From NCBI GenBank assembly GCA_020445415.1, contig JAGRGP010000065.1, forward strand, positions 1-64,000: 64,000 nt of DNA. Direction: 5' to 3'. Under the pieces are notes generated by a model, which searched no databases, was not told where the DNA came from, and saw only the letters and a program-made list of their open reading frames with translations. Below, piece after piece: positions 1-64,000 of the stretch. The DNA comes from Gammaproteobacteria bacterium. GTDB taxonomy: Bacteria > Pseudomonadota > Gammaproteobacteria > Chromatiales > Chromatiaceae. The position numbers were made by a program, and so were the translations under genes. Every line of letters starts with the position of its first letter. The first letter of the stretch is position 1.

Positions 1-1954
1 AGGGATCGCCGACGGTGTCGCCGGTAACCGAGGCCTTGTGGGCTTCCGAACCCTTGCCGCCATAATTACCGTCTTCAATATACTTTTTGGCATTATCCCA
101 GGCACCACCGCCGGCGGTCATGGAGATGGCAACGAATAGGCCGGTAACGATGGTGCCAATAAGCAGCCCACCTAACGCCTGAGGTCCGAGGATCAGACCA
201 ACCAACAGCGGCACCGCTATGGGTAGCAGCGAGGGTACGATCATCTCCTTGATGGCGCCCTTGGTAAGCATATCCACCGCCTTCGAATAATCCGGCTTTT
301 GTGTGCGATCCATAATGCCGGGCATCTCTTTGAACTGGCGGCGAACCTCGTTGACGATACCGGCAGCGGCGCGTCCTACCGCTTCCATTGCCAGGGCACC
401 AAACAGGAACGGGACCATGCCACCAATGAGCAGACCGATCAGCACCATATGGTTCGATAGGTCGAAGCTCATCGTGTGCCCCACATGGGCATTAAGGGCG
501 TGGGTGTAATCGGCAAACAGTACCAGTGCGGCTAACCCTGCCGAACCGATGGCATAACCCTTGGTTACCGCCTTGGTAGTATTGCCGACGGCGTCCAGGG
601 GATCGGTGATATTCCGAATTTTTTCATCGAGTTCCGCCATCTCCGCGATACCGCCGGCGTTGTCGGTAATAGGTCCGTAGGCATCGAGGGCCACGATGAT
701 GCCGCTCATAGACAACATGGAGGTGGCGGCGATGGCGATCCCGTATAGTCCAGCCAGGTCGTAGGCTCCCCACATTGCGGCACAAATTACCAGTACCGGT
801 AGCGCCGTCGATTTCATGGAGATACCGAGACCGGCGATGATATTGGTGGCGTGCCCGGTAGTAGAGGCAGCGGCGATAGCGCGCACCGGTTTGAACTGGG
901 TACCGGTATAGTACTCGGTGATAACCACCATGGCGGCGGTCAGAAACAGGCCGATTAGCGCCGATCCAAACAAAGCCATGGTGGGATCGCCGATACCTTC
1001 TATGCTGAGGTCACCCATCATGACCATCGTGACCACATAGTATGCTACGGCCGAAATGGCACCAGCTACCGCCAGTCCCTTGTAGAGGGCCGGCATCACA
1101 TTGGTGGCCGTATCGTGGATCTTAACGAAGTAGGTGCCGATAATGGAGGCAATGATAGAAACACCGCCCAAGACCAATGGATAAACGATTGCGGCATCTC
1201 CCGCACCCGTCAGTAGCAGACCACCCAATAGCATGGTTGCGACCACGGTGACGGCATAGGTTTCGAAGAGGTCCGCGGCCATGCCCGCGCAGTCGCCCAC
1301 ATTGTCGCCCACGTTGTCCGCGATGACGGCGGGGTTACGCGGGTCATCTTCGGGTATTCCTGCCTCCACCTTACCTACCAGGTCAGCGCCCACGTCGGCG
1401 CCCTTGGTGAAAATACCACCACCGAGTCGTGCGAAGATTGAGATGAGTGAGCCACCGAAGGCAAGACCTACCAGAGCATGCAGTGCATCGGCATTACTTA
1501 CGCCGCCCAAGGTCAGGGCGCCAAAATAGCCGGCTACACCAAGCAGACCAAGGCCCACCACCAGCATGCCGGTGATGGCGCCGCCCCGAAAGGCGATCTG
1601 TAAAGCGGCATTGATTCCGTTGTTGGCGGCTTGAGCAGTGCGTAGATTGGAGCGCACCGAGATGTTCATGCCGATGTATCCGGCCGCACCGGAGAGGATT
1701 GCACCAATCGCGAATCCGATGGCCGTGGTGGCGCCAAGCGCGTACCAGATAACAACCATCAAAGCCAAACCAACCACGCCGATGGTAAGGTATTGACGAT
1801 TAAGATAGGCCTTTGCACCTTCCTGCACCGCGCCAGCGATTTCTTTCATGCGCTCGTTTCCTTCTGGCTGTGCCAGAATCCACTTTACGGAAACGAAGCC
1901 GTAGACTACTGCGCCTATGGCGCAGATCAAGGCAAATATAAGCTCAACAGTCAT
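1..1954 (-). CDS. hppA: K+-independent H+-translocating pyrophosphatase (partial, C-terminus beyond window)
   Basis: Membrane-bound pyrophosphatase that couples PPi hydrolysis to H+ export. The reading frame opens at an ATG at 1954 ([13 protein letters not shown]) and runs off the left edge, so about 651 residues are visible and only the last part is missing. It is highly hydrophobic with many membrane segments. It carries the family's acidic substrate motif ([19 protein letters not shown], then [19 protein letters not shown]). The stretch [15 protein letters not shown] has Lys at residue 461; K+-dependent enzymes have Ala at this site, so this one should be K+-independent (established family rule). 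Transcription comes from pfp upstream across a 256-nt gap. That fits PPi made in biosynthesis being used either by the PPi-linked glycolytic enzyme or to pump protons. Confidence 0.97.
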
Positions 1955-2146
1955 CAAGACTTCTCCTCATGCTTATTGTTTAAAGATTCCATGCCGGTTC
2001 TGGCCCTTCATGACCCCCGGTCGCCCGGAGAATGAAGAAATAGGTTTCCCCTCAAGCCGTCGCGAATCGCCGCCCCAGGTCTGCTTGCCCATTCGGGCGA
2101 GCCGCCACGGATTGTACCTACTATGCGTTAACTCGTGGTCATTCAA

Positions 2147-2162
2147 TTCCCTCTTAAGGGAA
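2147..2162. other. small stem-loop between pfp and hppA
   Basis: Six-base arms TTCCCT and AGGGAA flank a 4-nt loop in the 256-nt gap between pfp and hppA. No T-run follows on the minus strand, so it is not a convincing intrinsic terminator. It could be an RNA processing or attenuation point that lets pfp and hppA be expressed at different levels. Nothing else was recognised in 1955-2210. Confidence 0.3.
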
Positions 2163-2210
2163 CTTATGCCCACGTAAAGCGCGCTAATGATACTGCAATG
2201 CACCCCGATA

Positions 2211-3464
2211 TTACAGCTCGAACGCAGGCAGCTTCTTAGCCAACGGCTTGTTTTTTAGGGTGACATAGTCGGGCATACCGTCGACATATGGAGGATACTC
2301 TTCTCCCCGGATCAGTGGGTAGAGATAGTCCTTACATGCTGCGGTGATTCCATAGCCATCCGCGGTAATGAACTCCTTAGGCATCATTTTTTCTACGTTG
2401 GCCACTTCGGAAAGGGGAGCCTTGCCGACTTCCCAGACGTACGGGTTGCTGGATTTACGGACTACGGTGGGCATGATCGAGTTTTCACCAGCCAAGGCAT
2501 ACTCCACAGCGGCTTTGCCCATGGCATAAGCTTGCTCCACATCGCTTTTCGAGGCCAGATGACGGGCTGCCCGTTGCAGGTAGTCGGCGACCGCCCAGTG
2601 GAATTTGTATCCTAGCGCCTGTTTGATCATGTTTGCCACCACCGGGGCGGCGCCTCCCAGCTGGGCGTGTCCAAAGGCGTCCCGGGTACCTTGTTCCGCA
2701 AGAAACTTACCATCCGGCCAGTGCGCGCCTTCGGATACCACGACCGTTACGTAGCCGTGGGTTTCAACCATTTCCTGGCAACGGGCGATGAAGGTTTCTT
2801 GATTGAATGTCACCTCGGGGAAAAGGATGACGACCGGGATGCCTCGGTCTTCAGCCAAGCCACCCGCCGCCGCGATCCATCCCGCATGCCGCCCCATCAC
2901 TTCGATAACGAATACCTTCGTCGATGTCTTGGCCATGGAACGGACATCATAAGAGGCTTCCAGGGTGGAAACGGCAATGTACTTTGCTACGGAGCCGAAT
3001 CCCGGACAGTTGTCTGTAACCGGCAGATCGTTGTCCACGGTCTTGGGAACATGGATGGCCTGCACCGGGTAACCCATTTTCTCGGAGAGTTGGGATACCT
3101 TGTAGCAGGTATCCGCGGAGTCACCGCCGCCGTTGTAGAAGAAATAGCCGATATCATGAGCCTTAAAGACATCGATCAGCCGCTCATATTCCCGCTTGCT
3201 CTCCTCCAGACCTTTCAGTTTAAAGCGACAAGATCCAAACCCTCCCGACGGCGTATGCCGCAGAGCCGCGATAGCGGCATCGGATTCCTGGCTGGTGTCG
3301 ATCAGATCCTCGGTAAGCGCACCGATGATCCCGTTGCGGCCGGCAAACACGTTTCCAATCTGGTCGGTATGCTTACGGGCGGTTTCGATGACACCGCAAG
3401 CCGAGGCGTTGATTACCGCGGTGACGCCACCGGACTGTGCGTAAAAGGCGTTTTTCTTGCTCAT
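2211..3464 (-). CDS. pfp: pyrophosphate-dependent 6-phosphofructokinase
   Basis: Interconverts fructose 6-phosphate and fructose 1,6-bisphosphate using PPi/Pi, reversibly. The 417-residue protein belongs to the PfkA superfamily (MSKKNAFYAQSGGVTAVINAS start; PKTVDNDLP; MGRHAGWIAAAGGLAED). Two positions mark it as PPi-dependent rather than ATP-dependent. Asp occupies the second variable site of the nucleotide loop (NGGGDSADT, where ATP enzymes have Gly), and Lys occupies PKTVDND (ATP enzymes have PGTIDND). The ATG at 3464 follows a good AAGGA with 7-nt spacing. The gene lies between a small unknown gene and hppA, all leftward, so co-transcription is likely. In Methylococcus capsulatus, pfp and an H+-PPase gene are known to be co-transcribed. 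In autotrophs the reverse reaction can replace fructose-bisphosphatase and save PPi. Confidence 0.95.
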   Translation of the reverse strand: MSKKNAFYAQSGGVTAVINASACGVIETARKHTDQIGNVFAGRNGIIGALTEDLIDTSQESDAAIAALRHTPSGGFGSCRFKLKGLEESKREYERLIDVFKAHDIGYFFYNGGGDSADTCYKVSQLSEKMGYPVQAIHVPKTVDNDLPVTDNCPGFGSVAKYIAVSTLEASYDVRSMAKTSTKVFVIEVMGRHAGWIAAAGGLAEDRGIPVVILFPEVTFNQETFIARCQEMVETHGYVTVVVSEGAHWPDGKFLAEQGTRDAFGHAQLGGAAPVVANMIKQALGYKFHWAVADYLQRAARHLASKSDVEQAYAMGKAAVEYALAGENSIMPTVVRKSSNPYVWEVGKAPLSEVANVEKMMPKEFITADGYGITAACKDYLYPLIRGEEYPPYVDGMPDYVTLKNKPLAKKLPAFEL

Positions 3465-3530
3465 AGGATATTCCTTTTTTCCTCATTCACTACATCGTGG
3501 ACTCTGCAGGCGGACTTGCCTGTGATTGGT

Positions 3531-3875
3531 TTATAAATCCCCCCGCTCCTTGGCGCTATGGTCGGCCTGGGCCTGGAGCAGCGAGACAACGCATTCGGTA
3601 ATGTCCGTATATTCATTAACTCCGGTTCCATATTGTTGATAAGGACGGTAAAAAAATTGGCAGCGATACTTGCGTGTCCCGGTTTTGAATATAACAAAGT
3701 GGCAACCTTCCTTTTCCCAATACCAGACCGGGCAGGCAGTCAGATGGCGGTCCGAGGGATACAGCCTTATCTCGGAATCGGCTATCTGGATTTCCACATC
3801 CTCCCGATAGCGCTCCCGCAGGGTGGTCTTGATGACCCAAGTTTCGCTTTCGCTAATGTCTGGTACTTCTTGCAT
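3531..3875 (-). CDS. conserved-looking small protein upstream of pfp, function unknown
   Basis: I do not recognise this family. The ATG at 3875 gives 114 residues (MQEVPDISESETWVIKTTLRERY...). A GTG at 3908 would add 11 residues and has a plausible AGCAGG five nt upstream, so the start is open. The product has no signal peptide or membrane segment. It is rich in aromatic and charged residues (CPVWYWEKEGCHFVIFKTGTRKYRCQF) and has five cysteines without a metal-site spacing. It ends 66 nt before pfp in the same direction, so it is probably the first gene of a three-gene unit with pfp and hppA. A role in PPi metabolism is only guilt by association. Confidence 0.7.
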   Translation of the reverse strand: MQEVPDISESETWVIKTTLRERYREDVEIQIADSEIRLYPSDRHLTACPVWYWEKEGCHFVIFKTGTRKYRCQFFYRPYQQYGTGVNEYTDITECVVSLLQAQADHSAKERGDL

Positions 3876-3908
3876 CGCTATTCGATCTTCTGAAAAAACA
3901 GCCTGCAC

Positions 3909-4116
3909 TATAACCTGCTTTAGGCCAGTGGCTAAATGGTCAGATTGACTTTATGGGAACACTATGCGTACTTTAACCAAGTGGGGGGCGGGGTACTAAT
4001 GCAATTGTTAGATGATCCTATGTAATTTGTTAATTATTAATAAGATCAACAAGGTAAATGATATCCGGATGACGGTGATCCGAACGATAGTCACATGAAG
4101 GACCGAGAGAATTGGT
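3909..4116. promoter_or_regulatory. AT-rich divergent promoter region between the pfp-hppA unit and the adk-like gene
   Basis: This 208-nt gap separates two divergent transcription units. Its right half is clearly AT-rich (about 4000-4065, with runs such as TTAATTATTAATAAG), unlike the flanking genes, and is the natural place for promoters in both directions. I could not pick a confident -35/-10 pair. The shared gap suggests the adk-like gene and the PPi genes may respond to the same signal. Confidence 0.4.
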
Positions 4117-5238
4117 ATGAGAATCGTCCTGATGGGTGGACCGGGCTCTGGGAAGGCGACCCAGGCAAAGCGGCTCAGCGCCCACTACGGTGTTCCGCTG
4201 GTACTGGTAACCGAGCTGGTCAAGGACGCTTCCCGGCAGGCGGGTGAGAGCGGTCTCAAGTTACGCGAGTTGATCGGACTCGGGCAGCAGCCAACCGACG
4301 AACTTATCCTGCTGATCCTGAAAGAGCGGCTGTTGCAGTTGGAGCCAGGTAGCGGCTTTCTGCTCGTTGATTATCCTCGAACTTTTGATCAGGCACAGAT
4401 ACTGGATCAGGCCCTGCAAGGATCGGGACTGAATATCGATCTTGTGGTGCAGCTGGTGGGTGACGAAGATCACTTTATGGAGCGGCTTGAAGGCCGCGAA
4501 GCCTGCAGCGTCTGTGGCGCAACCTACAACGCCTATTCCAGTCCCCCCAGGGTTGATGGAGTTTGCGATCTTTGCGGGGGGCGCATCCGCCGTTATACAG
4601 GCCAGAGTAGAGAAGCCATCTCTAGCAGAATGCGGTTGTATTCCCATCATTCCGCGCTGTTGGAGCCATACTATCGGCAGTCGGGGCGTCTGATCCAGGT
4701 GTCGGGAGACGGTGAGGTTGAAGCCGTATTTCGTGGGATATGCGAATCGATCGGGCAATTGCCCTTAAAGGGAGGGTCTGCCAGCGGAAATACTGGAACC
4801 GGAGTGATGGCGGGTGCTATCGAGAACGGTGCCAATGGCATGCCAGTTGGTTCACGAAATCCGCCATCAGTGGATAAGACCACCCAGAAGAAGCGGCCAA
4901 CGCCACGCCGGCTCGAGGGGGGCGGGGACCAGGAAGCACGGGGCAGGCGGGCAGCCCCGTCTACTGCGGCGGAAAAACGGAGACTTAAGAGCGAAGTAAA
5001 CAAAAAGCAGAGCGCGAAAGCGAGCCGGGCAACTGGTCGCGGGTTACCCGGTGGGAAAGTGGACGCTGAGGGCGAGTCTCGGAAAACGGCTACCGCCGGT
5101 AAAACCCCCAGCCGCCGGCCATCGATGAAAAAGGGAGGTGACGGAAAGCGCCCGCTGCAAACTGTTAAACAGATCGCCGAAAAAAAACAATCGGCCGCTA
5201 ATGGCAAACGGCTGGCCACAGGGAGAAAAACCTCTTGA
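4117..5238 (+). CDS. divergent adenylate-kinase-like protein with long basic C-terminal tail
   Basis: Residues 1 to about 215 have the fold signature of a long-form adenylate kinase: P-loop GGPGSGKATQ (7-16), YPRTFDQA (in place of GFPR..QA), and a zinc-type LID with cysteines at 130, 133, 150 and 153. Several catalytic or AMP-site features are altered. The STGDMLR segment reads VLVTELVKD, and the LID RxDD pair is replaced (RRYTGQSRE). Residues from about 215 to 373 form a low-complexity tail rich in Lys, Arg, Ala, Gly, Ser and Thr, like histone H1 or AlgP repeats, with no counterpart in normal Adk (about 215 aa). It is divergent from the pfp-hppA unit. It may interconvert adenylates next to PPi enzymes, but activity is doubtful. 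The tail could bind nucleic acid or polyphosphate (inference). Confidence 0.85.
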   Translation: MRIVLMGGPGSGKATQAKRLSAHYGVPLVLVTELVKDASRQAGESGLKLRELIGLGQQPTDELILLILKERLLQLEPGSGFLLVDYPRTFDQAQILDQALQGSGLNIDLVVQLVGDEDHFMERLEGREACSVCGATYNAYSSPPRVDGVCDLCGGRIRRYTGQSREAISSRMRLYSHHSALLEPYYRQSGRLIQVSGDGEVEAVFRGICESIGQLPLKGGSASGNTGTGVMAGAIENGANGMPVGSRNPPSVDKTTQKKRPTPRRLEGGGDQEARGRRAAPSTAAEKRRLKSEVNKKQSAKASRATGRGLPGGKVDAEGESRKTATAGKTPSRRPSMKKGGDGKRPLQTVKQIAEKKQSAANGKRLATGRKTS

Positions 5239-5422
5239 GGAGCGGTCTCGATGAGTGAAACACGTCTTGTCGGGAGATGGGCTCAGCCATGCATGCAGCG
5301 GATAGCTTGGAAGAACTTTAGCTGCGGGAGCTATAGTTGTAGCTAAAAGGCAAACCGATTCCAGTCACAACACGATGGGATCTGAAAACCAACTGGAAAG
5401 GCGTGTCTGGGAGTGATCAACC

Positions 5423-6799
5423 ATGTCGCTAAGTGTTTTCGAGCTGTTCAGGATCGGAATTGGGCCTTCCAGTTCCCATACCGTTGGTCCCATGCGGGCA
5501 GCCCGGCAGTTTGTCACCTGGCTCCAAGCGCAGGAAGCGCTGGACCGCTGCGCTGGGGTGAGGGCCGAGCTGTACGGCTCTCTCGGGGCCACCGGAAAGG
5601 GACACGGGAGTGACAAGGCGGTGCTGCTGGGCTTGGAGGGTGAATGCCCTGAATCGGTCGATGTGGATCAGATAGATGAGCGCTTGCAATCGATACGCGC
5701 CATGCAACGGTTGCGGTTGCTGGGCGTGCGGGATATCGATTTCCACGAGCAGCGAGATCTCATATTCCATCGCCGTCGGACCCTGCCCGGCCATAGCAAC
5801 GGCATGTGTTTTTTGGCCTTCGACCATGCTGGCAATGAGCTTGGCTCAAAGATCTATTACTCGGTGGGTGGAGGGTTTGTTGCCGACGAAGCGATGCTGG
5901 AATCTGACCGGCTGGCACCTCTGTCGAGACAGCTTCCCCATCCCTTTGCCAGTGGCAAAGAGCTTCTGGACCAGTGCCGGGCTAGCGGTTTAAGTATCAG
6001 TACTCTGATGCTAGAGAACGAGAAATGCCGACAAGGTGAGGGAGAGATCATTGAGGGGCTGCTCGCTGTTTGGGGTGTGATGTCCGCCTGTATTGACCGG
6101 GGGTGCGCCCGGGAGGGTATCCTGCCCGGGGGGATGAAAATCAAACGGCGCGCAGCACACCTCTACCGCACACTCCGTAGCGATTCCCAGACAGGTTTGT
6201 CGCCCATGGGGGCCATGGATTGGGTGGACCTCTATGCGCTGGCGGTTAATGAAGAGAATGCCGCCGGGGGGCGCGTTGTGACCGCTCCCACTAACGGGGC
6301 GGCGGGAATCATTCCCGCGGTCATCAAGTACTACCTTACGTTCTGTAATGGTGCGGATGACGATGGCGTGGTCCGTTTTTTACTGGCGGCGGGGGCGGTC
6401 GGTATACTTTACAAAATCAACGCCTCCATTTCCGGCGCGGAGGTGGGGTGCCAGGGGGAGGTGGGATCTGCCTGTTCGATGGCTGCCGCGGGCCTGACAG
6501 AAGCGCTGGGCGGGACACCTGAGCAGGTCGAGAATGCCGCGGAGATTGGCATGGAGCATAATTTGGGGCTCACCTGTGACCCGGTGGGCGGCTTGGTGCA
6601 GGTTCCCTGTATTGAGCGCAACGCGATGGCCGCCGTCAAGGCTATCAATGCGTCACGCATGGCGCTGCGTGGCGATGGCAGCCACTTCGTATCCTTGGAC
6701 AAGGTGATTAAAACCATGCGAGATACCGGCCGGGATATGAAGAGCAAGTACAAAGAAACCGCACGCGGCGGGCTGGCTGTCAATGTTGTGGAATGCTGA
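5423..6799 (+). CDS. sdaA: L-serine ammonia-lyase (Fe-S, single chain)
   Basis: Deaminates L-serine to pyruvate and ammonia. The 458-residue protein begins [24 protein letters not shown], the usual start of the beta domain, and has the alpha-domain cluster region with conserved cysteines in [10 protein letters not shown] and [15 protein letters not shown], which ligate the 4Fe-4S cluster in this family. The length matches the one-chain gammaproteobacterial type. The ATG at 5423 is preceded by GGGAG with 9-nt spacing. It stands 184 nt after the adk-like gene and 61 nt before an amidohydrolase in the same direction; the latter gap holds a stem-loop, so the two may be only partly coupled. Confidence 0.97.
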
Positions 6800-6803
6800 T
6801 GCT

Positions 6804-6835
6804 TGGCCGGTCAGCCGGTAACCGGCTAGTGGCCA
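6804..6835 (+). other. nested stem-loop downstream of sdaA
   Basis: An inner palindrome AGCCGGT-A-ACCGGCT (6813-6827) sits inside outer arms TGGCC (6804-6808) and GGCCA (6831-6835). It lies in the 61-nt gap between sdaA and the amidohydrolase gene. With no T-run it is more likely an mRNA-end stabiliser or attenuator than a classical terminator. Confidence 0.4.
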
Positions 6836-6860
6836 CCAGCACGGTGGCGGAGTAGGTTTA

Positions 6861-7622
6861 GTGACAAAAGTCTTCGATAGCCATTTTCATATTATCGACC
6901 ATCGTTTTCCCCTCGTGGCGAACCAGGGTTATCTGCCAGGAGAGTTCAGCTGTGAGGATTATCTGCGGCGTACCGCCGGTATCGGGTTGATCGGAGGGGC
7001 GGTCGTATCGGGGTCATTTCAGGCATTCGACCAAGGATATCTACGAAGTGCGTTGGAGGTCCTCGGGGATAGGTTTGTCGGCGTGACTCAGTTGCCTTAT
7101 ACAGTCACTGACGAAGAGATCCTGTCATTGGATGACGCCGGAGTACGGGCCTTGCGATTTAATCTGAGGCGCGGGGGGGCGGAAGATAGCCGCCATCTAG
7201 AGCGTATGGCAAGGCGTGTCTACGAGTTGGTAGGTTGGCATGTGGAACTCTACGTGGATTCATCCCGGCTGGGCGACTTGTTTCCGTTACTGCGCCGCTT
7301 GCCGCTGCTCGTTATCGACCACCTTGGACTGTCCGCTGTTGGTTGGCATGACCTTCTGCGGTTGGTGGAACAGGGCGTACAGGTCAAAGCAACCGGTTTT
7401 GGCAGAGTGGATTTTTCTATCCCCGGGGCCCTGACCCAAATCCATGGAATCAACCCCGGGGCACTGATGTTTGGGACCGATCTTCCATCCACTCGTGCGC
7501 CCAGACCTTACCAAGACAGTGATCTGCAGTTGCTGATCGAGACGCTAGGCGTAGCGGGTGGGGAGGCAGTACTCTATCAAAACGCCTTGGAGCGCTACCG
7601 TCCCCGAGTGCGCCCGGATTGA
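6861..7622 (+). CDS. amidohydrolase-family TIM-barrel hydrolase
   Basis: A 253-residue protein of the amidohydrolase-2 superfamily (metal-dependent hydrolases of the 2-pyrone-4,6-dicarboxylate lactonase/decarboxylase type). The N-terminal metal motif is DSHFHIID, and the late Asp lies in MFGTDLPS, as expected for the barrel strands. Substrate cannot be told from sequence. The start is a GTG at 6861 with GGAG about 8 nt upstream; no ATG would keep the HxH motif. It ends 16 nt before the convergent trpC gene. It may be co-transcribed with sdaA but has no obvious pathway link. Confidence 0.8.
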   Translation: MTKVFDSHFHIIDHRFPLVANQGYLPGEFSCEDYLRRTAGIGLIGGAVVSGSFQAFDQGYLRSALEVLGDRFVGVTQLPYTVTDEEILSLDDAGVRALRFNLRRGGAEDSRHLERMARRVYELVGWHVELYVDSSRLGDLFPLLRRLPLLVIDHLGLSAVGWHDLLRLVEQGVQVKATGFGRVDFSIPGALTQIHGINPGALMFGTDLPSTRAPRPYQDSDLQLLIETLGVAGGEAVLYQNALERYRPRVRPD

Positions 7623-7638
7623 TCGATTTTCTGAGCGC

Positions 7639-8451
7639 TCACAGCATCGTGCTGGGCGCAAACAATTCTTTGAGTTTTGTTCCCGGGTCAGGCGCCCGCA
7701 TAAAGGCTTCGCCTACCAGAAATCCGTCAACCCCACGGTGGCGCAGCAAACGCACGTCGTCGGGAGTGTGGATACCACTTTCCGTGATCAGTGTGGTTTC
7801 GGCGGGAACCTGTTCGAGTAGGCCTAACGTGGTATGCAAGCTTACTTCGAAGGTGTGCAGATCACGATTGTTGATGCCGATGAGGGGGGCGGACAGATTC
7901 ACGGCTCGTTGCAGTTCTTCCTGATTGTGCACCTCTAGCAGCACATCCATGGTGAGATGCCGGGCCAATCCATCAAGTTTGGCGAGTTCCTGGTCGGTCA
8001 GGCATGCGGCAATCAATAGGATGCAATCCGCGCCGATGAGCCGGGCTTCGTAGACCTGGTACGGGTCGATGATGAAATCTTTGCGTAATACCGGCAACGT
8101 ACAGGAGGCCCTGGCTTGCTTTAGGTAGGCGTCACTGCCTTGGAAAAAGTCCACGTCGGTCAAGACCGATAGACAAGTGGCGCCGCCGCTTTCATAGCTG
8201 GACGCGATTTCATCCGGGTGAAATTCCTGGCGGATAATGCCCTTGCTGGGAGAGGCTTTTTTAATCTCCGCAATCACGCCTACCCCCCCCGCTGAGACCC
8301 TAGCCTTCAGCGCCCCGAGAAAATCCCGTCGAGGGGGGGCGGTGGCAAGTTGCTCGATCAGCTGATCCTGGGGGCATAGGGCGGCTCTCTCGAAGACTTC
8401 CTTCCGTTTGCGCGCGACGATTTTTTTGAGAATGTCCGGCGTGTCGCTCAT
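7639..8451 (-). CDS. trpC: indole-3-glycerol-phosphate synthase
   Basis: Catalyses ring closure of CdRP to indole-3-glycerol phosphate in tryptophan synthesis. The 270-residue TIM barrel shows the family motifs [56 protein letters not shown] and [12 protein letters not shown], including the catalytic Lys and Glu residues. The ATG at 8451 has AGGAG 7 nt upstream; a TTG at 8457 would add only two residues. It is on the same strand as trpE, trpG and trpD but is cut off from trpD by three genes, two of them on the other strand. It therefore must have its own promoter, probably in the AT-rich gap around 8480-8510. Confidence 0.97.
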
Positions 8452-8599
8452 GTTCAAGCTCCTGGATCAACTGGAATCCACAGGATATAAATATAACATT
8501 TTAACTTGGCAGGGCGTCCGATATCCGTGGGCCTGCCCGTTGCCCGGCGGGGAGATTCGCCGATTAAGGCGGAGCGGCAACTTTCGGTTAATACCTTGC

Positions 8600-8628
8600 T
8601 TGTGTATCCCTCCAGGGACAGGCATATT
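8600..8628 (+). promoter_or_regulatory. candidate sigma70-type promoter for the nitroreductase gene
   Basis: TTGTGT (8600-8605) and CATATT (8623-8628) are separated by 17 nt, 47 nt before the nitroreductase ATG at 8676. Four of six and four of six consensus bases match, so this is a modest candidate. The opposite strand around 8480-8510 is AT-rich and may hold the trpC promoter. Confidence 0.3.
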
Positions 8629-8675
8629 CCAGTATGCTGGCGTATATCGATTTGACTCAACCTGAAGAACGCATT

Positions 8676-9413
8676 ATGAATCAGACCATCAAACTCTTGA
8701 GGGGCCACCGCTCGATACGCAAATTTACCGACCAACCGGTACCGCAGGCACTTGTAAACGAGTTGGTGGCTACGGGGCAGGCTGCCTCAACATCCAGTTT
8801 TATTCAAGGTTGCTCGGTAGTCCAGGTAAACCGCCCGGAAGACCGGGCCAAGTTGGCGGTCTGGTCGGGTAATCAGCGGTACGTCGAGGAGGCTCCGGTA
8901 TTTCTGGTCTTTTGTGCCGACATGAAGCGGCATCAGCTGGTTTGCGATATGCAAGGGACCGAGATGCTATCCGGCTATGCCGAGCAATTCATTACCGCTA
9001 CGGTGGATTGCGGACTATTTGCGCAAAATCTAATGGCTGCCGCCGAATCCACAGGGCTTGGTGGGTGTTATATTGGCGGTATCCGCAACCAGATCGCCAA
9101 GGTAGCCGCGTTGCTTGACCTGCCCGATCTCGTCTACCCAGTATTTGGCATGTGTCTCGGGTATCCGGATCAGGATCCCATCCTGAGGCCGCGCTTACCA
9201 CTCGAGGTTGTTTTGAAGCAGGACCGCTATGATGATAGCGGTGATAGGGCGGCTATCGCCGATTACGATCAACGGGTAAAGGCGTATTACCTCGAACGGA
9301 GTGGAGGAAAACGCAGTATGACCTGGAGCGAGCAGATGTCCGGGATGCTGATGAAGGAAATTCGTCCCCATATGCTCGAGTTTCTGAAAAAACGGGGCTT
9401 CCTCTTGCGGTAG
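8676..9413 (+). CDS. NfsA/Frp-type FMN nitroreductase
   Basis: A 245-residue NAD(P)H-dependent flavin oxidoreductase of the oxygen-insensitive nitroreductase family. It starts MNQTIKLLRGHRSIRKFTDQPVP, the hallmark FMN-binding N-terminus, followed by STSSFIQGCSVVQV and the middle region AAESTGLGGCYIGGIRN typical of NfsA. The ATG at 8676 is preceded by GAAGAA. An upstream ATG at 8634 would add an unconserved 14 residues. It transcribes against the trp genes and is followed after 121 nt by a small secreted protein. It may reduce quinones, nitroaromatics or chromate; the true substrate is unknown. Confidence 0.9.
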   Translation: MNQTIKLLRGHRSIRKFTDQPVPQALVNELVATGQAASTSSFIQGCSVVQVNRPEDRAKLAVWSGNQRYVEEAPVFLVFCADMKRHQLVCDMQGTEMLSGYAEQFITATVDCGLFAQNLMAAAESTGLGGCYIGGIRNQIAKVAALLDLPDLVYPVFGMCLGYPDQDPILRPRLPLEVVLKQDRYDDSGDRAAIADYDQRVKAYYLERSGGKRSMTWSEQMSGMLMKEIRPHMLEFLKKRGFLLR

Positions 9414-9534
9414 TCGTAGCCCGGGCGGTGACTTACGTTGATAATTGGTTGCCGCTGATAGGATAATCGGGGTTCGCGTCGGCAAGGATACCCAGGGTCC
9501 GTGCGCCAACCCGTTCTAACGTATGGAGATGTCT

Positions 9535-10029
9535 ATGAAATTTGCAGCCTTATTGTTGTTGGTTCCTAGTATCGCGTTGGCCCAACAGCCGCCTCAAGGT
9601 ACCCCGCCGGGAATGCCTCAAGGCACGATCGACAAGGCCGAGATGCTAAAGCAGTTGCAACAGCACATGCTGCCGATGCTGCAGGAGTCTATTCCCAACA
9701 TGGAGGAGGCCAAAGCCTGTGTGGCTGCCAGCAATAACAAGCAGGATCTGGCGAAGTGTGCTGAAATCATGCGTGACTTTCAGCAGCGGATGATGGCCAA
9801 GATGGCACCTCCGGGAATGGCTGGCAAAGCCCCTCCAGCCGCACCGCCACCGGCGGAAGCGCCCGCTATGGAATGGAGCCCGGAGATCAAACAACAGATC
9901 GTGGCCGGTCTCGAAAAATCCATCGAGCAGGGAACCGTCATGAAGGGTTGCTTGGAGTCGAGCACCACCCCGGAGCAAATGGATAACTGTGTTAAGCAGA
10001 GTGGTTTGGCGCCTCGGCCACCTCAGTAG
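9535..10029 (+). CDS. periplasmic protein with duplicated CX12C unit, function unknown
   Basis: I do not recognise this family. The 164-residue product starts with a signal peptide (MKFAALLLLVPSIALAQQ, likely cleaved after ALA). The ATG at 9535 has GGAG with 6-nt spacing; upstream ATGs at 9523 and 9529 are less suited. The mature part contains two similar blocks, each an amphipathic helix-like stretch followed by Cys-X12-Cys: Cys62/Cys75 and Cys139/Cys152. They are separated by a Met/Pro/Ala-rich linker (about residues 85-110). The layout suggests two small helical hairpins, each closed by a disulfide in the periplasm. It is downstream of the nitroreductase on the same strand. Confidence 0.75.
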   Translation: MKFAALLLLVPSIALAQQPPQGTPPGMPQGTIDKAEMLKQLQQHMLPMLQESIPNMEEAKACVAASNNKQDLAKCAEIMRDFQQRMMAKMAPPGMAGKAPPAAPPPAEAPAMEWSPEIKQQIVAGLEKSIEQGTVMKGCLESSTTPEQMDNCVKQSGLAPRPPQ

Positions 10030-10084
10030 TTGGTGATCCGCTATCCAGTTGTCATCGCTCCAGGATGGTGGCTGGGTAGCACGA

Positions 10085-10996
10085 TCAGCGCCAAACGTCG
10101 GTACTGAGGTAACGTTCCCCCGTATCGGGCAGTATTGCCAATAGGACCTTGTCCCGATATTTCTCTTGCCTTGCCGCCTTGATCATGCCCGCGGTAGCGG
10201 CCCCCGAAGAGATCCCCGCAAAGATACCCTCCTCCCGGGCTAGGTAGCGGGAGGTCTGATAGGCCTCGTCGGTAGTGATTTGCTCCACTTGGTCGTAGAT
10301 GCTGGTATCCAGGATCTCGGGGATGAAACCGGGTGCGGTACCCATGATTTTGTGCTTTCGCGCCACGCCCTGGGTGAGGATGGGGGAATCTGCCGGCTCG
10401 GTGGCAATTACCGCGAGCCGGGGATTTCTCTCGCGCAGAAAACGGCCCACTCCGGAGATGGTTCCTCCCGTACCGGTGGTGCACACCACTCCACCAAGAT
10501 CCATGCCGAAATCGGCCCAAATCTCGTTCGCGGTGGTTTTGTGGGCATCACGGTTGGCGGGGTTGAAATGCTGGCCGACGAAGAACCAACCCTTTTCCGA
10601 TGCCAGCCGTTGTGCTTCCTCTATGGCACCCTTGGTTCCCAGTTCGGCCGGAGTCAAGATGAGCTCGGCGCCAAATGCCCGCATTATCGCTTTGCGCTCT
10701 TCGCTCATATCGGCGGCCATGACCAGCACAGTACGGTATCCTTTCCATGCCGCGACCATCGCCAGTCCGATCCCCGTATTGCCGGACGTGGGTTCCAATA
10801 TAGTATCGCCCGGATTGAGCAGCCCACGGCGCTCGGCATCCTCGATCATGTTGAGGGCGGGCCGGTCTTTTACCGAGCCGCCCGGGTTGAAGCTCTCCAG
10901 TTTCACCCAGAGTTCGCGTGCCAGGATATCGGGTACCCGATTCAGGCGCACTGCGGGAGTATTACCGATGGTGTCGAGGATATTTTCGTACTTCAT
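10085..10996 (-). CDS. cysteine synthase (O-acetylserine sulfhydrylase, CysK/CysM type)
   Basis: PLP enzyme joining sulfide (or thiosulfate) to O-acetylserine. The 303-residue protein has the PLP-lysine motif NPGGSVKDRPA, the substrate loop EPTSGNTGIG, the phosphate-binding GTGGTISGVGR and the C-terminal ISSGAATAG. The short length and the absence of the longer CysK insert leave CysK versus CysM undecided. The ATG at 10996 lacks a strong Shine-Dalgarno. It sits 38 nt downstream of trpD in the same direction, so it is probably read from the trp transcript. Serine-derived cysteine is not a tryptophan pathway step, so this is an odd guest in the operon. Confidence 0.93.
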   Translation of the reverse strand: MKYENILDTIGNTPAVRLNRVPDILARELWVKLESFNPGGSVKDRPALNMIEDAERRGLLNPGDTILEPTSGNTGIGLAMVAAWKGYRTVLVMAADMSEERKAIMRAFGAELILTPAELGTKGAIEEAQRLASEKGWFFVGQHFNPANRDAHKTTANEIWADFGMDLGGVVCTTGTGGTISGVGRFLRERNPRLAVIATEPADSPILTQGVARKHKIMGTAPGFIPEILDTSIYDQVEQITTDEAYQTSRYLAREEGIFAGISSGAATAGMIKAARQEKYRDKVLLAILPDTGERYLSTDVWR

Positions 10997-11034
10997 GATC
11001 TCATGGGATGCTGACGAATGATTAGGGTAGCCGG

Positions 11035-12057
11035 TCAGTCAAAGCTCTGGGTGACCACCACCAGTCGATCAAGACGGTTCCTCGCCTCGCCACTGGAGAT
11101 CACCTGATCTGCCCGTGCGACACCTTCGGCCAGGCTGCTCACGACCCCGGCGGTATAGATTGCTGCGCCGGCGTTCAACTGAACGATATCCCGAGCCGGA
11201 CCCGGCTGATCGTCGAGCACCGAACGAATCAATGCCAAGCTTTCGTTCGGGTTGTCTGCTCGCAGGGCGTCGATTGGGGCCCTGGAAATGCCAAAACTCT
11301 CCGGTTGAATGGCATATCGCCGAATCTGGCCATCCCGTAGTTCGGCCACCTCCGTCGAGTCACCGATGCTAATCTCGTCGAGTCCGTCCCGGGAATGCAC
11401 GACCATGACGTGGCGGCTGCCAAGTCTTTGTAATACCTGCGCCAATGGCTCGATCAACGCCTCGCTGAATACCCCCAGTACCTGATTGGGTACACCGGCA
11501 GGGTTAGTTAGCGGACCCAATACGTTGAAGATGGTTCGTACCCCCATCTCCTTACGTGGCCCGATGGCATGTTTCATGGCGCTGTGGTGACCTGGGGCAA
11601 ACATAAAGCCGACGCCCACTTTGCGTACGCAAGCGCCAACCTGCTCCGGGGTCAGGTCGAGACGAATTCCGGCGGCCTCAAGGACGTCCGCACTGCCTGA
11701 TTTGGATGAAACAGAACGGTTGCCATGCTTGGCGACATGGCAACCCGCAGCGGCGGCTACGAACATCGAGGCAGTGGAAATGTTGAACGTACTGGAGCAG
11801 TCGCCGCCGGTTCCGACAATATCCACGGGATACTCCAGCCCGCCGATATCAACACCGGAAGCCAGCTCGCGCATTACAGACGCCGCCGCGGCGATCTCCA
11901 CGATGCTCTCCCCTTTCATGCGCAGCGCGACCAAAAAACCGCCGATTTGGGACGCTGTGGCACCGCCGCTCATGATGGTACGCATGACAGTTGCCATCTC
12001 GTCATGGCTGAGGTCGTGACGGTTGATTACCCGGTCAATGGCTTGTGGCATCTCCAT
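11035..12057 (-). CDS. trpD: anthranilate phosphoribosyltransferase
   Basis: Transfers phosphoribosyl to anthranilate. The 340-residue protein has the PRPP-binding [16 protein letters not shown], the downstream [21 protein letters not shown] and the [13 protein letters not shown] anthranilate site. Three ATGs in a row (12063, 12060, 12057) follow AGGAG; the third has the best 7-nt spacing and is used here. It follows trpG by 4-10 nt depending on the start, so the two are translated together. Confidence 0.97.
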
Positions 12058-12067
12058 CATCATTCTC

Positions 12068-12649
12068 CTATTTCCCCTCGATAAAGTTTCTTAGCAGATC
12101 ATGGCCATGTTCGGTCAATATTGATTCGGGATGATACTGAACACCTTGCACTGGCAGTTCACGGTGGCGAATCCCCATGATTTCATCCATCGAGCCGTCG
12201 GGGTGTTGCGTCCAGGCGCTGATTACAAGACAGTCGGGGAGTGTTTCTCGGTCAATGACCAGGGAGTGGTAGCGGGTTGCCTGATAAGGGTTTTCGAGCC
12301 CGCAAAAGATTCCCCCGTTATCGTGGAATATGGGGGAGGTCTTGCCATGCATTACTTGGCGGGCATGCACGATGCGTCCACCGAAGGCTTGACCAATGGA
12401 TTGGTGACCGAGGCAGACCCCGAGGATGGGGATATGACCCGCGAAACGAGTGATTGCCCCAATCGAGATTCCTGCTTCGCTGGGTGTGCAGGGACCGGGT
12501 GAGATCACTAGTTGTGACGGTTTCAGGCGCTCGATCTCCCCCAGGGTGATTTCGTCGTTGCGGAATACGCTTACTTCTACGCCAAGTTCACCGAAATATT
12601 GCACTAAGTTGTAGGTAAACGAGTCGTAGTTATCGATCATTAGCAGCAT
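12068..12649 (-). CDS. trpG: anthranilate synthase component II (glutamine amidotransferase)
   Basis: Supplies ammonia from glutamine to TrpE. The 193-residue class I amidotransferase begins [22 protein letters not shown]. It has the nucleophile elbow [12 protein letters not shown] with the catalytic Cys, and the His/Glu pair in [10 protein letters not shown]. The ATG at 12649 has GGGGAG upstream, overlapping the trpE stop; a more upstream start at 12667 would add an unconserved hexapeptide. Tight spacing to trpE and trpD shows a coupled operon. The same type can serve p-aminobenzoate synthesis, but trp context favours TrpG. Confidence 0.96.
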
Positions 12650-12654
12650 CGCCT

Positions 12655-14145
12655 TTACTCCCCGCAATCATCTGTATCGAGGCCCGCTTCCGCAAGGGCG
12701 ACAGCCCGGAAGATAGCCCGCGCCTTGTTCATGGTCTCCGCCCATTCTCGGATGGGTTGGGAATCCGCCACGATGCCGGCACCCGCCTGAATGTGCAGGA
12801 TTCCGTTCTGGATTACCGCAGTGCGGATCGCGATCGCGGTATCCATATTGCCGTTCCATGATAGATAGCCTACGGCACCGGAATAGACTCCCCGTTTTAC
12901 CGGCTCTAGCTCATCAATGATCTCCATGGCGCGAATCTTGGGAGCGCCGCTTACTGTCCCGGCCGGAAAGGTTGCCCGCAGCACGTCGATGGCGCGCATG
13001 CCCGGTTTCAGGGTCCCCACGACATTGGAGACAATGTGCATGACATGGGAATACCGCTCAACAATCATTTTATCAGTGAGCATTACACTGCCGGTTGCCG
13101 CCACCCGCCCCACATCGTTGCGTCCCAGATCGATCAGCATCAAGTGTTCGGCAAGCTCTTTCGGGTCGGCCATCAATTCCGCTTCGAGCCGCCGGTCTTC
13201 CGCCTCATGGTGTCCCCGGTGCCGGGTTCCGGCGATCGGCCGCACGGTGACGACTCCCTCTTCCAGGCGGGTGAGGATTTCGGGAGATGATCCTACGATG
13301 TGGAAATCTCCCAAGTTGAGGAAGTACATGTAAGGCGATGGATTGAGGCCCCGTAAGGCCCGGTACAGATCCATCGCCGGCACGGACAGCGGAATAGACA
13401 GCCGTTGGGAGAGCACGACTTGCATGCAGTCACCGTCCAAGATGTAGGCCTTGGTGCGCTCCACCGCTTGTTTGAAGCCTTCCTCGGTGAAACCGGAGAC
13501 GAAATGAGACTCGTCGATGCGCCGACCCTGGCGGGCAGGTTGCCTGGGTAAGGGATCGCGCATGCGCCTGACCACCGCTTGCAGCCGTTGGCGTCCGGAT
13601 TCGTAAGTTCCCCCGCATGTGGGGTCGACATGCACGATCACATACAATCTACCCCGCAGATTGTCGAATACCACGACCTCATCGGAAACCATCAGCAGGA
13701 TGTCGGGTGTGCCGATGGCGTCCGGGTTTGGGCAGTGCTTGAGTCTTGGCTCGATGTAACGGACGGTGTCGTATCCAAAATAGCCGACTAGGCCTCCGGT
13801 AAACCGGGGCAGATGGTCTTGTTTTGCTACCCGGTACCGGTCTTGGAACTGCTCGATATAGGCCAACGGGTCCTCAACCTGGAGGGATTCGATGGTGTTT
13901 CCGTCATGTACCAGCCGGATGTGCTGGCCGCGTACCTCAAGGAGTGTCCTGCAGGGCAGCCCGATGATCGAGTATCGCCCCCATTTTTCCCCCCCCTGAA
14001 CCGACTCGAAGAGATAGGAGTGTGGGGCATCCGCCACCTTCAAATAGATACTGAGTGGGGTATCGAGGTCCGCGAGGACCTCGCACATCATGGGAATTCG
14101 GTTGTAGCCTTCGGCAGCAAGCGCCGCAAATCGTTCGGGGTTCAT
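12655..14145 (-). CDS. trpE: anthranilate synthase component I
   Basis: Converts chorismate to anthranilate. The 496-residue protein starts [20 protein letters not shown] and carries the N-terminal regulatory region ([20 protein letters not shown]) and the chorismate-binding core ([66 protein letters not shown]). The ATG at 14145 has GGAG with 6-nt spacing. A start at 14157 would add four residues. The operon order rpe-gph-trpE-trpG-trpD is common in gammaproteobacteria. Confidence 0.97.
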
Positions 14146-14245
14146 GTTCTTCTCCACGCAAATTACTCAAACAGGGTGTGGCAACGCGGGTAGCATCACC
14201 AGCGCCATCGCGAGCCTGGCTTGAGGAACTGAATGTGGAGAAAGG

Positions 14246-14257
14246 GGTGCATGCACC
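14246..14257. promoter_or_regulatory. perfect 12-bp palindrome in the gph-trpE gap
   Basis: GGTGCATGCACC is its own reverse complement and lies in the 164-nt gap between gph and trpE, about 100 nt before the trpE start. It could be an operator for independent control of trpE. I saw no leader peptide with clustered Trp codons and no terminator/antiterminator pair in the gap. Confidence 0.3.
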
Positions 14258-14309
14258 GCACGATAATCGAAATCGGCTCCTGTTGCGAGCGTCGCTTCAC
14301 ATACCGGGG

Positions 14310-14972
14310 TTAGAGCAGTTGGGCAAGCTCCGCAAAGGAATCAATGACCGCGTCGGGCTTGGCGTCACGGATATCTTCGCCGTGATTGTAGCCGTAACTG
14401 ACGCAGATAATCCTGAACCCCGCTGCGCGGGCGGCTTGCACATCGTTTACCGAGTCCCCCAGCATGAGCGCTTCCCTTGGGTCCATCTCCATCGACTGCG
14501 CCGCGTGCAGCAGTGGTGCGGGATGGGGCTTCTTCTGGGGCAAGGTGTCTCCGCTGATAACCAGAGCGAAGTGGTCACGTATGCCCAAAGCGCTAAGTAG
14601 TGGTCCTGTGAACTGGCCCGCTTTGTTGGTGACGCAAACCAAGGTATAGCCTGCGGCATGGAGATAGTCGAGTCCCTGCTTCACTGCTGGATACAGCCGC
14701 GATCGCTCGCCGTTATGTGCCGCATACAGTGACAAGAAGACCGCATAGGCCTGTTTGAATAGCACCTCGTCAGGCTCACCATCTAGCTGTCCCAGCAAGG
14801 CGCGCTTCACGAGTTTTTCGATACCGTTGCCAACCCAGTTCCGGACCGCCGCCTCACCGCGGGGTGGCAGGTTTAGTTTCGCCATCATGGCGTCAATGCA
14901 GAAGGCGAGATCCGGGACACTGTCCACCAGTGTCCCATCCAGGTCGATTACAATCAGCTTGGGCTTGCTCAT
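14310..14972 (-). CDS. gph: phosphoglycolate phosphatase
   Basis: HAD-superfamily enzyme that dephosphorylates 2-phosphoglycolate. The 220-residue protein has all HAD motifs: DLDGTLVDS with the nucleophile Asp, CVTNK (motif II), KPHPAPLL with the motif III Lys, and MLGDSVNDVQAARAAG (motif IV). In a Calvin-cycle organism it clears the product of Rubisco oxygenation. Otherwise it deals with DNA-repair debris. It lies between rpe and trpE in one direction, as in many gammaproteobacteria. Glycolate made here could feed the GlcF-type protein at 57.7 kb. Confidence 0.96.
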   Translation of the reverse strand: MSKPKLIVIDLDGTLVDSVPDLAFCIDAMMAKLNLPPRGEAAVRNWVGNGIEKLVKRALLGQLDGEPDEVLFKQAYAVFLSLYAAHNGERSRLYPAVKQGLDYLHAAGYTLVCVTNKAGQFTGPLLSALGIRDHFALVISGDTLPQKKPHPAPLLHAAQSMEMDPREALMLGDSVNDVQAARAAGFRIICVSYGYNHGEDIRDAKPDAVIDSFAELAQLL

Positions 14973-15003
14973 GCGGACCGCCGGAAAGATTTATTCGTGA
15001 GTT

Positions 15004-15690
15004 TCATACTTGGGCCAAGGCGGCACGCATCTGTCCGATAATCGTGTCATAGCGGTTGGGGTCGTCATCCCGGCCCTTGCCGAAGATTCCCGAGCCGGCG
15101 ACAAACGTGTCGGCTCCCGCGGCGGCAATCTCTGCTATGTTATCGGCCTTTACTCCACCATCTATTTCCAGTCTGATATCGCGACCCGAATCATCGATAA
15201 GCCGGCGGCAGATCTTCAGTTTTTCCATCGCCGAGGGGATGAAGCTTTGCCCTCCAAACCCCGGGTTGACGGACATGATCAAAATCATATCGACTTTGTC
15301 GAGGACGTAGTCAAGGTAACTCAGCGGCGTGCCTGGATTGAATACCAGTCCTGACTTGCAGCCTTGCTCCCGGATGAGCTGGAGTGATCGATCAATGTGT
15401 TCGCTCGCCTCGGGATGAAACGTGATATAGGTTGCCCCCGCCGCGGCGAAATCCGGAATGATGCGATCAACCGGCTTAACCATCATGTGTACATCGATGG
15501 GGGCGGTTACTCCATGTTTACGCAGTGCCTCGCATATCAAAGGACCGATGGTCAGGTTGGGGACATAGTGATTGTCCATGACGTCGAAATGGACGATGTC
15601 GGCCCCGGCGGCCAGCACGTTATCCACTTCGTCGCCCAGTTTGGCGAAATCGGCGGAGAGGATGGATGGTGCTATCTGGTAGTTTGCCAT
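15004..15690 (-). CDS. rpe: ribulose-phosphate 3-epimerase
   Basis: Interconverts ribulose 5-phosphate and xylulose 5-phosphate in the pentose-phosphate and Calvin cycles. The 228-residue TIM barrel begins [19 protein letters not shown] and has the metal/catalytic motifs [29 protein letters not shown] and LEIDGGV. The ATG at 15690 is preceded by TTGGAGA with good spacing. It is first in the rpe-gph-trpEGD run and divergent from an alpha/beta hydrolase gene. Confidence 0.97.
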
Positions 15691-15833
15691 GATGGGTCTC
15701 CAAGTTAATCTTTTGACGGGGCTGGTATTATTTAAGAATATTCTACTTTAACTGAAAAGTGTTTGGTTTTCATTACTGAACGTGCCAAGCTCGCAGTTAT
15801 TGGATTGCGCGAAAAAACCTCACAAAACCATGA

Positions 15834-15842
15834 TGTTATAAT
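15834..15842 (+). promoter_or_regulatory. extended -10 promoter for the alpha/beta-hydrolase gene
   Basis: TGTTATAAT is a perfect TGN-TATAAT extended -10 element, 31 nt before the ATG at 15874. No good -35 is visible, which such elements can tolerate. The 183-nt gap is AT-rich and also serves rpe on the other strand. Confidence 0.5.
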
Positions 15843-15873
15843 CTATTATCATCCTCTCGGGGGAGTGTTGCTT

Positions 15874-16674
15874 ATGAGACTGCTCATCATCTTGATGGTA
15901 TTGTTCGGTACCACAATCGGCGTGGTGGCGGCCGATCTGCCACGGGAGCAGCGGATTGCCGGCGAGATCGTCGATAGCATCGTAGTGGGCGATCCTGTGT
16001 GGTTGGGAACAGAAGATGGGCAAGCGTTTCTGGCCATCTATACGGCACAGGAAACCGCCAAACCCGAGGGCGGCTTGATAATCTTGCATGGTAGAAATGC
16101 CCATCCTGACTGGGTCGGGGTAGTGCAGCCACTGCGCACCGAATTGCCTGCCTCAGGTTGGGTGACGCTCTCTCTACAGTTGCCAGTAGCCGCTGTCGAT
16201 GCGCCTGCGGATGCCTACGATTTGCTGGTATCGGAATCGTATCCCCGCATTATGGCCGGTATCCAGTACCTGAAGGAGCGGGATGTCACGCCGATTGTGC
16301 TGCTGGGGCACAGTTTGGGGGCACGCATTGGGTTGGCGTATCTGGCATCGAATCCCCAAGCGGAGGTCGGAGCGTTGGTCGCGGTGGGGCTGCCGATTGG
16401 CCGATCGGACCCCCGGGAGGACATCTTGGGCGCCATCGAAAAACTACGGATTCCTATCCTGGATATCTATGGTAGCCGGGATCTCCAAGCAGTAACGCAA
16501 ACCGCGCGTGAAAGAGCAGCGGTGGCGCGCCGGTCTGGTAACGAAGGTTATCAGCAGCAAGAAATATCCGGCGCTGATCATTTTTTTCGGGGCCTCGATG
16601 ATACATTGGTTACCCGCGTCCGAGCATGGTTAAAGCGATGGGGGTCTGTGCCCAGGGACGCTCAAGCGAAATAA
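15874..16674 (+). CDS. secreted alpha/beta-hydrolase, DUF3530-like
   Basis: The 266-residue protein starts with a signal peptide (MRLLIILMVLFGTTIGVVAADL). It has an alpha/beta-hydrolase core with an oxyanion-type segment LIILHGRNAHPD and the nucleophile elbow LLGHSLGAR (Ser), as in the DUF3530 family. A late Asp in ILDIYGSRD and a His in SGADHFF complete a plausible triad. The ATG at 15874 has GGGAG with 8-nt spacing; the longer frame from 15763 has no support. The substrate is unknown. It stands alone between rpe and the amino-acid transporter genes. Confidence 0.82.
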   Translation: MRLLIILMVLFGTTIGVVAADLPREQRIAGEIVDSIVVGDPVWLGTEDGQAFLAIYTAQETAKPEGGLIILHGRNAHPDWVGVVQPLRTELPASGWVTLSLQLPVAAVDAPADAYDLLVSESYPRIMAGIQYLKERDVTPIVLLGHSLGARIGLAYLASNPQAEVGALVAVGLPIGRSDPREDILGAIEKLRIPILDIYGSRDLQAVTQTARERAAVARRSGNEGYQQQEISGADHFFRGLDDTLVTRVRAWLKRWGSVPRDAQAK

Positions 16675-16921
16675 CCGCTACCGAGTATTTTCGGCCAAGT
16701 TATGAATTTAACTCCCATGCCGGCTAGTGGAAAGGACTTGCAGTGCACAGCCGAGGGTAATAGAGTCTCGGTTGTGGCGTGGGGTCCCGTTAAATGATCA
16801 GGGGCCGAGGCGGCCTGCCGCAAGGCTAGGCTGTGTACTTCGCGGATAATAAATACATATTAAGAGGGTAGCGGATTGGTCGATAGCCAGGATCACGTCC
16901 GTTGTGGAGTTTCCCGCATAA

Positions 16922-16935
16922 GGCAGTCCGCTTGC
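16922..16935 (+). promoter_or_regulatory. candidate sigma54 promoter upstream of aapJ
   Basis: GGCA followed by TTGC, with GG and GC ten bases apart, fits the -24/-12 pattern of sigma54 promoters. It lies 37 nt before the aapJ ATG. A sigma70-like TATAAT (16946-16951) is also present without a fitting -35. Nitrogen control of an amino-acid importer would make sense. The rest of the 298-nt gap (16675-16972) shows nothing I can name. Confidence 0.35.
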
Positions 16936-16972
16936 CTCTCGTTCCTATAATTAGATTCCAGAGGACGAATAC

Positions 16973-17995
16973 ATGAAAAAACTCTATGTGCTTACCACCG
17001 TAGCCGGAGTGCTCTCTACCCTTGCGGGCGGAGCCTTTGCCGGGGCAACTTTGGATGCCGTCAAGCAAAAAGGCTTTGTCCAGTGCGGCGTGAACACTGG
17101 TGTGCCGGGATTTGCGGGTACTGATGACAAAGGCACCTGGGCGGGTTTGGATGTGGATGTGTGTCGGGCAGTCGCTGCTGCGGTGTTTGGTGACGCAGAC
17201 AAGGTTAAGTACACGCCGCTGACGGCCAAAGAGCGGTTTACGGCGCTGCAGTCGGGAGAGATCGATATTCTTTCTCGCAACACTACCTGGACGCTGACGC
17301 GCGATTCCTCGCTCGGTCTGAATTTCGCAGGGGTTAACTACTACGATGGCCAAGGGTTTCTGGTTAAAAAAAGCTTGGGAGTAAATAGCGCCACGGAGCT
17401 TGACGGAGCGTCTTTCTGTATTCAGGCGGGTACCACTACCGAGTTGAATCTGACGGATTACTTCCGTGCCAACAACATGAACTACACGCCGATTACTTTC
17501 GACAAGTCATCGGAAACTGCTGCCGCTTTCGATGCCGGTCGCTGTGACGCATTGACCTCGGATCAATCCCAGCTCTATGCATTGCGCATTCAGCTAAAGA
17601 ACCCAGATGGTGCGGCGGTGTTGCCGGAGATTATCTCCAAGGAACCGCTTGGTCCGGTAGTCAGGCAGGGTGATGATGAATGGTTCAATATCGTGCGCTG
17701 GTCGCTCTTTGCCATGCTTAATGCCGAGGAGCTGGGGGTTACCTCCAAGAATGTGGACAAATTGGCAGCCAGTAGCACCGACCCCAATATCCGCCGCTTA
17801 CTCGGGCAAGAGGGGATCAAGGGGACCGGGCTTGGCTTGAGTGACACTTGGGCGGCCAACATCATTAAACAAGTGGGTAACTATGGAGAGAGTTTCGAGC
17901 GTAATGTCGGACAAGGAAGTCCATTAAAGATCGCCCGAGGCATCAATGCCCTCTGGAACAAGGGCGGCATTCAGTACGCGCCACCGATTCGTTGA
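16973..17995 (+). CDS. aapJ: general L-amino-acid ABC transporter, periplasmic binding protein
   Basis: Substrate-binding protein of the AapJ/BztA type. The 340-residue product has a signal peptide (MKKLYVLTTVAGVLSTLAGGAFA) and the family core (QCGVNTGVPGFAGTDDKGTWAGLDVDVCRAVAAAVFGD; FTALQSGEIDILSRNTTWTLTRD; KEPLGPVVRQGDDEW). This clade is 330-345 residues, longer than simple polar amino-acid binding proteins. The ATG at 16973 has GAGGA with 7-nt spacing. It is first of a four-gene operon with two permeases and an ATPase, and is separated from the first permease by a strong stem-loop. Confidence 0.95.
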   Translation: MKKLYVLTTVAGVLSTLAGGAFAGATLDAVKQKGFVQCGVNTGVPGFAGTDDKGTWAGLDVDVCRAVAAAVFGDADKVKYTPLTAKERFTALQSGEIDILSRNTTWTLTRDSSLGLNFAGVNYYDGQGFLVKKSLGVNSATELDGASFCIQAGTTTELNLTDYFRANNMNYTPITFDKSSETAAAFDAGRCDALTSDQSQLYALRIQLKNPDGAAVLPEIISKEPLGPVVRQGDDEWFNIVRWSLFAMLNAEELGVTSKNVDKLAASSTDPNIRRLLGQEGIKGTGLGLSDTWAANIIKQVGNYGESFERNVGQGSPLKIARGINALWNKGGIQYAPPIR

Positions 17996-18030
17996 GTAAT
18001 CTCGCGAGTAGAGAAACTCGTCCCATGACG

Positions 18031-18059
18031 TGGCAGGGCCGGCTTGGCCGGTTCTGCCA
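18031..18059 (+). other. strong intergenic stem-loop between aapJ and aapQ
   Basis: Thirteen-base arms (TGGCAGGGCCGGC and GCCGGTTCTGCCA) pair fully, with two G-U wobbles, around a TTG loop. It follows the aapJ stop by 35 nt and has no T-run. Such structures after binding-protein genes commonly protect the upstream mRNA and lower permease expression. This supports starting aapQ at 18099, after the hairpin. Confidence 0.65.
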
Positions 18060-18098
18060 CTGTCTCCCCTGTTATTCTCTTCTTCGGATCTAGCGCTC

Positions 18099-19289
18099 AT
18101 GTCGGCTGAACAGCAACCGGGCGATGTGCCAGCCAAATCTGCCTTGTGGAGAAGGCCGGTTTTTCGCTCCACCGTATTCCAGGTTTTGCTCATCTTAGCC
18201 CTGGTTTACGTTGGCAATATCCTACTGCATAACACGCTCTACAATATGGAGCAGCGTGGGATCCGGACGGGGTTCGATTTTCTTTCTGTCGAGGCGGGAT
18301 TTGGGATTGTTCAATCCCTGATCGACTACACCGAGACGGATACCTTCGGGCGCACCTTTCTCGTCGGACTGCTCAATACCTTGCTGGTATCGTTATTGGG
18401 CATTTTCTTCGCGACAATCATCGGTTTCGTAATGGGAGTGGCGCGGCTTTCGAAGAACTGGCTTATCGCCAAACTCTCGATGGTGTATATCGAGATATTC
18501 CGCAACATTCCACTGTTGCTTCAGATCATGTTTTGGTACTTCATCGTACTTAATAAGCTTCCCAGCCCCAGGCAAAGTCTCGATTTTGCCGATACGTTGT
18601 TTCTTAATAAAAGGGGCTTTTATCTACCTGCTCCACAAATAGAGCCCGGGTTTTGGATGGTCACGGCGGCACTTGCTGTGGCGATTGTTTTGGTGGTGAT
18701 GTTAGCCCGCTGGGCGCGCGCGCGTCAGGAGCGGACCGGTGAACAATTCCATACCGTTTACGCGTCTCTAGGTATTTTAATTGTGGTGCCGTTAGTGGCG
18801 TTTTTTGCCGCGGGGTCTCCGTTATCCTGGGAGGTGCCGGCGCTGAAGGGATTCAATTTCAGGGGCGGGTTGGTTGTAATACCGGAGCTTGCCGCCTTGC
18901 TGCTCGCACTGAGTATTTATACTGCGGCGTTCATTGCCGAGGCGGTTCGGTCAGGTATCCTGGCGGTTAGCCATGGACAGACAGAGGCCGCTTATGCGTT
19001 GGGGCTGAGGCCTGGAGCGACGCTTCGATTGGTGATAATCCCCCAGGCACTGCGGGTGATCATTCCGCAGCTAACGAGTCAGTATCTTAATCTGACCAAG
19101 AATTCGTCATTGGCCACGGCGGTTGGCTATCCTGACTTGGTAGCGGTATTTGCGGGTACTACCCTCAACCAGACCGGACAGGCAGTGGAGGTGATTGCAA
19201 TGACGATGGCGGTTTACCTCGTTATCAGTCTTTCGATCTCCATGTTCATGAACTGGTACAACAAGAAGAAACAACTGGTGGAACGCTAG
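18099..19289 (+). CDS. aapQ: amino-acid ABC transporter permease (AapQ/BztB type)
   Basis: The 396-residue inner-membrane protein belongs to the HisM-like permease family but in the long Aap/Bzt form. It has an N-terminal membrane segment, a large periplasmic-type insertion, and the C-terminal EAA loop (EAAYALGLRPGATLRLVIIPQALRVIIPQ). The TFLVGLLNTLLVS transmembrane domain start is also typical. The ATG at 18099 is chosen over the GTG at 18030, which would place the stem-loop inside the coding region. The next permease begins 2 nt after its stop. Confidence 0.93.
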   Translation: MSAEQQPGDVPAKSALWRRPVFRSTVFQVLLILALVYVGNILLHNTLYNMEQRGIRTGFDFLSVEAGFGIVQSLIDYTETDTFGRTFLVGLLNTLLVSLLGIFFATIIGFVMGVARLSKNWLIAKLSMVYIEIFRNIPLLLQIMFWYFIVLNKLPSPRQSLDFADTLFLNKRGFYLPAPQIEPGFWMVTAALAVAIVLVVMLARWARARQERTGEQFHTVYASLGILIVVPLVAFFAAGSPLSWEVPALKGFNFRGGLVVIPELAALLLALSIYTAAFIAEAVRSGILAVSHGQTEAAYALGLRPGATLRLVIIPQALRVIIPQLTSQYLNLTKNSSLATAVGYPDLVAVFAGTTLNQTGQAVEVIAMTMAVYLVISLSISMFMNWYNKKKQLVER

Positions 19290-19291
19290 CC

Positions 19292-20392
19292 ATGAAAGAA
19301 TTTAGGGATCCACACCCCGACCTCCCGGCACCCAGTACCAGCGTAGGGTTGCTGGGTTGGCTACGCGGTAACCTGTTTTCATCGGTGGGCAACTCGCTGT
19401 TGACGATCTTCGCCTGTTATATCATCTATTTGCTGATTGTCCCCGCGTTTGACTGGGCTTTACTGAATGCGGATTGGGTCGGCGAGACGCGTAACGACTG
19501 CACGAGCGGTGGGGCTTGCTGGGTATTCGTTGGTGCCCGCTTCGATCAATTCATGTACGGTTTTTATCCCGAGAGTGAATATTGGCGAATCAATTTGGCA
19601 TTTGGGTTGCTGGCGGTCCTGTTGATTTTGCTCAATATAAAACAGATCCCCAAAAAGGGATGGCTCGGTGCGGGTACGTTGGTGCTTTATCCGATTGTGG
19701 CGTTCTATCTGTTTTCCGGTGGCGTCTTGGGTCTCGATGTGGTGGAGACGAGCAAGTGGGGCGGATTGTCATTGACCCTGGTTCTCTCGGGCGTGGGTAT
19801 CGTCGCGTCGTTACCGATCGGCATTATGCTGGCATTGGGCAGGCGCTCCGAGATGCCCATTGTCCGCGCGGTATGCGTAGTATTTATTGAATTCTGGCGG
19901 GGTGTACCGCTGATTACCGTACTCTTTATGTCGTCGGTAATGTTGCCGTTGTTCCTTCCGGAAGGAACAACATTCGATAAACTGCTGCGCGCCATGATCG
20001 GCATTGTCTTGTTTGAATCCGCTTACATGGCGGAGGTTGTGCGTGGGGGACTGGCGGCGATTCCCAAGGGGCAGTTTGAGGCGGCAAAGGCGTTGGGCCT
20101 GAAATACTGGCAAAGCATGTCGCTGATCATCCTTCCTCAGGCATTGAAGCTTGTAATTCCCGGTATTGTTAACACCTTTATTGCCCTATTTAAGGATACT
20201 ACCCTGGTGCTGATCATCGGTCTGTTTGACCTGCTGACTACGGTGGAAGCGGGCTTCAAAGATTCGAACTGGCTGGGTTATGCCTTGGAAGGCTATGCCT
20301 TCGCGGCGTTGGTATATTGGGTATTTTGTTTCAGCATGTCCCGTTATAGCCAGCGCCTAGAACGAAAACTTCAGACCGGGCATGCCCGATAA
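19292..20392 (+). CDS. aapM: amino-acid ABC transporter permease (AapM/BztC type)
   Basis: The 366-residue partner permease has several N-terminal membrane segments followed by a BPD-transport domain with [15 protein letters not shown] and the EAA motif [24 protein letters not shown]. These are the standard contact sites for the ATPase. It is translationally coupled to aapQ (2-nt gap), and its end lies 13 nt before the ATG chosen for the ATPase. Confidence 0.94.
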
Positions 20393-20405
20393 ACGGAGAG
20401 TGCAT

Positions 20406-21179
20406 ATGACTGCGATTGAGAAAGCTGGCGCCGGTATGGGTATATCGGAAGAGGTTATGATCGAAATCAAGAATATGCATAAGTGGTACGGTGAGTTTCA
20501 CGTTCTCAAGAATATTAATCTAACGATTTATAAAGGAGAGAGAATTGTCGTGTGTGGGCCATCTGGTTCCGGTAAGTCGACAATGATCCGCTGCATCAAC
20601 CGGCTCGAGGAGCACCAGCGTGGTCATATAATTGTCGACGGGACGGAACTGACGGATGATCTAAAGCATATCGACCAGATAAGGCGAGAGGTCGGGATGG
20701 TGTTTCAACACTTTAACCTCTTTCCCCATCTGACTGTGCTCGAGAATTGCTGTTTGGCACTAATCTGGGTACGGAAGATGCCCCGCAAGGAGGCCGAGGC
20801 AATCAGCATGGGTTTTCTCGAGAAGGTAAAAATTCCCGAACAGGCAAAAAAGTATCCCGGCCAGCTTTCGGGTGGCCAACAGCAGCGAGTAGCCATTGCC
20901 CGCAGTCTTTGTATGAATCCCAATATTATGCTTTTCGATGAACCGACCTCAGCTCTGGACCCCGAGATGATCAAAGAAGTCCTGGATACCATGATCGAGC
21001 TGGCGGAAAGCGGTATGACCATGATCTGTGTGACTCATGAAATGGGCTTCGCGAAGACGGTTGCCAACCGGGTCATCTTCATGGACGGTGGTGAGATCAT
21101 TGAGGAGAACGACCCGGAAAGCTTCTTTGAGAATCCCCAGCATGATCGGACCAAGCTCTTTCTGAGTCAGATCATGTAG
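20406..21179 (+). CDS. aapP: amino-acid ABC transporter ATP-binding protein (AapP/BztD type)
   Basis: The 257-residue ATPase has Walker [11 protein letters not shown]-loop [10 protein letters not shown], signature LSGGQQQR, Walker [13 protein letters not shown] and the H-loop VTHEMGF, closest to the polar amino-acid (GlnQ/AapP) group. The ATG at 20406 has GGAG with 7-nt spacing. An upstream ATG at 20382 would overlap aapM. It completes the transporter and ends convergent with a kinase-like gene. Confidence 0.96.
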
Positions 21180-21259
21180 CCAGGTCCCAGGTGGCTGCGT
21201 TCGCAATAGCGCCCACCGTCCGAAGCAGACAGAGCGTGGTTTGCTTTCTTGAACGGTAT

Positions 21260-22138
21260 TCAGTGACCTACTTCTGCGAGCAGACGGTTGATCATGCCAA
21301 CGGCCTGTGTGCCATACCCGCCACCGAAAAGATTCAAGTGATTAAGAATATGATAGAGATTGTAAAATATCTTGCGAGTTCGATAACCGGGGTCTAAAGG
21401 CCAAATTTCATTGTAAGCACGATAGAAGTCCGCGCTGAATCCCCCAAACAGTTCAGTCATGGCGATATCTGTCTCCCGATCGCCGTAATAGACAGCCGGA
21501 TCAAAAATAACCGGATTGTTGTTCCGGTCAAACCCGATGTTACCCCCCCATAGATCTCCATGAAGTAGAGAGGGGCAGGGTTGATGATCTATCAGCGCGG
21601 AGCAGAAGGTGATCAGCAATTCACCCCTGTCTTGGAGGGTGCCTCGATAACCGTTGCGTGCCGCGAGCCGTAGTTGAAAGCTCAGTCGATTGTCTCGCCA
21701 AAAACTGCACCAATCTTCACATTGATTATTTCTTTGGGGAGTAGTACCGATCGTATTATCGCGCACCCAGCCGAAAAGCTCTTGAGTAGCCCGGTGCATC
21801 TCCGCCAATTTCGTGCCGGCGGCGCGCATTGTGGAGCCAGACCGTAGGTCGATAAACTCCATTGCCAGGTAGGCTTTAGATTCGCAGATTCCGGTTGCGA
21901 TCGGTGCTGGGGCCCTTATAGTTTGGGTGGCTACGATCGTCTCAAGTCCTTCCGCCTCGGCGTTGTACATGTCAATACGAGATTTATCGTTCAGCTTTAA
22001 AAAAAAACTCCTATTGTTCCCAAGGAGCTGCAGGCAGGTGTTTATACAGCCTCCGCTGATGCTGCGAACGGATGTGGGTTTGAACTGTTCACCGATGACG
22101 AGACTTATGTGGTTAGCTATGTGATTAAGTTCGTCCAT
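21260..22138 (-). CDS. fructosamine/ketosamine-3-kinase family protein
   Basis: The 292-residue protein has the aminoglycoside-phosphotransferase-like fold of the fructosamine-3-kinase family (YniA type): SGGCINTCLQL and FFLKLN in the N-lobe, then the catalytic loop LLHGDLWGGNIGF and the metal Asp in FDPAVYYGDRETDIAMTELFGGF, the family hallmark. It may repair glycated proteins or phosphorylate small ketosamines. The ATG at 22138 has AGGA 8 nt upstream. It is divergent from priA across a 454-nt regulatory gap. Confidence 0.92.
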   Translation of the reverse strand: MDELNHIANHISLVIGEQFKPTSVRSISGGCINTCLQLLGNNRSFFLKLNDKSRIDMYNAEAEGLETIVATQTIRAPAPIATGICESKAYLAMEFIDLRSGSTMRAAGTKLAEMHRATQELFGWVRDNTIGTTPQRNNQCEDWCSFWRDNRLSFQLRLAARNGYRGTLQDRGELLITFCSALIDHQPCPSLLHGDLWGGNIGFDRNNNPVIFDPAVYYGDRETDIAMTELFGGFSADFYRAYNEIWPLDPGYRTRKIFYNLYHILNHLNLFGGGYGTQAVGMINRLLAEVGH

Positions 22139-22290
22139 CTTCCGCGTCCTAACTAGTTTGTCCGGGGGCTATCCGAGGACAAGTTTTCATCGAGCGTTCT
22201 GGCTGGGTTCCCTCACTAGGATAAACTGGTATTACCTGTGTGCAAAAAATCGATTGACAATACTGGGAAAAACGAGTTGTTAAAGCGCTG

Positions 22291-22299
22291 TTATACACA
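22291..22299 (+). promoter_or_regulatory. DnaA box
   Basis: TTATACACA is an exact match to the DnaA consensus TTATNCACA. It is the promoter-distal of two exact boxes in the gap before priA. Confidence 0.55.
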
Positions 22300-22482
22300 G
22301 AAAGGGCTGGTACCTGCGGTTTTGGTGATAATGCCGTAGTAAAATCCGTTAGGAGATGCGATAAACATCAGCAACTCAATGAAAACATTAATTTATTCTA
22401 TATATGAGCGCCATTCGTCTTGCCGTGGAGCCAGTGTGCAATGACACCGTCTGTTAGGGGCGGCAATGATTCTTCCACAGAG

Positions 22483-22491
22483 TTATCCACA
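22483..22491 (+). promoter_or_regulatory. DnaA box
   Basis: TTATCCACA is the highest-affinity E. coli-type DnaA box. A degenerate copy (TCTTCCACA, 22471-22479) sits 12 bp upstream in the same orientation, about one helical turn away. Confidence 0.6.
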
Positions 22492-22504
22492 GGCAAGGGG
22501 TGAA

Positions 22505-22528
22505 TTAAGGAATATCCCTATTCCTTAA
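22505..22528. promoter_or_regulatory. perfect 10-bp-stem dyad upstream of priA
   Basis: Arms TTAAGGAATA and TATTCCTTAA flank the 4-nt centre TCCC, 64 nt before the priA start. AT-rich symmetry without a following T-run suggests a protein-binding operator rather than a terminator. Confidence 0.5.
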
Positions 22529-22592
22529 CGAGTTAGCTCCATATGATCATTTTTAGCGTCAATATAGGCTCCTAAATCTGTTTGCTGCGCTC

Positions 22593-24815
22593 ATGGCTAA
22601 ATCTGTGATTCTGAGGCTCGCGATACCCTCGCCGCTCTATACTTGCTTTGATTATCTCCCCCCGGAGAACGTTATCCGTAGCCAGCTTGTTGCGGGAATT
22701 CGACTGCGGGTTCCTTTCGGAAAAGGAGAGCGTTACGGAGTTCTGCTTGAGATAACCGATCATACTGATCTGGAAGAGGGGCGGCTAAAAAAGGCTTTGG
22801 GGATTGTTGATGAGAGCGCTTTGTTAAGCAGGAATGATCTCGAACTCCTCAAATGGGCAGCGGCCTACTATCAACACCCTTTGGGTGAGGTGGTATTCAG
22901 CGCGTTGCCTGCCAGACTCAGGAGGGGTGGGCGGCTACCCAAGCCGGGGCGCCCGGGTTGGCAATTGACGAAGGTGGGAAGGTGCCAGGATCCGGATGAG
23001 ATGCGCAGGGCGCCGCGGCAGGCCGCCATCATCAGATCGTTGGGAGGGGAAGCAAATGGGTTGCCCAGTGATCAACTGATCCGGGAGCTCGGGCCCTGCC
23101 GGGATGTGGTGCTTAGGCTAGCACACAAAGGGTGGATCGAGGAGCGGTGGTTCCCAGAATCTTGTGTTGAGGTACGTGGATCAGAGGAGTTGGCAGTAGC
23201 CGTCCCGCCCAAATTAACCAACGCGCAACGGGCGGCGATCGAAGCAATTCGCGGTGCATTTGGTGGATTTGAGGTATTTCTACTTGATGGAATTACCGCA
23301 AGCGGCAAGACTGAGGTATATATAAGGCTCTTAGAGCAGGCCCTGACTCTTGGAAAGCAAGCCTTGGTGCTGGTGCCTGAGATCGGGCTGACACCCCAGC
23401 TCCTCAGCCGACTTCGCCGGCGGTTGCCGGTATCTATTGGAGTGATCCATTCGGGATTATCCGAGCGCGAGCGTGAGCGGGCGTGGTTGAACGCGCGTCG
23501 TGGGGAGGCGAGGATACTGCTTGGTACCCGGTCCGCGGTCTTTGCACCCCTTCCGGAACTCGGGCTGATTCTGGTTGACGAAGAGCACGACATCTCCTTC
23601 AAACAACAAGATGGTTTTAGATATTCTGCCCGAGATCTGGCCGTGATGCGGGGGCAGCAGTTAGGTTGCCCCATTGTTCTCGGTTCCGCTACTCCCTCGC
23701 TGGAGAGCATACGAAATGGGGAGCTGGGACGATATCGTGTAGTGCGCCTTCCAGAGCGGGCGGGGGGCGCTGCCCCGCCCAGGTTCGATCTGCTGGATAT
23801 CCGTTCTTCTCGGTTGGAGTCGGGTATTTCGAGGCCCATGCTAGAAATTGCGCGAGAGACGTTACAAGACGGCAATCAAGTCCTGTTTTTTCTTAACCGC
23901 AGAGGGTTTGCGCCGGTACTCACCTGCCACGATTGCGGATGGGTGGCCCAGTGTCGGCGCTGTGATGCCAGAATGACTTACCATCTAATGGAGCGATTAC
24001 TTTGGTGCCATCATTGTGGCTCGAAGTACCCGCTGCTCGAGCGTTGTCCCGAATGCCAAAGTGGAGCGCTGAAGGCGCTTGGGCAGGGAACCGAGCGGCT
24101 ACAAAACGCACTCGAGCAATTGTTTCCTGAAACCCGGATCGCCCGGGTAGACCGGGATACCACGCGGCGTAAAGGCTCTATGGAAGGGTTGTTAAGCAAC
24201 ATCAAGGCGGGCGCCTATTCGCTGCTGCTGGGAACTCAAATGCTCGCCAAAGGCCATCACTTTCCCAATGTGACACTGGTGGGTATTTTGGATCTTGATC
24301 AAGGGCTGTTTGGAGCTGATTACCGCTCAGCGGAGCGTATGGCTCAGTTAATCGTTCAAGTGGCTGGACGCGCCGGGCGGGCAGGGAAGGCGGGGCGTGT
24401 CGTGGTGCAGACGCGTCACCCAGACCACCCGCTGTTACAGACTTTGTTGCGAGAAGGGTATCGAGGTTTCTCTGCCGCATTGATGGCAGAGCGGTCGGAA
24501 GCGGGATTGCCGCCTTTTTCCTATCAGGTGCTTATCCGGGCGGAAGCTAACCGGGAGGCACTGCCGCTCGCTTTTTTGGACGACGCAAAAAAGGAGGCGG
24601 TCGAAATGGAGACCAAAGGAGTGGAACTGTGGGGACCGGTACCCGCGCCCATGGAGCGTCGGGCGGGGCGCCACCGAGCCCACTTATTGTTGCAGGCGGA
24701 CCGGCGGTCGGACTTACACCATTTTCTGTCGCGGTGGGTAATCCAGCTATCCACCTTGAAGTCCTCCAGGCAGGTTCGTTGGTCGGTCGATGTGGATCCC
24801 CAGGAGATGTACTGA
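22593..24815 (+). CDS. priA: primosomal replication helicase PriA
   Basis: Restart helicase that reloads the replisome at collapsed forks. The 740-residue protein has the N-terminal 3'-DNA-binding domain (LRLAIPSPLYTCFDYLPPE), Walker A GITASGKTEVY, the DEAH-type box LVDEEHDISFKQ and the eight-cysteine zinc domain spread over CHDCGWVAQCRRC and CHHCGSKYPLLERCPEC. The motif VI region is QVAGRAGRAGKAG. Its length matches the family. The ATG at 22593 lacks a clear Shine-Dalgarno. The gene order priA-argS-SPOR is common in gammaproteobacteria. Confidence 0.97.
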   Translation: MAKSVILRLAIPSPLYTCFDYLPPENVIRSQLVAGIRLRVPFGKGERYGVLLEITDHTDLEEGRLKKALGIVDESALLSRNDLELLKWAAAYYQHPLGEVVFSALPARLRRGGRLPKPGRPGWQLTKVGRCQDPDEMRRAPRQAAIIRSLGGEANGLPSDQLIRELGPCRDVVLRLAHKGWIEERWFPESCVEVRGSEELAVAVPPKLTNAQRAAIEAIRGAFGGFEVFLLDGITASGKTEVYIRLLEQALTLGKQALVLVPEIGLTPQLLSRLRRRLPVSIGVIHSGLSERERERAWLNARRGEARILLGTRSAVFAPLPELGLILVDEEHDISFKQQDGFRYSARDLAVMRGQQLGCPIVLGSATPSLESIRNGELGRYRVVRLPERAGGAAPPRFDLLDIRSSRLESGISRPMLEIARETLQDGNQVLFFLNRRGFAPVLTCHDCGWVAQCRRCDARMTYHLMERLLWCHHCGSKYPLLERCPECQSGALKALGQGTERLQNALEQLFPETRIARVDRDTTRRKGSMEGLLSNIKAGAYSLLLGTQMLAKGHHFPNVTLVGILDLDQGLFGADYRSAERMAQLIVQVAGRAGRAGKAGRVVVQTRHPDHPLLQTLLREGYRGFSAALMAERSEAGLPPFSYQVLIRAEANREALPLAFLDDAKKEAVEMETKGVELWGPVPAPMERRAGRHRAHLLLQADRRSDLHHFLSRWVIQLSTLKSSRQVRWSVDVDPQEMY

Positions 24816-24954
24816 GCCGAGTGTGGGCTCTGGTAAAAAGCTTTAATCAGGGTTCCTGCGTTAGCCGGGGCGATAAGCTTATGCGAGGCCAAACGGTTTC
24901 CTGTTATGCTACCCAGTTTGAGGCAACTCTGCTTCCAATCGGTTTCACAGTGAA

Positions 24955-26715
24955 ATGAAAAAAGAACTCAGGCAGTTGATTCACCACGCGTTTGGGAAAC
25001 TTTCGGCAGAGAGTGTTCTGGATGGGGAGTGGGTCTCCGAGCCAGTCATTGAGCGCACCCGGGACACGCGTCACGGTGATTTTGCCACCAATATTGCCAT
25101 GGTTTTAGCCAAACGGGCTGGGCTTCGTCCAAGAATACTCGCTGAAAAGCTAGTCGATGCATTGCCGGAAAGCGCCCTCGTGGAGAAAGTCGAGATCGCT
25201 GGCCCTGGATTTATCAACTTTTCTATTTCCCGGAGCGCCTACTTTGCGTTGGTGCCAACCATACTCGACACCGGTTACCTATTTGGCCGTAGCGATATTG
25301 GCGAGGGGCGTCGGGTGCAGGTGGAATTTGTATCGGCTAATCCCACTGGCCCATTGCATGTTGGCCATGGTCGGGGGGCAGCGTACGGCGCCGTGGTGGC
25401 GGATCTCTTGAGTGCGGTGGGATACGATGTTCACCGGGAATATTACGTAAACGACGCCGGGCGCCAGATGGACATTCTCGCAACCAGCGTTTGGTTGCGT
25501 TACCTGGAGTTGTGTGATCAAGAGATCCATTTCCCCGAGAATGGTTATCGGGGTGACTATATCTGGGATATCGCCGCTACCCTGCATCGTGAACATCATA
25601 ACGCCTATGCGCATACCGGAGACGAAGTCTTCGTTGGCTTGCCTGAGGACGAAGATCAAGGAGGGGACAAGGAGCAGCACATTGATGCGTTGATCGGCCG
25701 TTGCAAGCAGCTGCTTGGAGACAATCGTTATCGTTTTGTCTTCGAGCTTGCACTGAATGTAATCCTTGACGATATTCGCGACGATCTTGAACACTTTGGT
25801 GTTGTCTATGAGGAGTGGTTTTCAGAGCGCAGCCTGACCGAAACCGGTGCGGTTAACCGGGCACTTGAGCGGCTACGGGATTTGGACCATATCTATGAGC
25901 GGGAGGGAGCGCTCTGGTTTCGATCGACCCGTTTCGGTGATGAAAAGGATCGGGTGGTTATGCGGGATAATGGGCAGCACACTTATTTCGCCTCCGATAT
26001 CGCCTACCACATGGATAAACTGGAGCGAGGATTTGATTGGGTTATCGATGTTTGGGGGGCCGACCATCATGGGTACATCCCGCGGGTGAAGGCAGCTCTG
26101 CAAGCAATGGGTGAAGAATCCACCAAGCTGGATGTGCTGTTAGTGCAGTTCGCTAACCTGTACCGGGGAGGGGAAAAGGTTCAAATGTCCACTCGGTCGG
26201 GTTCGTTCGTAACACTGCGGGAGCTGAGAAAAGAGGTTGGAAAGGACGCGGCACGTTTTTTTTATGTCATGCGTAAATGCGAACAGCATTTGGATTTCGA
26301 TCTGGATCTGGCGAAATCTCAATCCAATGACAACCCTGTCTATTATATTCAGTACGCACATGCCCGGGTATGTAGCGTGTTGGCTCAGGCGACAGACCGG
26401 GGCATCTCAGTTGATCCATCCCCGGGTATTACCAACCTCGACCTGTTGACGGAATCCCAAGAATTCTCGCTGATGAAGAGTATGTCCCGCTATCAGGATG
26501 TGGTTGAGGCTTCCGCGCTGGACCGTGAACCCCACCAGTTGTGCCATTATCTGCGTGAGCTGGCCAACGACTTCCACGCCTATTACAACGCTTATCAGTT
26601 TCTGGTGGAAGATGCCCTCCTCCGGGATGCGCGCATTAAGCTGATCCTTGCGGTACGCCAGGTGCTGCGTAACGGCCTCAATCTTTTGGGGGTCTCGGCG
26701 CCGGAGAGAATGTAG
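24955..26715 (+). CDS. argS: arginyl-tRNA synthetase
   Basis: Class I synthetase charging tRNA-Arg. The 586-residue protein has the ArgRS N-terminal additional domain, the HIGH-type motif [11 protein letters not shown], and KVQMSTRSG where other class I enzymes have KMSKS, as usual for ArgRS. The C-terminal anticodon-binding helices end at [10 protein letters not shown]. It is 139 nt after priA and directly abuts the next gene (stop codon, then ATG). Confidence 0.98.
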
Positions 26716-27285
26716 ATGTCCAGGGACTACAAAAGCCGCGCCAACCCGCAGGCAAAGCGGCGACGCCAGGTGCCGGGTCCCGTTTGGTTTGTTTGTGGTC
26801 TTCTGGTGGGACTCTTTCTGAGTGGCCTTGCATGGTTAAAGATGCCAGGGGTATCGGACACCTCTCTGCCGACGGGAAACGCAGATTCAGCCGTGAACAG
26901 TGGGCCCCCTTCGGTGGCCGAGAAGAGCGCGCCCCCAAAGCCCCGGTTTGATTTTTACACGATCCTGCCGGAAATGGAGGTAGTAGTGCCAGAGCCACTT
27001 CCCCCCGACCGATCGGTAACGGTGGAGGAAACAACCACCAACGGGGGTGCTCAGGACAGATATATGCTTCAGATGGGCTCGTTTCGAAAGTACTCGGATG
27101 CCGACCGGCTAAAGGCGAGCCTGGCATTGGTAGGAATTCAAGCCGAAATTCAGCGGGTGAAGATTGATAGTGGCGATATATTTCACCGGGTCCGGTCTGG
27201 TCCTTACGGCGTGGAAAAGGTCAATCAGTTGAACGCCAAGCTAAAGGCTAACAGTATCAGCAGCTTGGTTATCAAGCTGAAATAG
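26716..27285 (+). CDS. SPOR-domain cell-division protein, FtsN-like
   Basis: The 189-residue protein has a short basic cytoplasmic N-terminus (MSRDYKSRANPQAKRRR), one membrane segment (VWFVCGLLVGLFLSGLAWL), a periplasmic linker, and a C-terminal SPOR domain (about 115-189: YMLQMGSFRKYSDADRLKASLALVGIQAEIQ...FHRVRSGPYGVEKVNQLNAKLKANSI) that binds denuded peptidoglycan at the septum. It starts immediately after the argS stop. This is the position ftsN holds next to argS/priA in many gammaproteobacteria, so FtsN or a close analogue is likely. Confidence 0.88.
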   Translation: MSRDYKSRANPQAKRRRQVPGPVWFVCGLLVGLFLSGLAWLKMPGVSDTSLPTGNADSAVNSGPPSVAEKSAPPKPRFDFYTILPEMEVVVPEPLPPDRSVTVEETTTNGGAQDRYMLQMGSFRKYSDADRLKASLALVGIQAEIQRVKIDSGDIFHRVRSGPYGVEKVNQLNAKLKANSISSLVIKLK

Positions 27286-27325
27286 TCCATCAAGGAGCGA
27301 GGCGAGTGCTGACCGCCTATCCCAG

Positions 27326-27604
27326 CTAACGCCCGCAAGCGGACGGGTTCGGCAATACCTGGACCGAATGATCTTTCGCGCCATGTCCGCTCCATTGGTA
27401 GATTTCCGTCGTGGCGGGGTCACACTGGCAGCAACTTCCGCCGCACGATGAGGTAATCGTCTGCCGGCTTACCCGGCCTTTACGTATCCAAGTCTCGAGC
27501 ATGCCCCTGATTGCTTCCGGCGGAGTGGCAAAATGGCGGGACATTTCCTGCAAACTGGCCCGCTGGTGTTGTCTTAGGTAGTTGCCGATCTCTGACAGTA
27601 TCAT
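27326..27604 (-). CDS. feoC: FeoC-type Fe-S winged-helix protein
   Basis: The 92-residue protein starts MILSEIGNYLRQHQRASLQEMSRHFATPPEAIRGML, the winged-helix of the FeoC family, followed by a cysteine cluster (CGGSCCQC) that could bind an Fe-S cluster. FeoC regulates FeoB or its transcription/proteolysis in enterics. Its ATG overlaps the feoB stop (ATGA), so it is translationally coupled. The last 25 residues are a tail of unclear role. Confidence 0.88.
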   Translation of the reverse strand: MILSEIGNYLRQHQRASLQEMSRHFATPPEAIRGMLETWIRKGRVSRQTITSSCGGSCCQCDPATTEIYQWSGHGAKDHSVQVLPNPSACGR

Positions 27605-29925
27605 GCTTGGGCTCCGCTTACCCCGAAGTGGGCTTTAGCTCCGCTACGGCGTCCCCACAACCTCAGGGCCATTAAAGTGGATGTCGTGAATATCCCGAGG
27701 CCAATTATCCAAGCCAAAGAACTTTCCGGATGCAAGGCAAAGGTTGCGGCCTGGTAAAACACCGTGGATACCGTAAAAGCCATACCGGTGGTCCAAATGC
27801 CAACGAACAGTGCCCAGGTTCCCCCGGTTTCACGGGTAATGGCACCAATGGTAGCAACACAAGGGAAATAAAGTAGGATAAACAGCAGATACGCGAAGGC
27901 GCCCACCCTGCCGTCGAACCGGTTGGCCATGGCTCCAAAAATACCCAGGTTTACATCCTGGGCACTCGCCGCCTCCTCTTGGGAACTGATATTGCCAATA
28001 TCCATACTGAGGGGGTCCAGTAAGGTATCCTTTACCGCCGCCAGGTTTTGAGGAATGGTTGCCACGGCGTCGCTGAGTTTATCCCAGAGAGCGAATGGTA
28101 CCATCTCCGCCGTCCCCGTTGACTGCCCTGCATCCGCGGCAGCCAATTGCGTGTAAAGCGAGTCAAGGGTCCCTACGACAGCTTCCTTGGCCAGCACACC
28201 GGTAAATATCCCCACCGTAGCGGGCCAGTTGTCATCCTGTATTCCGAGCGGTGAGAATATCGGGGTGATGGCCCGGCCAACCTCAGCAAGCACCGACTGG
28301 CTACTGTTTTGGGTGCCGAAAGAGCCATCATTGCCGATGGAATTGAGAAGATTAAGGGCGAGAACCATCAGTACGATTACCTTGCCGGCATCCCGGACAA
28401 ACAACTTTACCCGGTCCCAGGTTCTCAGTATCACCCCCTTGAGCGTAGGTAGATGATATGGCGGAAGCTCCATCATGAAACCTGTGCTTTCCCCGGACAA
28501 AAGCGTGCGGCGCATAATCATGCCGGTAAAAACCGCAACAGAAACCCCCACTAAATAGAGAAGAAATACCAGATTCTGTCCATTGGTCGGAAAGAACGCC
28601 GTTGCAAACAGTGCATATACCGGCAACCGGGCGCCGCAAGACATGAACGGATTCATAAGGATGGTCAGCTTACGCTCGCGTTGGTTCTCCAACGTTCGGG
28701 TTGCCATTACCGCGGGCACGTTGCATCCAAAGCCGACGATCATAGGCACAAACGCCTTGCCAGGCAGGCCAATGGCTCGCATTGCGCGGTCCATGACGAA
28801 TGCGGCCCTCGCCATGTAGCCGGTATCTTCCAGCACCGATAAAAAAAGATAAAGACAGGCGATAATTGGGATAAAGGTTGATACTACCTGGATACCTCCG
28901 CCAATTCCGTCGGCCAGAATGACGCGTGCCCATGCAGGTGCCCCTAAGGCGTCAATCCACGTTCCAACTCCCTCCACAAGGAGGGCGCCCACCGATTGAT
29001 CAAAGAAGTCAATGAAGGCGCCGCCGATGTTGATGGTGAACATGAACATCAAGTACATAATGGCGAGAAAGATAGGGATGCCGGCCAATCGGCTGAGAAT
29101 GAGCTGGTCGATCCGGTCGGAGAGGGTTCGTTCTTGGCTGCCGGCTGTTTTAATAGCCTGTTGAGCCAGAATATGGGCATGTCCGTAACGGGCATCCGCG
29201 ATGTGAATGTCCAGATCTTCGCCTGTGTGTCCTTCGATAGTTGCTCGGCACTGCTCAACAAAGGGGGTGATTGGTTCTCCCGCCAGGGTCCGGGCATGCT
29301 CGTCACCCTCCAGCAACTTGAGGGCAAGCCAGCGCAGGTTCTCCTGATTTGCCACTCCTTCCAGCCGGCGTACTAACTCACCAATAGCCTGTTCCACGGA
29401 GTCGCCGTGGTTAACCTGGAAGCTGCCACTGTCAGGCGATGAGGTCAAAATTGTAATTTGTTCTTTCAACTCGTCCAGCCCTTCGCCGGTGATTGCCACG
29501 ACCGGAATCACAGGACAGCATAGGGCCTTGCTCAGTTTTTCGGTGTCGACTTCGATACCCCGCTTGCGGGCTACATCCATCATGTTAAGCGCGACGACCA
29601 TGGGTATGCCCATTTCCCGTAGCTGTACGGTGAAATAGAGATTGCGCTCCAAATTTGATGCATCGATGACGTTAATGACCAGACCGGCATCCCGGGAGAG
29701 CAGATAATCGCGAGTGATTCGTTCGTCGATCGAGGAGGCGTCAAGCGAATAGATGCCGGGTAGATCGATGAGCTTGGCATCTTTGCCACCCAGCCGGAAC
29801 AGACCCTCTTTCCGATCCACCGTAACCCCGGGCCAGTTTCCGGTCTTTTGGCGGATTCCGGTAAAGGCGTTGAACAATGCCGACTTGCCGCAGTTTGGGT
29901 TGCCACCTAAAGCAATGGTTAACAC
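27601..29925 (-). CDS. feoB: ferrous iron transporter FeoB
   Basis: Inner-membrane Fe2+ transporter with an N-terminal G domain. The 774-residue protein has G1 GGNPNCGKSALFNAFTG, G3 DLPGIYSL, G4 NMMDVA, then a membrane domain with two Gate regions (CNVPAVMATRTLENQRERKLTILMNPFMSCGARLPVYALF; LAKEAVVGTLDSLY). The start is a GTG at 29925, with AGGAG 6 nt upstream. It lies between feoA (18 nt) and feoC (overlap), a standard feoABC operon. Iron for cytochromes, Fe-S enzymes and Coq7 enters here under low oxygen. Confidence 0.97.
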   Translation of the reverse strand: MLTIALGGNPNCGKSALFNAFTGIRQKTGNWPGVTVDRKEGLFRLGGKDAKLIDLPGIYSLDASSIDERITRDYLLSRDAGLVINVIDASNLERNLYFTVQLREMGIPMVVALNMMDVARKRGIEVDTEKLSKALCCPVIPVVAITGEGLDELKEQITILTSSPDSGSFQVNHGDSVEQAIGELVRRLEGVANQENLRWLALKLLEGDEHARTLAGEPITPFVEQCRATIEGHTGEDLDIHIADARYGHAHILAQQAIKTAGSQERTLSDRIDQLILSRLAGIPIFLAIMYLMFMFTINIGGAFIDFFDQSVGALLVEGVGTWIDALGAPAWARVILADGIGGGIQVVSTFIPIIACLYLFLSVLEDTGYMARAAFVMDRAMRAIGLPGKAFVPMIVGFGCNVPAVMATRTLENQRERKLTILMNPFMSCGARLPVYALFATAFFPTNGQNLVFLLYLVGVSVAVFTGMIMRRTLLSGESTGFMMELPPYHLPTLKGVILRTWDRVKLFVRDAGKVIVLMVLALNLLNSIGNDGSFGTQNSSQSVLAEVGRAITPIFSPLGIQDDNWPATVGIFTGVLAKEAVVGTLDSLYTQLAAADAGQSTGTAEMVPFALWDKLSDAVATIPQNLAAVKDTLLDPLSMDIGNISSQEEAASAQDVNLGIFGAMANRFDGRVGAFAYLLFILLYFPCVATIGAITRETGGTWALFVGIWTTGMAFTVSTVFYQAATFALHPESSLAWIIGLGIFTTSTLMALRLWGRRSGAKAHFGVSGAQA

Positions 29926-29943
29926 GAAGCGCTCCTGCGGTAA

Positions 29944-30225
29944 TTAAGGGGTCTGAACGGATTCCACCGATTGATTTTCGCCCAGTGGATGGATAAAGAG
30001 TTTATCGGCAATGGAATCTCCCAATGCTACGCGGTTACCCGAGCAGGCGACCACAATCCCCTTGTTGCGTCGCTGCATAATTTCGATTTCCGATCCGACT
30101 CGTAAACCCAATCCCAGCAGCCGGCGGGCTAGCGACCGGTCGCCTCTGATTTCGGCGATGCGTGCCTTTCCCCCTACCGGCAGCCGATCCAAGGCGATCA
30201 ACACCTCGGTAGGATTGAAGGGCAT
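29944..30225 (-). CDS. feoA: FeoA-domain protein
   Basis: Small SH3-like partner of FeoB. The ATG at 30225 gives 93 residues (MPFNPTEVLIALDRLPVGGKARIAEIRG...). The FeoA motifs are LARRLLGLGLRVGSEIEIMQR and a closing ALGDSIADKLFIHP. GAGG stands 8 nt before this ATG; another ATG at 30231 is too close, and the longer frame from 30270 runs into promoter-like DNA. It is first in the feo operon. Confidence 0.93.
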   Translation of the reverse strand: MPFNPTEVLIALDRLPVGGKARIAEIRGDRSLARRLLGLGLRVGSEIEIMQRRNKGIVVACSGNRVALGDSIADKLFIHPLGENQSVESVQTP

Positions 30226-30241
30226 TAGCATTTCCTCAAAT

Positions 30242-30260
30242 AAGAATGATTTGTATTTAG
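30242..30260 (-). promoter_or_regulatory. weak Fur-box-like site upstream of feoA
   Basis: On the minus strand the 19-mer contains AATCATT and about 11 of 19 Fur consensus matches, just upstream of the feoA ribosome site. The location is right, but the match is poor. Confidence 0.25.
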
Positions 30261-30276
30261 ATCCTAGCACCGAATC

Positions 30277-30296
30277 ACATTAGAATCAACTAATGT
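30277..30296. promoter_or_regulatory. 20-bp inverted repeat upstream of feoA
   Basis: ACATTAG and CTAATGT are separated by 6 nt, about 50 nt upstream of the feoA start and 60 nt downstream of the methyltransferase stop. The perfect 7-6-7 dyad looks like an operator for a dimeric regulator of the feo operon. Confidence 0.45.
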
Positions 30297-30355
30297 CACT
30301 GTGGTTGGCAAGTTTGAACCTTGCTTGACGCGGCGCGAGGTTCGGGGGATATGCG

Positions 30356-31066
30356 CTATCCGGGCTTGCGCAGCAGATCAACTCGGGTGGGCTTTAAAAA
30401 ATGCGCCCCATCCTGGGTTAGATGTTGTTCAAAAGCCTGCTTAATCCGCTGGTACAGTACCTCGTCAATGTCGTGGTGGGTATGGGTGACCTTCAATACT
30501 CTCTCCTCGAATTCGGCGAAGTCGCGAAAGTGACCGGGAGTATTGAAAAAAATCTGCGCGACCAGCCAAAAACGACCCTCCTCCACCGCGTGCTTTATCG
30601 TCTGGAACGCGTGTTGTCGCACGGCCTCCTCATCGTGGAACAGCCGCAAGATATCGTTGAACGACCCTTTGTAGACGGGTTCGGAGAAATAGGCGAGACC
30701 ACCCGGTTTGAGTACCCGATGAATCTCCCGCATCCCCTGGGACATCAGATTCTCGGGGACATGATGAAGAGACTTCAGCATGATCACTACATCGACGCTT
30801 TCATCATCAAGATCGATTTGCTGTGCCCCGCCATAGATAAACCGGACCAGTGGCAAGTCATCGACCAGCAGGTTTTTTTGGTATTGAATCTCGTCAACCT
30901 CGGTAGCGATGATCTCAACCGGCGCACAGGTCTCAGCCAACTGCCTGGTCATCACCGCCGTGCCGCAACCCAACTCCAACACCCGCTTGCCCTCCAGTGG
31001 CAGGTTGCGCTTGATAATCTCCAGTTCGGATGAGGTGGTGTATTGCGTTTGGTCGTCGATCTTCAT
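30356..31066 (-). CDS. class I SAM-dependent methyltransferase
   Basis: The 236-residue protein has the SAM-binding motif VLELGCGTAVMTRQLA, an acidic post-I residue (EIIATEVDEIQYQ), and VDVVIMLKSLHHVPENLMSQGMREIHRVLKPGGLAYFSEP, typical of the Methyltransf_11/UbiE-like fold. The substrate is unknown. It lies upstream of feoA in the same direction but 130 nt away with a dyad between, and is divergent from the ClC gene. Confidence 0.87.
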   Translation of the reverse strand: MKIDDQTQYTTSSELEIIKRNLPLEGKRVLELGCGTAVMTRQLAETCAPVEIIATEVDEIQYQKNLLVDDLPLVRFIYGGAQQIDLDDESVDVVIMLKSLHHVPENLMSQGMREIHRVLKPGGLAYFSEPVYKGSFNDILRLFHDEEAVRQHAFQTIKHAVEEGRFWLVAQIFFNTPGHFRDFAEFEERVLKVTHTHHDIDEVLYQRIKQAFEQHLTQDGAHFLKPTRVDLLRKPG

Positions 31067-31157
31067 CTGCCTTTTACCCGTTTATCGTTCCTGTGCAATA
31101 GTACCTCAGATCGGGCGTGAAATCGGCTTGTGATAACAGGGTGCATGGGGTGTCAGC

Positions 31158-32900
31158 ATGAAACTGAAATTTGGGGAAATCCTTGACCGGCACAGGGTTC
31201 GCCTGGCCAGGCCGGATGCCCTGATACATCTGGCCCTGGTTGGTTTGGCATCCGGATTTCTCGCGGGGTTCGTTATTGTTTTGTTTCGGTTAGTTGTCGA
31301 GGGTGCGCAGGCGGCAATTCTGCCGGGAGGGGGTCCCGAAAATTATGAATCGCTAGAGATCTGGCTTCGGATATCCCTCCCTTCTCTGGGCGGGCTGATC
31401 ATCGGTTGGATGTTTTACCGCTATGGCAAGGGTATTCAATTGCTCGGGGTAGCCCGGGTGCTGGAGCGTATGGCCTATCATCAGGGGTACCTCACATTGC
31501 GGGGATTTTTCCTGCAACTGTTTGGGGCGGCGACAGCCATCGTCAGTGGCCACTCGGTAGGTCGCGAAGGGCCTCACGTGTTTCTCGGTGCGGCGGCCGG
31601 AAGTATCCTGGGGCAGTACCTGGAGCTGCCCAATAACAGCATCAGGACGCTGGTTGGTTGCGGAACCGCGGCGGCGATTGCCGCCTCATTCAACACACCG
31701 TTAGCGGGCGTTATCTTTGCACTCGAAGTGGTGATGATGGAATACAGTTTTGCGAGCTTCATACCGGTCATGCTGGCTGCCGCCGCAGCGAATACGGTTT
31801 CAGTGGCAGTAATCGGCGGCGACCCGGCGTTCCAGGTGCCGGAACTCTCCATGGGTTCGCTGCGCGAGATACCTTTAGTATTGGTGCTCGCCCTCTTTGG
31901 CGGCGCCTTTTCCGCGCTCTTCGTTCACCTGCTGCAGAGACTCGCGGAGCGGGTGCAAGTTATGCCGTTCTGGATACGCACCACTTTGGCTGGAGTGGGC
32001 GTGGGGCTGCTGGGCGCCATGGTTCCTGAGGTCATGGGGATTGGCTACGATACCGTCAACCACGCCCTGCTAGGGCAAATCGGCCTCAACCTATTACTGG
32101 TGATGTTGGCATTTAAACTGCTCGCCACGGTGATTTCGGTGGGCATGGGCATTCCTGGAGGCATGATCGGCCCGGCACTCTTTCTGGGCGCGGTGCTGGG
32201 AAGCCTGTTCGCGCTGGTAGTAAATTCGATGGTGCCGCACCTTGGGGTCGATGTCGGTTTCTACGCCTTGCTCGGTATGGGGGCGGTGATGAGTGCCAGC
32301 CTCCAAGCACCCCTGGCCGCCTTAGTGGCGATGATGGAGCTAACCTATTCACCACAGATTGTCATGCCGGGAATATTGGTTGTCGTGGTTGCCGGTCTGG
32401 TTGCCAGCGAAGTGTTTAAGAAAGAATCGATCTTTACCACGGTACTGAAAACGGCTGGTATGAAATACGATTCGAGCCCGTTGTTGCAGACCCTTCGCGG
32501 TGTTGGGGTGGCTGGCGTCATGGATAGGCGTTTTGTTCGGGTTGGTCAGGTCCTGCCTTTGGAGCGGGCCCATGAAGTACTGGCTAACGAGCCACGCTGG
32601 TTGCTGGTTTATGGCGGCCAGCACCCTGTCGCACTGATGCCTGCAGTGGAGTTAGTAAGGTACTTACAGGGGGTTGCCAAAGCAGACTTCAACAATGAAC
32701 CGATCGACTTGATGGAAATCCCGGGGCAACGTCTTCAGTTGGCTCCGGTCAGTCTGCAAGCCAATCTCCAGGAAGCGCTGGAGTGCCTGGAGAACGCGGC
32801 TTGCGATGCCCTCTACGTGGAGCGGCTGACGGCGCCGGGTGTACGTCGGGTATACGGGATATTAACCCGACAGTCCGTAGAGTCAGTTTATCGGTATTGA
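31158..32900 (+). CDS. ClC-family chloride channel/antiporter with C-terminal CBS-like region
   Basis: The 580-residue membrane protein has the ClC motifs GHSVGREGPHVF, with the gating Glu near residue 137, and GMGIPGGMIGPALFLGAVLG. The N-terminal Cl-binding GSGIP motif is replaced by GKGIQLLG, so selectivity may differ. Roughly residues 445-580 form a soluble C-terminal part with CBS-like halves (VMDRRFVRVGQVLPLERAHEVLANEPRWLLVYG...). Such regions sense adenine nucleotides in some ClC proteins. It is divergent from the methyltransferase gene; ppk2 follows after 201 nt. Confidence 0.9.
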   Translation: MKLKFGEILDRHRVRLARPDALIHLALVGLASGFLAGFVIVLFRLVVEGAQAAILPGGGPENYESLEIWLRISLPSLGGLIIGWMFYRYGKGIQLLGVARVLERMAYHQGYLTLRGFFLQLFGAATAIVSGHSVGREGPHVFLGAAAGSILGQYLELPNNSIRTLVGCGTAAAIAASFNTPLAGVIFALEVVMMEYSFASFIPVMLAAAAANTVSVAVIGGDPAFQVPELSMGSLREIPLVLVLALFGGAFSALFVHLLQRLAERVQVMPFWIRTTLAGVGVGLLGAMVPEVMGIGYDTVNHALLGQIGLNLLLVMLAFKLLATVISVGMGIPGGMIGPALFLGAVLGSLFALVVNSMVPHLGVDVGFYALLGMGAVMSASLQAPLAALVAMMELTYSPQIVMPGILVVVVAGLVASEVFKKESIFTTVLKTAGMKYDSSPLLQTLRGVGVAGVMDRRFVRVGQVLPLERAHEVLANEPRWLLVYGGQHPVALMPAVELVRYLQGVAKADFNNEPIDLMEIPGQRLQLAPVSLQANLQEALECLENAACDALYVERLTAPGVRRVYGILTRQSVESVYRY

Positions 32901-33101
32901 CGTTTTTCGGTACCGCTGGACGCGACGCTAGTGTTTGTATCGCTGGCTGATTGATTTGGCTCAACTTCGGGCGCTTCTTACTTCGGTAATTTAATGCAGG
33001 TGGCTTTGGCCTGTCGTAATATAACCCCGATAATAGAAAGCTTGCGCACTCGGGCCCCAGTTAGCCCTGTTGTTTATTCACTCTCACCAGGATCAATTGA
33101 C

Positions 33102-34043
33102 ATGACTGATGGACAGTATCCCATAGCCGGCGAGTCTTCCCCGGAGAGCGCCGAAGCGGCATCGTCGGAGGTACCGAGCCAGGATCTTAAAGAGCTGCTT
33201 GACGAGAATCGGCGTTTGCAGAGCGAAGTCGAGAACCTAAAAAAGCGCGACAAAAAAGCGATCCAGCGCTATCGCCGGGAAGAAGAGCTCAAACCTTACC
33301 AGGCGGAGCTCATCAGGCTGCAACAATATCTGGAAGGCACCAACCGGCGTATGATCATCCTGTTTGAAGGCCGGGATGCTGCCGGGAAGGGTGGCACCAT
33401 CCGCCGTGTGACCCGCTACATGAACGAGAAACACTACCGGGTTGTAGCCCTGGGCAAACCCACGGAACATGAAAGAACCCAGTGGTTTTTCCAGAAATAT
33501 GTACGCCAGTTTCCGCGGGGTGGCGAAATCGTCTTGTTTGACCGCAGCTGGTACAACCGCGCCATGGTGGAGCCGGTATTCGGGTTTTGTACGGATGAAG
33601 AGTATAAGAATTTTCAGCTGGGTGTTGCCGGTTTCGAAAAAGACCTGGTACGTCAGGGAACAGTGCTGATAAAACTCTACTTCAGCGTTACAAAAGAAGA
33701 GCAGGCCCGACGCTTCAACCGGCGTAAGACAGATCCGTTGCGCCAGTGGAAACTGAGTGAGGTGGATGTTCAGGCGCAGGAGCGCTGGGACGATTTTACC
33801 CATGTTAAGTTGCAGATGTTGAGAAAGACCCATACTACTCACGCGCCCTGGACCATTATCCGTTCCAACGACAAACACCAAGCTAGATTGAACGCCATGA
33901 AGGTGATCTTGAATTCGGTTCCCTATGAGCGGTTCGATCCCGATCTGGATTTTGTACCCGACCACCGGATTGTTGTCTCGGGATCCAGGGAGCTCGAGAT
34001 GATGGAGGCGCAGCTTCTCGGTAGCGGTAAGATCCACGCCTGA
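33102..34043 (+). CDS. ppk2: polyphosphate kinase 2
   Basis: Transfers phosphate between polyphosphate and nucleotides. The 313-residue protein has Walker A GRDAAGKGGTI, the lid LFDRSWYNRAMVEPVFGF and the conserved RRKTDPLRQWKLSEVDVQAQERWDDFT of the PPK2 fold. The one-domain length fits class I (NDP/NTP) but class cannot be fixed by eye. The ATG at 33102 is preceded by AGGA; an upstream start at 32994 lacks support. About 50 N-terminal residues are a charged coiled-coil-like stretch. It is followed after 5 nt by an NnrU-like gene. With pfp and hppA it suggests varied phosphoanhydride use. Confidence 0.95.
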   Translation: MTDGQYPIAGESSPESAEAASSEVPSQDLKELLDENRRLQSEVENLKKRDKKAIQRYRREEELKPYQAELIRLQQYLEGTNRRMIILFEGRDAAGKGGTIRRVTRYMNEKHYRVVALGKPTEHERTQWFFQKYVRQFPRGGEIVLFDRSWYNRAMVEPVFGFCTDEEYKNFQLGVAGFEKDLVRQGTVLIKLYFSVTKEEQARRFNRRKTDPLRQWKLSEVDVQAQERWDDFTHVKLQMLRKTHTTHAPWTIIRSNDKHQARLNAMKVILNSVPYERFDPDLDFVPDHRIVVSGSRELEMMEAQLLGSGKIHA

Positions 34044-34048
34044 CGGAT

Positions 34049-34729
34049 TTGTTGTTCAGTCAATTTCTTAACAGCCAGGTCGCGCTACTTCTGGGGGCCT
34101 GGCTGATCTACTTTACCGTGCATTCCGCATTGGCATCTATACCGGTCAAGCGCTGGATTGTAAGCTGTCAGCCGGGTTTGATGCCTGCCTATAGGTTGTT
34201 GTTCAACCTGCTCGCCGTAATCCTAATTCTGCCTCCGGTATATCTTCTGTATACAACGGAATGGGCCTGGCTTTGGCGCTGGAGCGGCCCCGCCTGGTGG
34301 TTGGCCAATGGCTTAGCCTTGCTTGCAGTGGGTCTCTTCTTCTGGACACTCAGCTACTACGATAGTGGTGAGTTCATCGGCATACGACAGTGGCGCCAAC
34401 GGCTGCGACGGGTGGAGGATCAGGAGCGTTTCCATATTTCGCCGTTGCACAGGTTTGTGCGACATCCGTGGTATTTTCTTGGCTTGGTGTTGATTTGGAC
34501 CCGGGACATGAATGTTGGGCTCTTCATGAGTGCCCTCGTCACCAGTCTTTACCTTCTCATCGGGTCAAGGTTCGAAGAGCAGAAACTGGGCTACTATCAC
34601 GGGCAAGTGTATGCACGCTACCGGGAACGGGTACCCGGTTTGATTCCCAATCCTTGGCGCTTTCTGACCCGCCGTCAGGCGGAGGAGTTGTTGGCGGATG
34701 ATCGAGACGATGGAAACCAGCACGATTGA
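34049..34729 (+). CDS. NnrU/isoprenylcysteine-methyltransferase-like membrane protein
   Basis: The 226-residue protein has about five to six membrane segments and a C-terminal motif HRFVRHPWYFLGLVLIW...EEQKLGYYHGQVYARYRERVPGLIPNPW, resembling the SAM-binding end of the ICMT/PEMT membrane methyltransferases and NnrU-like proteins. The frame opens with TTG at 34049; another TTG follows at 34052, and the true start is uncertain. It begins 5 nt after ppk2 and overlaps the phosphohexomutase gene by 32 nt, so the three are one operon. Function is unknown. Confidence 0.75.
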   Translation: MLFSQFLNSQVALLLGAWLIYFTVHSALASIPVKRWIVSCQPGLMPAYRLLFNLLAVILILPPVYLLYTTEWAWLWRWSGPAWWLANGLALLAVGLFFWTLSYYDSGEFIGIRQWRQRLRRVEDQERFHISPLHRFVRHPWYFLGLVLIWTRDMNVGLFMSALVTSLYLLIGSRFEEQKLGYYHGQVYARYRERVPGLIPNPWRFLTRRQAEELLADDRDDGNQHD

Positions 34730-36200
34730 TGAGTTGATGGCCCTGAGTGGCGTAACCTTTGGCACCAGCGGAGCCCGAGGGCGGGTGGAGGCAATGACAG
34801 ACCGCATCTGTTATACCTACACGCGAGGTTACCTCCAGTACCTGAAGGCACAAGGCGAGCTACAGGCCGGCATGAGTGTGGCGCTTGCTGGCGATCTGCG
34901 TGCCAGTACTCCAAGAATCATGACAGCCGTGGCGCATGCCATTGTTGACGCGGATTGTGTACCACTCAATTGCGGGTTTGTCCCGACTCCGGCACTGGCG
35001 CTGTTCGGTATCCGCCGCGCCATCCCCTCGCTGATGGTAACCGGCAGTCATATCCCCGACGATCGGAACGGGATCAAGTTTTACCGGACAGGCGGCGAAA
35101 TTCTAAAAGCGGACGAAGCGGGAATCCGTGAGCAGGTGGTTTCCGTGAACGCAGCAATGTTCGATGATCAGGGAAGGCGGATCCTCCCATTTGCGCTTCC
35201 GTCGGAAGATCGCTCTGCCTACCGCTGTTATCTCGATAGATACGTTGATTTTTTTCCAAGACGTTGTTTGGCGGGTCGGCGGATCGGCGTATACGAGCAT
35301 TCATCGGTTACGCGTGAGGTGCTGAAGGATATACTCGTTACTCTGGGGGCCGATTTGGTTTCACTGGGACGCACCGATAGGTTCGTCCCGGTAGACACCG
35401 AGGCGGTGCGTGAGCAGGATGTCACGATGGCTCGCCGGTGGGCCGTCACCCATCGGCTGGATGCCTTGGTTTCCACCGATGGCGATGGAGACCGGCCGCT
35501 GGTGAGTGATGAGCACGGGACCTGGATGAGGGGGGACGTGGCCGGGGTGCTATGCGCTCGGTATCTCGGTGTCAAACACCTCGTGACCCCAGTCAGCAGC
35601 AACACTTTGGTAGACAAATGCGGCTGGTTTGACAGTGTCACCCGAACCCGGATCGGGTCACCTTATGTGGTACAGGCGATGAATCAGCTGCTTGGGGATG
35701 GCGCTGACTCTGTTGCGGGATACGAGGCGAACGGAGGATTTTTAACCGGAGACTCCCTGATCCGGGATGGCTCCTCCCTGTTGCCCTTGCCTACCCGGGA
35801 TGGCGTGATCGTGCTGCTGGCCGTGTTAATGTCGGCGGTCATTGGACGGCAGACCGTTTCATCCCTGTTGGCAGAGCTGCCGCCTCGTTTTACCGCAAGT
35901 GGCAGGCTGCAGGCCTTTCCAACAGAGCTGAGCCGGCAATGCATGGCCCGGCTAAACAGCGGCGATCAGGAGCGGGATGCCGCCGCTGTCAAGGCGCTGT
36001 TTGGAAAGGTTTGCGGAGGGGTTAGCTTCCTAGATCGGACCGATGGCTTGCGGATTACCTTTGACAACGAAGAGATCGTCCATCTACGGCCCTCCGGGAA
36101 TGCTCCGGAGCTGCGCTGCTACAATGAAGCCAATTCCCCCGAGCGGGCGATGCAGCTAAATCGAATCTGCCTGAACATCCTGGAAGGCTGGCGGGACTAG
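34698..36200 (+). CDS. phosphomannomutase/phosphoglucomutase family protein
   Basis: The 500-residue alpha-D-phosphohexomutase has the phosphoserine loop TGSHIPDDRNG, the Mg loop STDGDGDRPLV, the sugar-binding GYEANGGFLTGD and the phosphate-binding RPSGNAPELRCY in domain IV, so all catalytic parts are present. Whether it acts on mannose, glucose or other hexose phosphates is unclear. The ATG at 34698 has GGAGGAG upstream and overlaps the preceding gene; an in-frame ATG at 34710 lacks a ribosome site. Confidence 0.93.
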   Translation: MIETMETSTIDELMALSGVTFGTSGARGRVEAMTDRICYTYTRGYLQYLKAQGELQAGMSVALAGDLRASTPRIMTAVAHAIVDADCVPLNCGFVPTPALALFGIRRAIPSLMVTGSHIPDDRNGIKFYRTGGEILKADEAGIREQVVSVNAAMFDDQGRRILPFALPSEDRSAYRCYLDRYVDFFPRRCLAGRRIGVYEHSSVTREVLKDILVTLGADLVSLGRTDRFVPVDTEAVREQDVTMARRWAVTHRLDALVSTDGDGDRPLVSDEHGTWMRGDVAGVLCARYLGVKHLVTPVSSNTLVDKCGWFDSVTRTRIGSPYVVQAMNQLLGDGADSVAGYEANGGFLTGDSLIRDGSSLLPLPTRDGVIVLLAVLMSAVIGRQTVSSLLAELPPRFTASGRLQAFPTELSRQCMARLNSGDQERDAAAVKALFGKVCGGVSFLDRTDGLRITFDNEEIVHLRPSGNAPELRCYNEANSPERAMQLNRICLNILEGWRD

Positions 36201-36361
36201 CCGTATCGCCAGACCCGCGCGCCCGGCAGGCAGCGGGGTGAATACCTTGGGAAACGATGCGCGAAGTTTGTTTGACGGCAGGACCTGACCCAAATTAGTG
36301 CTTTGGGATAAAATCACGGCTTGCCTTGACCGCCCCGACTAGATATGACCCAACGATCAGC

Positions 36362-39300
36362 ATGAGCGTCGTACCTCCCCATCGCATCCGTGAGATTCCA
36401 TACAACTACACCTCTTTTTCAGACCGGGAGATCGTCATCCGATTTCTCGGGGAGAAGATGTGGCAACTCATCACCGAACTGCGGACTAGTCGTCGCACCG
36501 GAAGGTCTGCCAGGATGTTATTCGAGGTGCTTGGCGACATGTGGGTGGTGGCGCGCAATCCTTATCTCCAGGACGATCTACAGGCTGATGTAACTCGCCG
36601 CAATGCCCTCGTAGGTGCGCTGGTCCATCGTTTGGATCAGTTTGAGTCCCGCGCTGCCGGAAACCTAAAAGCCCTTGAGCTCTTGCAGGCGGCCAGGGAT
36701 GCGGTGGAGCGTTTCTCCGCGTGCTTTGAGTCCAACAATCGGCTGCGGCGGCAGGTAACTCAGGCGCTGGCATCCGTCACCCGCCGGGATAACATAGATT
36801 TTGGTGGATTGGCCCGGGTATCCCATGCCACCGACGCTACCGACTGGCGGGTGGAGCTGCCCTTTGTGGTGATCAATCCCGATACCGAAATGGAATTAGC
36901 CCCCATCGTTCGAGCGTGTATCGATTGCGGTCTTACCTTGATTCCTCGAGGAGGCGGTACTGGTTATACCGGGTCCGCCGTCCCGTTGGATACCCGCTGC
37001 GCCGTTATCAATACCGAGAAGTTGGAACAGCTGGGGCCGGTGGAGTATCGGAAGCTGCCGGGCCTGGCCGGGGAGGTGCCCACGGTAAGGACCGGAGCGG
37101 GTGTGGTGACTCGGCGGGTGTCAGAGCTTGCCGAAGCTCACGGGTTGGTCTTCGCGGTGGATCCCACCTCTCAGGATGCTTCGACCATCGGCGGTAATAT
37201 TGCCATGAACGCCGGGGGTAAGAAGGCGGTATTGTGGGGAACCACTTTAGATAACCTGGTTTCTTGGCGCATGGTCACGCCGGACGCCGATTGGCTGGAG
37301 GTGGAGCGTCTCAATCACAACCTGGGTAAGATTCACGATCAGCCGCAAGTCACTTTTCGCGTCAGCCGTTTCCAGGCTGATGGTAAGACTCCTCGGGGAA
37401 AGCCCGAGTTGTTGACCCTGCCGGGGAGCAGTTTTCGCAAGACGGGACTCGGAAAGGATGTCACCGACAAGTTCCTGTCAGGTCTTCCGGGGGTACAGAA
37501 AGAGGGCTGTGATGGTCTGATCACGTCGGCCCGTTTCGTCTTGCATCGGATGCCGGAATATACCCGCACGGTATGTCTTGAGTTCTTCGGCACCGACCTC
37601 TCCCTGGCGGTTCCCGCTATCATCGAAATCAAGGAATTCATCAAAGGTTGCACGGGGGTCCAGGTGTCCGGGCTGGAGCATCTGGATGAACGCTATGTCA
37701 AGGCCGTGCGGTATGCCACCAAGGCGCCGCGCCGGGAGCGGCCAAAGATGGTGTTGTTGGCCGACCTGGTCTCCGACGATGAGGATGCGGTGGCGCGGGC
37801 GGCCTCCCGGATCGTGCAGCTGGCCAATGCCCGACAGGCGGAGGGATTTATCGCGGTAAGCCCCGAAGCGCGCCGCAGCTTTTGGCTCGACCGCGCCCGT
37901 ACCGCCGCGATTTCTACTCACACCAACGCCTTCAAGATTAACGAGGACGTCGTCATCCCTCTGGAGCGCCTGGCCGAGTACAACAGTGGCATTGAGCGTA
38001 TCAACATCGAACAGTCCATTATCAATAAGCTGCGCATCCTGAGGGCGGTGTTCGACTACCTCGGCGGGGGCTTGCCCGAGGTGAGCCGGACGGACGATTT
38101 TGAGACCTCCCGGGAAAGCGATGCCATCCTGGCGTCCAAGCAGCAGCTCGCCAAAGATGTGGTGGCGGCGGCGATAGCGCGGTGGGAGGCCATCCAGATC
38201 AATTTGGACCGGCCCAGTGCGGACTGCCGGGCGTTGCTGCGAGACCAGGAAGTGACGCTCATCCAACCTGGAGACACGCTGTTGGCGATGATGTTGCGCC
38301 GCGATCTGGTGCAGAGTTACCGGAAGGAGGTGGCGTCCAGGTTGTTTGAGATCTTTAACGGCAAAGAGATGCAACCGGTACGCGAGCGCCTGGAGCGGAT
38401 ACACGCCGAGCATCGGGACGCACGGTTGTTTGTGGCCTTGCACATGCACGCCGGTGACGGCAACGTGCATACCAATATTCCCGTGCACTCACATAACTAC
38501 CAGATGTTGCAGGAGGCCGACCGGCTGGTCGACCGGATAATGGAGCTGGCTCGATCGTTGGGTGGGGTCATCTCCGGCGAACATGGGATCGGCCTTACCA
38601 AGGTGCGCTATCTGGACTCGGAAAAGCTGGAAGAATTCGCCGCCTATAAGCGTCGGGTGGATCCGAATTCCCTGTTCAATCCCGGGAAGCTGATGCCCGG
38701 ATCGGGACTGGAGGGGGCATACACGCCATCGTTGCGGCTGGTACAGCAGGAGGCAATCATCCTCGAGGAAAGTGAGCTTGGAAAACTCAATGACGAAATC
38801 AAGCACTGTCTTCGCTGTGGGAAGTGCAAGCCGGTATGCCAAACCCACATCCCCCGCGCCAACCTGCTTTATTCTCCCCGTAACAAGATACTGGGCACGG
38901 GCCTGGTAATAGAGGCATTTCTGTACGAGGAGCAGACCCGCCGAGGGCTTTCTTCCAGACACTTTGAAGAGATGAATGATGTGGCCGACCACTGCACCAT
39001 TTGTCATAAATGCCAGAATCCGTGTCCGGTAGAAATCGATTTCGGAGAGGTCACGGTTCGCATGCGGACGATACTCGCGCATCGGGGGCAAAAGCGAAAA
39101 AATCCGGGTACCTGGGCGGCGCTAGCTTTTCTCAACAGTAACGATCCCCGTACTATCCGCATGCTGCGCAAAACCATGTTGGAGTGGGGTTTCAAGGGAT
39201 TGTCCCTGGGGCATGCCCTGATCAGGCGGTTGGGCCTGCTCAAGCGCAATGAAATTCCTCCGGCCGCCACTACCGGCAAGACCCGGCCTCGGACTCAACT

Positions 39301-40222
39301 GGTGGAGATGGTGCGACGCCCGGTCAGCGTTGAGCTGCCTAGGCAGTCCACCAGGGCCATGTTGGGTTTGGAGGACAAGAGCGTTATTCCAATCCTGCGA
39401 GATCCCGGCCGGCTCGATGAGGACTCGGAAGCGGTGTTCTACTTTCCCGGTTGCGGATCGGAGCGGCTGTTCAGCGACGTTGGACTCGCCACGATCGCCA
39501 TGCTCTACGATCTGGGTGATCAGGTCGTGCTGCCACCGGGTTATCTTTGTTGCGGTTATCCTCAAACCGCTGCCGGACAGGACCGAAAGGGGCACCAGAT
39601 CACCACCGAAAACCGGGTACTCTTCCACCGAGTGGCTAACACCCTCAACTATATGGATATCAGGACGGTGATCGTTTCCTGCGGAACTTGCATCGATCAG
39701 CTGATGAAGTATCAATTCGAGCAGATATTTCCAGGCTGCCGGTTATTGGATATCCACGAGTATTTGCTGGAAAAAGGTATCGGAATGCAGACTAGCGGAG
39801 CCGGTGATTATCTGTATCACGATCCCTGCCATTCTCCAATGAAGCGCTATCCTCCGTTGGAGGTCGCCACTAGGTTGACGGGCCGCCGGGTGTTGCTCTC
39901 GGACCGTTGCTGCGGCGAAGCCGGAACACTCGGGGTTTCGCGCCCGGACATTGCCAACCAGTTGCGATTTCGTAAACGGAACGAATTGCTCGACGGTCTC
40001 CAACGGCTATCCGGCGATCGGCGCGGCGGGAACCTTCCCCCCACCAAGTTGCTCACCAGCTGCCCGGCTTGCCAACAGGGCCTGAGCCGTTACCGGGGTG
40101 AGACGGGGCTTGAAGTGAGGTATATTGTAGAAGAGCTGGCATATGACCGGCTTGGACCCAACTGGCAAAAAGCATTTGTCGACAAGGCGCTACACGGTGG
40201 TATCGAACGGGTGCTGCTGTAG
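36362..40222 (+). CDS. giant FAD/Fe-S oxidoreductase (DUF3683, FAD-linked oxidase, ferredoxin, two CCG domains)
   Basis: The 1286-residue single chain combines what glycolate or D-lactate oxidases split into subunits. In order: an N-terminal DUF3683-like part ([18 protein letters not shown]), an FAD-binding PCMH domain ([39 protein letters not shown]), an FAD-oxidase C domain ([27 protein letters not shown]), two 4Fe-4S motifs ([11 protein letters not shown] near 815, [12 protein letters not shown] near 877) and two cysteine-rich CCG domains ([10 protein letters not shown] near 1063, CCGEAGTLG near 1182). It likely oxidises a 2-hydroxy acid and passes electrons to quinone; the substrate is unknown. 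A TTG at 36326 was rejected as start in favour of the ATG at 36362. No partner subunit is adjacent. Confidence 0.92.
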
Positions 40223-40269
40223 CCAAAGGCCGCTTCATAGGCCAGGGTACGTTCCTCGTCCCCCAGCAC

Positions 40270-41991
40270 TTATCTAAGACGGTTGTTGAGCCACCCTTGA
40301 GCGATCTCTCTTCGCGAATTTAGAAACCATGCGGGCATGCTGTCGGGCGGTTCGAACTTGAATGCGCCATTCAAGGCATCCAGGATTGCGTTGTCCCGGT
40401 TGTAGACATCCGCTTTGAAATAGAAGTCGGTGTTGTCTGCGTCAACCGTCCAATAGAGTAGAAACACCGGGATTTGCCGCGACAAGTTCACCGTGCGGGT
40501 CTGGTTTTGCTCCACCAGTTGCTCAATCTGCCTTCGGTTCCAGCGTTGCGGATCATCCAAAAGCAACTCCGCCAATTCGAACGGTCGCTCGATTCTGATA
40601 CATCCCGAGCTAAAGGCTCGTTCCGCCGGTTTGAAGCCCGACTTATGGGGTGTGTCGTGCAAGTAGACCAGGTGTTTATTGGGAAACATGAACTTGACTC
40701 GTCCAAGGGCGTTTTCCGGACCGGGTCCCTGGCGGATCTGATAGGGAAAGCTTTCCGCGGTGACTCGCGCCCAATCTATGGTCGATGGGTCTACTATCGA
40801 GTTGTTGGCGTCGATCACCAGCATGTTCTTTTTTTCGAGATAGCCGGGATCGTGCTGGATCATCGGCAGAACGTCATTCTTGAGGATGGTTGGCGGCACC
40901 GTCCAGGTCGGATTAAAGACCAGGTATTTCAGGGTATCCTGAAATACCGGTGTCTTGCGGAAGGGTCTGCCAACCTGGGCGGGGGCAGTCCAGACAATCT
41001 GACCGTGGCGGATGTACAAGACCCGAAAACCGGCGATATCCGTAATCAGATACTCCTCGGGGACGTGCCTGAATACCCACCGGGCGCGCTCCATATTCAC
41101 TCGAATCTGATCGACACGGGCCGCTACCGGAACATTCATGGCCTCCCGCGTCTTTTCACCGATGATGCCATCGGGCTCCAGCATGTGCCGCCTCTGAAAA
41201 TGCCTCACCGCCTCCAGCAGTGTTACATCATAGTTGGACGGGTCCTCGCTTGGCCCAGAGGCCAGGTCCCCGGTAATCTGCAACCGGTTACGGATGGCGG
41301 TAAGCCGGTCGCTTTGCATACCCGGCCGCAGGGTAGGGCCGGCCGGCAGAGCGGGCCAGCCTCCCCGCGCGGCGATAGCTCGGTAGGTGGCAAGCGCACG
41401 TTTCATTTTTAGGTAGATATCGGTGTCGGGTATCAGTGTGGCCAATCCCTGCTGCAGTGACTCGCCATTGATAATCGACAAGGTGATGTCCACTGGGTCG
41501 CGCCCATCGATGTCTCGACTTAGATTCCAGTCCTCATCCAGATTCTTGGGGTTTACCTTGCCGAACAAATAATGATATCCAAGGCGGACCAGGGCATCGG
41601 TGAGTAGGATGTCGAAATCGGCTCGTTCGCAAGCTGACATCAGGCCAGCCCGGTAGTCCCTTAGCATCGCTGCCAAGGTTTCATGGTGATAGTCGGCAGG
41701 TATCAGGCCATCCAGTCGGCTGTCCTCGACGGCGGTGATCAGCGCGAGAATCTTGGTTTCGTCGCGCCAGACCAACCCATGTCCCGTCCTGCCGTACAGC
41801 TCCGGTATCAGCGTGACCGCCTTGATCGCTTGACCGCGAACCGTTAGTTGCCCGTGTTCCCGGAGTAGATCGATACGGTCGCACAACACCGGGGGTGAGC
41901 CTTCACCGGCGGCTTTGGTAGATGCCGTTGCCTGGACGGCGATGATAAGTAGTAAGACCCGGAGCCAGCGGCAAGTCATTATCGATTTCAT
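40270..41991 (-). CDS. periplasmic L,D-transpeptidase, YcbB/LdtD-like
   Basis: Makes 3-3 peptidoglycan cross-links. The 573-residue protein has a signal peptide (MKSIMTCRWLRVLLLIIAVQATAST), a scaffold region, a peptidoglycan-binding repeat (LLEAVRHFQRRHMLEPDGIIGEKTREAMN) and a YkuD catalytic domain with YLHDTPHKSGF...RAFSSGCIRIERP holding the His and the catalytic Cys. Size and domain order match E. coli YcbB. It is divergent from a YcbK-like gene 80 nt away, echoing the E. coli ycbB-ycbK neighbourhood. Confidence 0.93.
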   Translation of the reverse strand: MKSIMTCRWLRVLLLIIAVQATASTKAAGEGSPPVLCDRIDLLREHGQLTVRGQAIKAVTLIPELYGRTGHGLVWRDETKILALITAVEDSRLDGLIPADYHHETLAAMLRDYRAGLMSACERADFDILLTDALVRLGYHYLFGKVNPKNLDEDWNLSRDIDGRDPVDITLSIINGESLQQGLATLIPDTDIYLKMKRALATYRAIAARGGWPALPAGPTLRPGMQSDRLTAIRNRLQITGDLASGPSEDPSNYDVTLLEAVRHFQRRHMLEPDGIIGEKTREAMNVPVAARVDQIRVNMERARWVFRHVPEEYLITDIAGFRVLYIRHGQIVWTAPAQVGRPFRKTPVFQDTLKYLVFNPTWTVPPTILKNDVLPMIQHDPGYLEKKNMLVIDANNSIVDPSTIDWARVTAESFPYQIRQGPGPENALGRVKFMFPNKHLVYLHDTPHKSGFKPAERAFSSGCIRIERPFELAELLLDDPQRWNRRQIEQLVEQNQTRTVNLSRQIPVFLLYWTVDADNTDFYFKADVYNRDNAILDALNGAFKFEPPDSMPAWFLNSRREIAQGWLNNRLR

Positions 41992-42071
41992 GAACCAATT
42001 ATCAAATCAATGAATTAGAGTCTGGTAAAATTTTTCAGCTTATTGTCACAGGCAAGCCCGTCAGCAAGCGA

Positions 42072-42599
42072 ATGGACTTAGGACGTAGAACCCTTCTGAA
42101 GGGCCTATTACTGGCGCCCCTCGGACTTACCCTGCCAGTAACCGGCAGCGCCGGAAACGAGCGCCGGCTCGCCTTTTACCATACCCACACGGGCGAGAGC
42201 CTTTCCCTGGTGTACCACGACGGTCAGGATTATTTGTCGGATTCTTTGGAGAGTATCGACAATTATCTGCGGGATTTTAGAACCGGGGAGATCCAGTCCA
42301 TCGACCGGAAACTGCTGGATCAGCTGTTTGCGGTTAAGCAACTGACTGGCAGCCGTGGTGTATTCGAAGTGATCTCAGGCTACCGCTCTCCCAAGACCAA
42401 TGCCGCCTTGCGCGGTAAGAGCGGCGGGGTGGCAAAAAAGAGTCTGCACATGCAGGGCCGGGCAATCGATGTTCGGCTGACTGACGTTCCCAGTACCTCG
42501 ATCAGGAAAGTGGCGTTAGCCCTTCAGTCCGGTGGGGTTGGCTATTACCACAAGTCCGACTTCGTGCACCTGGATACCGGACCCTTTCGTACTTGGTAG
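42072..42599 (+). CDS. YcbK/MepK-like DD/LD-endopeptidase (DUF882, M15A)
   Basis: The 175-residue protein has a twin-arginine-type leader (MDLGRRTLLKGLLLAPLGLTLPVTGSAG) and an M15A peptidase-like domain with SGYRSPKTNAAL, SLHMQGRAIDVRL and YYHKSDFVHLDTG, which provide the zinc His/Asp ligands. In E. coli MepK cuts the 3-3 bonds that L,D-transpeptidases make. Its place next to the transpeptidase supports the same partnership here. Confidence 0.92.
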   Translation: MDLGRRTLLKGLLLAPLGLTLPVTGSAGNERRLAFYHTHTGESLSLVYHDGQDYLSDSLESIDNYLRDFRTGEIQSIDRKLLDQLFAVKQLTGSRGVFEVISGYRSPKTNAALRGKSGGVAKKSLHMQGRAIDVRLTDVPSTSIRKVALALQSGGVGYYHKSDFVHLDTGPFRTW

Positions 42600-42637
42600 T
42601 GCAATGCCGAACCAGCCCGCGCGGCGGCTGGGCGCGA

Positions 42638-43303
42638 TCATAGGGTTTGGCCAATCTGCTGTTTCAGCATCGCAAGGTGCTCCACCACCTGATCCGGCGC
42701 GTCGGGCGAGCGATCCAGTAGCTCGCAGCCTTGCTGGTACAAAAGCACCCACTGATTGTTGTCGAACAGGGACAGAGCGGCCTGATATTCGGCAGTTTCA
42801 GCGGAAAGCAGGGTAGCCGCCAATTCGTCCGGCTTAATCGGCGATGTTGGGGCAAGCAGATCTGCCACAAGGGGATATTCGAGCAGCTGAAAATGAAGTT
42901 GCCGTGCCTGATTTTCCTGTTCCAGTCTGGCTAGGGCGCTGTCGTCTCCCGCCGCTCCCCGGCGTATCGCCCGATGGATGATGTCCAGCAACCGGGTGAT
43001 AGCATCCAGTGTATCGGACTGGTTATCAGCCAACCCGCTGGCTTGTTCGTAGCCTTGCTCAAGCCGTTCCTTGATACCCAGTATGACCGCGCTATCTTCG
43101 TTGGACTGGAGATTGGTCGTTTCCAACACCAGCCCCCGGAAACTTCCGATAAAATCGGAAAGCTCCTCGTGGTCCAGGCGCTGAGCCTCGGTCAAAGCGG
43201 CGGAGGAGGGCTCTCTCTCCGACTCGGGAAATAATGGATTGTGCCGCTTGCGCAGTAAATGACGTTCCTGGCGTCCGGGGCGTTGGCTAACGTGGAGTGT
43301 CAT
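42638..43303 (-). CDS. hypothetical alpha-helical protein, function unknown
   Basis: I do not recognise this family. The 221-residue product has no signal peptide or membrane segment and looks wholly helical and acidic, with heptad-like stretches (LGIKERLEQGYEQASGLADNQSDTLDAITRLLDIIHRAI). The first 30 residues are basic (RPGRQERHLLRKRHNPLF). Its ATG at 43303 overlaps the end of the AI-2E-family transporter gene by 17 nt with GAGG upstream, so the two are translated together. It may serve the transporter or simply share its operon. Confidence 0.75.
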   Translation of the reverse strand: MTLHVSQRPGRQERHLLRKRHNPLFPESEREPSSAALTEAQRLDHEELSDFIGSFRGLVLETTNLQSNEDSAVILGIKERLEQGYEQASGLADNQSDTLDAITRLLDIIHRAIRRGAAGDDSALARLEQENQARQLHFQLLEYPLVADLLAPTSPIKPDELAATLLSAETAEYQAALSLFDNNQWVLLYQQGCELLDRSPDAPDQVVEHLAMLKQQIGQTL

Positions 43304-44366
43304 GGGACCTCGGGGCGGTGGGTGCCGGAGGGTCGGAATCAGTTAAGTGGGGCCCTAGCAGCACGGCGATCCAGCGAGTGTCTTCGCGGCTGTCCAGGGC
43401 AATCTTAAGCGTCATGGTGAGCGGAACCGAAAGAAACATGCCGATGGTGCCGAGCACCCACCCCCAGAATACCAAAGAGAGGAAAACCACCAGGCTGGAG
43501 AGCCCCAAACCCTTTCCCATGAACCTCGGTTCGATCAGATTACCCACCAAGTTGTTGATAATCAGATAGCCCGCCGTCGCCCATAGGGCGGCGCCAGAGC
43601 CCAGCTGGACAAGCGCCAGCAGTATCGCCGGGATCGCCGCGATAAGCGAGCCGATGTTGGGCACATAATTCAGGAAGAATGCCACTACACCCCACAACAA
43701 CGGGTAGTCGACCCCTATTAGCGTCAACATCAATCCCACCAGCACACCAGTCAGCAAGCTGGTTGCGCTCTTGATGGCCATGTAGCGCTTGATGTCCTCC
43801 ACTACCCGGTTCAGATGTGCGTATGAGCGTTCCGGATCCTTGAGTATCAGCCGCAGCTTGGCGGGCAGGTCGGTGCTCTCGAAGAGCAGGAAGACCACGG
43901 TCAGGAGAATCAGAAAGGCGTTGGTCAGTAATCCACTGAGGCTGCTCAAACCCTGGGCAGCCATACCCATGGCGCGAGCCGGATCGAGTAGCCGGGAAAC
44001 CGAAGCCGCAGAGATCTGCACACCCCATTCCCCAAACCACTGTTGCAGTCCAAGGGTTAGGGTCCGCAGTTTTTCTTGGTAGGTGGGTAGCTGAGCGGAA
44101 AAGTCGTCTACCGAGCCGCCAACCAACCCGCCGACCAGCGTACCGGCGGCGGCAATACCAAGAATAATCAAAATTATGGCAATCGCGGTTGGTACCCGGT
44201 GGGACTTCAGGTAGGAGAGCGCGGGTGCCACGATGATGGCGATGAAGACCGAAAGCAGGAATGGCACCAGCAGCGATTGGGCTTCACGCATGCCCGCCAC
44301 GACAATGACGAAGGCCGCCGCCGTGATCAGCAATTGCCCTCCGGCCGGAATCCGCTGCTCCTCCAT
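43287..44366 (-). CDS. AI-2E-family (PerM/TqsA) transporter
   Basis: The 359-residue membrane protein has about eight hydrophobic segments and the family's C-terminal hallmark GVVAFFLNYVPNIGSLIAAIPAILLALVQLG, then NNLVGNLIEPRFMGKGLGLSSLVVFLSLVFWGWVLG. Despite the name, substrates vary (AI-2, Na+/H+ or unknown). It is preceded by a small lipoprotein gene 16 nt upstream and overlaps the next unknown gene, forming a three-gene leftward unit. Confidence 0.92.
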   Translation of the reverse strand: MEEQRIPAGGQLLITAAAFVIVVAGMREAQSLLVPFLLSVFIAIIVAPALSYLKSHRVPTAIAIILIILGIAAAGTLVGGLVGGSVDDFSAQLPTYQEKLRTLTLGLQQWFGEWGVQISAASVSRLLDPARAMGMAAQGLSSLSGLLTNAFLILLTVVFLLFESTDLPAKLRLILKDPERSYAHLNRVVEDIKRYMAIKSATSLLTGVLVGLMLTLIGVDYPLLWGVVAFFLNYVPNIGSLIAAIPAILLALVQLGSGAALWATAGYLIINNLVGNLIEPRFMGKGLGLSSLVVFLSLVFWGWVLGTIGMFLSVPLTMTLKIALDSREDTRWIAVLLGPHLTDSDPPAPTAPRSHDTPR

Positions 44367-44382
44367 CGGTTATCTGGCCGTG

Positions 44383-44796
44383 CTATTTAAATTCGGGTAT
44401 GGGGTTAGTCCGGAACCAGAGTTTCAGCTCCTCGTCATACTCCCATTGTTGGATGTCGGTAAGCGATCGTTCCACCGGTTTGTCGATAAATACATAGGAG
44501 ATCTTGGCTGTTTGGGTAACCGTGGTTTCGGTCAAATAGGCCGGCGGCAGCACGACGTCGTAGCCGGTGACTCGGATGGTGTCCAAATCCTCCGGGACCG
44601 AGACAGCAGCACCCTCATCATTCGGTTTTAGAAATTGGTAGGCGTGTTCCAGCAGACCCCAGCGCACAGTGGAGTGGTAGCTATAGAGCGTTTCCCGCAG
44701 CTGCATGTCCGATTTTTTTTCGCTCAGCGTTTGGCATCCGCTAACCGCCAGTGATATCAGCACGAGCATCGCGAATCGATAACATGTTGCTTTCAT
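44383..44796 (-). CDS. small lipoprotein, function unknown
   Basis: The ATG at 44796 gives 137 residues with a lipoprotein leader (MKATCYRFAMLVLISLAVSGCQTL; lipobox LAVSGC, lipid-bearing Cys near residue 21). The mature part has a SnoaL/NTF2-like look (LRETLYSYHSTVRWGLLEHAYQFL...VERSLTDIQQWEYDEELKLWFRTNPIPEF). A longer frame from 44841 would bury the lipobox. It heads the unit with the AI-2E-family transporter. Confidence 0.78.
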   Translation of the reverse strand: MKATCYRFAMLVLISLAVSGCQTLSEKKSDMQLRETLYSYHSTVRWGLLEHAYQFLKPNDEGAAVSVPEDLDTIRVTGYDVVLPPAYLTETTVTQTAKISYVFIDKPVERSLTDIQQWEYDEELKLWFRTNPIPEFK

Positions 44797-44949
44797 GAAG
44801 AAGGATCCGGGTAAGTCGAGTAGATTAAGCCTACGTTGCAAACACTACACCAGCAGGGGCGGCTCACACAACTGCGGGGTTCCCTGTTATCATTCTCGGC
44901 CCGAATCCCCTTTTCCACCGGCGCCGAAGCTTCGCGGGAGGAGAAGTGG

Positions 44950-46173
44950 ATGTCTCACAGAGGTAGATTATCCATGACGGCGGAAGGTAGCCAGGGGTTG
45001 ATGGCCGATATTCACATTGCCGGCAGTCGCATAACCTTGTTGGGAACTGCTCATGTTTCCCGAGCCAGCGCCGAACAGGTCCGGGATCTTCTGGAGACCG
45101 GTGGGTATGACGCGGTGGCCGTGGAACTTTGCCCCAGCCGTTATAATGCCCTGATCGAACCTGGTGCGCTGGCCCGTATGGATTTGTTCCGGGTGATCCG
45201 GGACGGTAAGGCGAGCATGGTTGCCGCCAGTTTGGCCCTGGGCGCTTACCAGCAGCGGATCGCCGATCAATTTGGTATCGAGCCAGGTGCCGAGCAGCGG
45301 GCCGCGATCCGGTACGCCCTGGATAATCAACGCCACGTATTGTTGATCGACCGGGAAATCGGGGTAACGCTAAAGCGCGTTTTGCACAATGTGCGGTGGT
45401 GGCAACGCTTTGGTATCTTTGGCGGTCTGCTGGCCAGCATAATCTCCAAGGAAGAGGTGAGTGAAGAGGAAATCGAGGCGCTCAAGGAGGGGGACATGCT
45501 GGAGACCACCTTTGCCGAGTTTGCCGAAGATCGCAAGGATCTGTTTGTGCCGCTCATCGATGAGCGAGATCGTTACATGGCGGCCCGCCTAGTTCAGGAA
45601 GTTGCCGCGTCCGGACATGAGAATATTTTGGCGGTCGTCGGGGCCGGGCACCTCAAAGGTATCCGCTCCTACCTCGAAAAGGGTGTAGACGGACCGGAGC
45701 AGCTGATCAGCGAGCTGGAGCGCTTGCCGGCGCCGAGCCGGTGGCCTAAGGCGATCCCGTGGGTTATCGTCGCGTTGATTCTGTTGGGGTTCGCCATTGG
45801 GTTTGCCCGCAGCCCCGATCTGGGCTGGCAATTGGTGCTCGATTGGGTGCTGATCAATGGCGTGTTATCCGCGGTCGGGGCGGTCTTGGCAGCCGCCCAC
45901 CCCCTCACCGTGGCCACCGCGTTCGTCGCGGCGCCGATAACCTCACTTAATCCAACAATAGGTGCCGGCATGGTCACTGCTGCCGTGGAAACCTTTCTGC
46001 GCAAACCCCGTGTTGGTGACTTTGCCACGTTGCGCCACGAGACCACCCGCTTGGCAGGCTGGTGGCGCAACCGGGTGTCGAGGACCTTGCTGGTATTCCT
46101 GTTCAGCACACTGGGGTCTGCGATCGGCACCTACGTGGCTGGGTTCAAGATTTTTGGCCGGCTAGCCAGCTGA
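44950..46173 (+). CDS. TraB/PrgY-family membrane protein
   Basis: The 407-residue protein has an N-terminal TraB domain with ITLLGTAHVSRASAEQVRDLL, VAVELCPSRYNAL and a conserved RDRYMAARL/VVGAGHLKGI stretch, followed by about four C-terminal membrane segments (from about residue 270). TraB/PrgY proteins shut down peptide pheromone in enterococci; the broader family is thought to include metal-dependent proteases such as TIKI. Its role here is unknown. The ATG at 44950 has an excellent GGGAGGAG 6 nt upstream. Confidence 0.9.
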   Translation: MSHRGRLSMTAEGSQGLMADIHIAGSRITLLGTAHVSRASAEQVRDLLETGGYDAVAVELCPSRYNALIEPGALARMDLFRVIRDGKASMVAASLALGAYQQRIADQFGIEPGAEQRAAIRYALDNQRHVLLIDREIGVTLKRVLHNVRWWQRFGIFGGLLASIISKEEVSEEEIEALKEGDMLETTFAEFAEDRKDLFVPLIDERDRYMAARLVQEVAASGHENILAVVGAGHLKGIRSYLEKGVDGPEQLISELERLPAPSRWPKAIPWVIVALILLGFAIGFARSPDLGWQLVLDWVLINGVLSAVGAVLAAAHPLTVATAFVAAPITSLNPTIGAGMVTAAVETFLRKPRVGDFATLRHETTRLAGWWRNRVSRTLLVFLFSTLGSAIGTYVAGFKIFGRLAS

Positions 46174-46205
46174 TCCACCTCGTGGGCACTGACCAAGACG
46201 CGTGA

Positions 46206-49200
46206 TTACAGTCCCCGGCGGACTTGCTCGTCACCCGTCTCCAGCGTGCGCTTCATGGCCGCGTAATAGACCACCGGAATGACGATAAGTGTCAACAAGG
46301 TGGAGACCAGCAGGCCAAAGATCAGGGATACTGCAAGCCCGCTGAAGATCGGATCGTCGAGGATGAAAAATGCCCCCGCCATGGCAGCCAGCGCGGTCAG
46401 GATAATGGGTTTCGCGCGCACCACCGCCGAGTGGATCACCGCCTGTTCGAAAGGCACGCCCTCCGCGACTTGCTGATTGATGAAGTCCACCAGCAGGATC
46501 GAATTGCGTACGATGATTCCCGCCAGCGCGATCATGCCGATCATCGAAGTCGCGGTGAATTGCGCGCCAAGCAGTGCGTGTCCCGGTAGAATGCCGATCA
46601 CGGTGAGCGGGATCGGGGCCATGATTACCAGCGGGACTAGGTAGGAGCGGAACTGGGCGACCACCAGCAGGTAGATCAGAATCAAGCCCACAGAGTAGGC
46701 CAGCCCCATATCCCGGAACGTCTCATAAGTGACTTGCCATTCCCCATCCCATTTCATGCTGTAGTCGTAGGGATTGGTGGGTTGAGATAGAAACCACTGC
46801 TCGACCTCTCCGGCTTGACGCAGCTTGCGTGATAGTTCAAATAGCCCATAAAGCGGGCTGTCGGTGGTGCCAACGCTGTCACCCGTGACGTAGACCACGG
46901 GAAGTAGATCTTTGTGATGGATTGAGTATTCCCGGCGGGTCTCGACAACTTCTACCAGCTCGATCAGCGGTACCATGTTACCGGATTGGCCGCGTACCTG
47001 AAGGGCGAGTAACTGTTCTAGATCGGCCTTGTCCTGTTCAGCAAATCCAACACGGACCGGGACCGCATATTTTTGATTCGCGCCGTGCAGGTAGCTCATG
47101 TCCTCACCCTCCAGAACCGCCGATAAGGCAGTGGCGATCTGCGCCTGGGAGATGCCCAAACTGGCCGCTTTGCTACGATCCACCCGTATGAGGTATTTTT
47201 CAGAGGGTGTTTCCACGGAATCATCGATATCGACGACATCCGCTGTTTCACTAAACAACTGCTTGATCTGCGCGGCGGTCTCGATCTGCCCCGGGTAGTC
47301 CAGTCCGTAGACCTCCGCCACCAGAGGAGCCAGTACCGGCGGGCCCGGAGGCAGCTCCACAATCTTGGCATTACCTCGATAGCGCTTGGCGATCTCCTGA
47401 ATCGCACCGCGCAGCTCCCCGGCAATAGTGTGGCTGGTTCTGTCTCGCTCATTCTTGTCGACCAGATTCACCTGAATATCACCAAGATGGGCGCCCCGGC
47501 GCAGGTAATACTGTCGCACTAACCCGTTAAAGCTGATTGGGGCAGAGGTGCCGGCATAAATCTGATAGTTCAGGACTTCGGGCTCGGACGACAGCATTTC
47601 GCCGATTTCATGCAATACCCGGGTGGTGCGTTCCAGACTGGTGCCTTCCGGCATGTCCAGCACGATTTGAAACTCTGACTTGTCGTCAAATGGCAACATC
47701 TTGAGGACGACCGATTGGTTGACCACCAGGGCCAACGACGCCGTGATCAACAGCAGAATGGCTCCCAGCAGGAGCCAGCGATTGCGTCTTCCCCGGCTGA
47801 GAAAGGGTTCCATTATGCGGTGGAAGAGTCGGGCGGAGCGGCCATGCCCGACCTCGGCCGCGTGATCGGTCCCCAGCCGGTGGTTACTCGCGCCGGAATA
47901 TGCCCGGTAGGAGAGCCACGGAGTCAGCACGAAGGCGACGGCCAGGGAGATCAGCATCCCAATACTGGCATTGATCGGTATTGGGCTCATGTAAGGCCCC
48001 ATTAAGCCGCTGACGAATGCCATCGGCAGTAGCGCGGCGATAACCGTGAAGGTAGCCAGGATGGTGGGTCCTCCCACCTCGTCCACCGCCCGCGGGATTG
48101 CATCCAACAGATTTCCGGTACCCAGTGCAAGGTGGCGGTGGATGTTCTCCACTACCACGATGGCATCATCGACTAGGATTCCGATCGAAAAAATCAGGGC
48201 GAACAATGAGACCCGGTTCAAGGTGAATCCCCAGGCCCAGGAGGCGAATAAGGTGAGGGTCAAGGTGACCACTACCGCCGCGCCAACGATCAGTGCCTCC
48301 CGCCAGCCCAAGGCAAACAGCGCCAGTAGCACTACGGAGGTGGTGGCGAAGATCAATTTGGTGATCAGCTTTTTTGCCTTGCTGTCGGCGGTTGCCCCAT
48401 AGTTGCGGGTAATGGTGACACCGATGCCCTCCGGGATGAAGATGCCTTGCAACTGGGCAAAGCGCGCAATCACCGCATTGGCGATCTGCACCGCATTGGT
48501 ACCGGGTTTCTTAGCGACGGCAAGGGTGACGGCCGGCCTGATCCCGATAGTGCCAAGCTTCTCATCGGTTTGCCCGGAGCCGATGGAGACATAGCTGTCG
48601 GGCTGATCGGGCCCTTGGCGAATACGGGCCACATCCCGCAGAAATACCGGGCTGCCACCATGATTGCCGACAACCAGGTCACCAATCTCCGCCGCGGAAC
48701 TGAGAAAACTGCCGGCCTGGACCAAAATCTCTCTGTCCCCGGTGGTGATAGCGAGATTGTCCCGTACCCGGTTGCCACTCAGCAGTGCCTGGCGCAGATC
48801 GTCGAGATCAATACCGTAACCGGAAAGCGACTGGGGATCGAGGAGCACGCTCACGACCTGCTGGGGGGCTCCCACGGTATAGATGTCCCGGGTTCCGGGA
48901 ACACGCTTCAATTCCGACTCAATGGCATGCGCCACTTGCCCCAGTTCGAACGCTCCGCGCTCCGGATCTTCCTGCCATAATGTCGCGGTGATGATGGGTA
49001 CGTCATCAATCCCCTTAGGCTTAACGATAGGCTGGCCCACGCCCAGGCCGGCAGGCAGCCAATCCTGGTTGGAGAAAACCTTGCTGTAGAGCCTGACTAT
49101 CGCGCCAGTGCGGTCTTCCCCTACCTGGTACTGAACGGTCAGCACCGCCATCCCCGGTTTAGACGTAGAGTAGACGTGTTCGACACCGTCAATCTCGGAA

Positions 49201-49430
49201 AGCACCTGTTCGGCAGGTGTGGCAACCAGGTGCTCGATCTCGGTGGCCGTGGCACCGGGAAATGGAATGAATACATTGGCAAAGGTCACGTTGATCTGGG
49301 GCTCCTCTTCCCGGGGGGTAACGATCACCGCCAAGATCCCCAGGAGCAGACCTACCAGCGCCAACAGCGGGGTAATCTCCGTAGCGACGAAACGCTGGGC
49401 GATGCGCCCGGAGAATCCGAGTTTAGTCAT
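46206..49430 (-). CDS. RND-family efflux permease
   Basis: The 1074-residue inner-membrane pump has the RND plan: TM1 (LLALVGLLLGILAVIV), a first periplasmic porter half (NVFIPFPGATATEIEHLVATPAEQVLSEIDGVEHVYS), TM2-6 with the proton-relay GILVDDAIVVVENI, a second half (EVYGLDYPGQIETAAQIKQLF), and TM8-12 (MIGMIALAGIIVRNSILLVDFI). Acidic residues in TM4 support H+ drive. The substrate is unknown. The ATG at 49430 overlaps the adaptor gene. No outer-membrane factor gene is present, so a TolC encoded elsewhere must serve. Confidence 0.94.
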   Translation of the reverse strand: MTKLGFSGRIAQRFVATEITPLLALVGLLLGILAVIVTPREEEPQINVTFANVFIPFPGATATEIEHLVATPAEQVLSEIDGVEHVYSTSKPGMAVLTVQYQVGEDRTGAIVRLYSKVFSNQDWLPAGLGVGQPIVKPKGIDDVPIITATLWQEDPERGAFELGQVAHAIESELKRVPGTRDIYTVGAPQQVVSVLLDPQSLSGYGIDLDDLRQALLSGNRVRDNLAITTGDREILVQAGSFLSSAAEIGDLVVGNHGGSPVFLRDVARIRQGPDQPDSYVSIGSGQTDEKLGTIGIRPAVTLAVAKKPGTNAVQIANAVIARFAQLQGIFIPEGIGVTITRNYGATADSKAKKLITKLIFATTSVVLLALFALGWREALIVGAAVVVTLTLTLFASWAWGFTLNRVSLFALIFSIGILVDDAIVVVENIHRHLALGTGNLLDAIPRAVDEVGGPTILATFTVIAALLPMAFVSGLMGPYMSPIPINASIGMLISLAVAFVLTPWLSYRAYSGASNHRLGTDHAAEVGHGRSARLFHRIMEPFLSRGRRNRWLLLGAILLLITASLALVVNQSVVLKMLPFDDKSEFQIVLDMPEGTSLERTTRVLHEIGEMLSSEPEVLNYQIYAGTSAPISFNGLVRQYYLRRGAHLGDIQVNLVDKNERDRTSHTIAGELRGAIQEIAKRYRGNAKIVELPPGPPVLAPLVAEVYGLDYPGQIETAAQIKQLFSETADVVDIDDSVETPSEKYLIRVDRSKAASLGISQAQIATALSAVLEGEDMSYLHGANQKYAVPVRVGFAEQDKADLEQLLALQVRGQSGNMVPLIELVEVVETRREYSIHHKDLLPVVYVTGDSVGTTDSPLYGLFELSRKLRQAGEVEQWFLSQPTNPYDYSMKWDGEWQVTYETFRDMGLAYSVGLILIYLLVVAQFRSYLVPLVIMAPIPLTVIGILPGHALLGAQFTATSMIGMIALAGIIVRNSILLVDFINQQVAEGVPFEQAVIHSAVVRAKPIILTALAAMAGAFFILDDPIFSGLAVSLIFGLLVSTLLTLIVIPVVYYAAMKRTLETGDEQVRRGL

Positions 49431-50469
49431 CTGCACGTACCTTGAGCCGTTGTTTCAATAGGGCGCCAGCGGCCACCGGATCCAAGGCCACGGATTCGCC
49501 CTCGTCTAGACCGGAGATAACCACCCTGCGGTCAATCGCGGTTGGCGCGCCGATCCTGATATGCCGTAGGGCGATGGAGTTATCGTCACCGACCACGTAG
49601 ACCCCCGTCACCTCGCCACGAAAGACCACACTGGCAGCCGGAATGGTGAGTTGGGTACTTTCGCCAATCGCGAACACCGTTTTGACGAACATTCCGGGAA
49701 ACAGCTCGCCGGTTCCCGGAGGCAGATCCAGGCGAACCGTAAAGGTGCTGCTTTGCTCGTCCGCGTAGGGAAAGACCGTGACTTTCTCGGCCGGGATATC
49801 TCCCAATGTGGGGTGCTTGATATGTACGGTTCCGCCTTTGCGCACCCCGGGGATGAGGCTTTGGGGCACCTGAACTCTGACCCGCAGCCGGGCCAGGGAG
49901 ATCCCGCTTATGAGTGGTTGACCGGGATTGGCGATTTCCCCAATCTCGATATGCCGGTCGGTGACAATCCCCGAGTAGGGAGCGCGAACCCGGGTGTACT
50001 CAAACTGCTCACTGGCTTGGCGGAGTTGTGCCGCTGCGGCCTCTTGTTTTGCCCAGCCGGCCTTCAGGGCCGTGCTGGCCCGGTCCATTTCCGACTGGGA
50101 CACCAGTTGTTTCCGAAAGACTTCCTTGATGCGCTGATAATCGTCCCGCACCTCCTGGAGGTGCGCGTTGGCGGCCTTTAAGTCTGCCTCGGCTTGCGTC
50201 AGTGTGGCCTGCTGCTCGGTGCTCTTCAGGCGTAAGATGAGGGCTCCCTCCTCGACGTATTCGTCTACATCAAACAGAATCTCCTCAACCTGGCCTCGGG
50301 TTTGTGCCGTTATCGTGGTTCTGTTGACTGCCTCCACACGGCCGTCCAAACGGTATTCCCTCGGCACCTGATGAAGCTCCACCCGGGCGGTTCCGATGGG
50401 GGGATCAGCACTGGCCATCCCCGCCAAACCCAATAACACCAGGGGCACGAGCTTGATATGCGGATTCAT
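49423..50469 (-). CDS. RND efflux periplasmic adaptor (membrane-fusion protein)
   Basis: The 348-residue protein has a signal peptide (MNPHIKLVPLVLLGLAGMASA), two lipoyl half-motifs (TRGQVEEILFDVDEYVEEGALILRLKS; RAPYSGIVTDRHIEIGEIANPGQPL) separated by a helical hairpin, a beta-barrel, and a C-terminal membrane-proximal domain. The ATG at 50469 has GGAG with 7-nt spacing. It overlaps the pump gene by 8 nt. An AT-rich dyad lies just upstream. Confidence 0.94.
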   Translation of the reverse strand: MNPHIKLVPLVLLGLAGMASADPPIGTARVELHQVPREYRLDGRVEAVNRTTITAQTRGQVEEILFDVDEYVEEGALILRLKSTEQQATLTQAEADLKAANAHLQEVRDDYQRIKEVFRKQLVSQSEMDRASTALKAGWAKQEAAAAQLRQASEQFEYTRVRAPYSGIVTDRHIEIGEIANPGQPLISGISLARLRVRVQVPQSLIPGVRKGGTVHIKHPTLGDIPAEKVTVFPYADEQSSTFTVRLDLPPGTGELFPGMFVKTVFAIGESTQLTIPAASVVFRGEVTGVYVVGDDNSIALRHIRIGAPTAIDRRVVISGLDEGESVALDPVAAGALLKQRLKVRADD

Positions 50470-50487
50470 TACTGAACTCCAAAGCAG

Positions 50488-50509
50488 TATATTATTAAAA
50501 TCTAATATA
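50488..50509. promoter_or_regulatory. AT-rich operator-like dyad upstream of the RND operon
   Basis: TATATTA and TAATATA are arranged 7-8-7, 19 nt before the adaptor start codon. The repeat could overlap a -10 element and act as a repressor site of TetR or ArsR type. No regulator gene is adjacent. Confidence 0.5.
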
Positions 50510-50567
50510 TAGGTGTTTGCTCAATATCTCAAGTTGCTCGCTGAGACGGTTGCCGGCATGGATGCTG

Positions 50568-51320
50568 CTATCCTGGTGAGCCAGGCACGTCCGTGGATTC
50601 ATCCATCAGTGGTTTCATGGCATGCAGCAAATTGGCGAATAGGTGCTTGTGGGTCTGTTCTTCGCGGGCCAACAGCTGCTTCATATGGATTCTTTGTGTT
50701 GGGGCGCTGAAGCAGGCGGGACAGCTGTCCGGCACGATTGGCAAGCCACTGTCGCGCGCGTAAGCGTGGGTTTGCGTCTCCCGGCAGTAAACCAGCGGTC
50801 GGATGATCCGGATATCGCCGGCATCGTTGAGGTAGTGGGCCTTCATGGTGCGTAGCTGGCCGCCATGAAACATCGACATGAACAGGCTTTCCGCGAGATC
50901 GTCCAGGTGCTGGGCCAGGGCGAGAACGTTGTATCCGTATTGCCGGCAGGTGGTATACATGATTCCCCGTTTCATCCGGGAGCAATACGAACAGAAGGAG
51001 TCTCCATCCATGTTAGTGGCGGCCTGCGCCATGATCGGTTGCCGTTGCAGATAGTACTCGATCCCCATGGCAGTGTAGTAGGGCTGCAGTGCAGCGGGTT
51101 CGAATCCCGCTACCTGCGGGTCCACGGTAACTACTGCCAGTTCGAATTTCACCGGGGCATAGCTTCGTAGGTGCCCCAATATCTGCAGTAGACTAAGCGA
51201 ATCCTTGCCGCCAGATACGCCCAGTAAGATGCGGTCGCCGTCGCGAATCATATCAAAATCGGCGATTGCTCTGCCTACTTTACGCAGCAGGGATTTTGGG
51301 GGTTTGGGGCCTATATTCAT
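50568..51320 (-). CDS. ttcA: tRNA 2-thiocytidine(32) synthetase TtcA
   Basis: ATP-dependent Fe-S sulfurtransferase that thiolates C32 of certain tRNAs. The 250-residue protein has the PP-loop SGGKDSLSLLQIL and cysteine motifs CSYC and CPAC for the cluster, with the family segments RRGIMY-like (MKRGIMYTTCRQYG) and ALAQHLDDLAESLFMSMFHGGQL. It is leftward, followed after 98 nt by the RND adaptor, but the dyad between argues for separate control. Confidence 0.93.
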   Translation of the reverse strand: MNIGPKPPKSLLRKVGRAIADFDMIRDGDRILLGVSGGKDSLSLLQILGHLRSYAPVKFELAVVTVDPQVAGFEPAALQPYYTAMGIEYYLQRQPIMAQAATNMDGDSFCSYCSRMKRGIMYTTCRQYGYNVLALAQHLDDLAESLFMSMFHGGQLRTMKAHYLNDAGDIRIIRPLVYCRETQTHAYARDSGLPIVPDSCPACFSAPTQRIHMKQLLAREEQTHKHLFANLLHAMKPLMDESTDVPGSPG

Positions 51321-51365
51321 CTAAAAATTTCTGGCGAGTGGTCGCTCACTTTGTCAAGACTAGAT

Positions 51366-51508
51366 TAGAACCTATCTCAAAATTGCTGCACGCCACCGAT
51401 ACGGCGTTAAAACCTGCCTCAACTGCTCATTTACTCCGTGTAAACTGCGCGTTTTCGGCTGGTTTTTCCTGGTCTCGGAGTCATTCGCTAAATTTGAGAT
51501 AGGTTCTA
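51366..51508. mobile_element. 143-bp MITE-like element with 16-bp terminal inverted repeats
   Basis: The ends are perfect 16-bp inverted repeats (TAGAACCTATCTCAAA at 51366-51381; its complement at 51493-51508). The inside has a partial palindrome (TTTAC...GTAAA and flanking A/T-rich arms) and no reading frame for a transposase. TA dinucleotides border the inner GAACC ends, which would fit a Tc1/IS630-like TA target, though this is not proven. It sits in the gap between ttcA and the SPFH gene. It is probably a non-autonomous relic. Confidence 0.65.
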
Positions 51509-51622
51509 GTCTACCTTGAACACAAGAATGATTGAATGTTGTCTCTGACCCGCATCCGACCGGCGTCCTTGGGTGGGGTCTTGCCGGAGACCATTGGCGC
51601 CAAGGAAAAAGGAGCGGACTTC

Positions 51623-52546
51623 ATGGGTGAACTTTCTCTCATTATCGCGGTTTTGGCCGTGGTGCTGGTGGTATTGGGTGCGAAACGTGTTCCTCAGGGC
51701 GCTGAATACACGGTGGAACGCTTTGGGCGGTACACGAAGACACTACGTCCCGGTTTGAATGTGATCGTGCCGATCGTCGACAGCATCGGTGCCAAGCTCA
51801 ACATGATGGAGCAGGTTCTGGATGTCCCCTCACAAGAGGTTATCACCCGGGATAATGCCATGGTCACGGTAGATGGCGTGGTGTTTTTTCAGATCTTGGA
51901 CGCGGCCAAGGCTGCCTATGAGGTAAGCGAGCTGAATCAGGCGATATTGAATCTCACCATGACCAATATCCGTACCGTGATGGGCTCCATGGATCTCGAC
52001 GAGTTGTTGTCCAAGCGCGACCAGATCAACGCGCAGTTGTTATCCGTGGTTGATGATGCCACCACTCCCTGGGGGGTGAAGGTGACACGCATCGAGATCA
52101 AGGATATCTCTCCACCCATGGATCTGGTGGAGTCCATGGGCAGGCAGATGAAGGCGGAGCGCGAAAAGCGGGCGGCCATCTTGGAGGCGGAGGGTCAACG
52201 GCAATCGGAGATTCTCCAAGCGGAAGGCAAGAAACAGGCGGCGATCCTGGAAGCAGAGGGTGAAAAAGAGGCAGCATTCCGTGAGGCCGAAGGGAGGGAG
52301 CGGCTGGCGGAGGCCGAGGCTAAGGCAACCCTCATGGTTTCCCAGGCCATCGCCAAGGGCGATATCAACGCGATCAATTACTTTATTGCCCAGCGCTATA
52401 CCGAGGCGCTGCAGCAGATCGCCTCGGCGGAGAATCAAAAAGTGATCATGATGCCCCTGGAGGCGTCGAGTTTGATTGGTTCCCTAGCCGGTATTGCTGA
52501 TCTCGCGAGGTCCTCCAAAGGGGATGATGGCAGAGGGCGGGCCTAA
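51623..52546 (+). CDS. SPFH/band-7 stomatin-like membrane protein (QmcA type)
   Basis: The 307-residue protein has one N-terminal membrane segment ([21 protein letters not shown]), an SPFH domain ([26 protein letters not shown]...[20 protein letters not shown]) and a repetitive coiled coil with recurring ILEAEGxxQ-type repeats (about 190-240). The ATG at 51623 has GGAG with 8-nt spacing. It overlaps the NfeD gene (TAATG). SPFH-NfeD pairs form membrane microdomain complexes for quality control. Confidence 0.94.
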
Positions 52547-52995
52547 TGGCTTGGGTTGATCAGATCGTTTACTGGCATTGGCTGGCATTGGGTGTATTGC
52601 TTGTAATTCTGGAGGCCTTTTCGCCGGGAGTATTCTTGATTTGGTTGGGCATCGCGGCGGCTGTGGTGGGAGGGGCTTTGTGGTTATTTCCGGATCTTGC
52701 CTGGGAACTTCAACTCTGGCTCTTTGCGGTGTTCAGCGTCACCACGATATTGCTTTGGCGGGAGCGTCTCCGCCGCCATCCTACCCCTTCCGATCAACCC
52801 AAGTTGAATCGTCGTGGCGAGCAGTACGTCGGCAGGCTCTTTACCCTGAACGAGCCGATTGTTAACGGCCTCGGAAAGATTCGCGTGGATGACAGTACCT
52901 GGAAGGTCGCCGGACAGGATTGTGGACCGGGGACACGGGTCAGGGTGACCGGGGTCGACGGTGTGGTCTTGAAGATTGAGATTGTGTCCGAATGA
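52546..52995 (+). CDS. NfeD-like membrane protein
   Basis: The 149-residue protein has two or three membrane segments (WLALGVLLVILEAFSPGVFLIWLGIAAAVVGGALWL) followed by an OB-fold domain (about 85-149: LNEPIVNGLGKIRVDDSTWKVAGQDCGPGTRVRVTGVDGVVLKIE), the short NfeD1b/YbbK type. It is coupled to the SPFH gene at one end and overlaps the next gene by 4 nt (ATGA) at the other. Confidence 0.93.
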   Translation: MAWVDQIVYWHWLALGVLLVILEAFSPGVFLIWLGIAAAVVGGALWLFPDLAWELQLWLFAVFSVTTILLWRERLRRHPTPSDQPKLNRRGEQYVGRLFTLNEPIVNGLGKIRVDDSTWKVAGQDCGPGTRVRVTGVDGVVLKIEIVSE

Positions 52996-54149
52996 ATACC
53001 GAACAATTTTATCTGGTGTTGAGCGGAAACATCCTCGACGGATACAAATCCAGCGAGGTGGTCCCCGCGCTTGGCCGTCTGTTACGAATGCCGGATGACC
53101 GGGTCCGGGATATGCTACAGGGAAGGCCATCCCGCATTCGTAAGGCGTTGGAGAAAGACAAGGCGTTACGGATGATGGCAAAAATCCTTGCTTGCGGCGC
53201 GGGCTGCGACTTTGAGTTGGTTGAAGCGGGGACGAGTGGCGGGCAGCCCATGGGAGAAATGGCTGGAAATACCTCCCAGGAACCGAGATCGGGATTGGTG
53301 AATGACAACAGGCTAGCCCAGGAAGCGCAGAATGGGTCCGGACTCGCTTCGATCCCACTGCCCGAGACACCGGAGTGTCTTGGACAATCCGATGAATCGC
53401 TGCAGGAAGAACCGCTCACCCTGGATATTCAGGAAGCTGACCCGCCGGAATCCTCCGATGTCCGGCTGTCACTTGAGCCAATAGTAGAGCCGCCCCACGT
53501 GGATGAAGCGGATGCAGATGAGGCATCGGAAGGGTCCGGACTTGAATCTTTGGTACTGAAAGCGATACCGGAACGGTATCCGCTTACGGGAAGGGAGTCG
53601 GCTGAATCTGCCGACCGGAATCCAACGGTCACTGCGGACTCCGGGTCTGGTGATGCGGTTAGGATGGAGCCACCTTCTCCCGGGGTGAGAGTGGGGGACA
53701 GCCGGTGGGCGCGGTTGCGCGGGGTGTGGAGCGGCAAAAGGCCGGTGATGACGTTAGGCGCCGTCTTTTTGGCAGTGGCGGTGGTTGCCGGGGGCGCTCA
53801 AATACTGAGCACCAGTTCGACTGCTTCACGGCAGCCGGAGGCAGATGCTCCCGTGGTCGCCGGATCGCCGGTAGATCCTAAACGAATGACGACTCAGACG
53901 GTACTTGAGGAGTTGGCTCGGTCCGTTAGGATCTGGATGATTCAGTATGGCTCGGGTTTCGATCCTAGCCAGGTCACCATGGCGAGGATACGGCAGGATC
54001 TGCAGATTGCCGAGATGGGCATGCTGGATGGATGGGGTAATCCAATTCACTACCGGGTGGATGGCGAGCGGTTTGTCTTGATTTCGGCCGGACCCGACGA
54101 AGCCCTGGACAGCGCGGACGACTTGGTACTTCAACGCGCCGCGCGTTGA
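52992..54149 (+). CDS. modular membrane protein with pseudopilin-like C-terminal domain, function unknown
   Basis: The 385-residue protein has four parts. Residues 1-75 are a small compact domain (FYLVLSGNILDGYKSSEVVPALGRLLRMPDDRVRDMLQGRP) of a type I have seen at the N-terminus of other gammaproteobacterial membrane proteins. Residues 80-245 are a disordered, acidic, Pro/Glu-rich linker. A membrane segment follows (VMTLGAVFLAVAVVAGGAQIL, about 250-270). The C-terminus (310-385) resembles GspG pseudopilins: LDGWGNPIHYRVDGERFVLISAGPDEALDSADD. The topology would put this last part in the periplasm. It overlaps the NfeD gene (ATGA), so all three SPFH/NfeD-region genes are one operon. Confidence 0.8.
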   Translation: MNTEQFYLVLSGNILDGYKSSEVVPALGRLLRMPDDRVRDMLQGRPSRIRKALEKDKALRMMAKILACGAGCDFELVEAGTSGGQPMGEMAGNTSQEPRSGLVNDNRLAQEAQNGSGLASIPLPETPECLGQSDESLQEEPLTLDIQEADPPESSDVRLSLEPIVEPPHVDEADADEASEGSGLESLVLKAIPERYPLTGRESAESADRNPTVTADSGSGDAVRMEPPSPGVRVGDSRWARLRGVWSGKRPVMTLGAVFLAVAVVAGGAQILSTSSTASRQPEADAPVVAGSPVDPKRMTTQTVLEELARSVRIWMIQYGSGFDPSQVTMARIRQDLQIAEMGMLDGWGNPIHYRVDGERFVLISAGPDEALDSADDLVLQRAAR

Positions 54150-54803
54150 TCAGCGGGTACCGTATACGACGATGGTTTTTCCCTTCACGTGGATGAGTTC
54201 CTGCTCTTCCAGGTTCTTTAGCACCCGCCCCGCCATCTCCCGGGAACAGCCGACGATACGCCCGATCTCTTGACGGGTCACCCGGATCTGCATGCCATCG
54301 GGATGGGTCATGGCATCCGGTTGCTTGCAAAGTTCCAGCAGGGTGCCTGCCACCCGGCCAGTTACATCAAGAAACGCCAGGTGGCCAACCTTCCTGCTGG
54401 TGTTGAGCAGCCGCTGAGTAAGTTGAGCGCCCATGGCATAGAGAATCTCCTTGACATGGGGTCTCAGGTCGGTTTCAAAAAGTTGTTCCAGCCGGGCGTA
54501 ACTGATCTCCGCCAACATACATTCCGAACGGGTGCGCACCAGCACGCTGCGGCTGGGCTGAGACGTGAATAGCCCCATTTCACCGATAAATTCGCCCTTA
54601 TTCAGGTAGCTCAGCACGATCTCTTTTCCTTCGTCGTCCTCGATGATAATCGAGACCGATCCCTCGACCAGGTAGAACAGGATATCCGCTGCGTCGCCCG
54701 GGTGAACTACGTCGATTTTCGCCGGGTATCGTCTACGGTGGCAGAACGAGAGAAAGGGCTGCAAGAAATCAGGATCTTTTGCGGGCGGCTTTATGATACT
54801 CAT
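54150..54803 (-). CDS. crp: cAMP receptor protein (Crp/Vfr type)
   Basis: Global transcription regulator. The 217-residue protein has a cyclic-nucleotide domain with the phosphate-binding cassette GEFIGEMGLFTSQPSRSVLVRT, a dimer helix (LFETDLRPHVKEILYAMGAQLTQRLLNTSRKVGHLAFLDVTGRV) and a helix-turn-helix VTRQEIGRIVGCSREMAGRVLKNLEEQ. The cassette matches true cAMP-binding Crp rather than FNR (no N-terminal cysteines). The divergent OsmC-family neighbour is also seen next to vfr in Pseudomonas. Confidence 0.94.
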   Translation of the reverse strand: MSIIKPPAKDPDFLQPFLSFCHRRRYPAKIDVVHPGDAADILFYLVEGSVSIIIEDDEGKEIVLSYLNKGEFIGEMGLFTSQPSRSVLVRTRSECMLAEISYARLEQLFETDLRPHVKEILYAMGAQLTQRLLNTSRKVGHLAFLDVTGRVAGTLLELCKQPDAMTHPDGMQIRVTRQEIGRIVGCSREMAGRVLKNLEEQELIHVKGKTIVVYGTR

Positions 54804-54818
54804 TTTAGGTTATCCCGA

Positions 54819-54840
54819 AATCGTGAACTCACCCACGATT
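54819..54840. promoter_or_regulatory. dyad in the crp-osmC divergent promoter, possible Crp site
   Basis: AATCGTG and CACGATT form a 7-8-7 inverted repeat 16 nt before the crp start. Its core (CGTGA, six bases, CCACG) is a degraded match to TGTGA-N6-TCACA. Autorepression by Crp is plausible. Confidence 0.4.
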
Positions 54841-54907
54841 CTAGGCAAGGACCTAACGGATGTCGAACTGTGTTAGTCTGCGTAGAAAGTAATTTTACGA
54901 GGTTGTG

Positions 54908-55324
54908 ATGAAGGCACGGGTTAAGTGGATTGAAAATCGTCTTATGGTGGGCATGTCCGGTAGTGGGCATTCGGTTGTCATGGACGGCCCCGAAGCGCTC
55001 GGGGGACACAATCTGGGGGTCAGGCCCATGGAGATGCTTCTACTCGGCCTGGGCGGATGTACCCAGTTCGATGTGTTACACATACTTGGCAAGGGGCGCC
55101 ATCGGGTGACCCGCTGCGAAGTGGAGATCTCCGCGGAACGGGCGGAGACGGATCCCAAGGTTTTCACCAGCATCCATGTTCATTTCATCCTCGCGGGGCC
55201 GGGATTGACCGAGCAGGCGGTGGCAAGGGCGGTTAAACTCAGTGCCGAGAAGTATTGTTCGGCTTCATTGATGCTCGCTCAAGTGGCGGAGATATCCCAC
55301 GACTTTGAGTTGGCCGAGGCGTGA
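54908..55324 (+). CDS. OsmC-family peroxidase-like protein
   Basis: The 138-residue protein has the OsmC/Ohr fold with PMEMLLLGLGGCTQFDVLHILGKGR and a second conserved Cys in AEKYCSASLMLAQVAEI; both cysteines fit thiol-dependent peroxidase chemistry of the YhfA-like subgroup. The ATG at 54908 has GAGG 5 nt upstream. It is divergent from crp and overlaps the next gene by 4 nt. Confidence 0.92.
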   Translation: MKARVKWIENRLMVGMSGSGHSVVMDGPEALGGHNLGVRPMEMLLLGLGGCTQFDVLHILGKGRHRVTRCEVEISAERAETDPKVFTSIHVHFILAGPGLTEQAVARAVKLSAEKYCSASLMLAQVAEISHDFELAEA

Positions 55325-56958
55325 AGGACACCGAGGTAGGGGCGTTCGATGCGCTGGTCGGCGAGTTTTATCCCGTTTGGTTCCGATATCATTCACTGGA
55401 GGCGGTAGCATCGGGAGTAGCGGGATATGACGGAGATCTGCCCACTGCCGAGGACCATGCGTTGGGCGCCTTGGCTGCCTGGCTAGAGGCTACCATCGTC
55501 GGCCTGGAAGAGTTGGATTACTATGCTCTCGACGAGGACAGGCGCCTGGACGTGGAGATCTTGTTCTGTGCCTGCCGCCATGAACATCAAGCCCTGCTTG
55601 AGATGGACTGGCGCCACCGCGATCCGTTGAGGTATCTACCTTTTCGTGCCCTGTGCCGGCTGACCGCCACTCCCTGGATAGCGGCTGATAAGTCGGTCGA
55701 TCGCTGTCTGCGGGAGCTACCCAGCTATCTTCAGCAGGCTCAGGAACGGCTTTCCGCCGTTCCTCAGTTGGTCCCTCAAGTCTGGTTACAGGCTGCGCGG
55801 GCCGAAGCAACTACCGGCACCCGGTTTATTCAGAATCTGGCCCGTAGCGCGGTCTCCGAGCCGCACCATAAATCGGCAATGGATTCGCTGCAGGCCTTTG
55901 ACCGCTTCCTGCAGCAGGCAATCCCTCCGGCCACGGGGGGAGTTGCCTGCGGGGAGGTTTGGTTTCTCCAGCGGCTTTATTTTCAGCACGGCCTTTCCGG
56001 TAACCCGGATGCGTTGCACCAGTTGATTACCCGGGTTTACGACACCACCCTCGGCGAACTATCCCAGCGTTCAGTGGTGGCATGCGGTTGTCCAGATCCC
56101 ACCCAGTGGCTAGAGCAGGTGGAGCACGATCGCGGTCTGGAGGCCGATGCGGTAGCCGAGTTTGCCGCCCACGAAAATCGGCGGTTGCATAGCTTTTTAA
56201 ATGAGCTTGGGGTATTCGACTTGCCCAGCGCCTCCACTCTTGATGTCCGAGTGGATCTCACCGGCTGTCACCGTTCCTGCTATTTGCCACCGGGACCCGC
56301 TGATTCGGCGCCATTGGGAACGCTCTGTCTCTCCTCGGGGATTGGAGAGAACGGCACTTGGGACCGCGAACAGTTGCTCGACGATTGCTTTGTACATGGC
56401 TGGTTGGGTACCCACCTCCAAGCAGTGGCCGGGCAGAAGAGTACGGTCGCCTCGAGTTTGGTGCGCCGCTTGAATCCGTCTGTGACCATGACTCAAGGAT
56501 GGCAGATGTATGCGGAGCAATTAGTGGGTGAGCGTGGTTACCAAAGCCCTCCCCAGCAGTCCCTACAACGGCTGTTAAGACGGCTCAGGCGGATAGCGTT
56601 GGCGTTGCTCGATCTTGAGGTGCATGTGAACGGCCTGGATTTGGAATCCGCTCGTTCCCGGCTAGCGTCTTTGCCCGGCAGGGTGTCGTCTTGTCAGCTA
56701 GAATCCGATCTGCTTAGGCTATCGCGTGATCCCACCGCCCATCTGGCAGCCATAGTCGGCTGGCAGCTAATCACCGAGTTGGGTCAGATCGTCGCCTCCA
56801 GTGGTCGGAAGACAGACGAGCGATTATTCCACCACTCGTTGCTAGCTCAAGGGGCGGTGGCTGTCCCACGGTTGATTCGCAGGGTATATGGAAACGATGT
56901 CCGGCAGCGCGTAATGGCGAGTTTAGGGCTGGCGGATCGGGCCAGCGGGAACCGCTAG
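55321..56958 (+). CDS. DUF885-family protein with degenerate metallopeptidase motif
   Basis: The 545-residue protein has the helical DUF885 plan but an altered active site. The family motif HEGYPGHHLQ aligns without gaps to VHGWLGTHLQ (about 357-366), so the HE pair is lost, and the second motif EGWALYAE reads QGWQMYAE (about 391-398), so Glu is replaced by Gln. No signal peptide is seen, so it is probably cytoplasmic. The start is a GTG overlapping the osmC-like stop (GTGA). It is likely a pseudo-peptidase or has changed chemistry. The coding frame itself is intact, so it is not a pseudogene. Confidence 0.78.
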   Translation: MKDTEVGAFDALVGEFYPVWFRYHSLEAVASGVAGYDGDLPTAEDHALGALAAWLEATIVGLEELDYYALDEDRRLDVEILFCACRHEHQALLEMDWRHRDPLRYLPFRALCRLTATPWIAADKSVDRCLRELPSYLQQAQERLSAVPQLVPQVWLQAARAEATTGTRFIQNLARSAVSEPHHKSAMDSLQAFDRFLQQAIPPATGGVACGEVWFLQRLYFQHGLSGNPDALHQLITRVYDTTLGELSQRSVVACGCPDPTQWLEQVEHDRGLEADAVAEFAAHENRRLHSFLNELGVFDLPSASTLDVRVDLTGCHRSCYLPPGPADSAPLGTLCLSSGIGENGTWDREQLLDDCFVHGWLGTHLQAVAGQKSTVASSLVRRLNPSVTMTQGWQMYAEQLVGERGYQSPPQQSLQRLLRRLRRIALALLDLEVHVNGLDLESARSRLASLPGRVSSCQLESDLLRLSRDPTAHLAAIVGWQLITELGQIVASSGRKTDERLFHHSLLAQGAVAVPRLIRRVYGNDVRQRVMASLGLADRASGNR

Positions 56959-56995
56959 GGCTCGCAGCCGGTTGCAATGCTGCTTGCCGCTGATC

Positions 56996-57640
56996 TTAAA
57001 TCCAGTAGACCGATTTTGTCATGACCTTGGAGGCTAGCTGCATGGCTAACTTGACCGGTTCGGGCAGGCTGGCGCCGCCTCCCTGCAGTGCTGTCCTGGC
57101 GTGGTGCATTTCATCGTCTCGCATCTGCTCGAGAATTGCCCGGCTCTTGTTATCCTCCTGGGGAATCTCTCGAAGATGCCCATCGAGGTGCTGACACACC
57201 TGGCGCTCCGTTTCGGCAATAAATCCGAGGCTCCATTTGTCACCGGCCAGGCCCGCCGCCGCACCGATGGAGAAAGAACAGGCATACCACAAGGGATTCA
57301 GCAGGCTTCTGCGATCACCCAATTCTAAGAGGCGCTGGTGACACCACTCGAGGTGGTCTCCCTCTTCTTGGGCGGATCGCTGCATGCTTTCCCTGACCTG
57401 AGGTAAACGGGCGGTTAGCGCTTGGCCTTGATAGAGTGCCTGGGCGCACACTTCACCGGTATGGTCGATGCGTACCAAGCGCGCGCTGTGACGCCGCTGC
57501 TCGGTATTCAATTCGCCCTCCGCTACGCGGTCGCCAGGGTTGCTTCGCTCCGTGGCGTGGGGGTGACCGAAGATCGTTCTCAAGGCCTGATCCACTCCCA
57601 TGAGAAGGCGGTCTGCGGTGGTATAGTCGCGTTGCTCCAT
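56996..57640 (-). CDS. coq7: ubiquinone biosynthesis hydroxylase Coq7
   Basis: Di-iron hydroxylase for the penultimate ring hydroxylation in ubiquinone synthesis. The 214-residue protein has the ferritin-like ligands in VRIDHTGEVCAQALYQGQ, QEEGDHLEWCHQRL, FIAETERQVCQHLDGHL and MRDDEMHHARTA (paired E and ExxH). The length fits the gammaproteobacterial form. It tells that the organism uses ubiquinone and oxygen at least part of the time. Confidence 0.97.
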   Translation of the reverse strand: MEQRDYTTADRLLMGVDQALRTIFGHPHATERSNPGDRVAEGELNTEQRRHSARLVRIDHTGEVCAQALYQGQALTARLPQVRESMQRSAQEEGDHLEWCHQRLLELGDRRSLLNPLWYACSFSIGAAAGLAGDKWSLGFIAETERQVCQHLDGHLREIPQEDNKSRAILEQMRDDEMHHARTALQGGGASLPEPVKLAMQLASKVMTKSVYWI

Positions 57641-57687
57641 AGGTTAAAGAATAAGCGATAACGGTTTACCGTACTAGTTGCGCACCG

Positions 57688-58929
57688 CTAAACGGGGTCC
57701 CCTGAGCTAGGTCTCGCGGCGGTCAGGGGCGCTGCTAGTTGTTGAGCAATCAGTTCGATCGGATGTTTTACTTGGAGATCAATCCCATTCCGGCGCAGGT
57801 TCGCGCCCAGCTGCAGCGCGCAACCCGTGTTGGATGTCAATAACAGGTCCGCCACGTCGTTGCCGATAGATTCGATGACTGTTTGTGCAAGCCGGTCGGC
57901 CATCGCCGACTGGCTTAACAGATAGCTTCCCGCCGCTCCGCAGCAGCCGGTCTCGGATAATGCCCGGGTCTCAAGTCTCGGTACCAGTTTTAGTAATGAC
58001 AGGACATCGTCGGATCCTCCCGGGGCGGTGCGTTGGGTACAGGGGATGTGGAGCAGCACCCGCTTAGCAAGCGGCGTAAATGACTCCGGTCCGAGTAGCC
58101 TGGATTGGGTGAGAAAACTGCAGATATCGGTTACCCGGGGTTCAAGTTGAGCGCCTAGACGGGGATAGTCGAGGAGTTGCACACCGCAGCCACTGGCCAC
58201 GTAAATGATCGCTTGGAGTGCTAGCCCATTGAATTGGCGGCAATTGGTCTCGGCGTACTTGGCTGCTGTTTCCGGTAGTCCGTTGTGTAGGTGGAGTGCT
58301 CCACAGCACACTTGATTGTGGGGAACGACCACTTCCAGTCCCATCGCGGTCAGTGCCTGGATCGCTGCGACGAGGGCGGGCTGATCGGTTAGTCTGCCGA
58401 TACAGCCGGTGAACAGGCCGACTCGGCCCCGTGACGGCAGGCTGCGGGGAGCGTAGGTTTCCCGCCATTCTTGGGTCGGAAGATTGTATTCCGGCAGTAA
58501 ATCATCCAGGCGCCGGAATGCCGAGCCCGAGATTCTTCGCAATAACTGCCGTACCGGGGAGCGCCGATAGGCTCGCGCAGCCGGGCGTATGCCAGGAAAG
58601 TAAGGCACGCGCGTCAACAGTCTGTAGAGTAGCCGCTTGCCCGCGGATCTGTGCTGAGGTTGAGTGGCTCGTACGGCGTCGATTAGCGGCCCATAGCGAA
58701 CACCCGAGGGACAAGCCGATTGACAGGCGAGGCAACTCAGGCACTGGTCAAGATGGTTGTGGAGCGCAGGGCTGTCCACGCACCCGCCAACCAACGCCTG
58801 GATGAGCGCAATCCTGCCTCGGGGGGAGTCATTTTCATCCCGAGTCAGCCGATAGGTTGGACAATGGGGCAAGCAGAGACCACATTTTACGCAACGGTCC
58901 GCTTCGTTAAGGATCTGATCGGGTTTCAC
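57688..58929 (-). CDS. glcF: glycolate oxidase iron-sulfur subunit (GlcF-like)
   Basis: The 413-residue protein has two 4Fe-4S motifs (CVKCGLCLPHCPTY; CLSCLACQSACPSG) and two CCG domains (GLFTGCIGRL...QVCCGALHLHNG; HIPCTQR...GCCGAAGSYLLSQ), the GlcF layout. It would pass electrons from a GlcD/E flavoprotein, but no glcD or glcE is adjacent. The start is a GTG at 58929 with a weak ribosome site. With Gph at 14.3 kb it suggests a route for glycolate. Confidence 0.9.
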   Translation of the reverse strand: MKPDQILNEADRCVKCGLCLPHCPTYRLTRDENDSPRGRIALIQALVGGCVDSPALHNHLDQCLSCLACQSACPSGVRYGPLIDAVRATQPQHRSAGKRLLYRLLTRVPYFPGIRPAARAYRRSPVRQLLRRISGSAFRRLDDLLPEYNLPTQEWRETYAPRSLPSRGRVGLFTGCIGRLTDQPALVAAIQALTAMGLEVVVPHNQVCCGALHLHNGLPETAAKYAETNCRQFNGLALQAIIYVASGCGVQLLDYPRLGAQLEPRVTDICSFLTQSRLLGPESFTPLAKRVLLHIPCTQRTAPGGSDDVLSLLKLVPRLETRALSETGCCGAAGSYLLSQSAMADRLAQTVIESIGNDVADLLLTSNTGCALQLGANLRRNGIDLQVKHPIELIAQQLAAPLTAARPSSGDPV

Positions 58930-59092
58930 AGGGAGCCATACTAATTTAAACCGTGTATATTAGCTTATTGCCATCCGATTGCGGGCACCGACGGGGTTGG
59001 CCTGGTATTTCAAGGTTACGACGGGAATCGTACCAGGGGGTGACGGCAGCCGTCTCCCAACACGTTTGAAACGGCCATAACTCGCTGCGGGA

Positions 59093-59142
59093 CTTGCCAA
59101 TTGGCAAGATGTCCGGTAACATTCGCGCTCTTTTTTCGAGCG
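59093..59142 (+). promoter_or_regulatory. structured leader of rplM-rpsI
   Basis: A perfect 16-bp palindrome (CTTGCCAATTGGCAAG, 59093-59108) is followed by a hairpin with CGCTC/GAGCG arms and a 7-nt T-rich loop (59126-59142), 55 nt before the L13 start. E. coli rplM-rpsI is autoregulated by L13 at its leader, and these structures are candidates for a similar control here. The rest of 58930-59197 shows nothing recognisable. Confidence 0.45.
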
Positions 59143-59197
59143 ATTCCGCTTCGTCGGGATCGGCCTAAGATCAGGATTCTCCGCTGGAGTGGTTCAA

Positions 59198-59626
59198 ATG
59201 ACGACCGTGAGCGCAAAACCCGCCGAAGTACGCCGCAATTGGCATCTGGTCGATGCCGAAAACAAGACATTGGGCCGGCTGGCAAGTGAGATCGCCCGCC
59301 GGTTGCGGGGAAAGCATAAGCCTGAATATACCCCTCACGTGGATACCGGCGACTATATCGTGGTGGTCAACGCGGAGAAGATTCGCGTAACCGGTAACAA
59401 GCTGCAGGACAAGATGTATCACCACCACACCGGTTATATCGGTAATCTCAAGTCGGTCAATCTTGAGAAGATGCTGATTAAGGCACCGGAGCGGGTCATT
59501 GAGAGCGCGGTCAAGGGCATGCTGCCTAAGAACCCATTGGGGCGGGCCATGTTCAAGAAGCTAAAAGTGTATGCCGGACCCGAGCATAGACACCAAGGCC
59601 AGCAGCCGCAGCCTTTGGATATCTGA
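59198..59626 (+). CDS. rplM: 50S ribosomal protein L13
   Basis: The 142-residue protein begins [56 protein letters not shown], standard L13, and is the same length as the E. coli protein. The ATG at 59198 has GGAG with 8-nt spacing; a GTG at 59189 would overlap the Shine-Dalgarno. It is followed by rpsI after 32 nt, the universal rplM-rpsI pair. Confidence 0.98.
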
Positions 59627-59658
59627 TATTTTACGATCGAAGAATTCGGGAAACGAAA

Positions 59659-60054
59659 ATGGCACAATCATCCCAAACATATGCAACCGGACGCCGCAAG
59701 AGCTCAACCGCCCGGGTTTATCTCAGCGCTGGCAACGGCGCCATCGTCGTGAACAATCGAAATCTTGACGACTATTTCGGTCGAGAGACGTCGCGGATGA
59801 TGGTTCGGCAGCCGTTGCATGTCGCCGACATGATGGACAAGGTTGACGTGCGTGTAAGCGTGAAAGGGGGTGGCAACACCGGCCAAGCGGGAGCAATTCG
59901 CCATGCGATCGCGCGGGCCCTTTCCGAATATGACGAGGGACTGCATAGCCCCATGCGCAAGTCTGGCTACCTTACCCGGGATGCCCGTGCGGTGGAACGA
60001 AAGAAAGTTGGGCTGCACAAGGCCCGCAAGCGGCCGCAATACTCGAAGCGCTAG
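59659..60054 (+). CDS. rpsI: 30S ribosomal protein S9
   Basis: The 131-residue protein starts [23 protein letters not shown] and ends in the conserved basic tail [17 protein letters not shown], whose last residues contact tRNA in the P site. The length matches the family. It is co-transcribed with rplM and followed after 25 nt by a tRNA-Gln gene on the same strand. Confidence 0.98.
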
Positions 60055-60079
60055 TGGTAAAGGAAGCAGAGCCGTTTAC

Positions 60080-60155
60080 TGGGATGTAGCTCAACTGGCA
60101 GAGCGACGGACTCTGACTCCGTAGGTTCTAGGTTCGACCCCTAGCATCCCAGCCA
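60080..60155 (+). tRNA. tRNA-Gln (anticodon CTG)
   Basis: A 76-nt cloverleaf with a seven-base acceptor stem (TGGGATG with CATCCCA), D arm AGCTC...GAGC, anticodon stem ACGGA/TCCGT with loop CTCTGAC (anticodon CTG), T arm with GGTTCGACC, and encoded CCA. The U1-A72 start pair and G73 discriminator are glutamine identity marks. It lies 25 nt after rpsI and before a terminator, so it may be read with the ribosomal operon. Confidence 0.95.
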
Positions 60156-60165
60156 AAAAATAACA

Positions 60166-60208
60166 GGTCCGCCCCAGTATGCACTTCAGGGGCGGGCCTT
60201 TTCGTTTT
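60166..60208. terminator. intrinsic terminator after tRNA-Gln
   Basis: Ten-base G+C-rich arms (GGTCCGCCCC, GGGGCGGGCC, one G-U pair) around a 13-nt loop are followed by TTTTCGTTTT. It ends the rplM-rpsI-tRNA unit. The A-run at 60155-60160 on the other side may let it also stop the leftward copper operon. Confidence 0.88.
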
Positions 60209-60695
60209 AGTGTTTCATGGTACCGCCCATCTGCATCTGCAGTTTTTTTACCGGCGCTTGAATCTGCGAGCTGCTACCATCGGCGAAGTCTAGCGTGATG
60301 GTAACGGACTCTCCCGGGACAAGATCCCGCTGCAGGCCGATCAGCATCACGTGCAAGCCTCCTGGTTTCAGTTCGGTTTCGCCCTGGGCCGGGATTTCGA
60401 TCGCGTCAACCTGCCGCATCTTCATCATTCCTCCCTCGTGCACGTGGGTATGCAACTCGACGATCTGTGCTGCGTCGCTCTTGGCGCCCACGATTGCATG
60501 GTTGGTGGATGTGCTGTTGCCCAGCTTCATGAAAGCGGCAGAGTTGGGTTGGCCGGGAGGTACGGCCCGCACATAGGGTTCCTTGATAACTATGTCTTTT
60601 GCACTGTCAGCCAAACCGGTTAGCGGCATGGTCAGTGTGCCAAGCAACAGAACGGGTATGGTGAGCCGCCAGCGGCCAAGGATATCGTGCTTCAT
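60207..60695 (-). CDS. PCu(A)C periplasmic copper chaperone
   Basis: The 162-residue protein has a signal peptide (ending near GLADS) and the PCu(A)C copper site: IVELHTHVHEGGMMKMRQVD and GGLHVMLIGL, matching the H-M...H-x-M pattern, with a Met/His-rich tail (LQMQMGGTMKH). It delivers Cu(I) to the CuA centre of cytochrome oxidase together with Sco. The ATG at 60695 has GAGGA with 7-nt spacing. It is the last gene of the leftward copper operon. Confidence 0.94.
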   Translation of the reverse strand: MKHDILGRWRLTIPVLLLGTLTMPLTGLADSAKDIVIKEPYVRAVPPGQPNSAAFMKLGNSTSTNHAIVGAKSDAAQIVELHTHVHEGGMMKMRQVDAIEIPAQGETELKPGGLHVMLIGLQRDLVPGESVTITLDFADGSSSQIQAPVKKLQMQMGGTMKH

Positions 60696-60713
60696 GGTCG
60701 AGTCCTCAATACA

Positions 60714-61328
60714 TCAGTTGGGGTTGGTTGGCTGTCCTGGACCAAGCAGTCTTCGGACCGCCGCGAGAATTTCTTGTGGGGGGGAGGCATGGTTGAGAGT
60801 CACACTAAGCGAGCCATCCGGGGCGACTACGTAGGTATTGGACGAGTGGTCCACCAGGTAGCCTCCCCGAGATTCCCCTTCGACCCGGTGATAGGCGGCC
60901 CCGTACTGGGCGGCAACCCGGGCCACCGCTTCGGGAGTGCCGGTCATTCCCAGGATGGCGCGGTGAAAATAGTTCGCATAGCTTGACAGCTTATCCAGGG
61001 TATCTCGCTCGGGGTCCACGCTAATAAATACGCCTTGCACCCTTGCCAGTTCGGCCTGGCTCATCTCGCTCAATGCTTGGCTCAGCAATGCCAGGTTTGT
61101 TGGGCAGATATCGGGACAGAAGGTGTAACCAAAATAAATAAGGACCACTTTTCCTCGGTGGTCCTTGAGATGAAAAGGACCGCTCGGCGAGGTAAGTGAG
61201 AAATCGCCACCCCGGGGGGGTTGGGAAACGGTGGCTTGCCGCCCATTCGGTAGTAGCAGCTGGTAGAGTCCCCATCCCAGCAATACGCCGGTAATGAGGG
61301 TGCCGACAATCCATTGGTAAGGTTTCAT
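60714..61328 (-). CDS. Sco1/SenC/PrrC copper-delivery protein
   Basis: The 204-residue membrane-anchored thioredoxin-fold protein (TM: WIVGTLITGVLLGWGLYQLLL) has the copper/redox motif FCPDICPTNL with CxxxC and the distant His in YLVDHSSNTYVV. It helps load CuA. In Rhodobacter, senC/prrC lies within the regB-regA locus, and here too regBA is close by. The ATG at 61328 is 19 nt after the preceding stop; the frame from 61391 would overlap that gene. Confidence 0.93.
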   Translation of the reverse strand: MKPYQWIVGTLITGVLLGWGLYQLLLPNGRQATVSQPPRGGDFSLTSPSGPFHLKDHRGKVVLIYFGYTFCPDICPTNLALLSQALSEMSQAELARVQGVFISVDPERDTLDKLSSYANYFHRAILGMTGTPEAVARVAAQYGAAYHRVEGESRGGYLVDHSSNTYVVAPDGSLSVTLNHASPPQEILAAVRRLLGPGQPTNPN

Positions 61329-61347
61329 GCTGTGATCCGAGATGGAG

Positions 61348-61827
61348 TTATGGGCGGAGTGTATCGAACTGGAACGGCGCAGCCATGACACCTTTTTCTG
61401 TGGTTACGAGTACTGTTGCCTCCCACTGCATACGTTCCAGTACGCAGACTGAGAGCATGCCATTGCCGGTGAATCGAGCACCGGATTCCCGGTTTAGGCG
61501 TGGCCGGTTATACCCCATGTTCATGCCTATCCCCTGAAAGTCCACAGCGACTTCGCGGGCGGTGAAATTTTGGGTTTGTACCGTTATTTGCAGCGGTTTC
61601 AATCCCTGGATCGGCAGCGGCGCAATAGAAACTGCGATCTCCTCGCCACTGGGAAACCTGGCCACGCAAGGACCCTGTTGTAGGTCGCAGGGGGGATCTA
61701 CCGTGGCCGCGGCGATAATCTCCGTTTTGGCAGATGATTGCATCCTGATATAGAGCCCCGCCGCGGTCAGTGCCGCAACCAGGGCGATCGCCGAGGTGGT
61801 TATCCATATTCCATGGGTTAGTGGCAT
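61348..61827 (-). CDS. membrane-anchored FixH/YtkA-like protein, role uncertain
   Basis: The 159-residue protein has an N-terminal membrane anchor (WITTSAIALVAALTAAGLYI) and a periplasmic beta-rich domain. It has NMGYNRPRLNRESGARFTGNGMLSVCVLERMQWEATVLV, which resembles the closing part of YtkA/FixH-type domains. Three cysteines (two in CDLQQGPC) and several Met residues could handle copper. It lies between a PCu(A)C gene and sco in one operon, so a role in copper insertion is likely but unproven. Confidence 0.72.
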   Translation of the reverse strand: MPLTHGIWITTSAIALVAALTAAGLYIRMQSSAKTEIIAAATVDPPCDLQQGPCVARFPSGEEIAVSIAPLPIQGLKPLQITVQTQNFTAREVAVDFQGIGMNMGYNRPRLNRESGARFTGNGMLSVCVLERMQWEATVLVTTEKGVMAAPFQFDTLRP

Positions 61828-61873
61828 GGTCTTGGCAAACTATCTGCTCTCAGTTTTAGGTGGAGGGGTTGCA

Positions 61874-62323
61874 TTACAGGTGCGACTGGTTACGTCGGAC
61901 AAGAAACTCTGCCTTCAGGTTTGGACCTGGAAAAAGAACCAGGGTAATCGGTACCGTCTCCCCGGCTTTCAGAGCAACTTGAGGATGGATCAGCATGAGG
62001 TGGTAGCCACCCGGCTGGAAAACAACCCGTTTCCCCGGTGCCAGGGTGATTTGCTCTTCCTTCAGCATCCTTGCCAGTCCGGTCTGCGGGTCATGCAGGG
62101 TCCGGTGAATCTCAATGCGTTCAAAAGGCCCGTCGGTAGCACCTGCCAGGGTACGGTGTTGCGCGTCATTATTTTCGAGGGTCATATAGCCGGCAAGTAC
62201 ATTGGCATTAGGCGGCGCTTCGGCGATCCAGGCCTCGTCCACTGTCACACCTTCATCGGAGCACCCGCTGAGGAGTAGCGTTAGGAGCGGTATAATCCCT
62301 ATCAGGTTCAAATTGTGAATCAT
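61874..62323 (-). CDS. lipoprotein PCu(A)C copper chaperone (second copy)
   Basis: The 149-residue protein has a lipoprotein leader (MIHNLNLIGIIPLLTLLLSGCSDEG, lipobox LLSGC) and a PCu(A)C domain with ERIEIHRTLHDPQTGLARMLK and GGYHLMLIHP as the copper site. It differs from the soluble copy at 60.2 kb in being membrane-tethered, and the Met-rich tail is absent. The ATG at 62323 gives a proper leader; the longer frame does not. It is the first gene of the leftward copper operon. Confidence 0.9.
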   Translation of the reverse strand: MIHNLNLIGIIPLLTLLLSGCSDEGVTVDEAWIAEAPPNANVLAGYMTLENNDAQHRTLAGATDGPFERIEIHRTLHDPQTGLARMLKEEQITLAPGKRVVFQPGGYHLMLIHPQVALKAGETVPITLVLFPGPNLKAEFLVRRNQSHL

Positions 62324-62389
62324 CGACGGGTTTAATGCTGACGGACAAAGACAGTAAAAAGTATAAGAGTTTCCTAATTTGGAGAGAAT

Positions 62390-62404
62390 GTGGCAAATTG
62401 TCGC
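62390..62404. promoter_or_regulatory. candidate RegA/RegR (PrrA) box between the copper operon and regB
   Basis: GTGGCAAATTGTCGC agrees with the published RegR/RegA-type consensus GNGRCRTTNNGNCGC at all positions but the two T's. It lies in the 154-nt divergent gap, 66 nt from the chaperone start and 73 nt from regB, where it could serve both sides. Confidence 0.6.
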
Positions 62405-62477
62405 ACCCGGGGCCAATGGCCTATGCAGTTCGTCTCACGGGCCTTGTACCGCTTCCGATAGTGTTTGATTTCTTTCC

Positions 62478-63791
62478 ATGACTCCCATCTGCTCCTATTC
62501 TGAGTTATCTCTCGGTAAAGGACTCAGCGTTCTAGCTGCCCTCAGGTCTGTGGCGATTGCCGGTCAGCTCGCTTTCCTGGCGTTTGCCTCTTGGGGGTTG
62601 ATGCTGCCGCTCCCCACGGTGCCCATGCTGGTTGTGATTTCTACTTTGGCGGTTTGGAATATCGCGGTCTACTGGCGACTCAAGCAGCCCTGGGAGGTAA
62701 CCGCAGCGGAGGCATTTCTCAACCTGGCCGTGGACATCGCGGGGTTAAGCTTACTGTTTTACTGGTCGGGTGGTGCCACCAACCCTTTCGTATCGTTGTT
62801 TTTGATTCCGATCGCGTTTGCGGCGGTAATTCTACCTTACCGATATGTGGCGGGGGTCTCCCTACTATGCGTTGTTTGCTACTCCCTGTTGATGGTGTTC
62901 TACATCCCGCTGCCTGCCATAGACCCCCAATTCGGTGGAGATTTTAATGTGCATGTCCTCGGCATGTGGGTAAATTTTTTAATCAGTGCCGTGTTGATGG
63001 CGGTAGTGGTTGGCGGAGTTGCGGGTAGTCTTCGCGAACGTGAGCGCCAGCTTTCAAAGTCGCGCGAAGAGGCGCTTATCAATGAGAGGATCGTCGCTAT
63101 GGGGGCCTTGTCCGCAGGTATTTCCCATGAGATCAATACGCCGTTGTCAACCATGACACTGGTGGTGGATGAACTTATGGATAGACCCGGTCAGGATCCC
63201 GAGGTCTATCAGGACCTGGATCTGCTAATCACACAGATAGCAGTATGCAAGGACAGGCTTAGGGAGCTATTGGATGCGACGGGAAGTTCCCGGAGTGAGA
63301 ATGCCCAAGGAATGAGGCTCAGTCGCTTCATCGGGCAGATTGTGGAGCGCTGGCGAACAGTGCGCCCTGAAATCCGGGTGCAAGTCAGTTTAGAGGAACC
63401 GTTCCACGATCCTGCCATCCTGGCTGAGCAAACGATTGGGCAGTCGATCACTAATCTTTTAAACAATGCGGCGGACGCGTCGGTTGCCAACTTGGGTGAT
63501 ACGGTGCGGGTCAACGTAGTTAGTGACGGGCAGTGGCTGTTGATTCGCATCGACGATCAGGGAAAAGGCGGCGTGCCGTCGGACCTTGGTGCCCAGGCAG
63601 GCAGAGTAGCCTTTTCCACCAAGGAATCCGGGCTGGGTATTGGGTTGATACTGTCCAATGCGAGCCTCGGCCGGTTCGGTGGGGAGGTCCTCTTGCTGGA
63701 CAACCCGGGTGGGGGTACACGCACCCAGATTAGGTTACCCATCACCGGCTTGGTCATCGAGAGTGGAGGGGGTGATGGAAAAAGTAGCTGA
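62478..63791 (+). CDS. regB: redox-sensing histidine kinase RegB/PrrB
   Basis: The 437-residue protein has about six membrane segments, the quinone-binding heptapeptide GGATNPF (98-104), an H-box with phospho-His 217 (AGISHEINTPLSTM), a redox Cys at 257 (QIAVCKDRLREL), and N and G boxes (NLLNNAADAS; STKESGLGIGLILSNASLGRFGG). All three RegB hallmarks are present, so it should sense the quinone pool and report respiratory state. It overlaps the regulator gene by 17 nt. Confidence 0.94.
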   Translation: MTPICSYSELSLGKGLSVLAALRSVAIAGQLAFLAFASWGLMLPLPTVPMLVVISTLAVWNIAVYWRLKQPWEVTAAEAFLNLAVDIAGLSLLFYWSGGATNPFVSLFLIPIAFAAVILPYRYVAGVSLLCVVCYSLLMVFYIPLPAIDPQFGGDFNVHVLGMWVNFLISAVLMAVVVGGVAGSLRERERQLSKSREEALINERIVAMGALSAGISHEINTPLSTMTLVVDELMDRPGQDPEVYQDLDLLITQIAVCKDRLRELLDATGSSRSENAQGMRLSRFIGQIVERWRTVRPEIRVQVSLEEPFHDPAILAEQTIGQSITNLLNNAADASVANLGDTVRVNVVSDGQWLLIRIDDQGKGGVPSDLGAQAGRVAFSTKESGLGIGLILSNASLGRFGGEVLLLDNPGGGTRTQIRLPITGLVIESGGGDGKSS

Positions 63792-64000
63792 TATGAGGTC
63801 CCAGCGATTGTTGGTAGTGGACGATGATCAAAGTTTTCTTTCCGTGCTCAAACGCGCGCTCGTGCGCCGTGGCTTCGTCGTAATACCCGCTCGCTCGGGC
63901 CAGGAGGCGCTAGCGGCGGCCAGCCGCTACCGGCCTGGCCAAGCCCTCGTGGACCTCAAGCTCGGCGCAGAATCGGGTTTGCTCTTGATTCGGCCCCTCC
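63775..64000 (+). CDS. regA: response regulator RegA/PrrA/ActR (partial, C-terminus beyond window)
   Basis: The first 75 codons are visible: RLLVVDDDQSFLSVLKRALVRRGFVV, with the acidic pocket, then QALVDLKLGAESGLLLIRPL, with the phospho-acceptor Asp in ALVDLKLG. The ATG at 63775 has GGAGG with 5-nt spacing and overlaps regB; an internal ATG at 63793 has no ribosome site. The Fis-type DNA-binding end is outside the window. Confidence 0.93.
   Translation, partial: MEKVADMRSQRLLVVDDDQSFLSVLKRALVRRGFVVIPARSGQEALAAASRYRPGQALVDLKLGAESGLLLIRPL

What the first reader, a model, noticed from the sequence alone, without database searches (positions are those of the whole stretch)
4117..5238. Adenylate-kinase-like protein with altered catalytic motifs and a 150-residue histone-like tail
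The P-loop and the Cys4 LID are kept, but the STGDMLR AMP-site segment and the RxDD LID motif are replaced, and a Lys/Arg/Ala-rich tail of about 158 residues is added. Normal Adk is about 215 residues. The tail resembles H1/AlgP-like DNA- or polyphosphate-binding sequence. This could be a sensor or moonlighting protein rather than a housekeeping kinase.
Basis: partly seen in the sequence, partly recalled or inferred. Interest (0 to 1): 0.72.

Follow-up and report, generated by a model that had tools for sequence, protein, structure and literature searches.

The report
Tailed, altered second adenylate kinase
This bacterium carries a normal adenylate kinase plus a second, altered copy with a long positively charged tail that probably no longer does the enzyme's usual job; it belongs to a conserved but apparently undescribed family of tailed copies in sulfur-oxidizer-type bacteria, although this particular copy looks half-decayed.

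Summary
Window 4117-5238 (+) encodes a 373-aa adenylate-kinase (Adk) paralog. It keeps the P-loop and Cys4 LID. STGDMLR is replaced by LVTELVK, D84 by V, RxDD by YTGQ, and a 158-residue basic tail is added.

The genome also has a canonical 217-aa adk beside htpG, so this is not the housekeeping enzyme. Its orthologs form a syntenic gammaproteobacterial family divergent from the PPi-phosphofructokinase gene and a 125-aa gene (H+-pyrophosphatase beyond), nearly all with Lys/Ala-rich tails of about 35-440 residues.

Where the tailed copy is the only Adk, all catalytic residues are canonical (12/12 resolvable genomes). Where a second Adk exists, most have lost AMP/Mg-site residues but kept the P-loop, LID arginines and zinc site. 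Degenerate copies in four genera still evolve under purifying selection (dN/dS mostly 0.02-0.13), so the family looks like functional pseudo-adenylate kinases with histone-H1-like tails, not junk.

The window's own copy is the exception. It has one of the longest branches, among the most reduced motifs, a tail whose basicity is no higher than base composition predicts, and both congeners lack the gene. It may be decaying. The tail's ligand and the function are untested.

The parts
4117..5238 (+). adk2: 373-aa tailed adenylate-kinase paralog
   Evidence: ORF; Pfam ADK + ADK_lid; orthologs L004-L014, L113-L153
4135..4161 (+). P-loop GGPGSGKAT (residues 7-15), lysine K13 kept
   Evidence: alignment A1, residue table
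4204..4224 (+). AMP-site segment LVTELVK in place of STGDMLR (T31V, D33E, R36K)
4366..4380 (+). VDYPR in place of DGFPR: D84V, G85D; R88 kept
4504..4575 (+). Cys4 (zinc-type) LID, C130/C133/C150/C153
   Evidence: Cys invariant in 23/23 degenerate and 25/25 canonical relatives
4594..4605 (+). YTGQ in place of the RxDD LID motif (R156Y, D158G, D159Q in E. coli numbering)
4762..5235 (+). 158-residue basic low-complexity tail (residues 216-373)
   Evidence: no tandem repeat left in the DNA
3531..3908 (-). conserved 125-aa gene, no Pfam/NCBIfam match, divergent neighbour of adk2
2211..3464 (-). pfp, PPi-dependent phosphofructokinase
   Evidence: NF010675 637 bits; adjacent to adk2 orthologs
2..1957 (-). 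hppA, membrane pyrophosphatase, cut by the window edge
   Evidence: PF03030 6e-257, NF001951

Best explanation
adk2 is the non-housekeeping member of an Adk pair. An ancestral, catalytically canonical Adk with a Cys4 LID and an H1-like Lys/Ala-rich tail sits divergent from the 125-aa gene / pfp / hppA. In lineages that also have another adk (here the htpG-linked one), the tailed copy is freed from the essential AMP + ATP reaction. It loses the AMP phosphate and Mg positions (T31, D33, R36, D84) but keeps the P-loop, LID arginines and zinc site. The most likely working form is an ATP/ADP-binding pseudo-adenylate kinase whose closing LID reports nucleotide state, tethered by its tail to a polyanion (DNA/nucleoid or polyphosphate). 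Shown here: the second adk, the residue losses, synteny, tails, purifying selection in four related genera, and the predicted Adk fold. Inferred: loss of Adk activity, retained ATP binding, tail ligand, regulatory role. In this genome the copy has gone further (R156 and both LID Asp lost, tail weakly basic) and may be in decline.
For: Second canonical adk at G000:C8 (L001). 12 of 12 tailed sole Adks with htpG present in the assembly are fully canonical, while 31 of 46 tailed copies beside another Adk have 2 or more replaced catalytic residues. The three apparently sole degenerate cases (G071, G103, G147) lack htpG or have it truncated at a contig end, so the htpG-linked adk is probably missing from those assemblies. 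Retention in 23 degenerate representatives: K13 22, Cys4 23, R119 21, R123 19, R156 19, R167 20, against T31 5, D33 4, R36 7, D84 5. R36, R123 and R156 are key ligand-binding residues whose mutation strongly reduces activity (PMC11582565). dN/dS of degenerate cores mostly 0.02-0.13 in genera g29, g61, g62 and 0.08-0.19 in g8, versus 0-0.10 for canonical adk. Tail K/R excess z = 3-8 in most relatives. AlgP/PhaF-type tails bind DNA or associate with polyP granules (PMC9239181). AlphaFold model with Adk fold, pLDDT 89.
Against: The degenerate state needs only about 3 changes on the tree, so the Fisher p (2e-5) is inflated by kinship, and independent pairs are too few to test it. Several tailed copies beside a second Adk stay canonical (tubeworm-symbiont genus g20, G052, G149, G152, G156, G163). 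No relative is close enough to measure selection on the window copy itself. Its tail is not more basic than its base composition predicts, and both congeners lack the gene, G002 with a clean locus.
Confidence: 0.55

Rival explanations
1. In this genus adk2 is a decaying, effectively functionless relic: redundant with the htpG-linked adk and on its way to loss.
For: Long end branch (1.29, against 0.28-0.6 for its nearest relatives); 7 replaced catalytic residues; tail K/R z = 1.1; both congeners lack an adk2 match and in G002 the gene is absent with trpC directly beside the 125-aa gene; pfp is kept nearly everywhere without adk2.
Against: Open 373-codon frame; Cys4, P-loop, R88, Q92, R119, R123 and R167 intact; pN 0.36-0.40 versus saturated pS 0.68-0.83 against relatives; core codon-position GC like neighbouring genes.
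Confidence: 0.3
2. It is still an active nucleoside monophosphate kinase with shifted substrate (for example another NMP, or a changed phosphoryl donor/acceptor).
For: R88, Q92, K13, R119, R123 and R167 kept; R36K and D33E are conservative; the AMP-site motif is conserved within genera but differs between them; an E. coli D84A structure contains two ADP described as arising from Ap4A hydrolysis (PDB 8rj9, title); linkage to PPi metabolism genes.
Against: Loss of R156 and both LID Asp in the window copy; D84 lost in 18/23 representatives; one relative even has K13R.
Confidence: 0.12
3. Ordinary housekeeping Adk with a harmless junk tail.
For: Adk fold and family match; sole tailed Adks elsewhere must be active.
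Against: A canonical adk exists in this genome; below the TIGR01351 cut-off; catalytic residues lost.
Confidence: 0.03

Closest known systems
Bacterial adenylate kinase, Cys4-LID type (TIGR01351, NF001380; PDB 5g3y, 1zin)
   Same: Fold, P-loop, zinc-type LID, 35-38% identity to solved structures
   Different: AMP/Mg-site and RxDD residues replaced; scores below curated cut-offs; C-terminal tail added
NF010381 / PRK13808 tailed adenylate kinase (335-position NCBI model)
   Same: Adk model long enough to include a C-terminal extension; the window protein aligns over nearly the whole model (1-371 to 1-326/335)
   Different: 90 bits against a cut-off of 426; the better match for the core is the Cys4 type
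AlgP / PhaF histone-H1-like tails (Pseudomonas)
   Same: Lys/Ala-rich disordered tail of about 150 residues (PMC9239181), like the relatives' tails
   Different: Attached to an Adk domain; no KPAA repeats in the window tail; binding untested
Pseudoenzymes / pseudokinases in general (PMC10211241, PMC12599244; seen, not read)
   Same: Fold and ATP-site residues kept, catalytic residues lost
   Different: An Adk-family pseudoenzyme linked to pfp; none was found described in the held library

Membership tests
Adenylate kinase (active enzyme, TIGR01351) | score over curated cut-off | tested here: not met
   137.3 vs 168 bits
Adenylate kinase (active enzyme, TIGR01351) | P-loop lysine and Adk fold | tested here: met
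   K13 kept; AlphaFold model matches Adk structures, E 4.5e-23
Adenylate kinase (active enzyme, TIGR01351) | AMP/Mg-site T31, R36, D84 and LID R156, D158/D159 | tested here: not met
   V, K, V, Y, G, Q
Adenylate kinase (active enzyme, TIGR01351) | AMP + ATP phosphotransfer activity | not testable with these tools
   needs enzyme assay
ADK superfamily (Pfam PF00406 + PF05191 LID) | score over gathering cut-offs | tested here: met
   91.5 (cut-off 26.8) and 42.7 (cut-off 26.6) bits
NF010381 tailed adenylate kinase | score over cut-off | tested here: not met
   90.6 vs 426 bits
pfp-linked tailed Adk family (defined here) | divergent from 125-aa gene / pfp, Cys4 LID, basic tail | tested here: met
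pfp-linked tailed Adk family (defined here) | tail K/R content beyond base composition | tested here: not met
   z = 1.1; relatives mostly 3-8
Histone-H1-like / AlgP-type polyanion binder | DNA or polyP binding of the tail | not testable with these tools
   composition only

The most novel reading that the evidence does not exclude
A conserved family of pseudo-adenylate kinases in Gammaproteobacteria in which an AMP-site-dead, ATP-binding Adk domain with a histone-H1-like tail acts as an energy-state-dependent nucleoid or polyphosphate-granule organizer tied to pyrophosphate-based glycolysis.
Probability: 0.2. Interest if true: 0.8.

Novelty: new variant of a known kind. Interest (0 to 1): 0.5.

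Why it matters
Adenylate kinase is a textbook essential enzyme. A family showing stepwise change from a tailed, sole, canonical Adk to a selectively maintained pseudoenzyme beside a second Adk gives a natural series for studying how an enzyme becomes a non-enzyme. If the tails bind DNA or polyphosphate, it would link adenylate energy state to nucleoid or polyP organization in bacteria that run PPi-dependent glycolysis.

Tried and rejected
Sole-Adk idea: rejected, second adk found. Strict rule that every tailed copy beside a second Adk degenerates: rejected, several stay canonical. Statistical proof of the sole/canonical link: Fisher gives 2e-5, but phylogenetically independent pairs are too few. 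Tail as selected basic domain in the window copy: not shown. Pseudogene relic at the sibling locus: none in G002 or G068. Co-loss with pfp: no, pfp is in 115/117 family genomes although many lack adk2. Closer relatives for a selection test: only three genomes held in the genus, none other with adk2; best named relative 45% identical. Literature searches found no description of tailed pseudo-Adk or of an adk-pfp link.

Full report
OBSERVATION. The ORF at 4117-5238 + is real and encodes 373 aa. Pfam finds ADK (residues 5-189) and the ADK LID (127-156), nothing in the tail. Best solved relatives are Cys4-LID adenylate kinases such as 5g3y (38% identity by Foldseek; phmmer 1.4e-48). AlphaFold2 on a 15-sequence alignment gives mean pLDDT 89 and an Adk fold. 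In E. coli numbering the window protein has T31V, D33E, R36K, D84V, G85D, R156Y, D158G and D159Q; K13, R88, Q92, R119, R123, R167 and the four LID cysteines are kept. R36, R123 and R156 are described as key for ligand binding, any mutation substantially reducing activity (PMC11582565). Two of these three are changed.

SECOND ADK. The genome has one other Adk, a canonical 217-aa protein downstream of htpG, passing the NCBI Adk cut-offs that the window protein fails. So the window copy is not the housekeeping enzyme.

LOCUS AND FAMILY. The local order is hppA - pfp - 125-aa gene (all minus strand), then divergent adk2, then sdaA, an amidohydrolase gene and trpC. Orthologs were found across the window's family and in other gammaproteobacterial families, nearly always next to pfp, usually with the 125-aa gene and, where the flank is long enough, often hppA. 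Both other genomes held for the genus lack an adk2 match, and in G002 and the more distant G068 the 125-aa gene is followed directly by trpC with no adk2 relic.

TAILS. Tails in the compared set run from 34 to 438 residues, mostly AKKA/KKAA-type, with pI about 9.5-12 in those calculated. In most relatives K/R content greatly exceeds that of base-shuffled tails (z = 3-8). In the window copy it does not (z = 1.1), nor in G017 (where the repeat runs into other reading frames) or G095 (z = 1.3). The tail is present in fully canonical copies too, so it is independent of motif loss and probably older.

MOTIF LOSS AND A SECOND ADK. Twelve genomes have the tailed copy as the only Adk while htpG is present in the assembly; all twelve keep every catalytic residue scored. 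Of 46 tailed copies that coexist with another Adk, 31 have lost two or more. Three apparently sole degenerate copies come from assemblies in which htpG, the neighbour of the canonical adk, is missing or truncated at a contig end. Caution: degeneracy needs only about three changes on the tree, so the association (Fisher 2e-5) is not phylogenetically independent; sign tests had too few pairs. The window copy falls in a weakly resolved group with G012, G017, G059, G074, G095 and G101, in which most share D84V and G017 has lost only that residue.

WHAT IS KEPT. In 23 degenerate representatives the P-loop lysine (22), LID cysteines (23), R119 (21), R123 (19), R156 (19), R167 (20) and Q92 (22) persist, whereas T31 (5), D33 (4), R36 (7) and D84 (5) do not. 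This asymmetry is what an ATP-side-intact, AMP/Mg-site-defective protein would show. That residues on one side persist is a sequence fact; that ATP still binds is inference.

SELECTION. Nei-Gojobori dN/dS between congeneric degenerate copies is 0.02-0.13 in genera g29, g61 and g62 and 0.08-0.19 in g8, compared with 0-0.10 for canonical adk in the same genera. dS is saturated for some pairs, so values are rough, but these copies are clearly not neutral. No such pair exists for the window copy; against its nearest relatives pN is 0.36-0.40 with saturated pS, and its end branch (1.29) is at least twice those of its near neighbours. It is either specialised further or decaying.

INTERPRETATION. 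Best reading: a pfp-linked tailed Adk family, active where it is the sole Adk, becoming a maintained pseudo-adenylate kinase in lineages with another Adk; plausibly an ATP/ADP-responsive protein anchored by its tail to DNA or polyphosphate, by analogy with AlgP and PhaF (PMC9239181). The tail ligand and regulatory role are unproven. The window copy itself may be a late, weakening member.

NOVELTY. NCBI holds an Adk model of 335 positions (NF010381), so C-terminally extended Adks are not new; the degenerate, syntenic, selectively maintained family was not found described in the literature held, which does not include most subscription journals.

Noticed in passing
window 3531-3908 (-): A 125-aa protein, 40-81% identical in relatives, lies between pfp and adk2, persists when adk2 is lost, and has no Pfam or NCBIfam match.
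   Followed up: partly
L004 (G017) tail: The tail repeat of this ortholog runs from AKKA-type into RRRRP and then GEEG-type repeats, consistent with a frameshift inside the repeat.
   Followed up: no
G063:C14, G097:C1, G120:C1, G135:C4: Two short adk-like genes lie within about 1 kb of each other; those in G063, G097 and G120 are in addition to the tailed copy.
   Followed up: no
window 5423-7622: sdaA and an amidohydrolase gene lie between adk2 and trpC here but not in related loci G002 and G101, suggesting insertion in this lineage.
   Followed up: partly
L010 (G011): Tailed Adk with the P-loop lysine replaced by arginine (GSGRGAQ), a likely dead nucleotide site.
   Followed up: no
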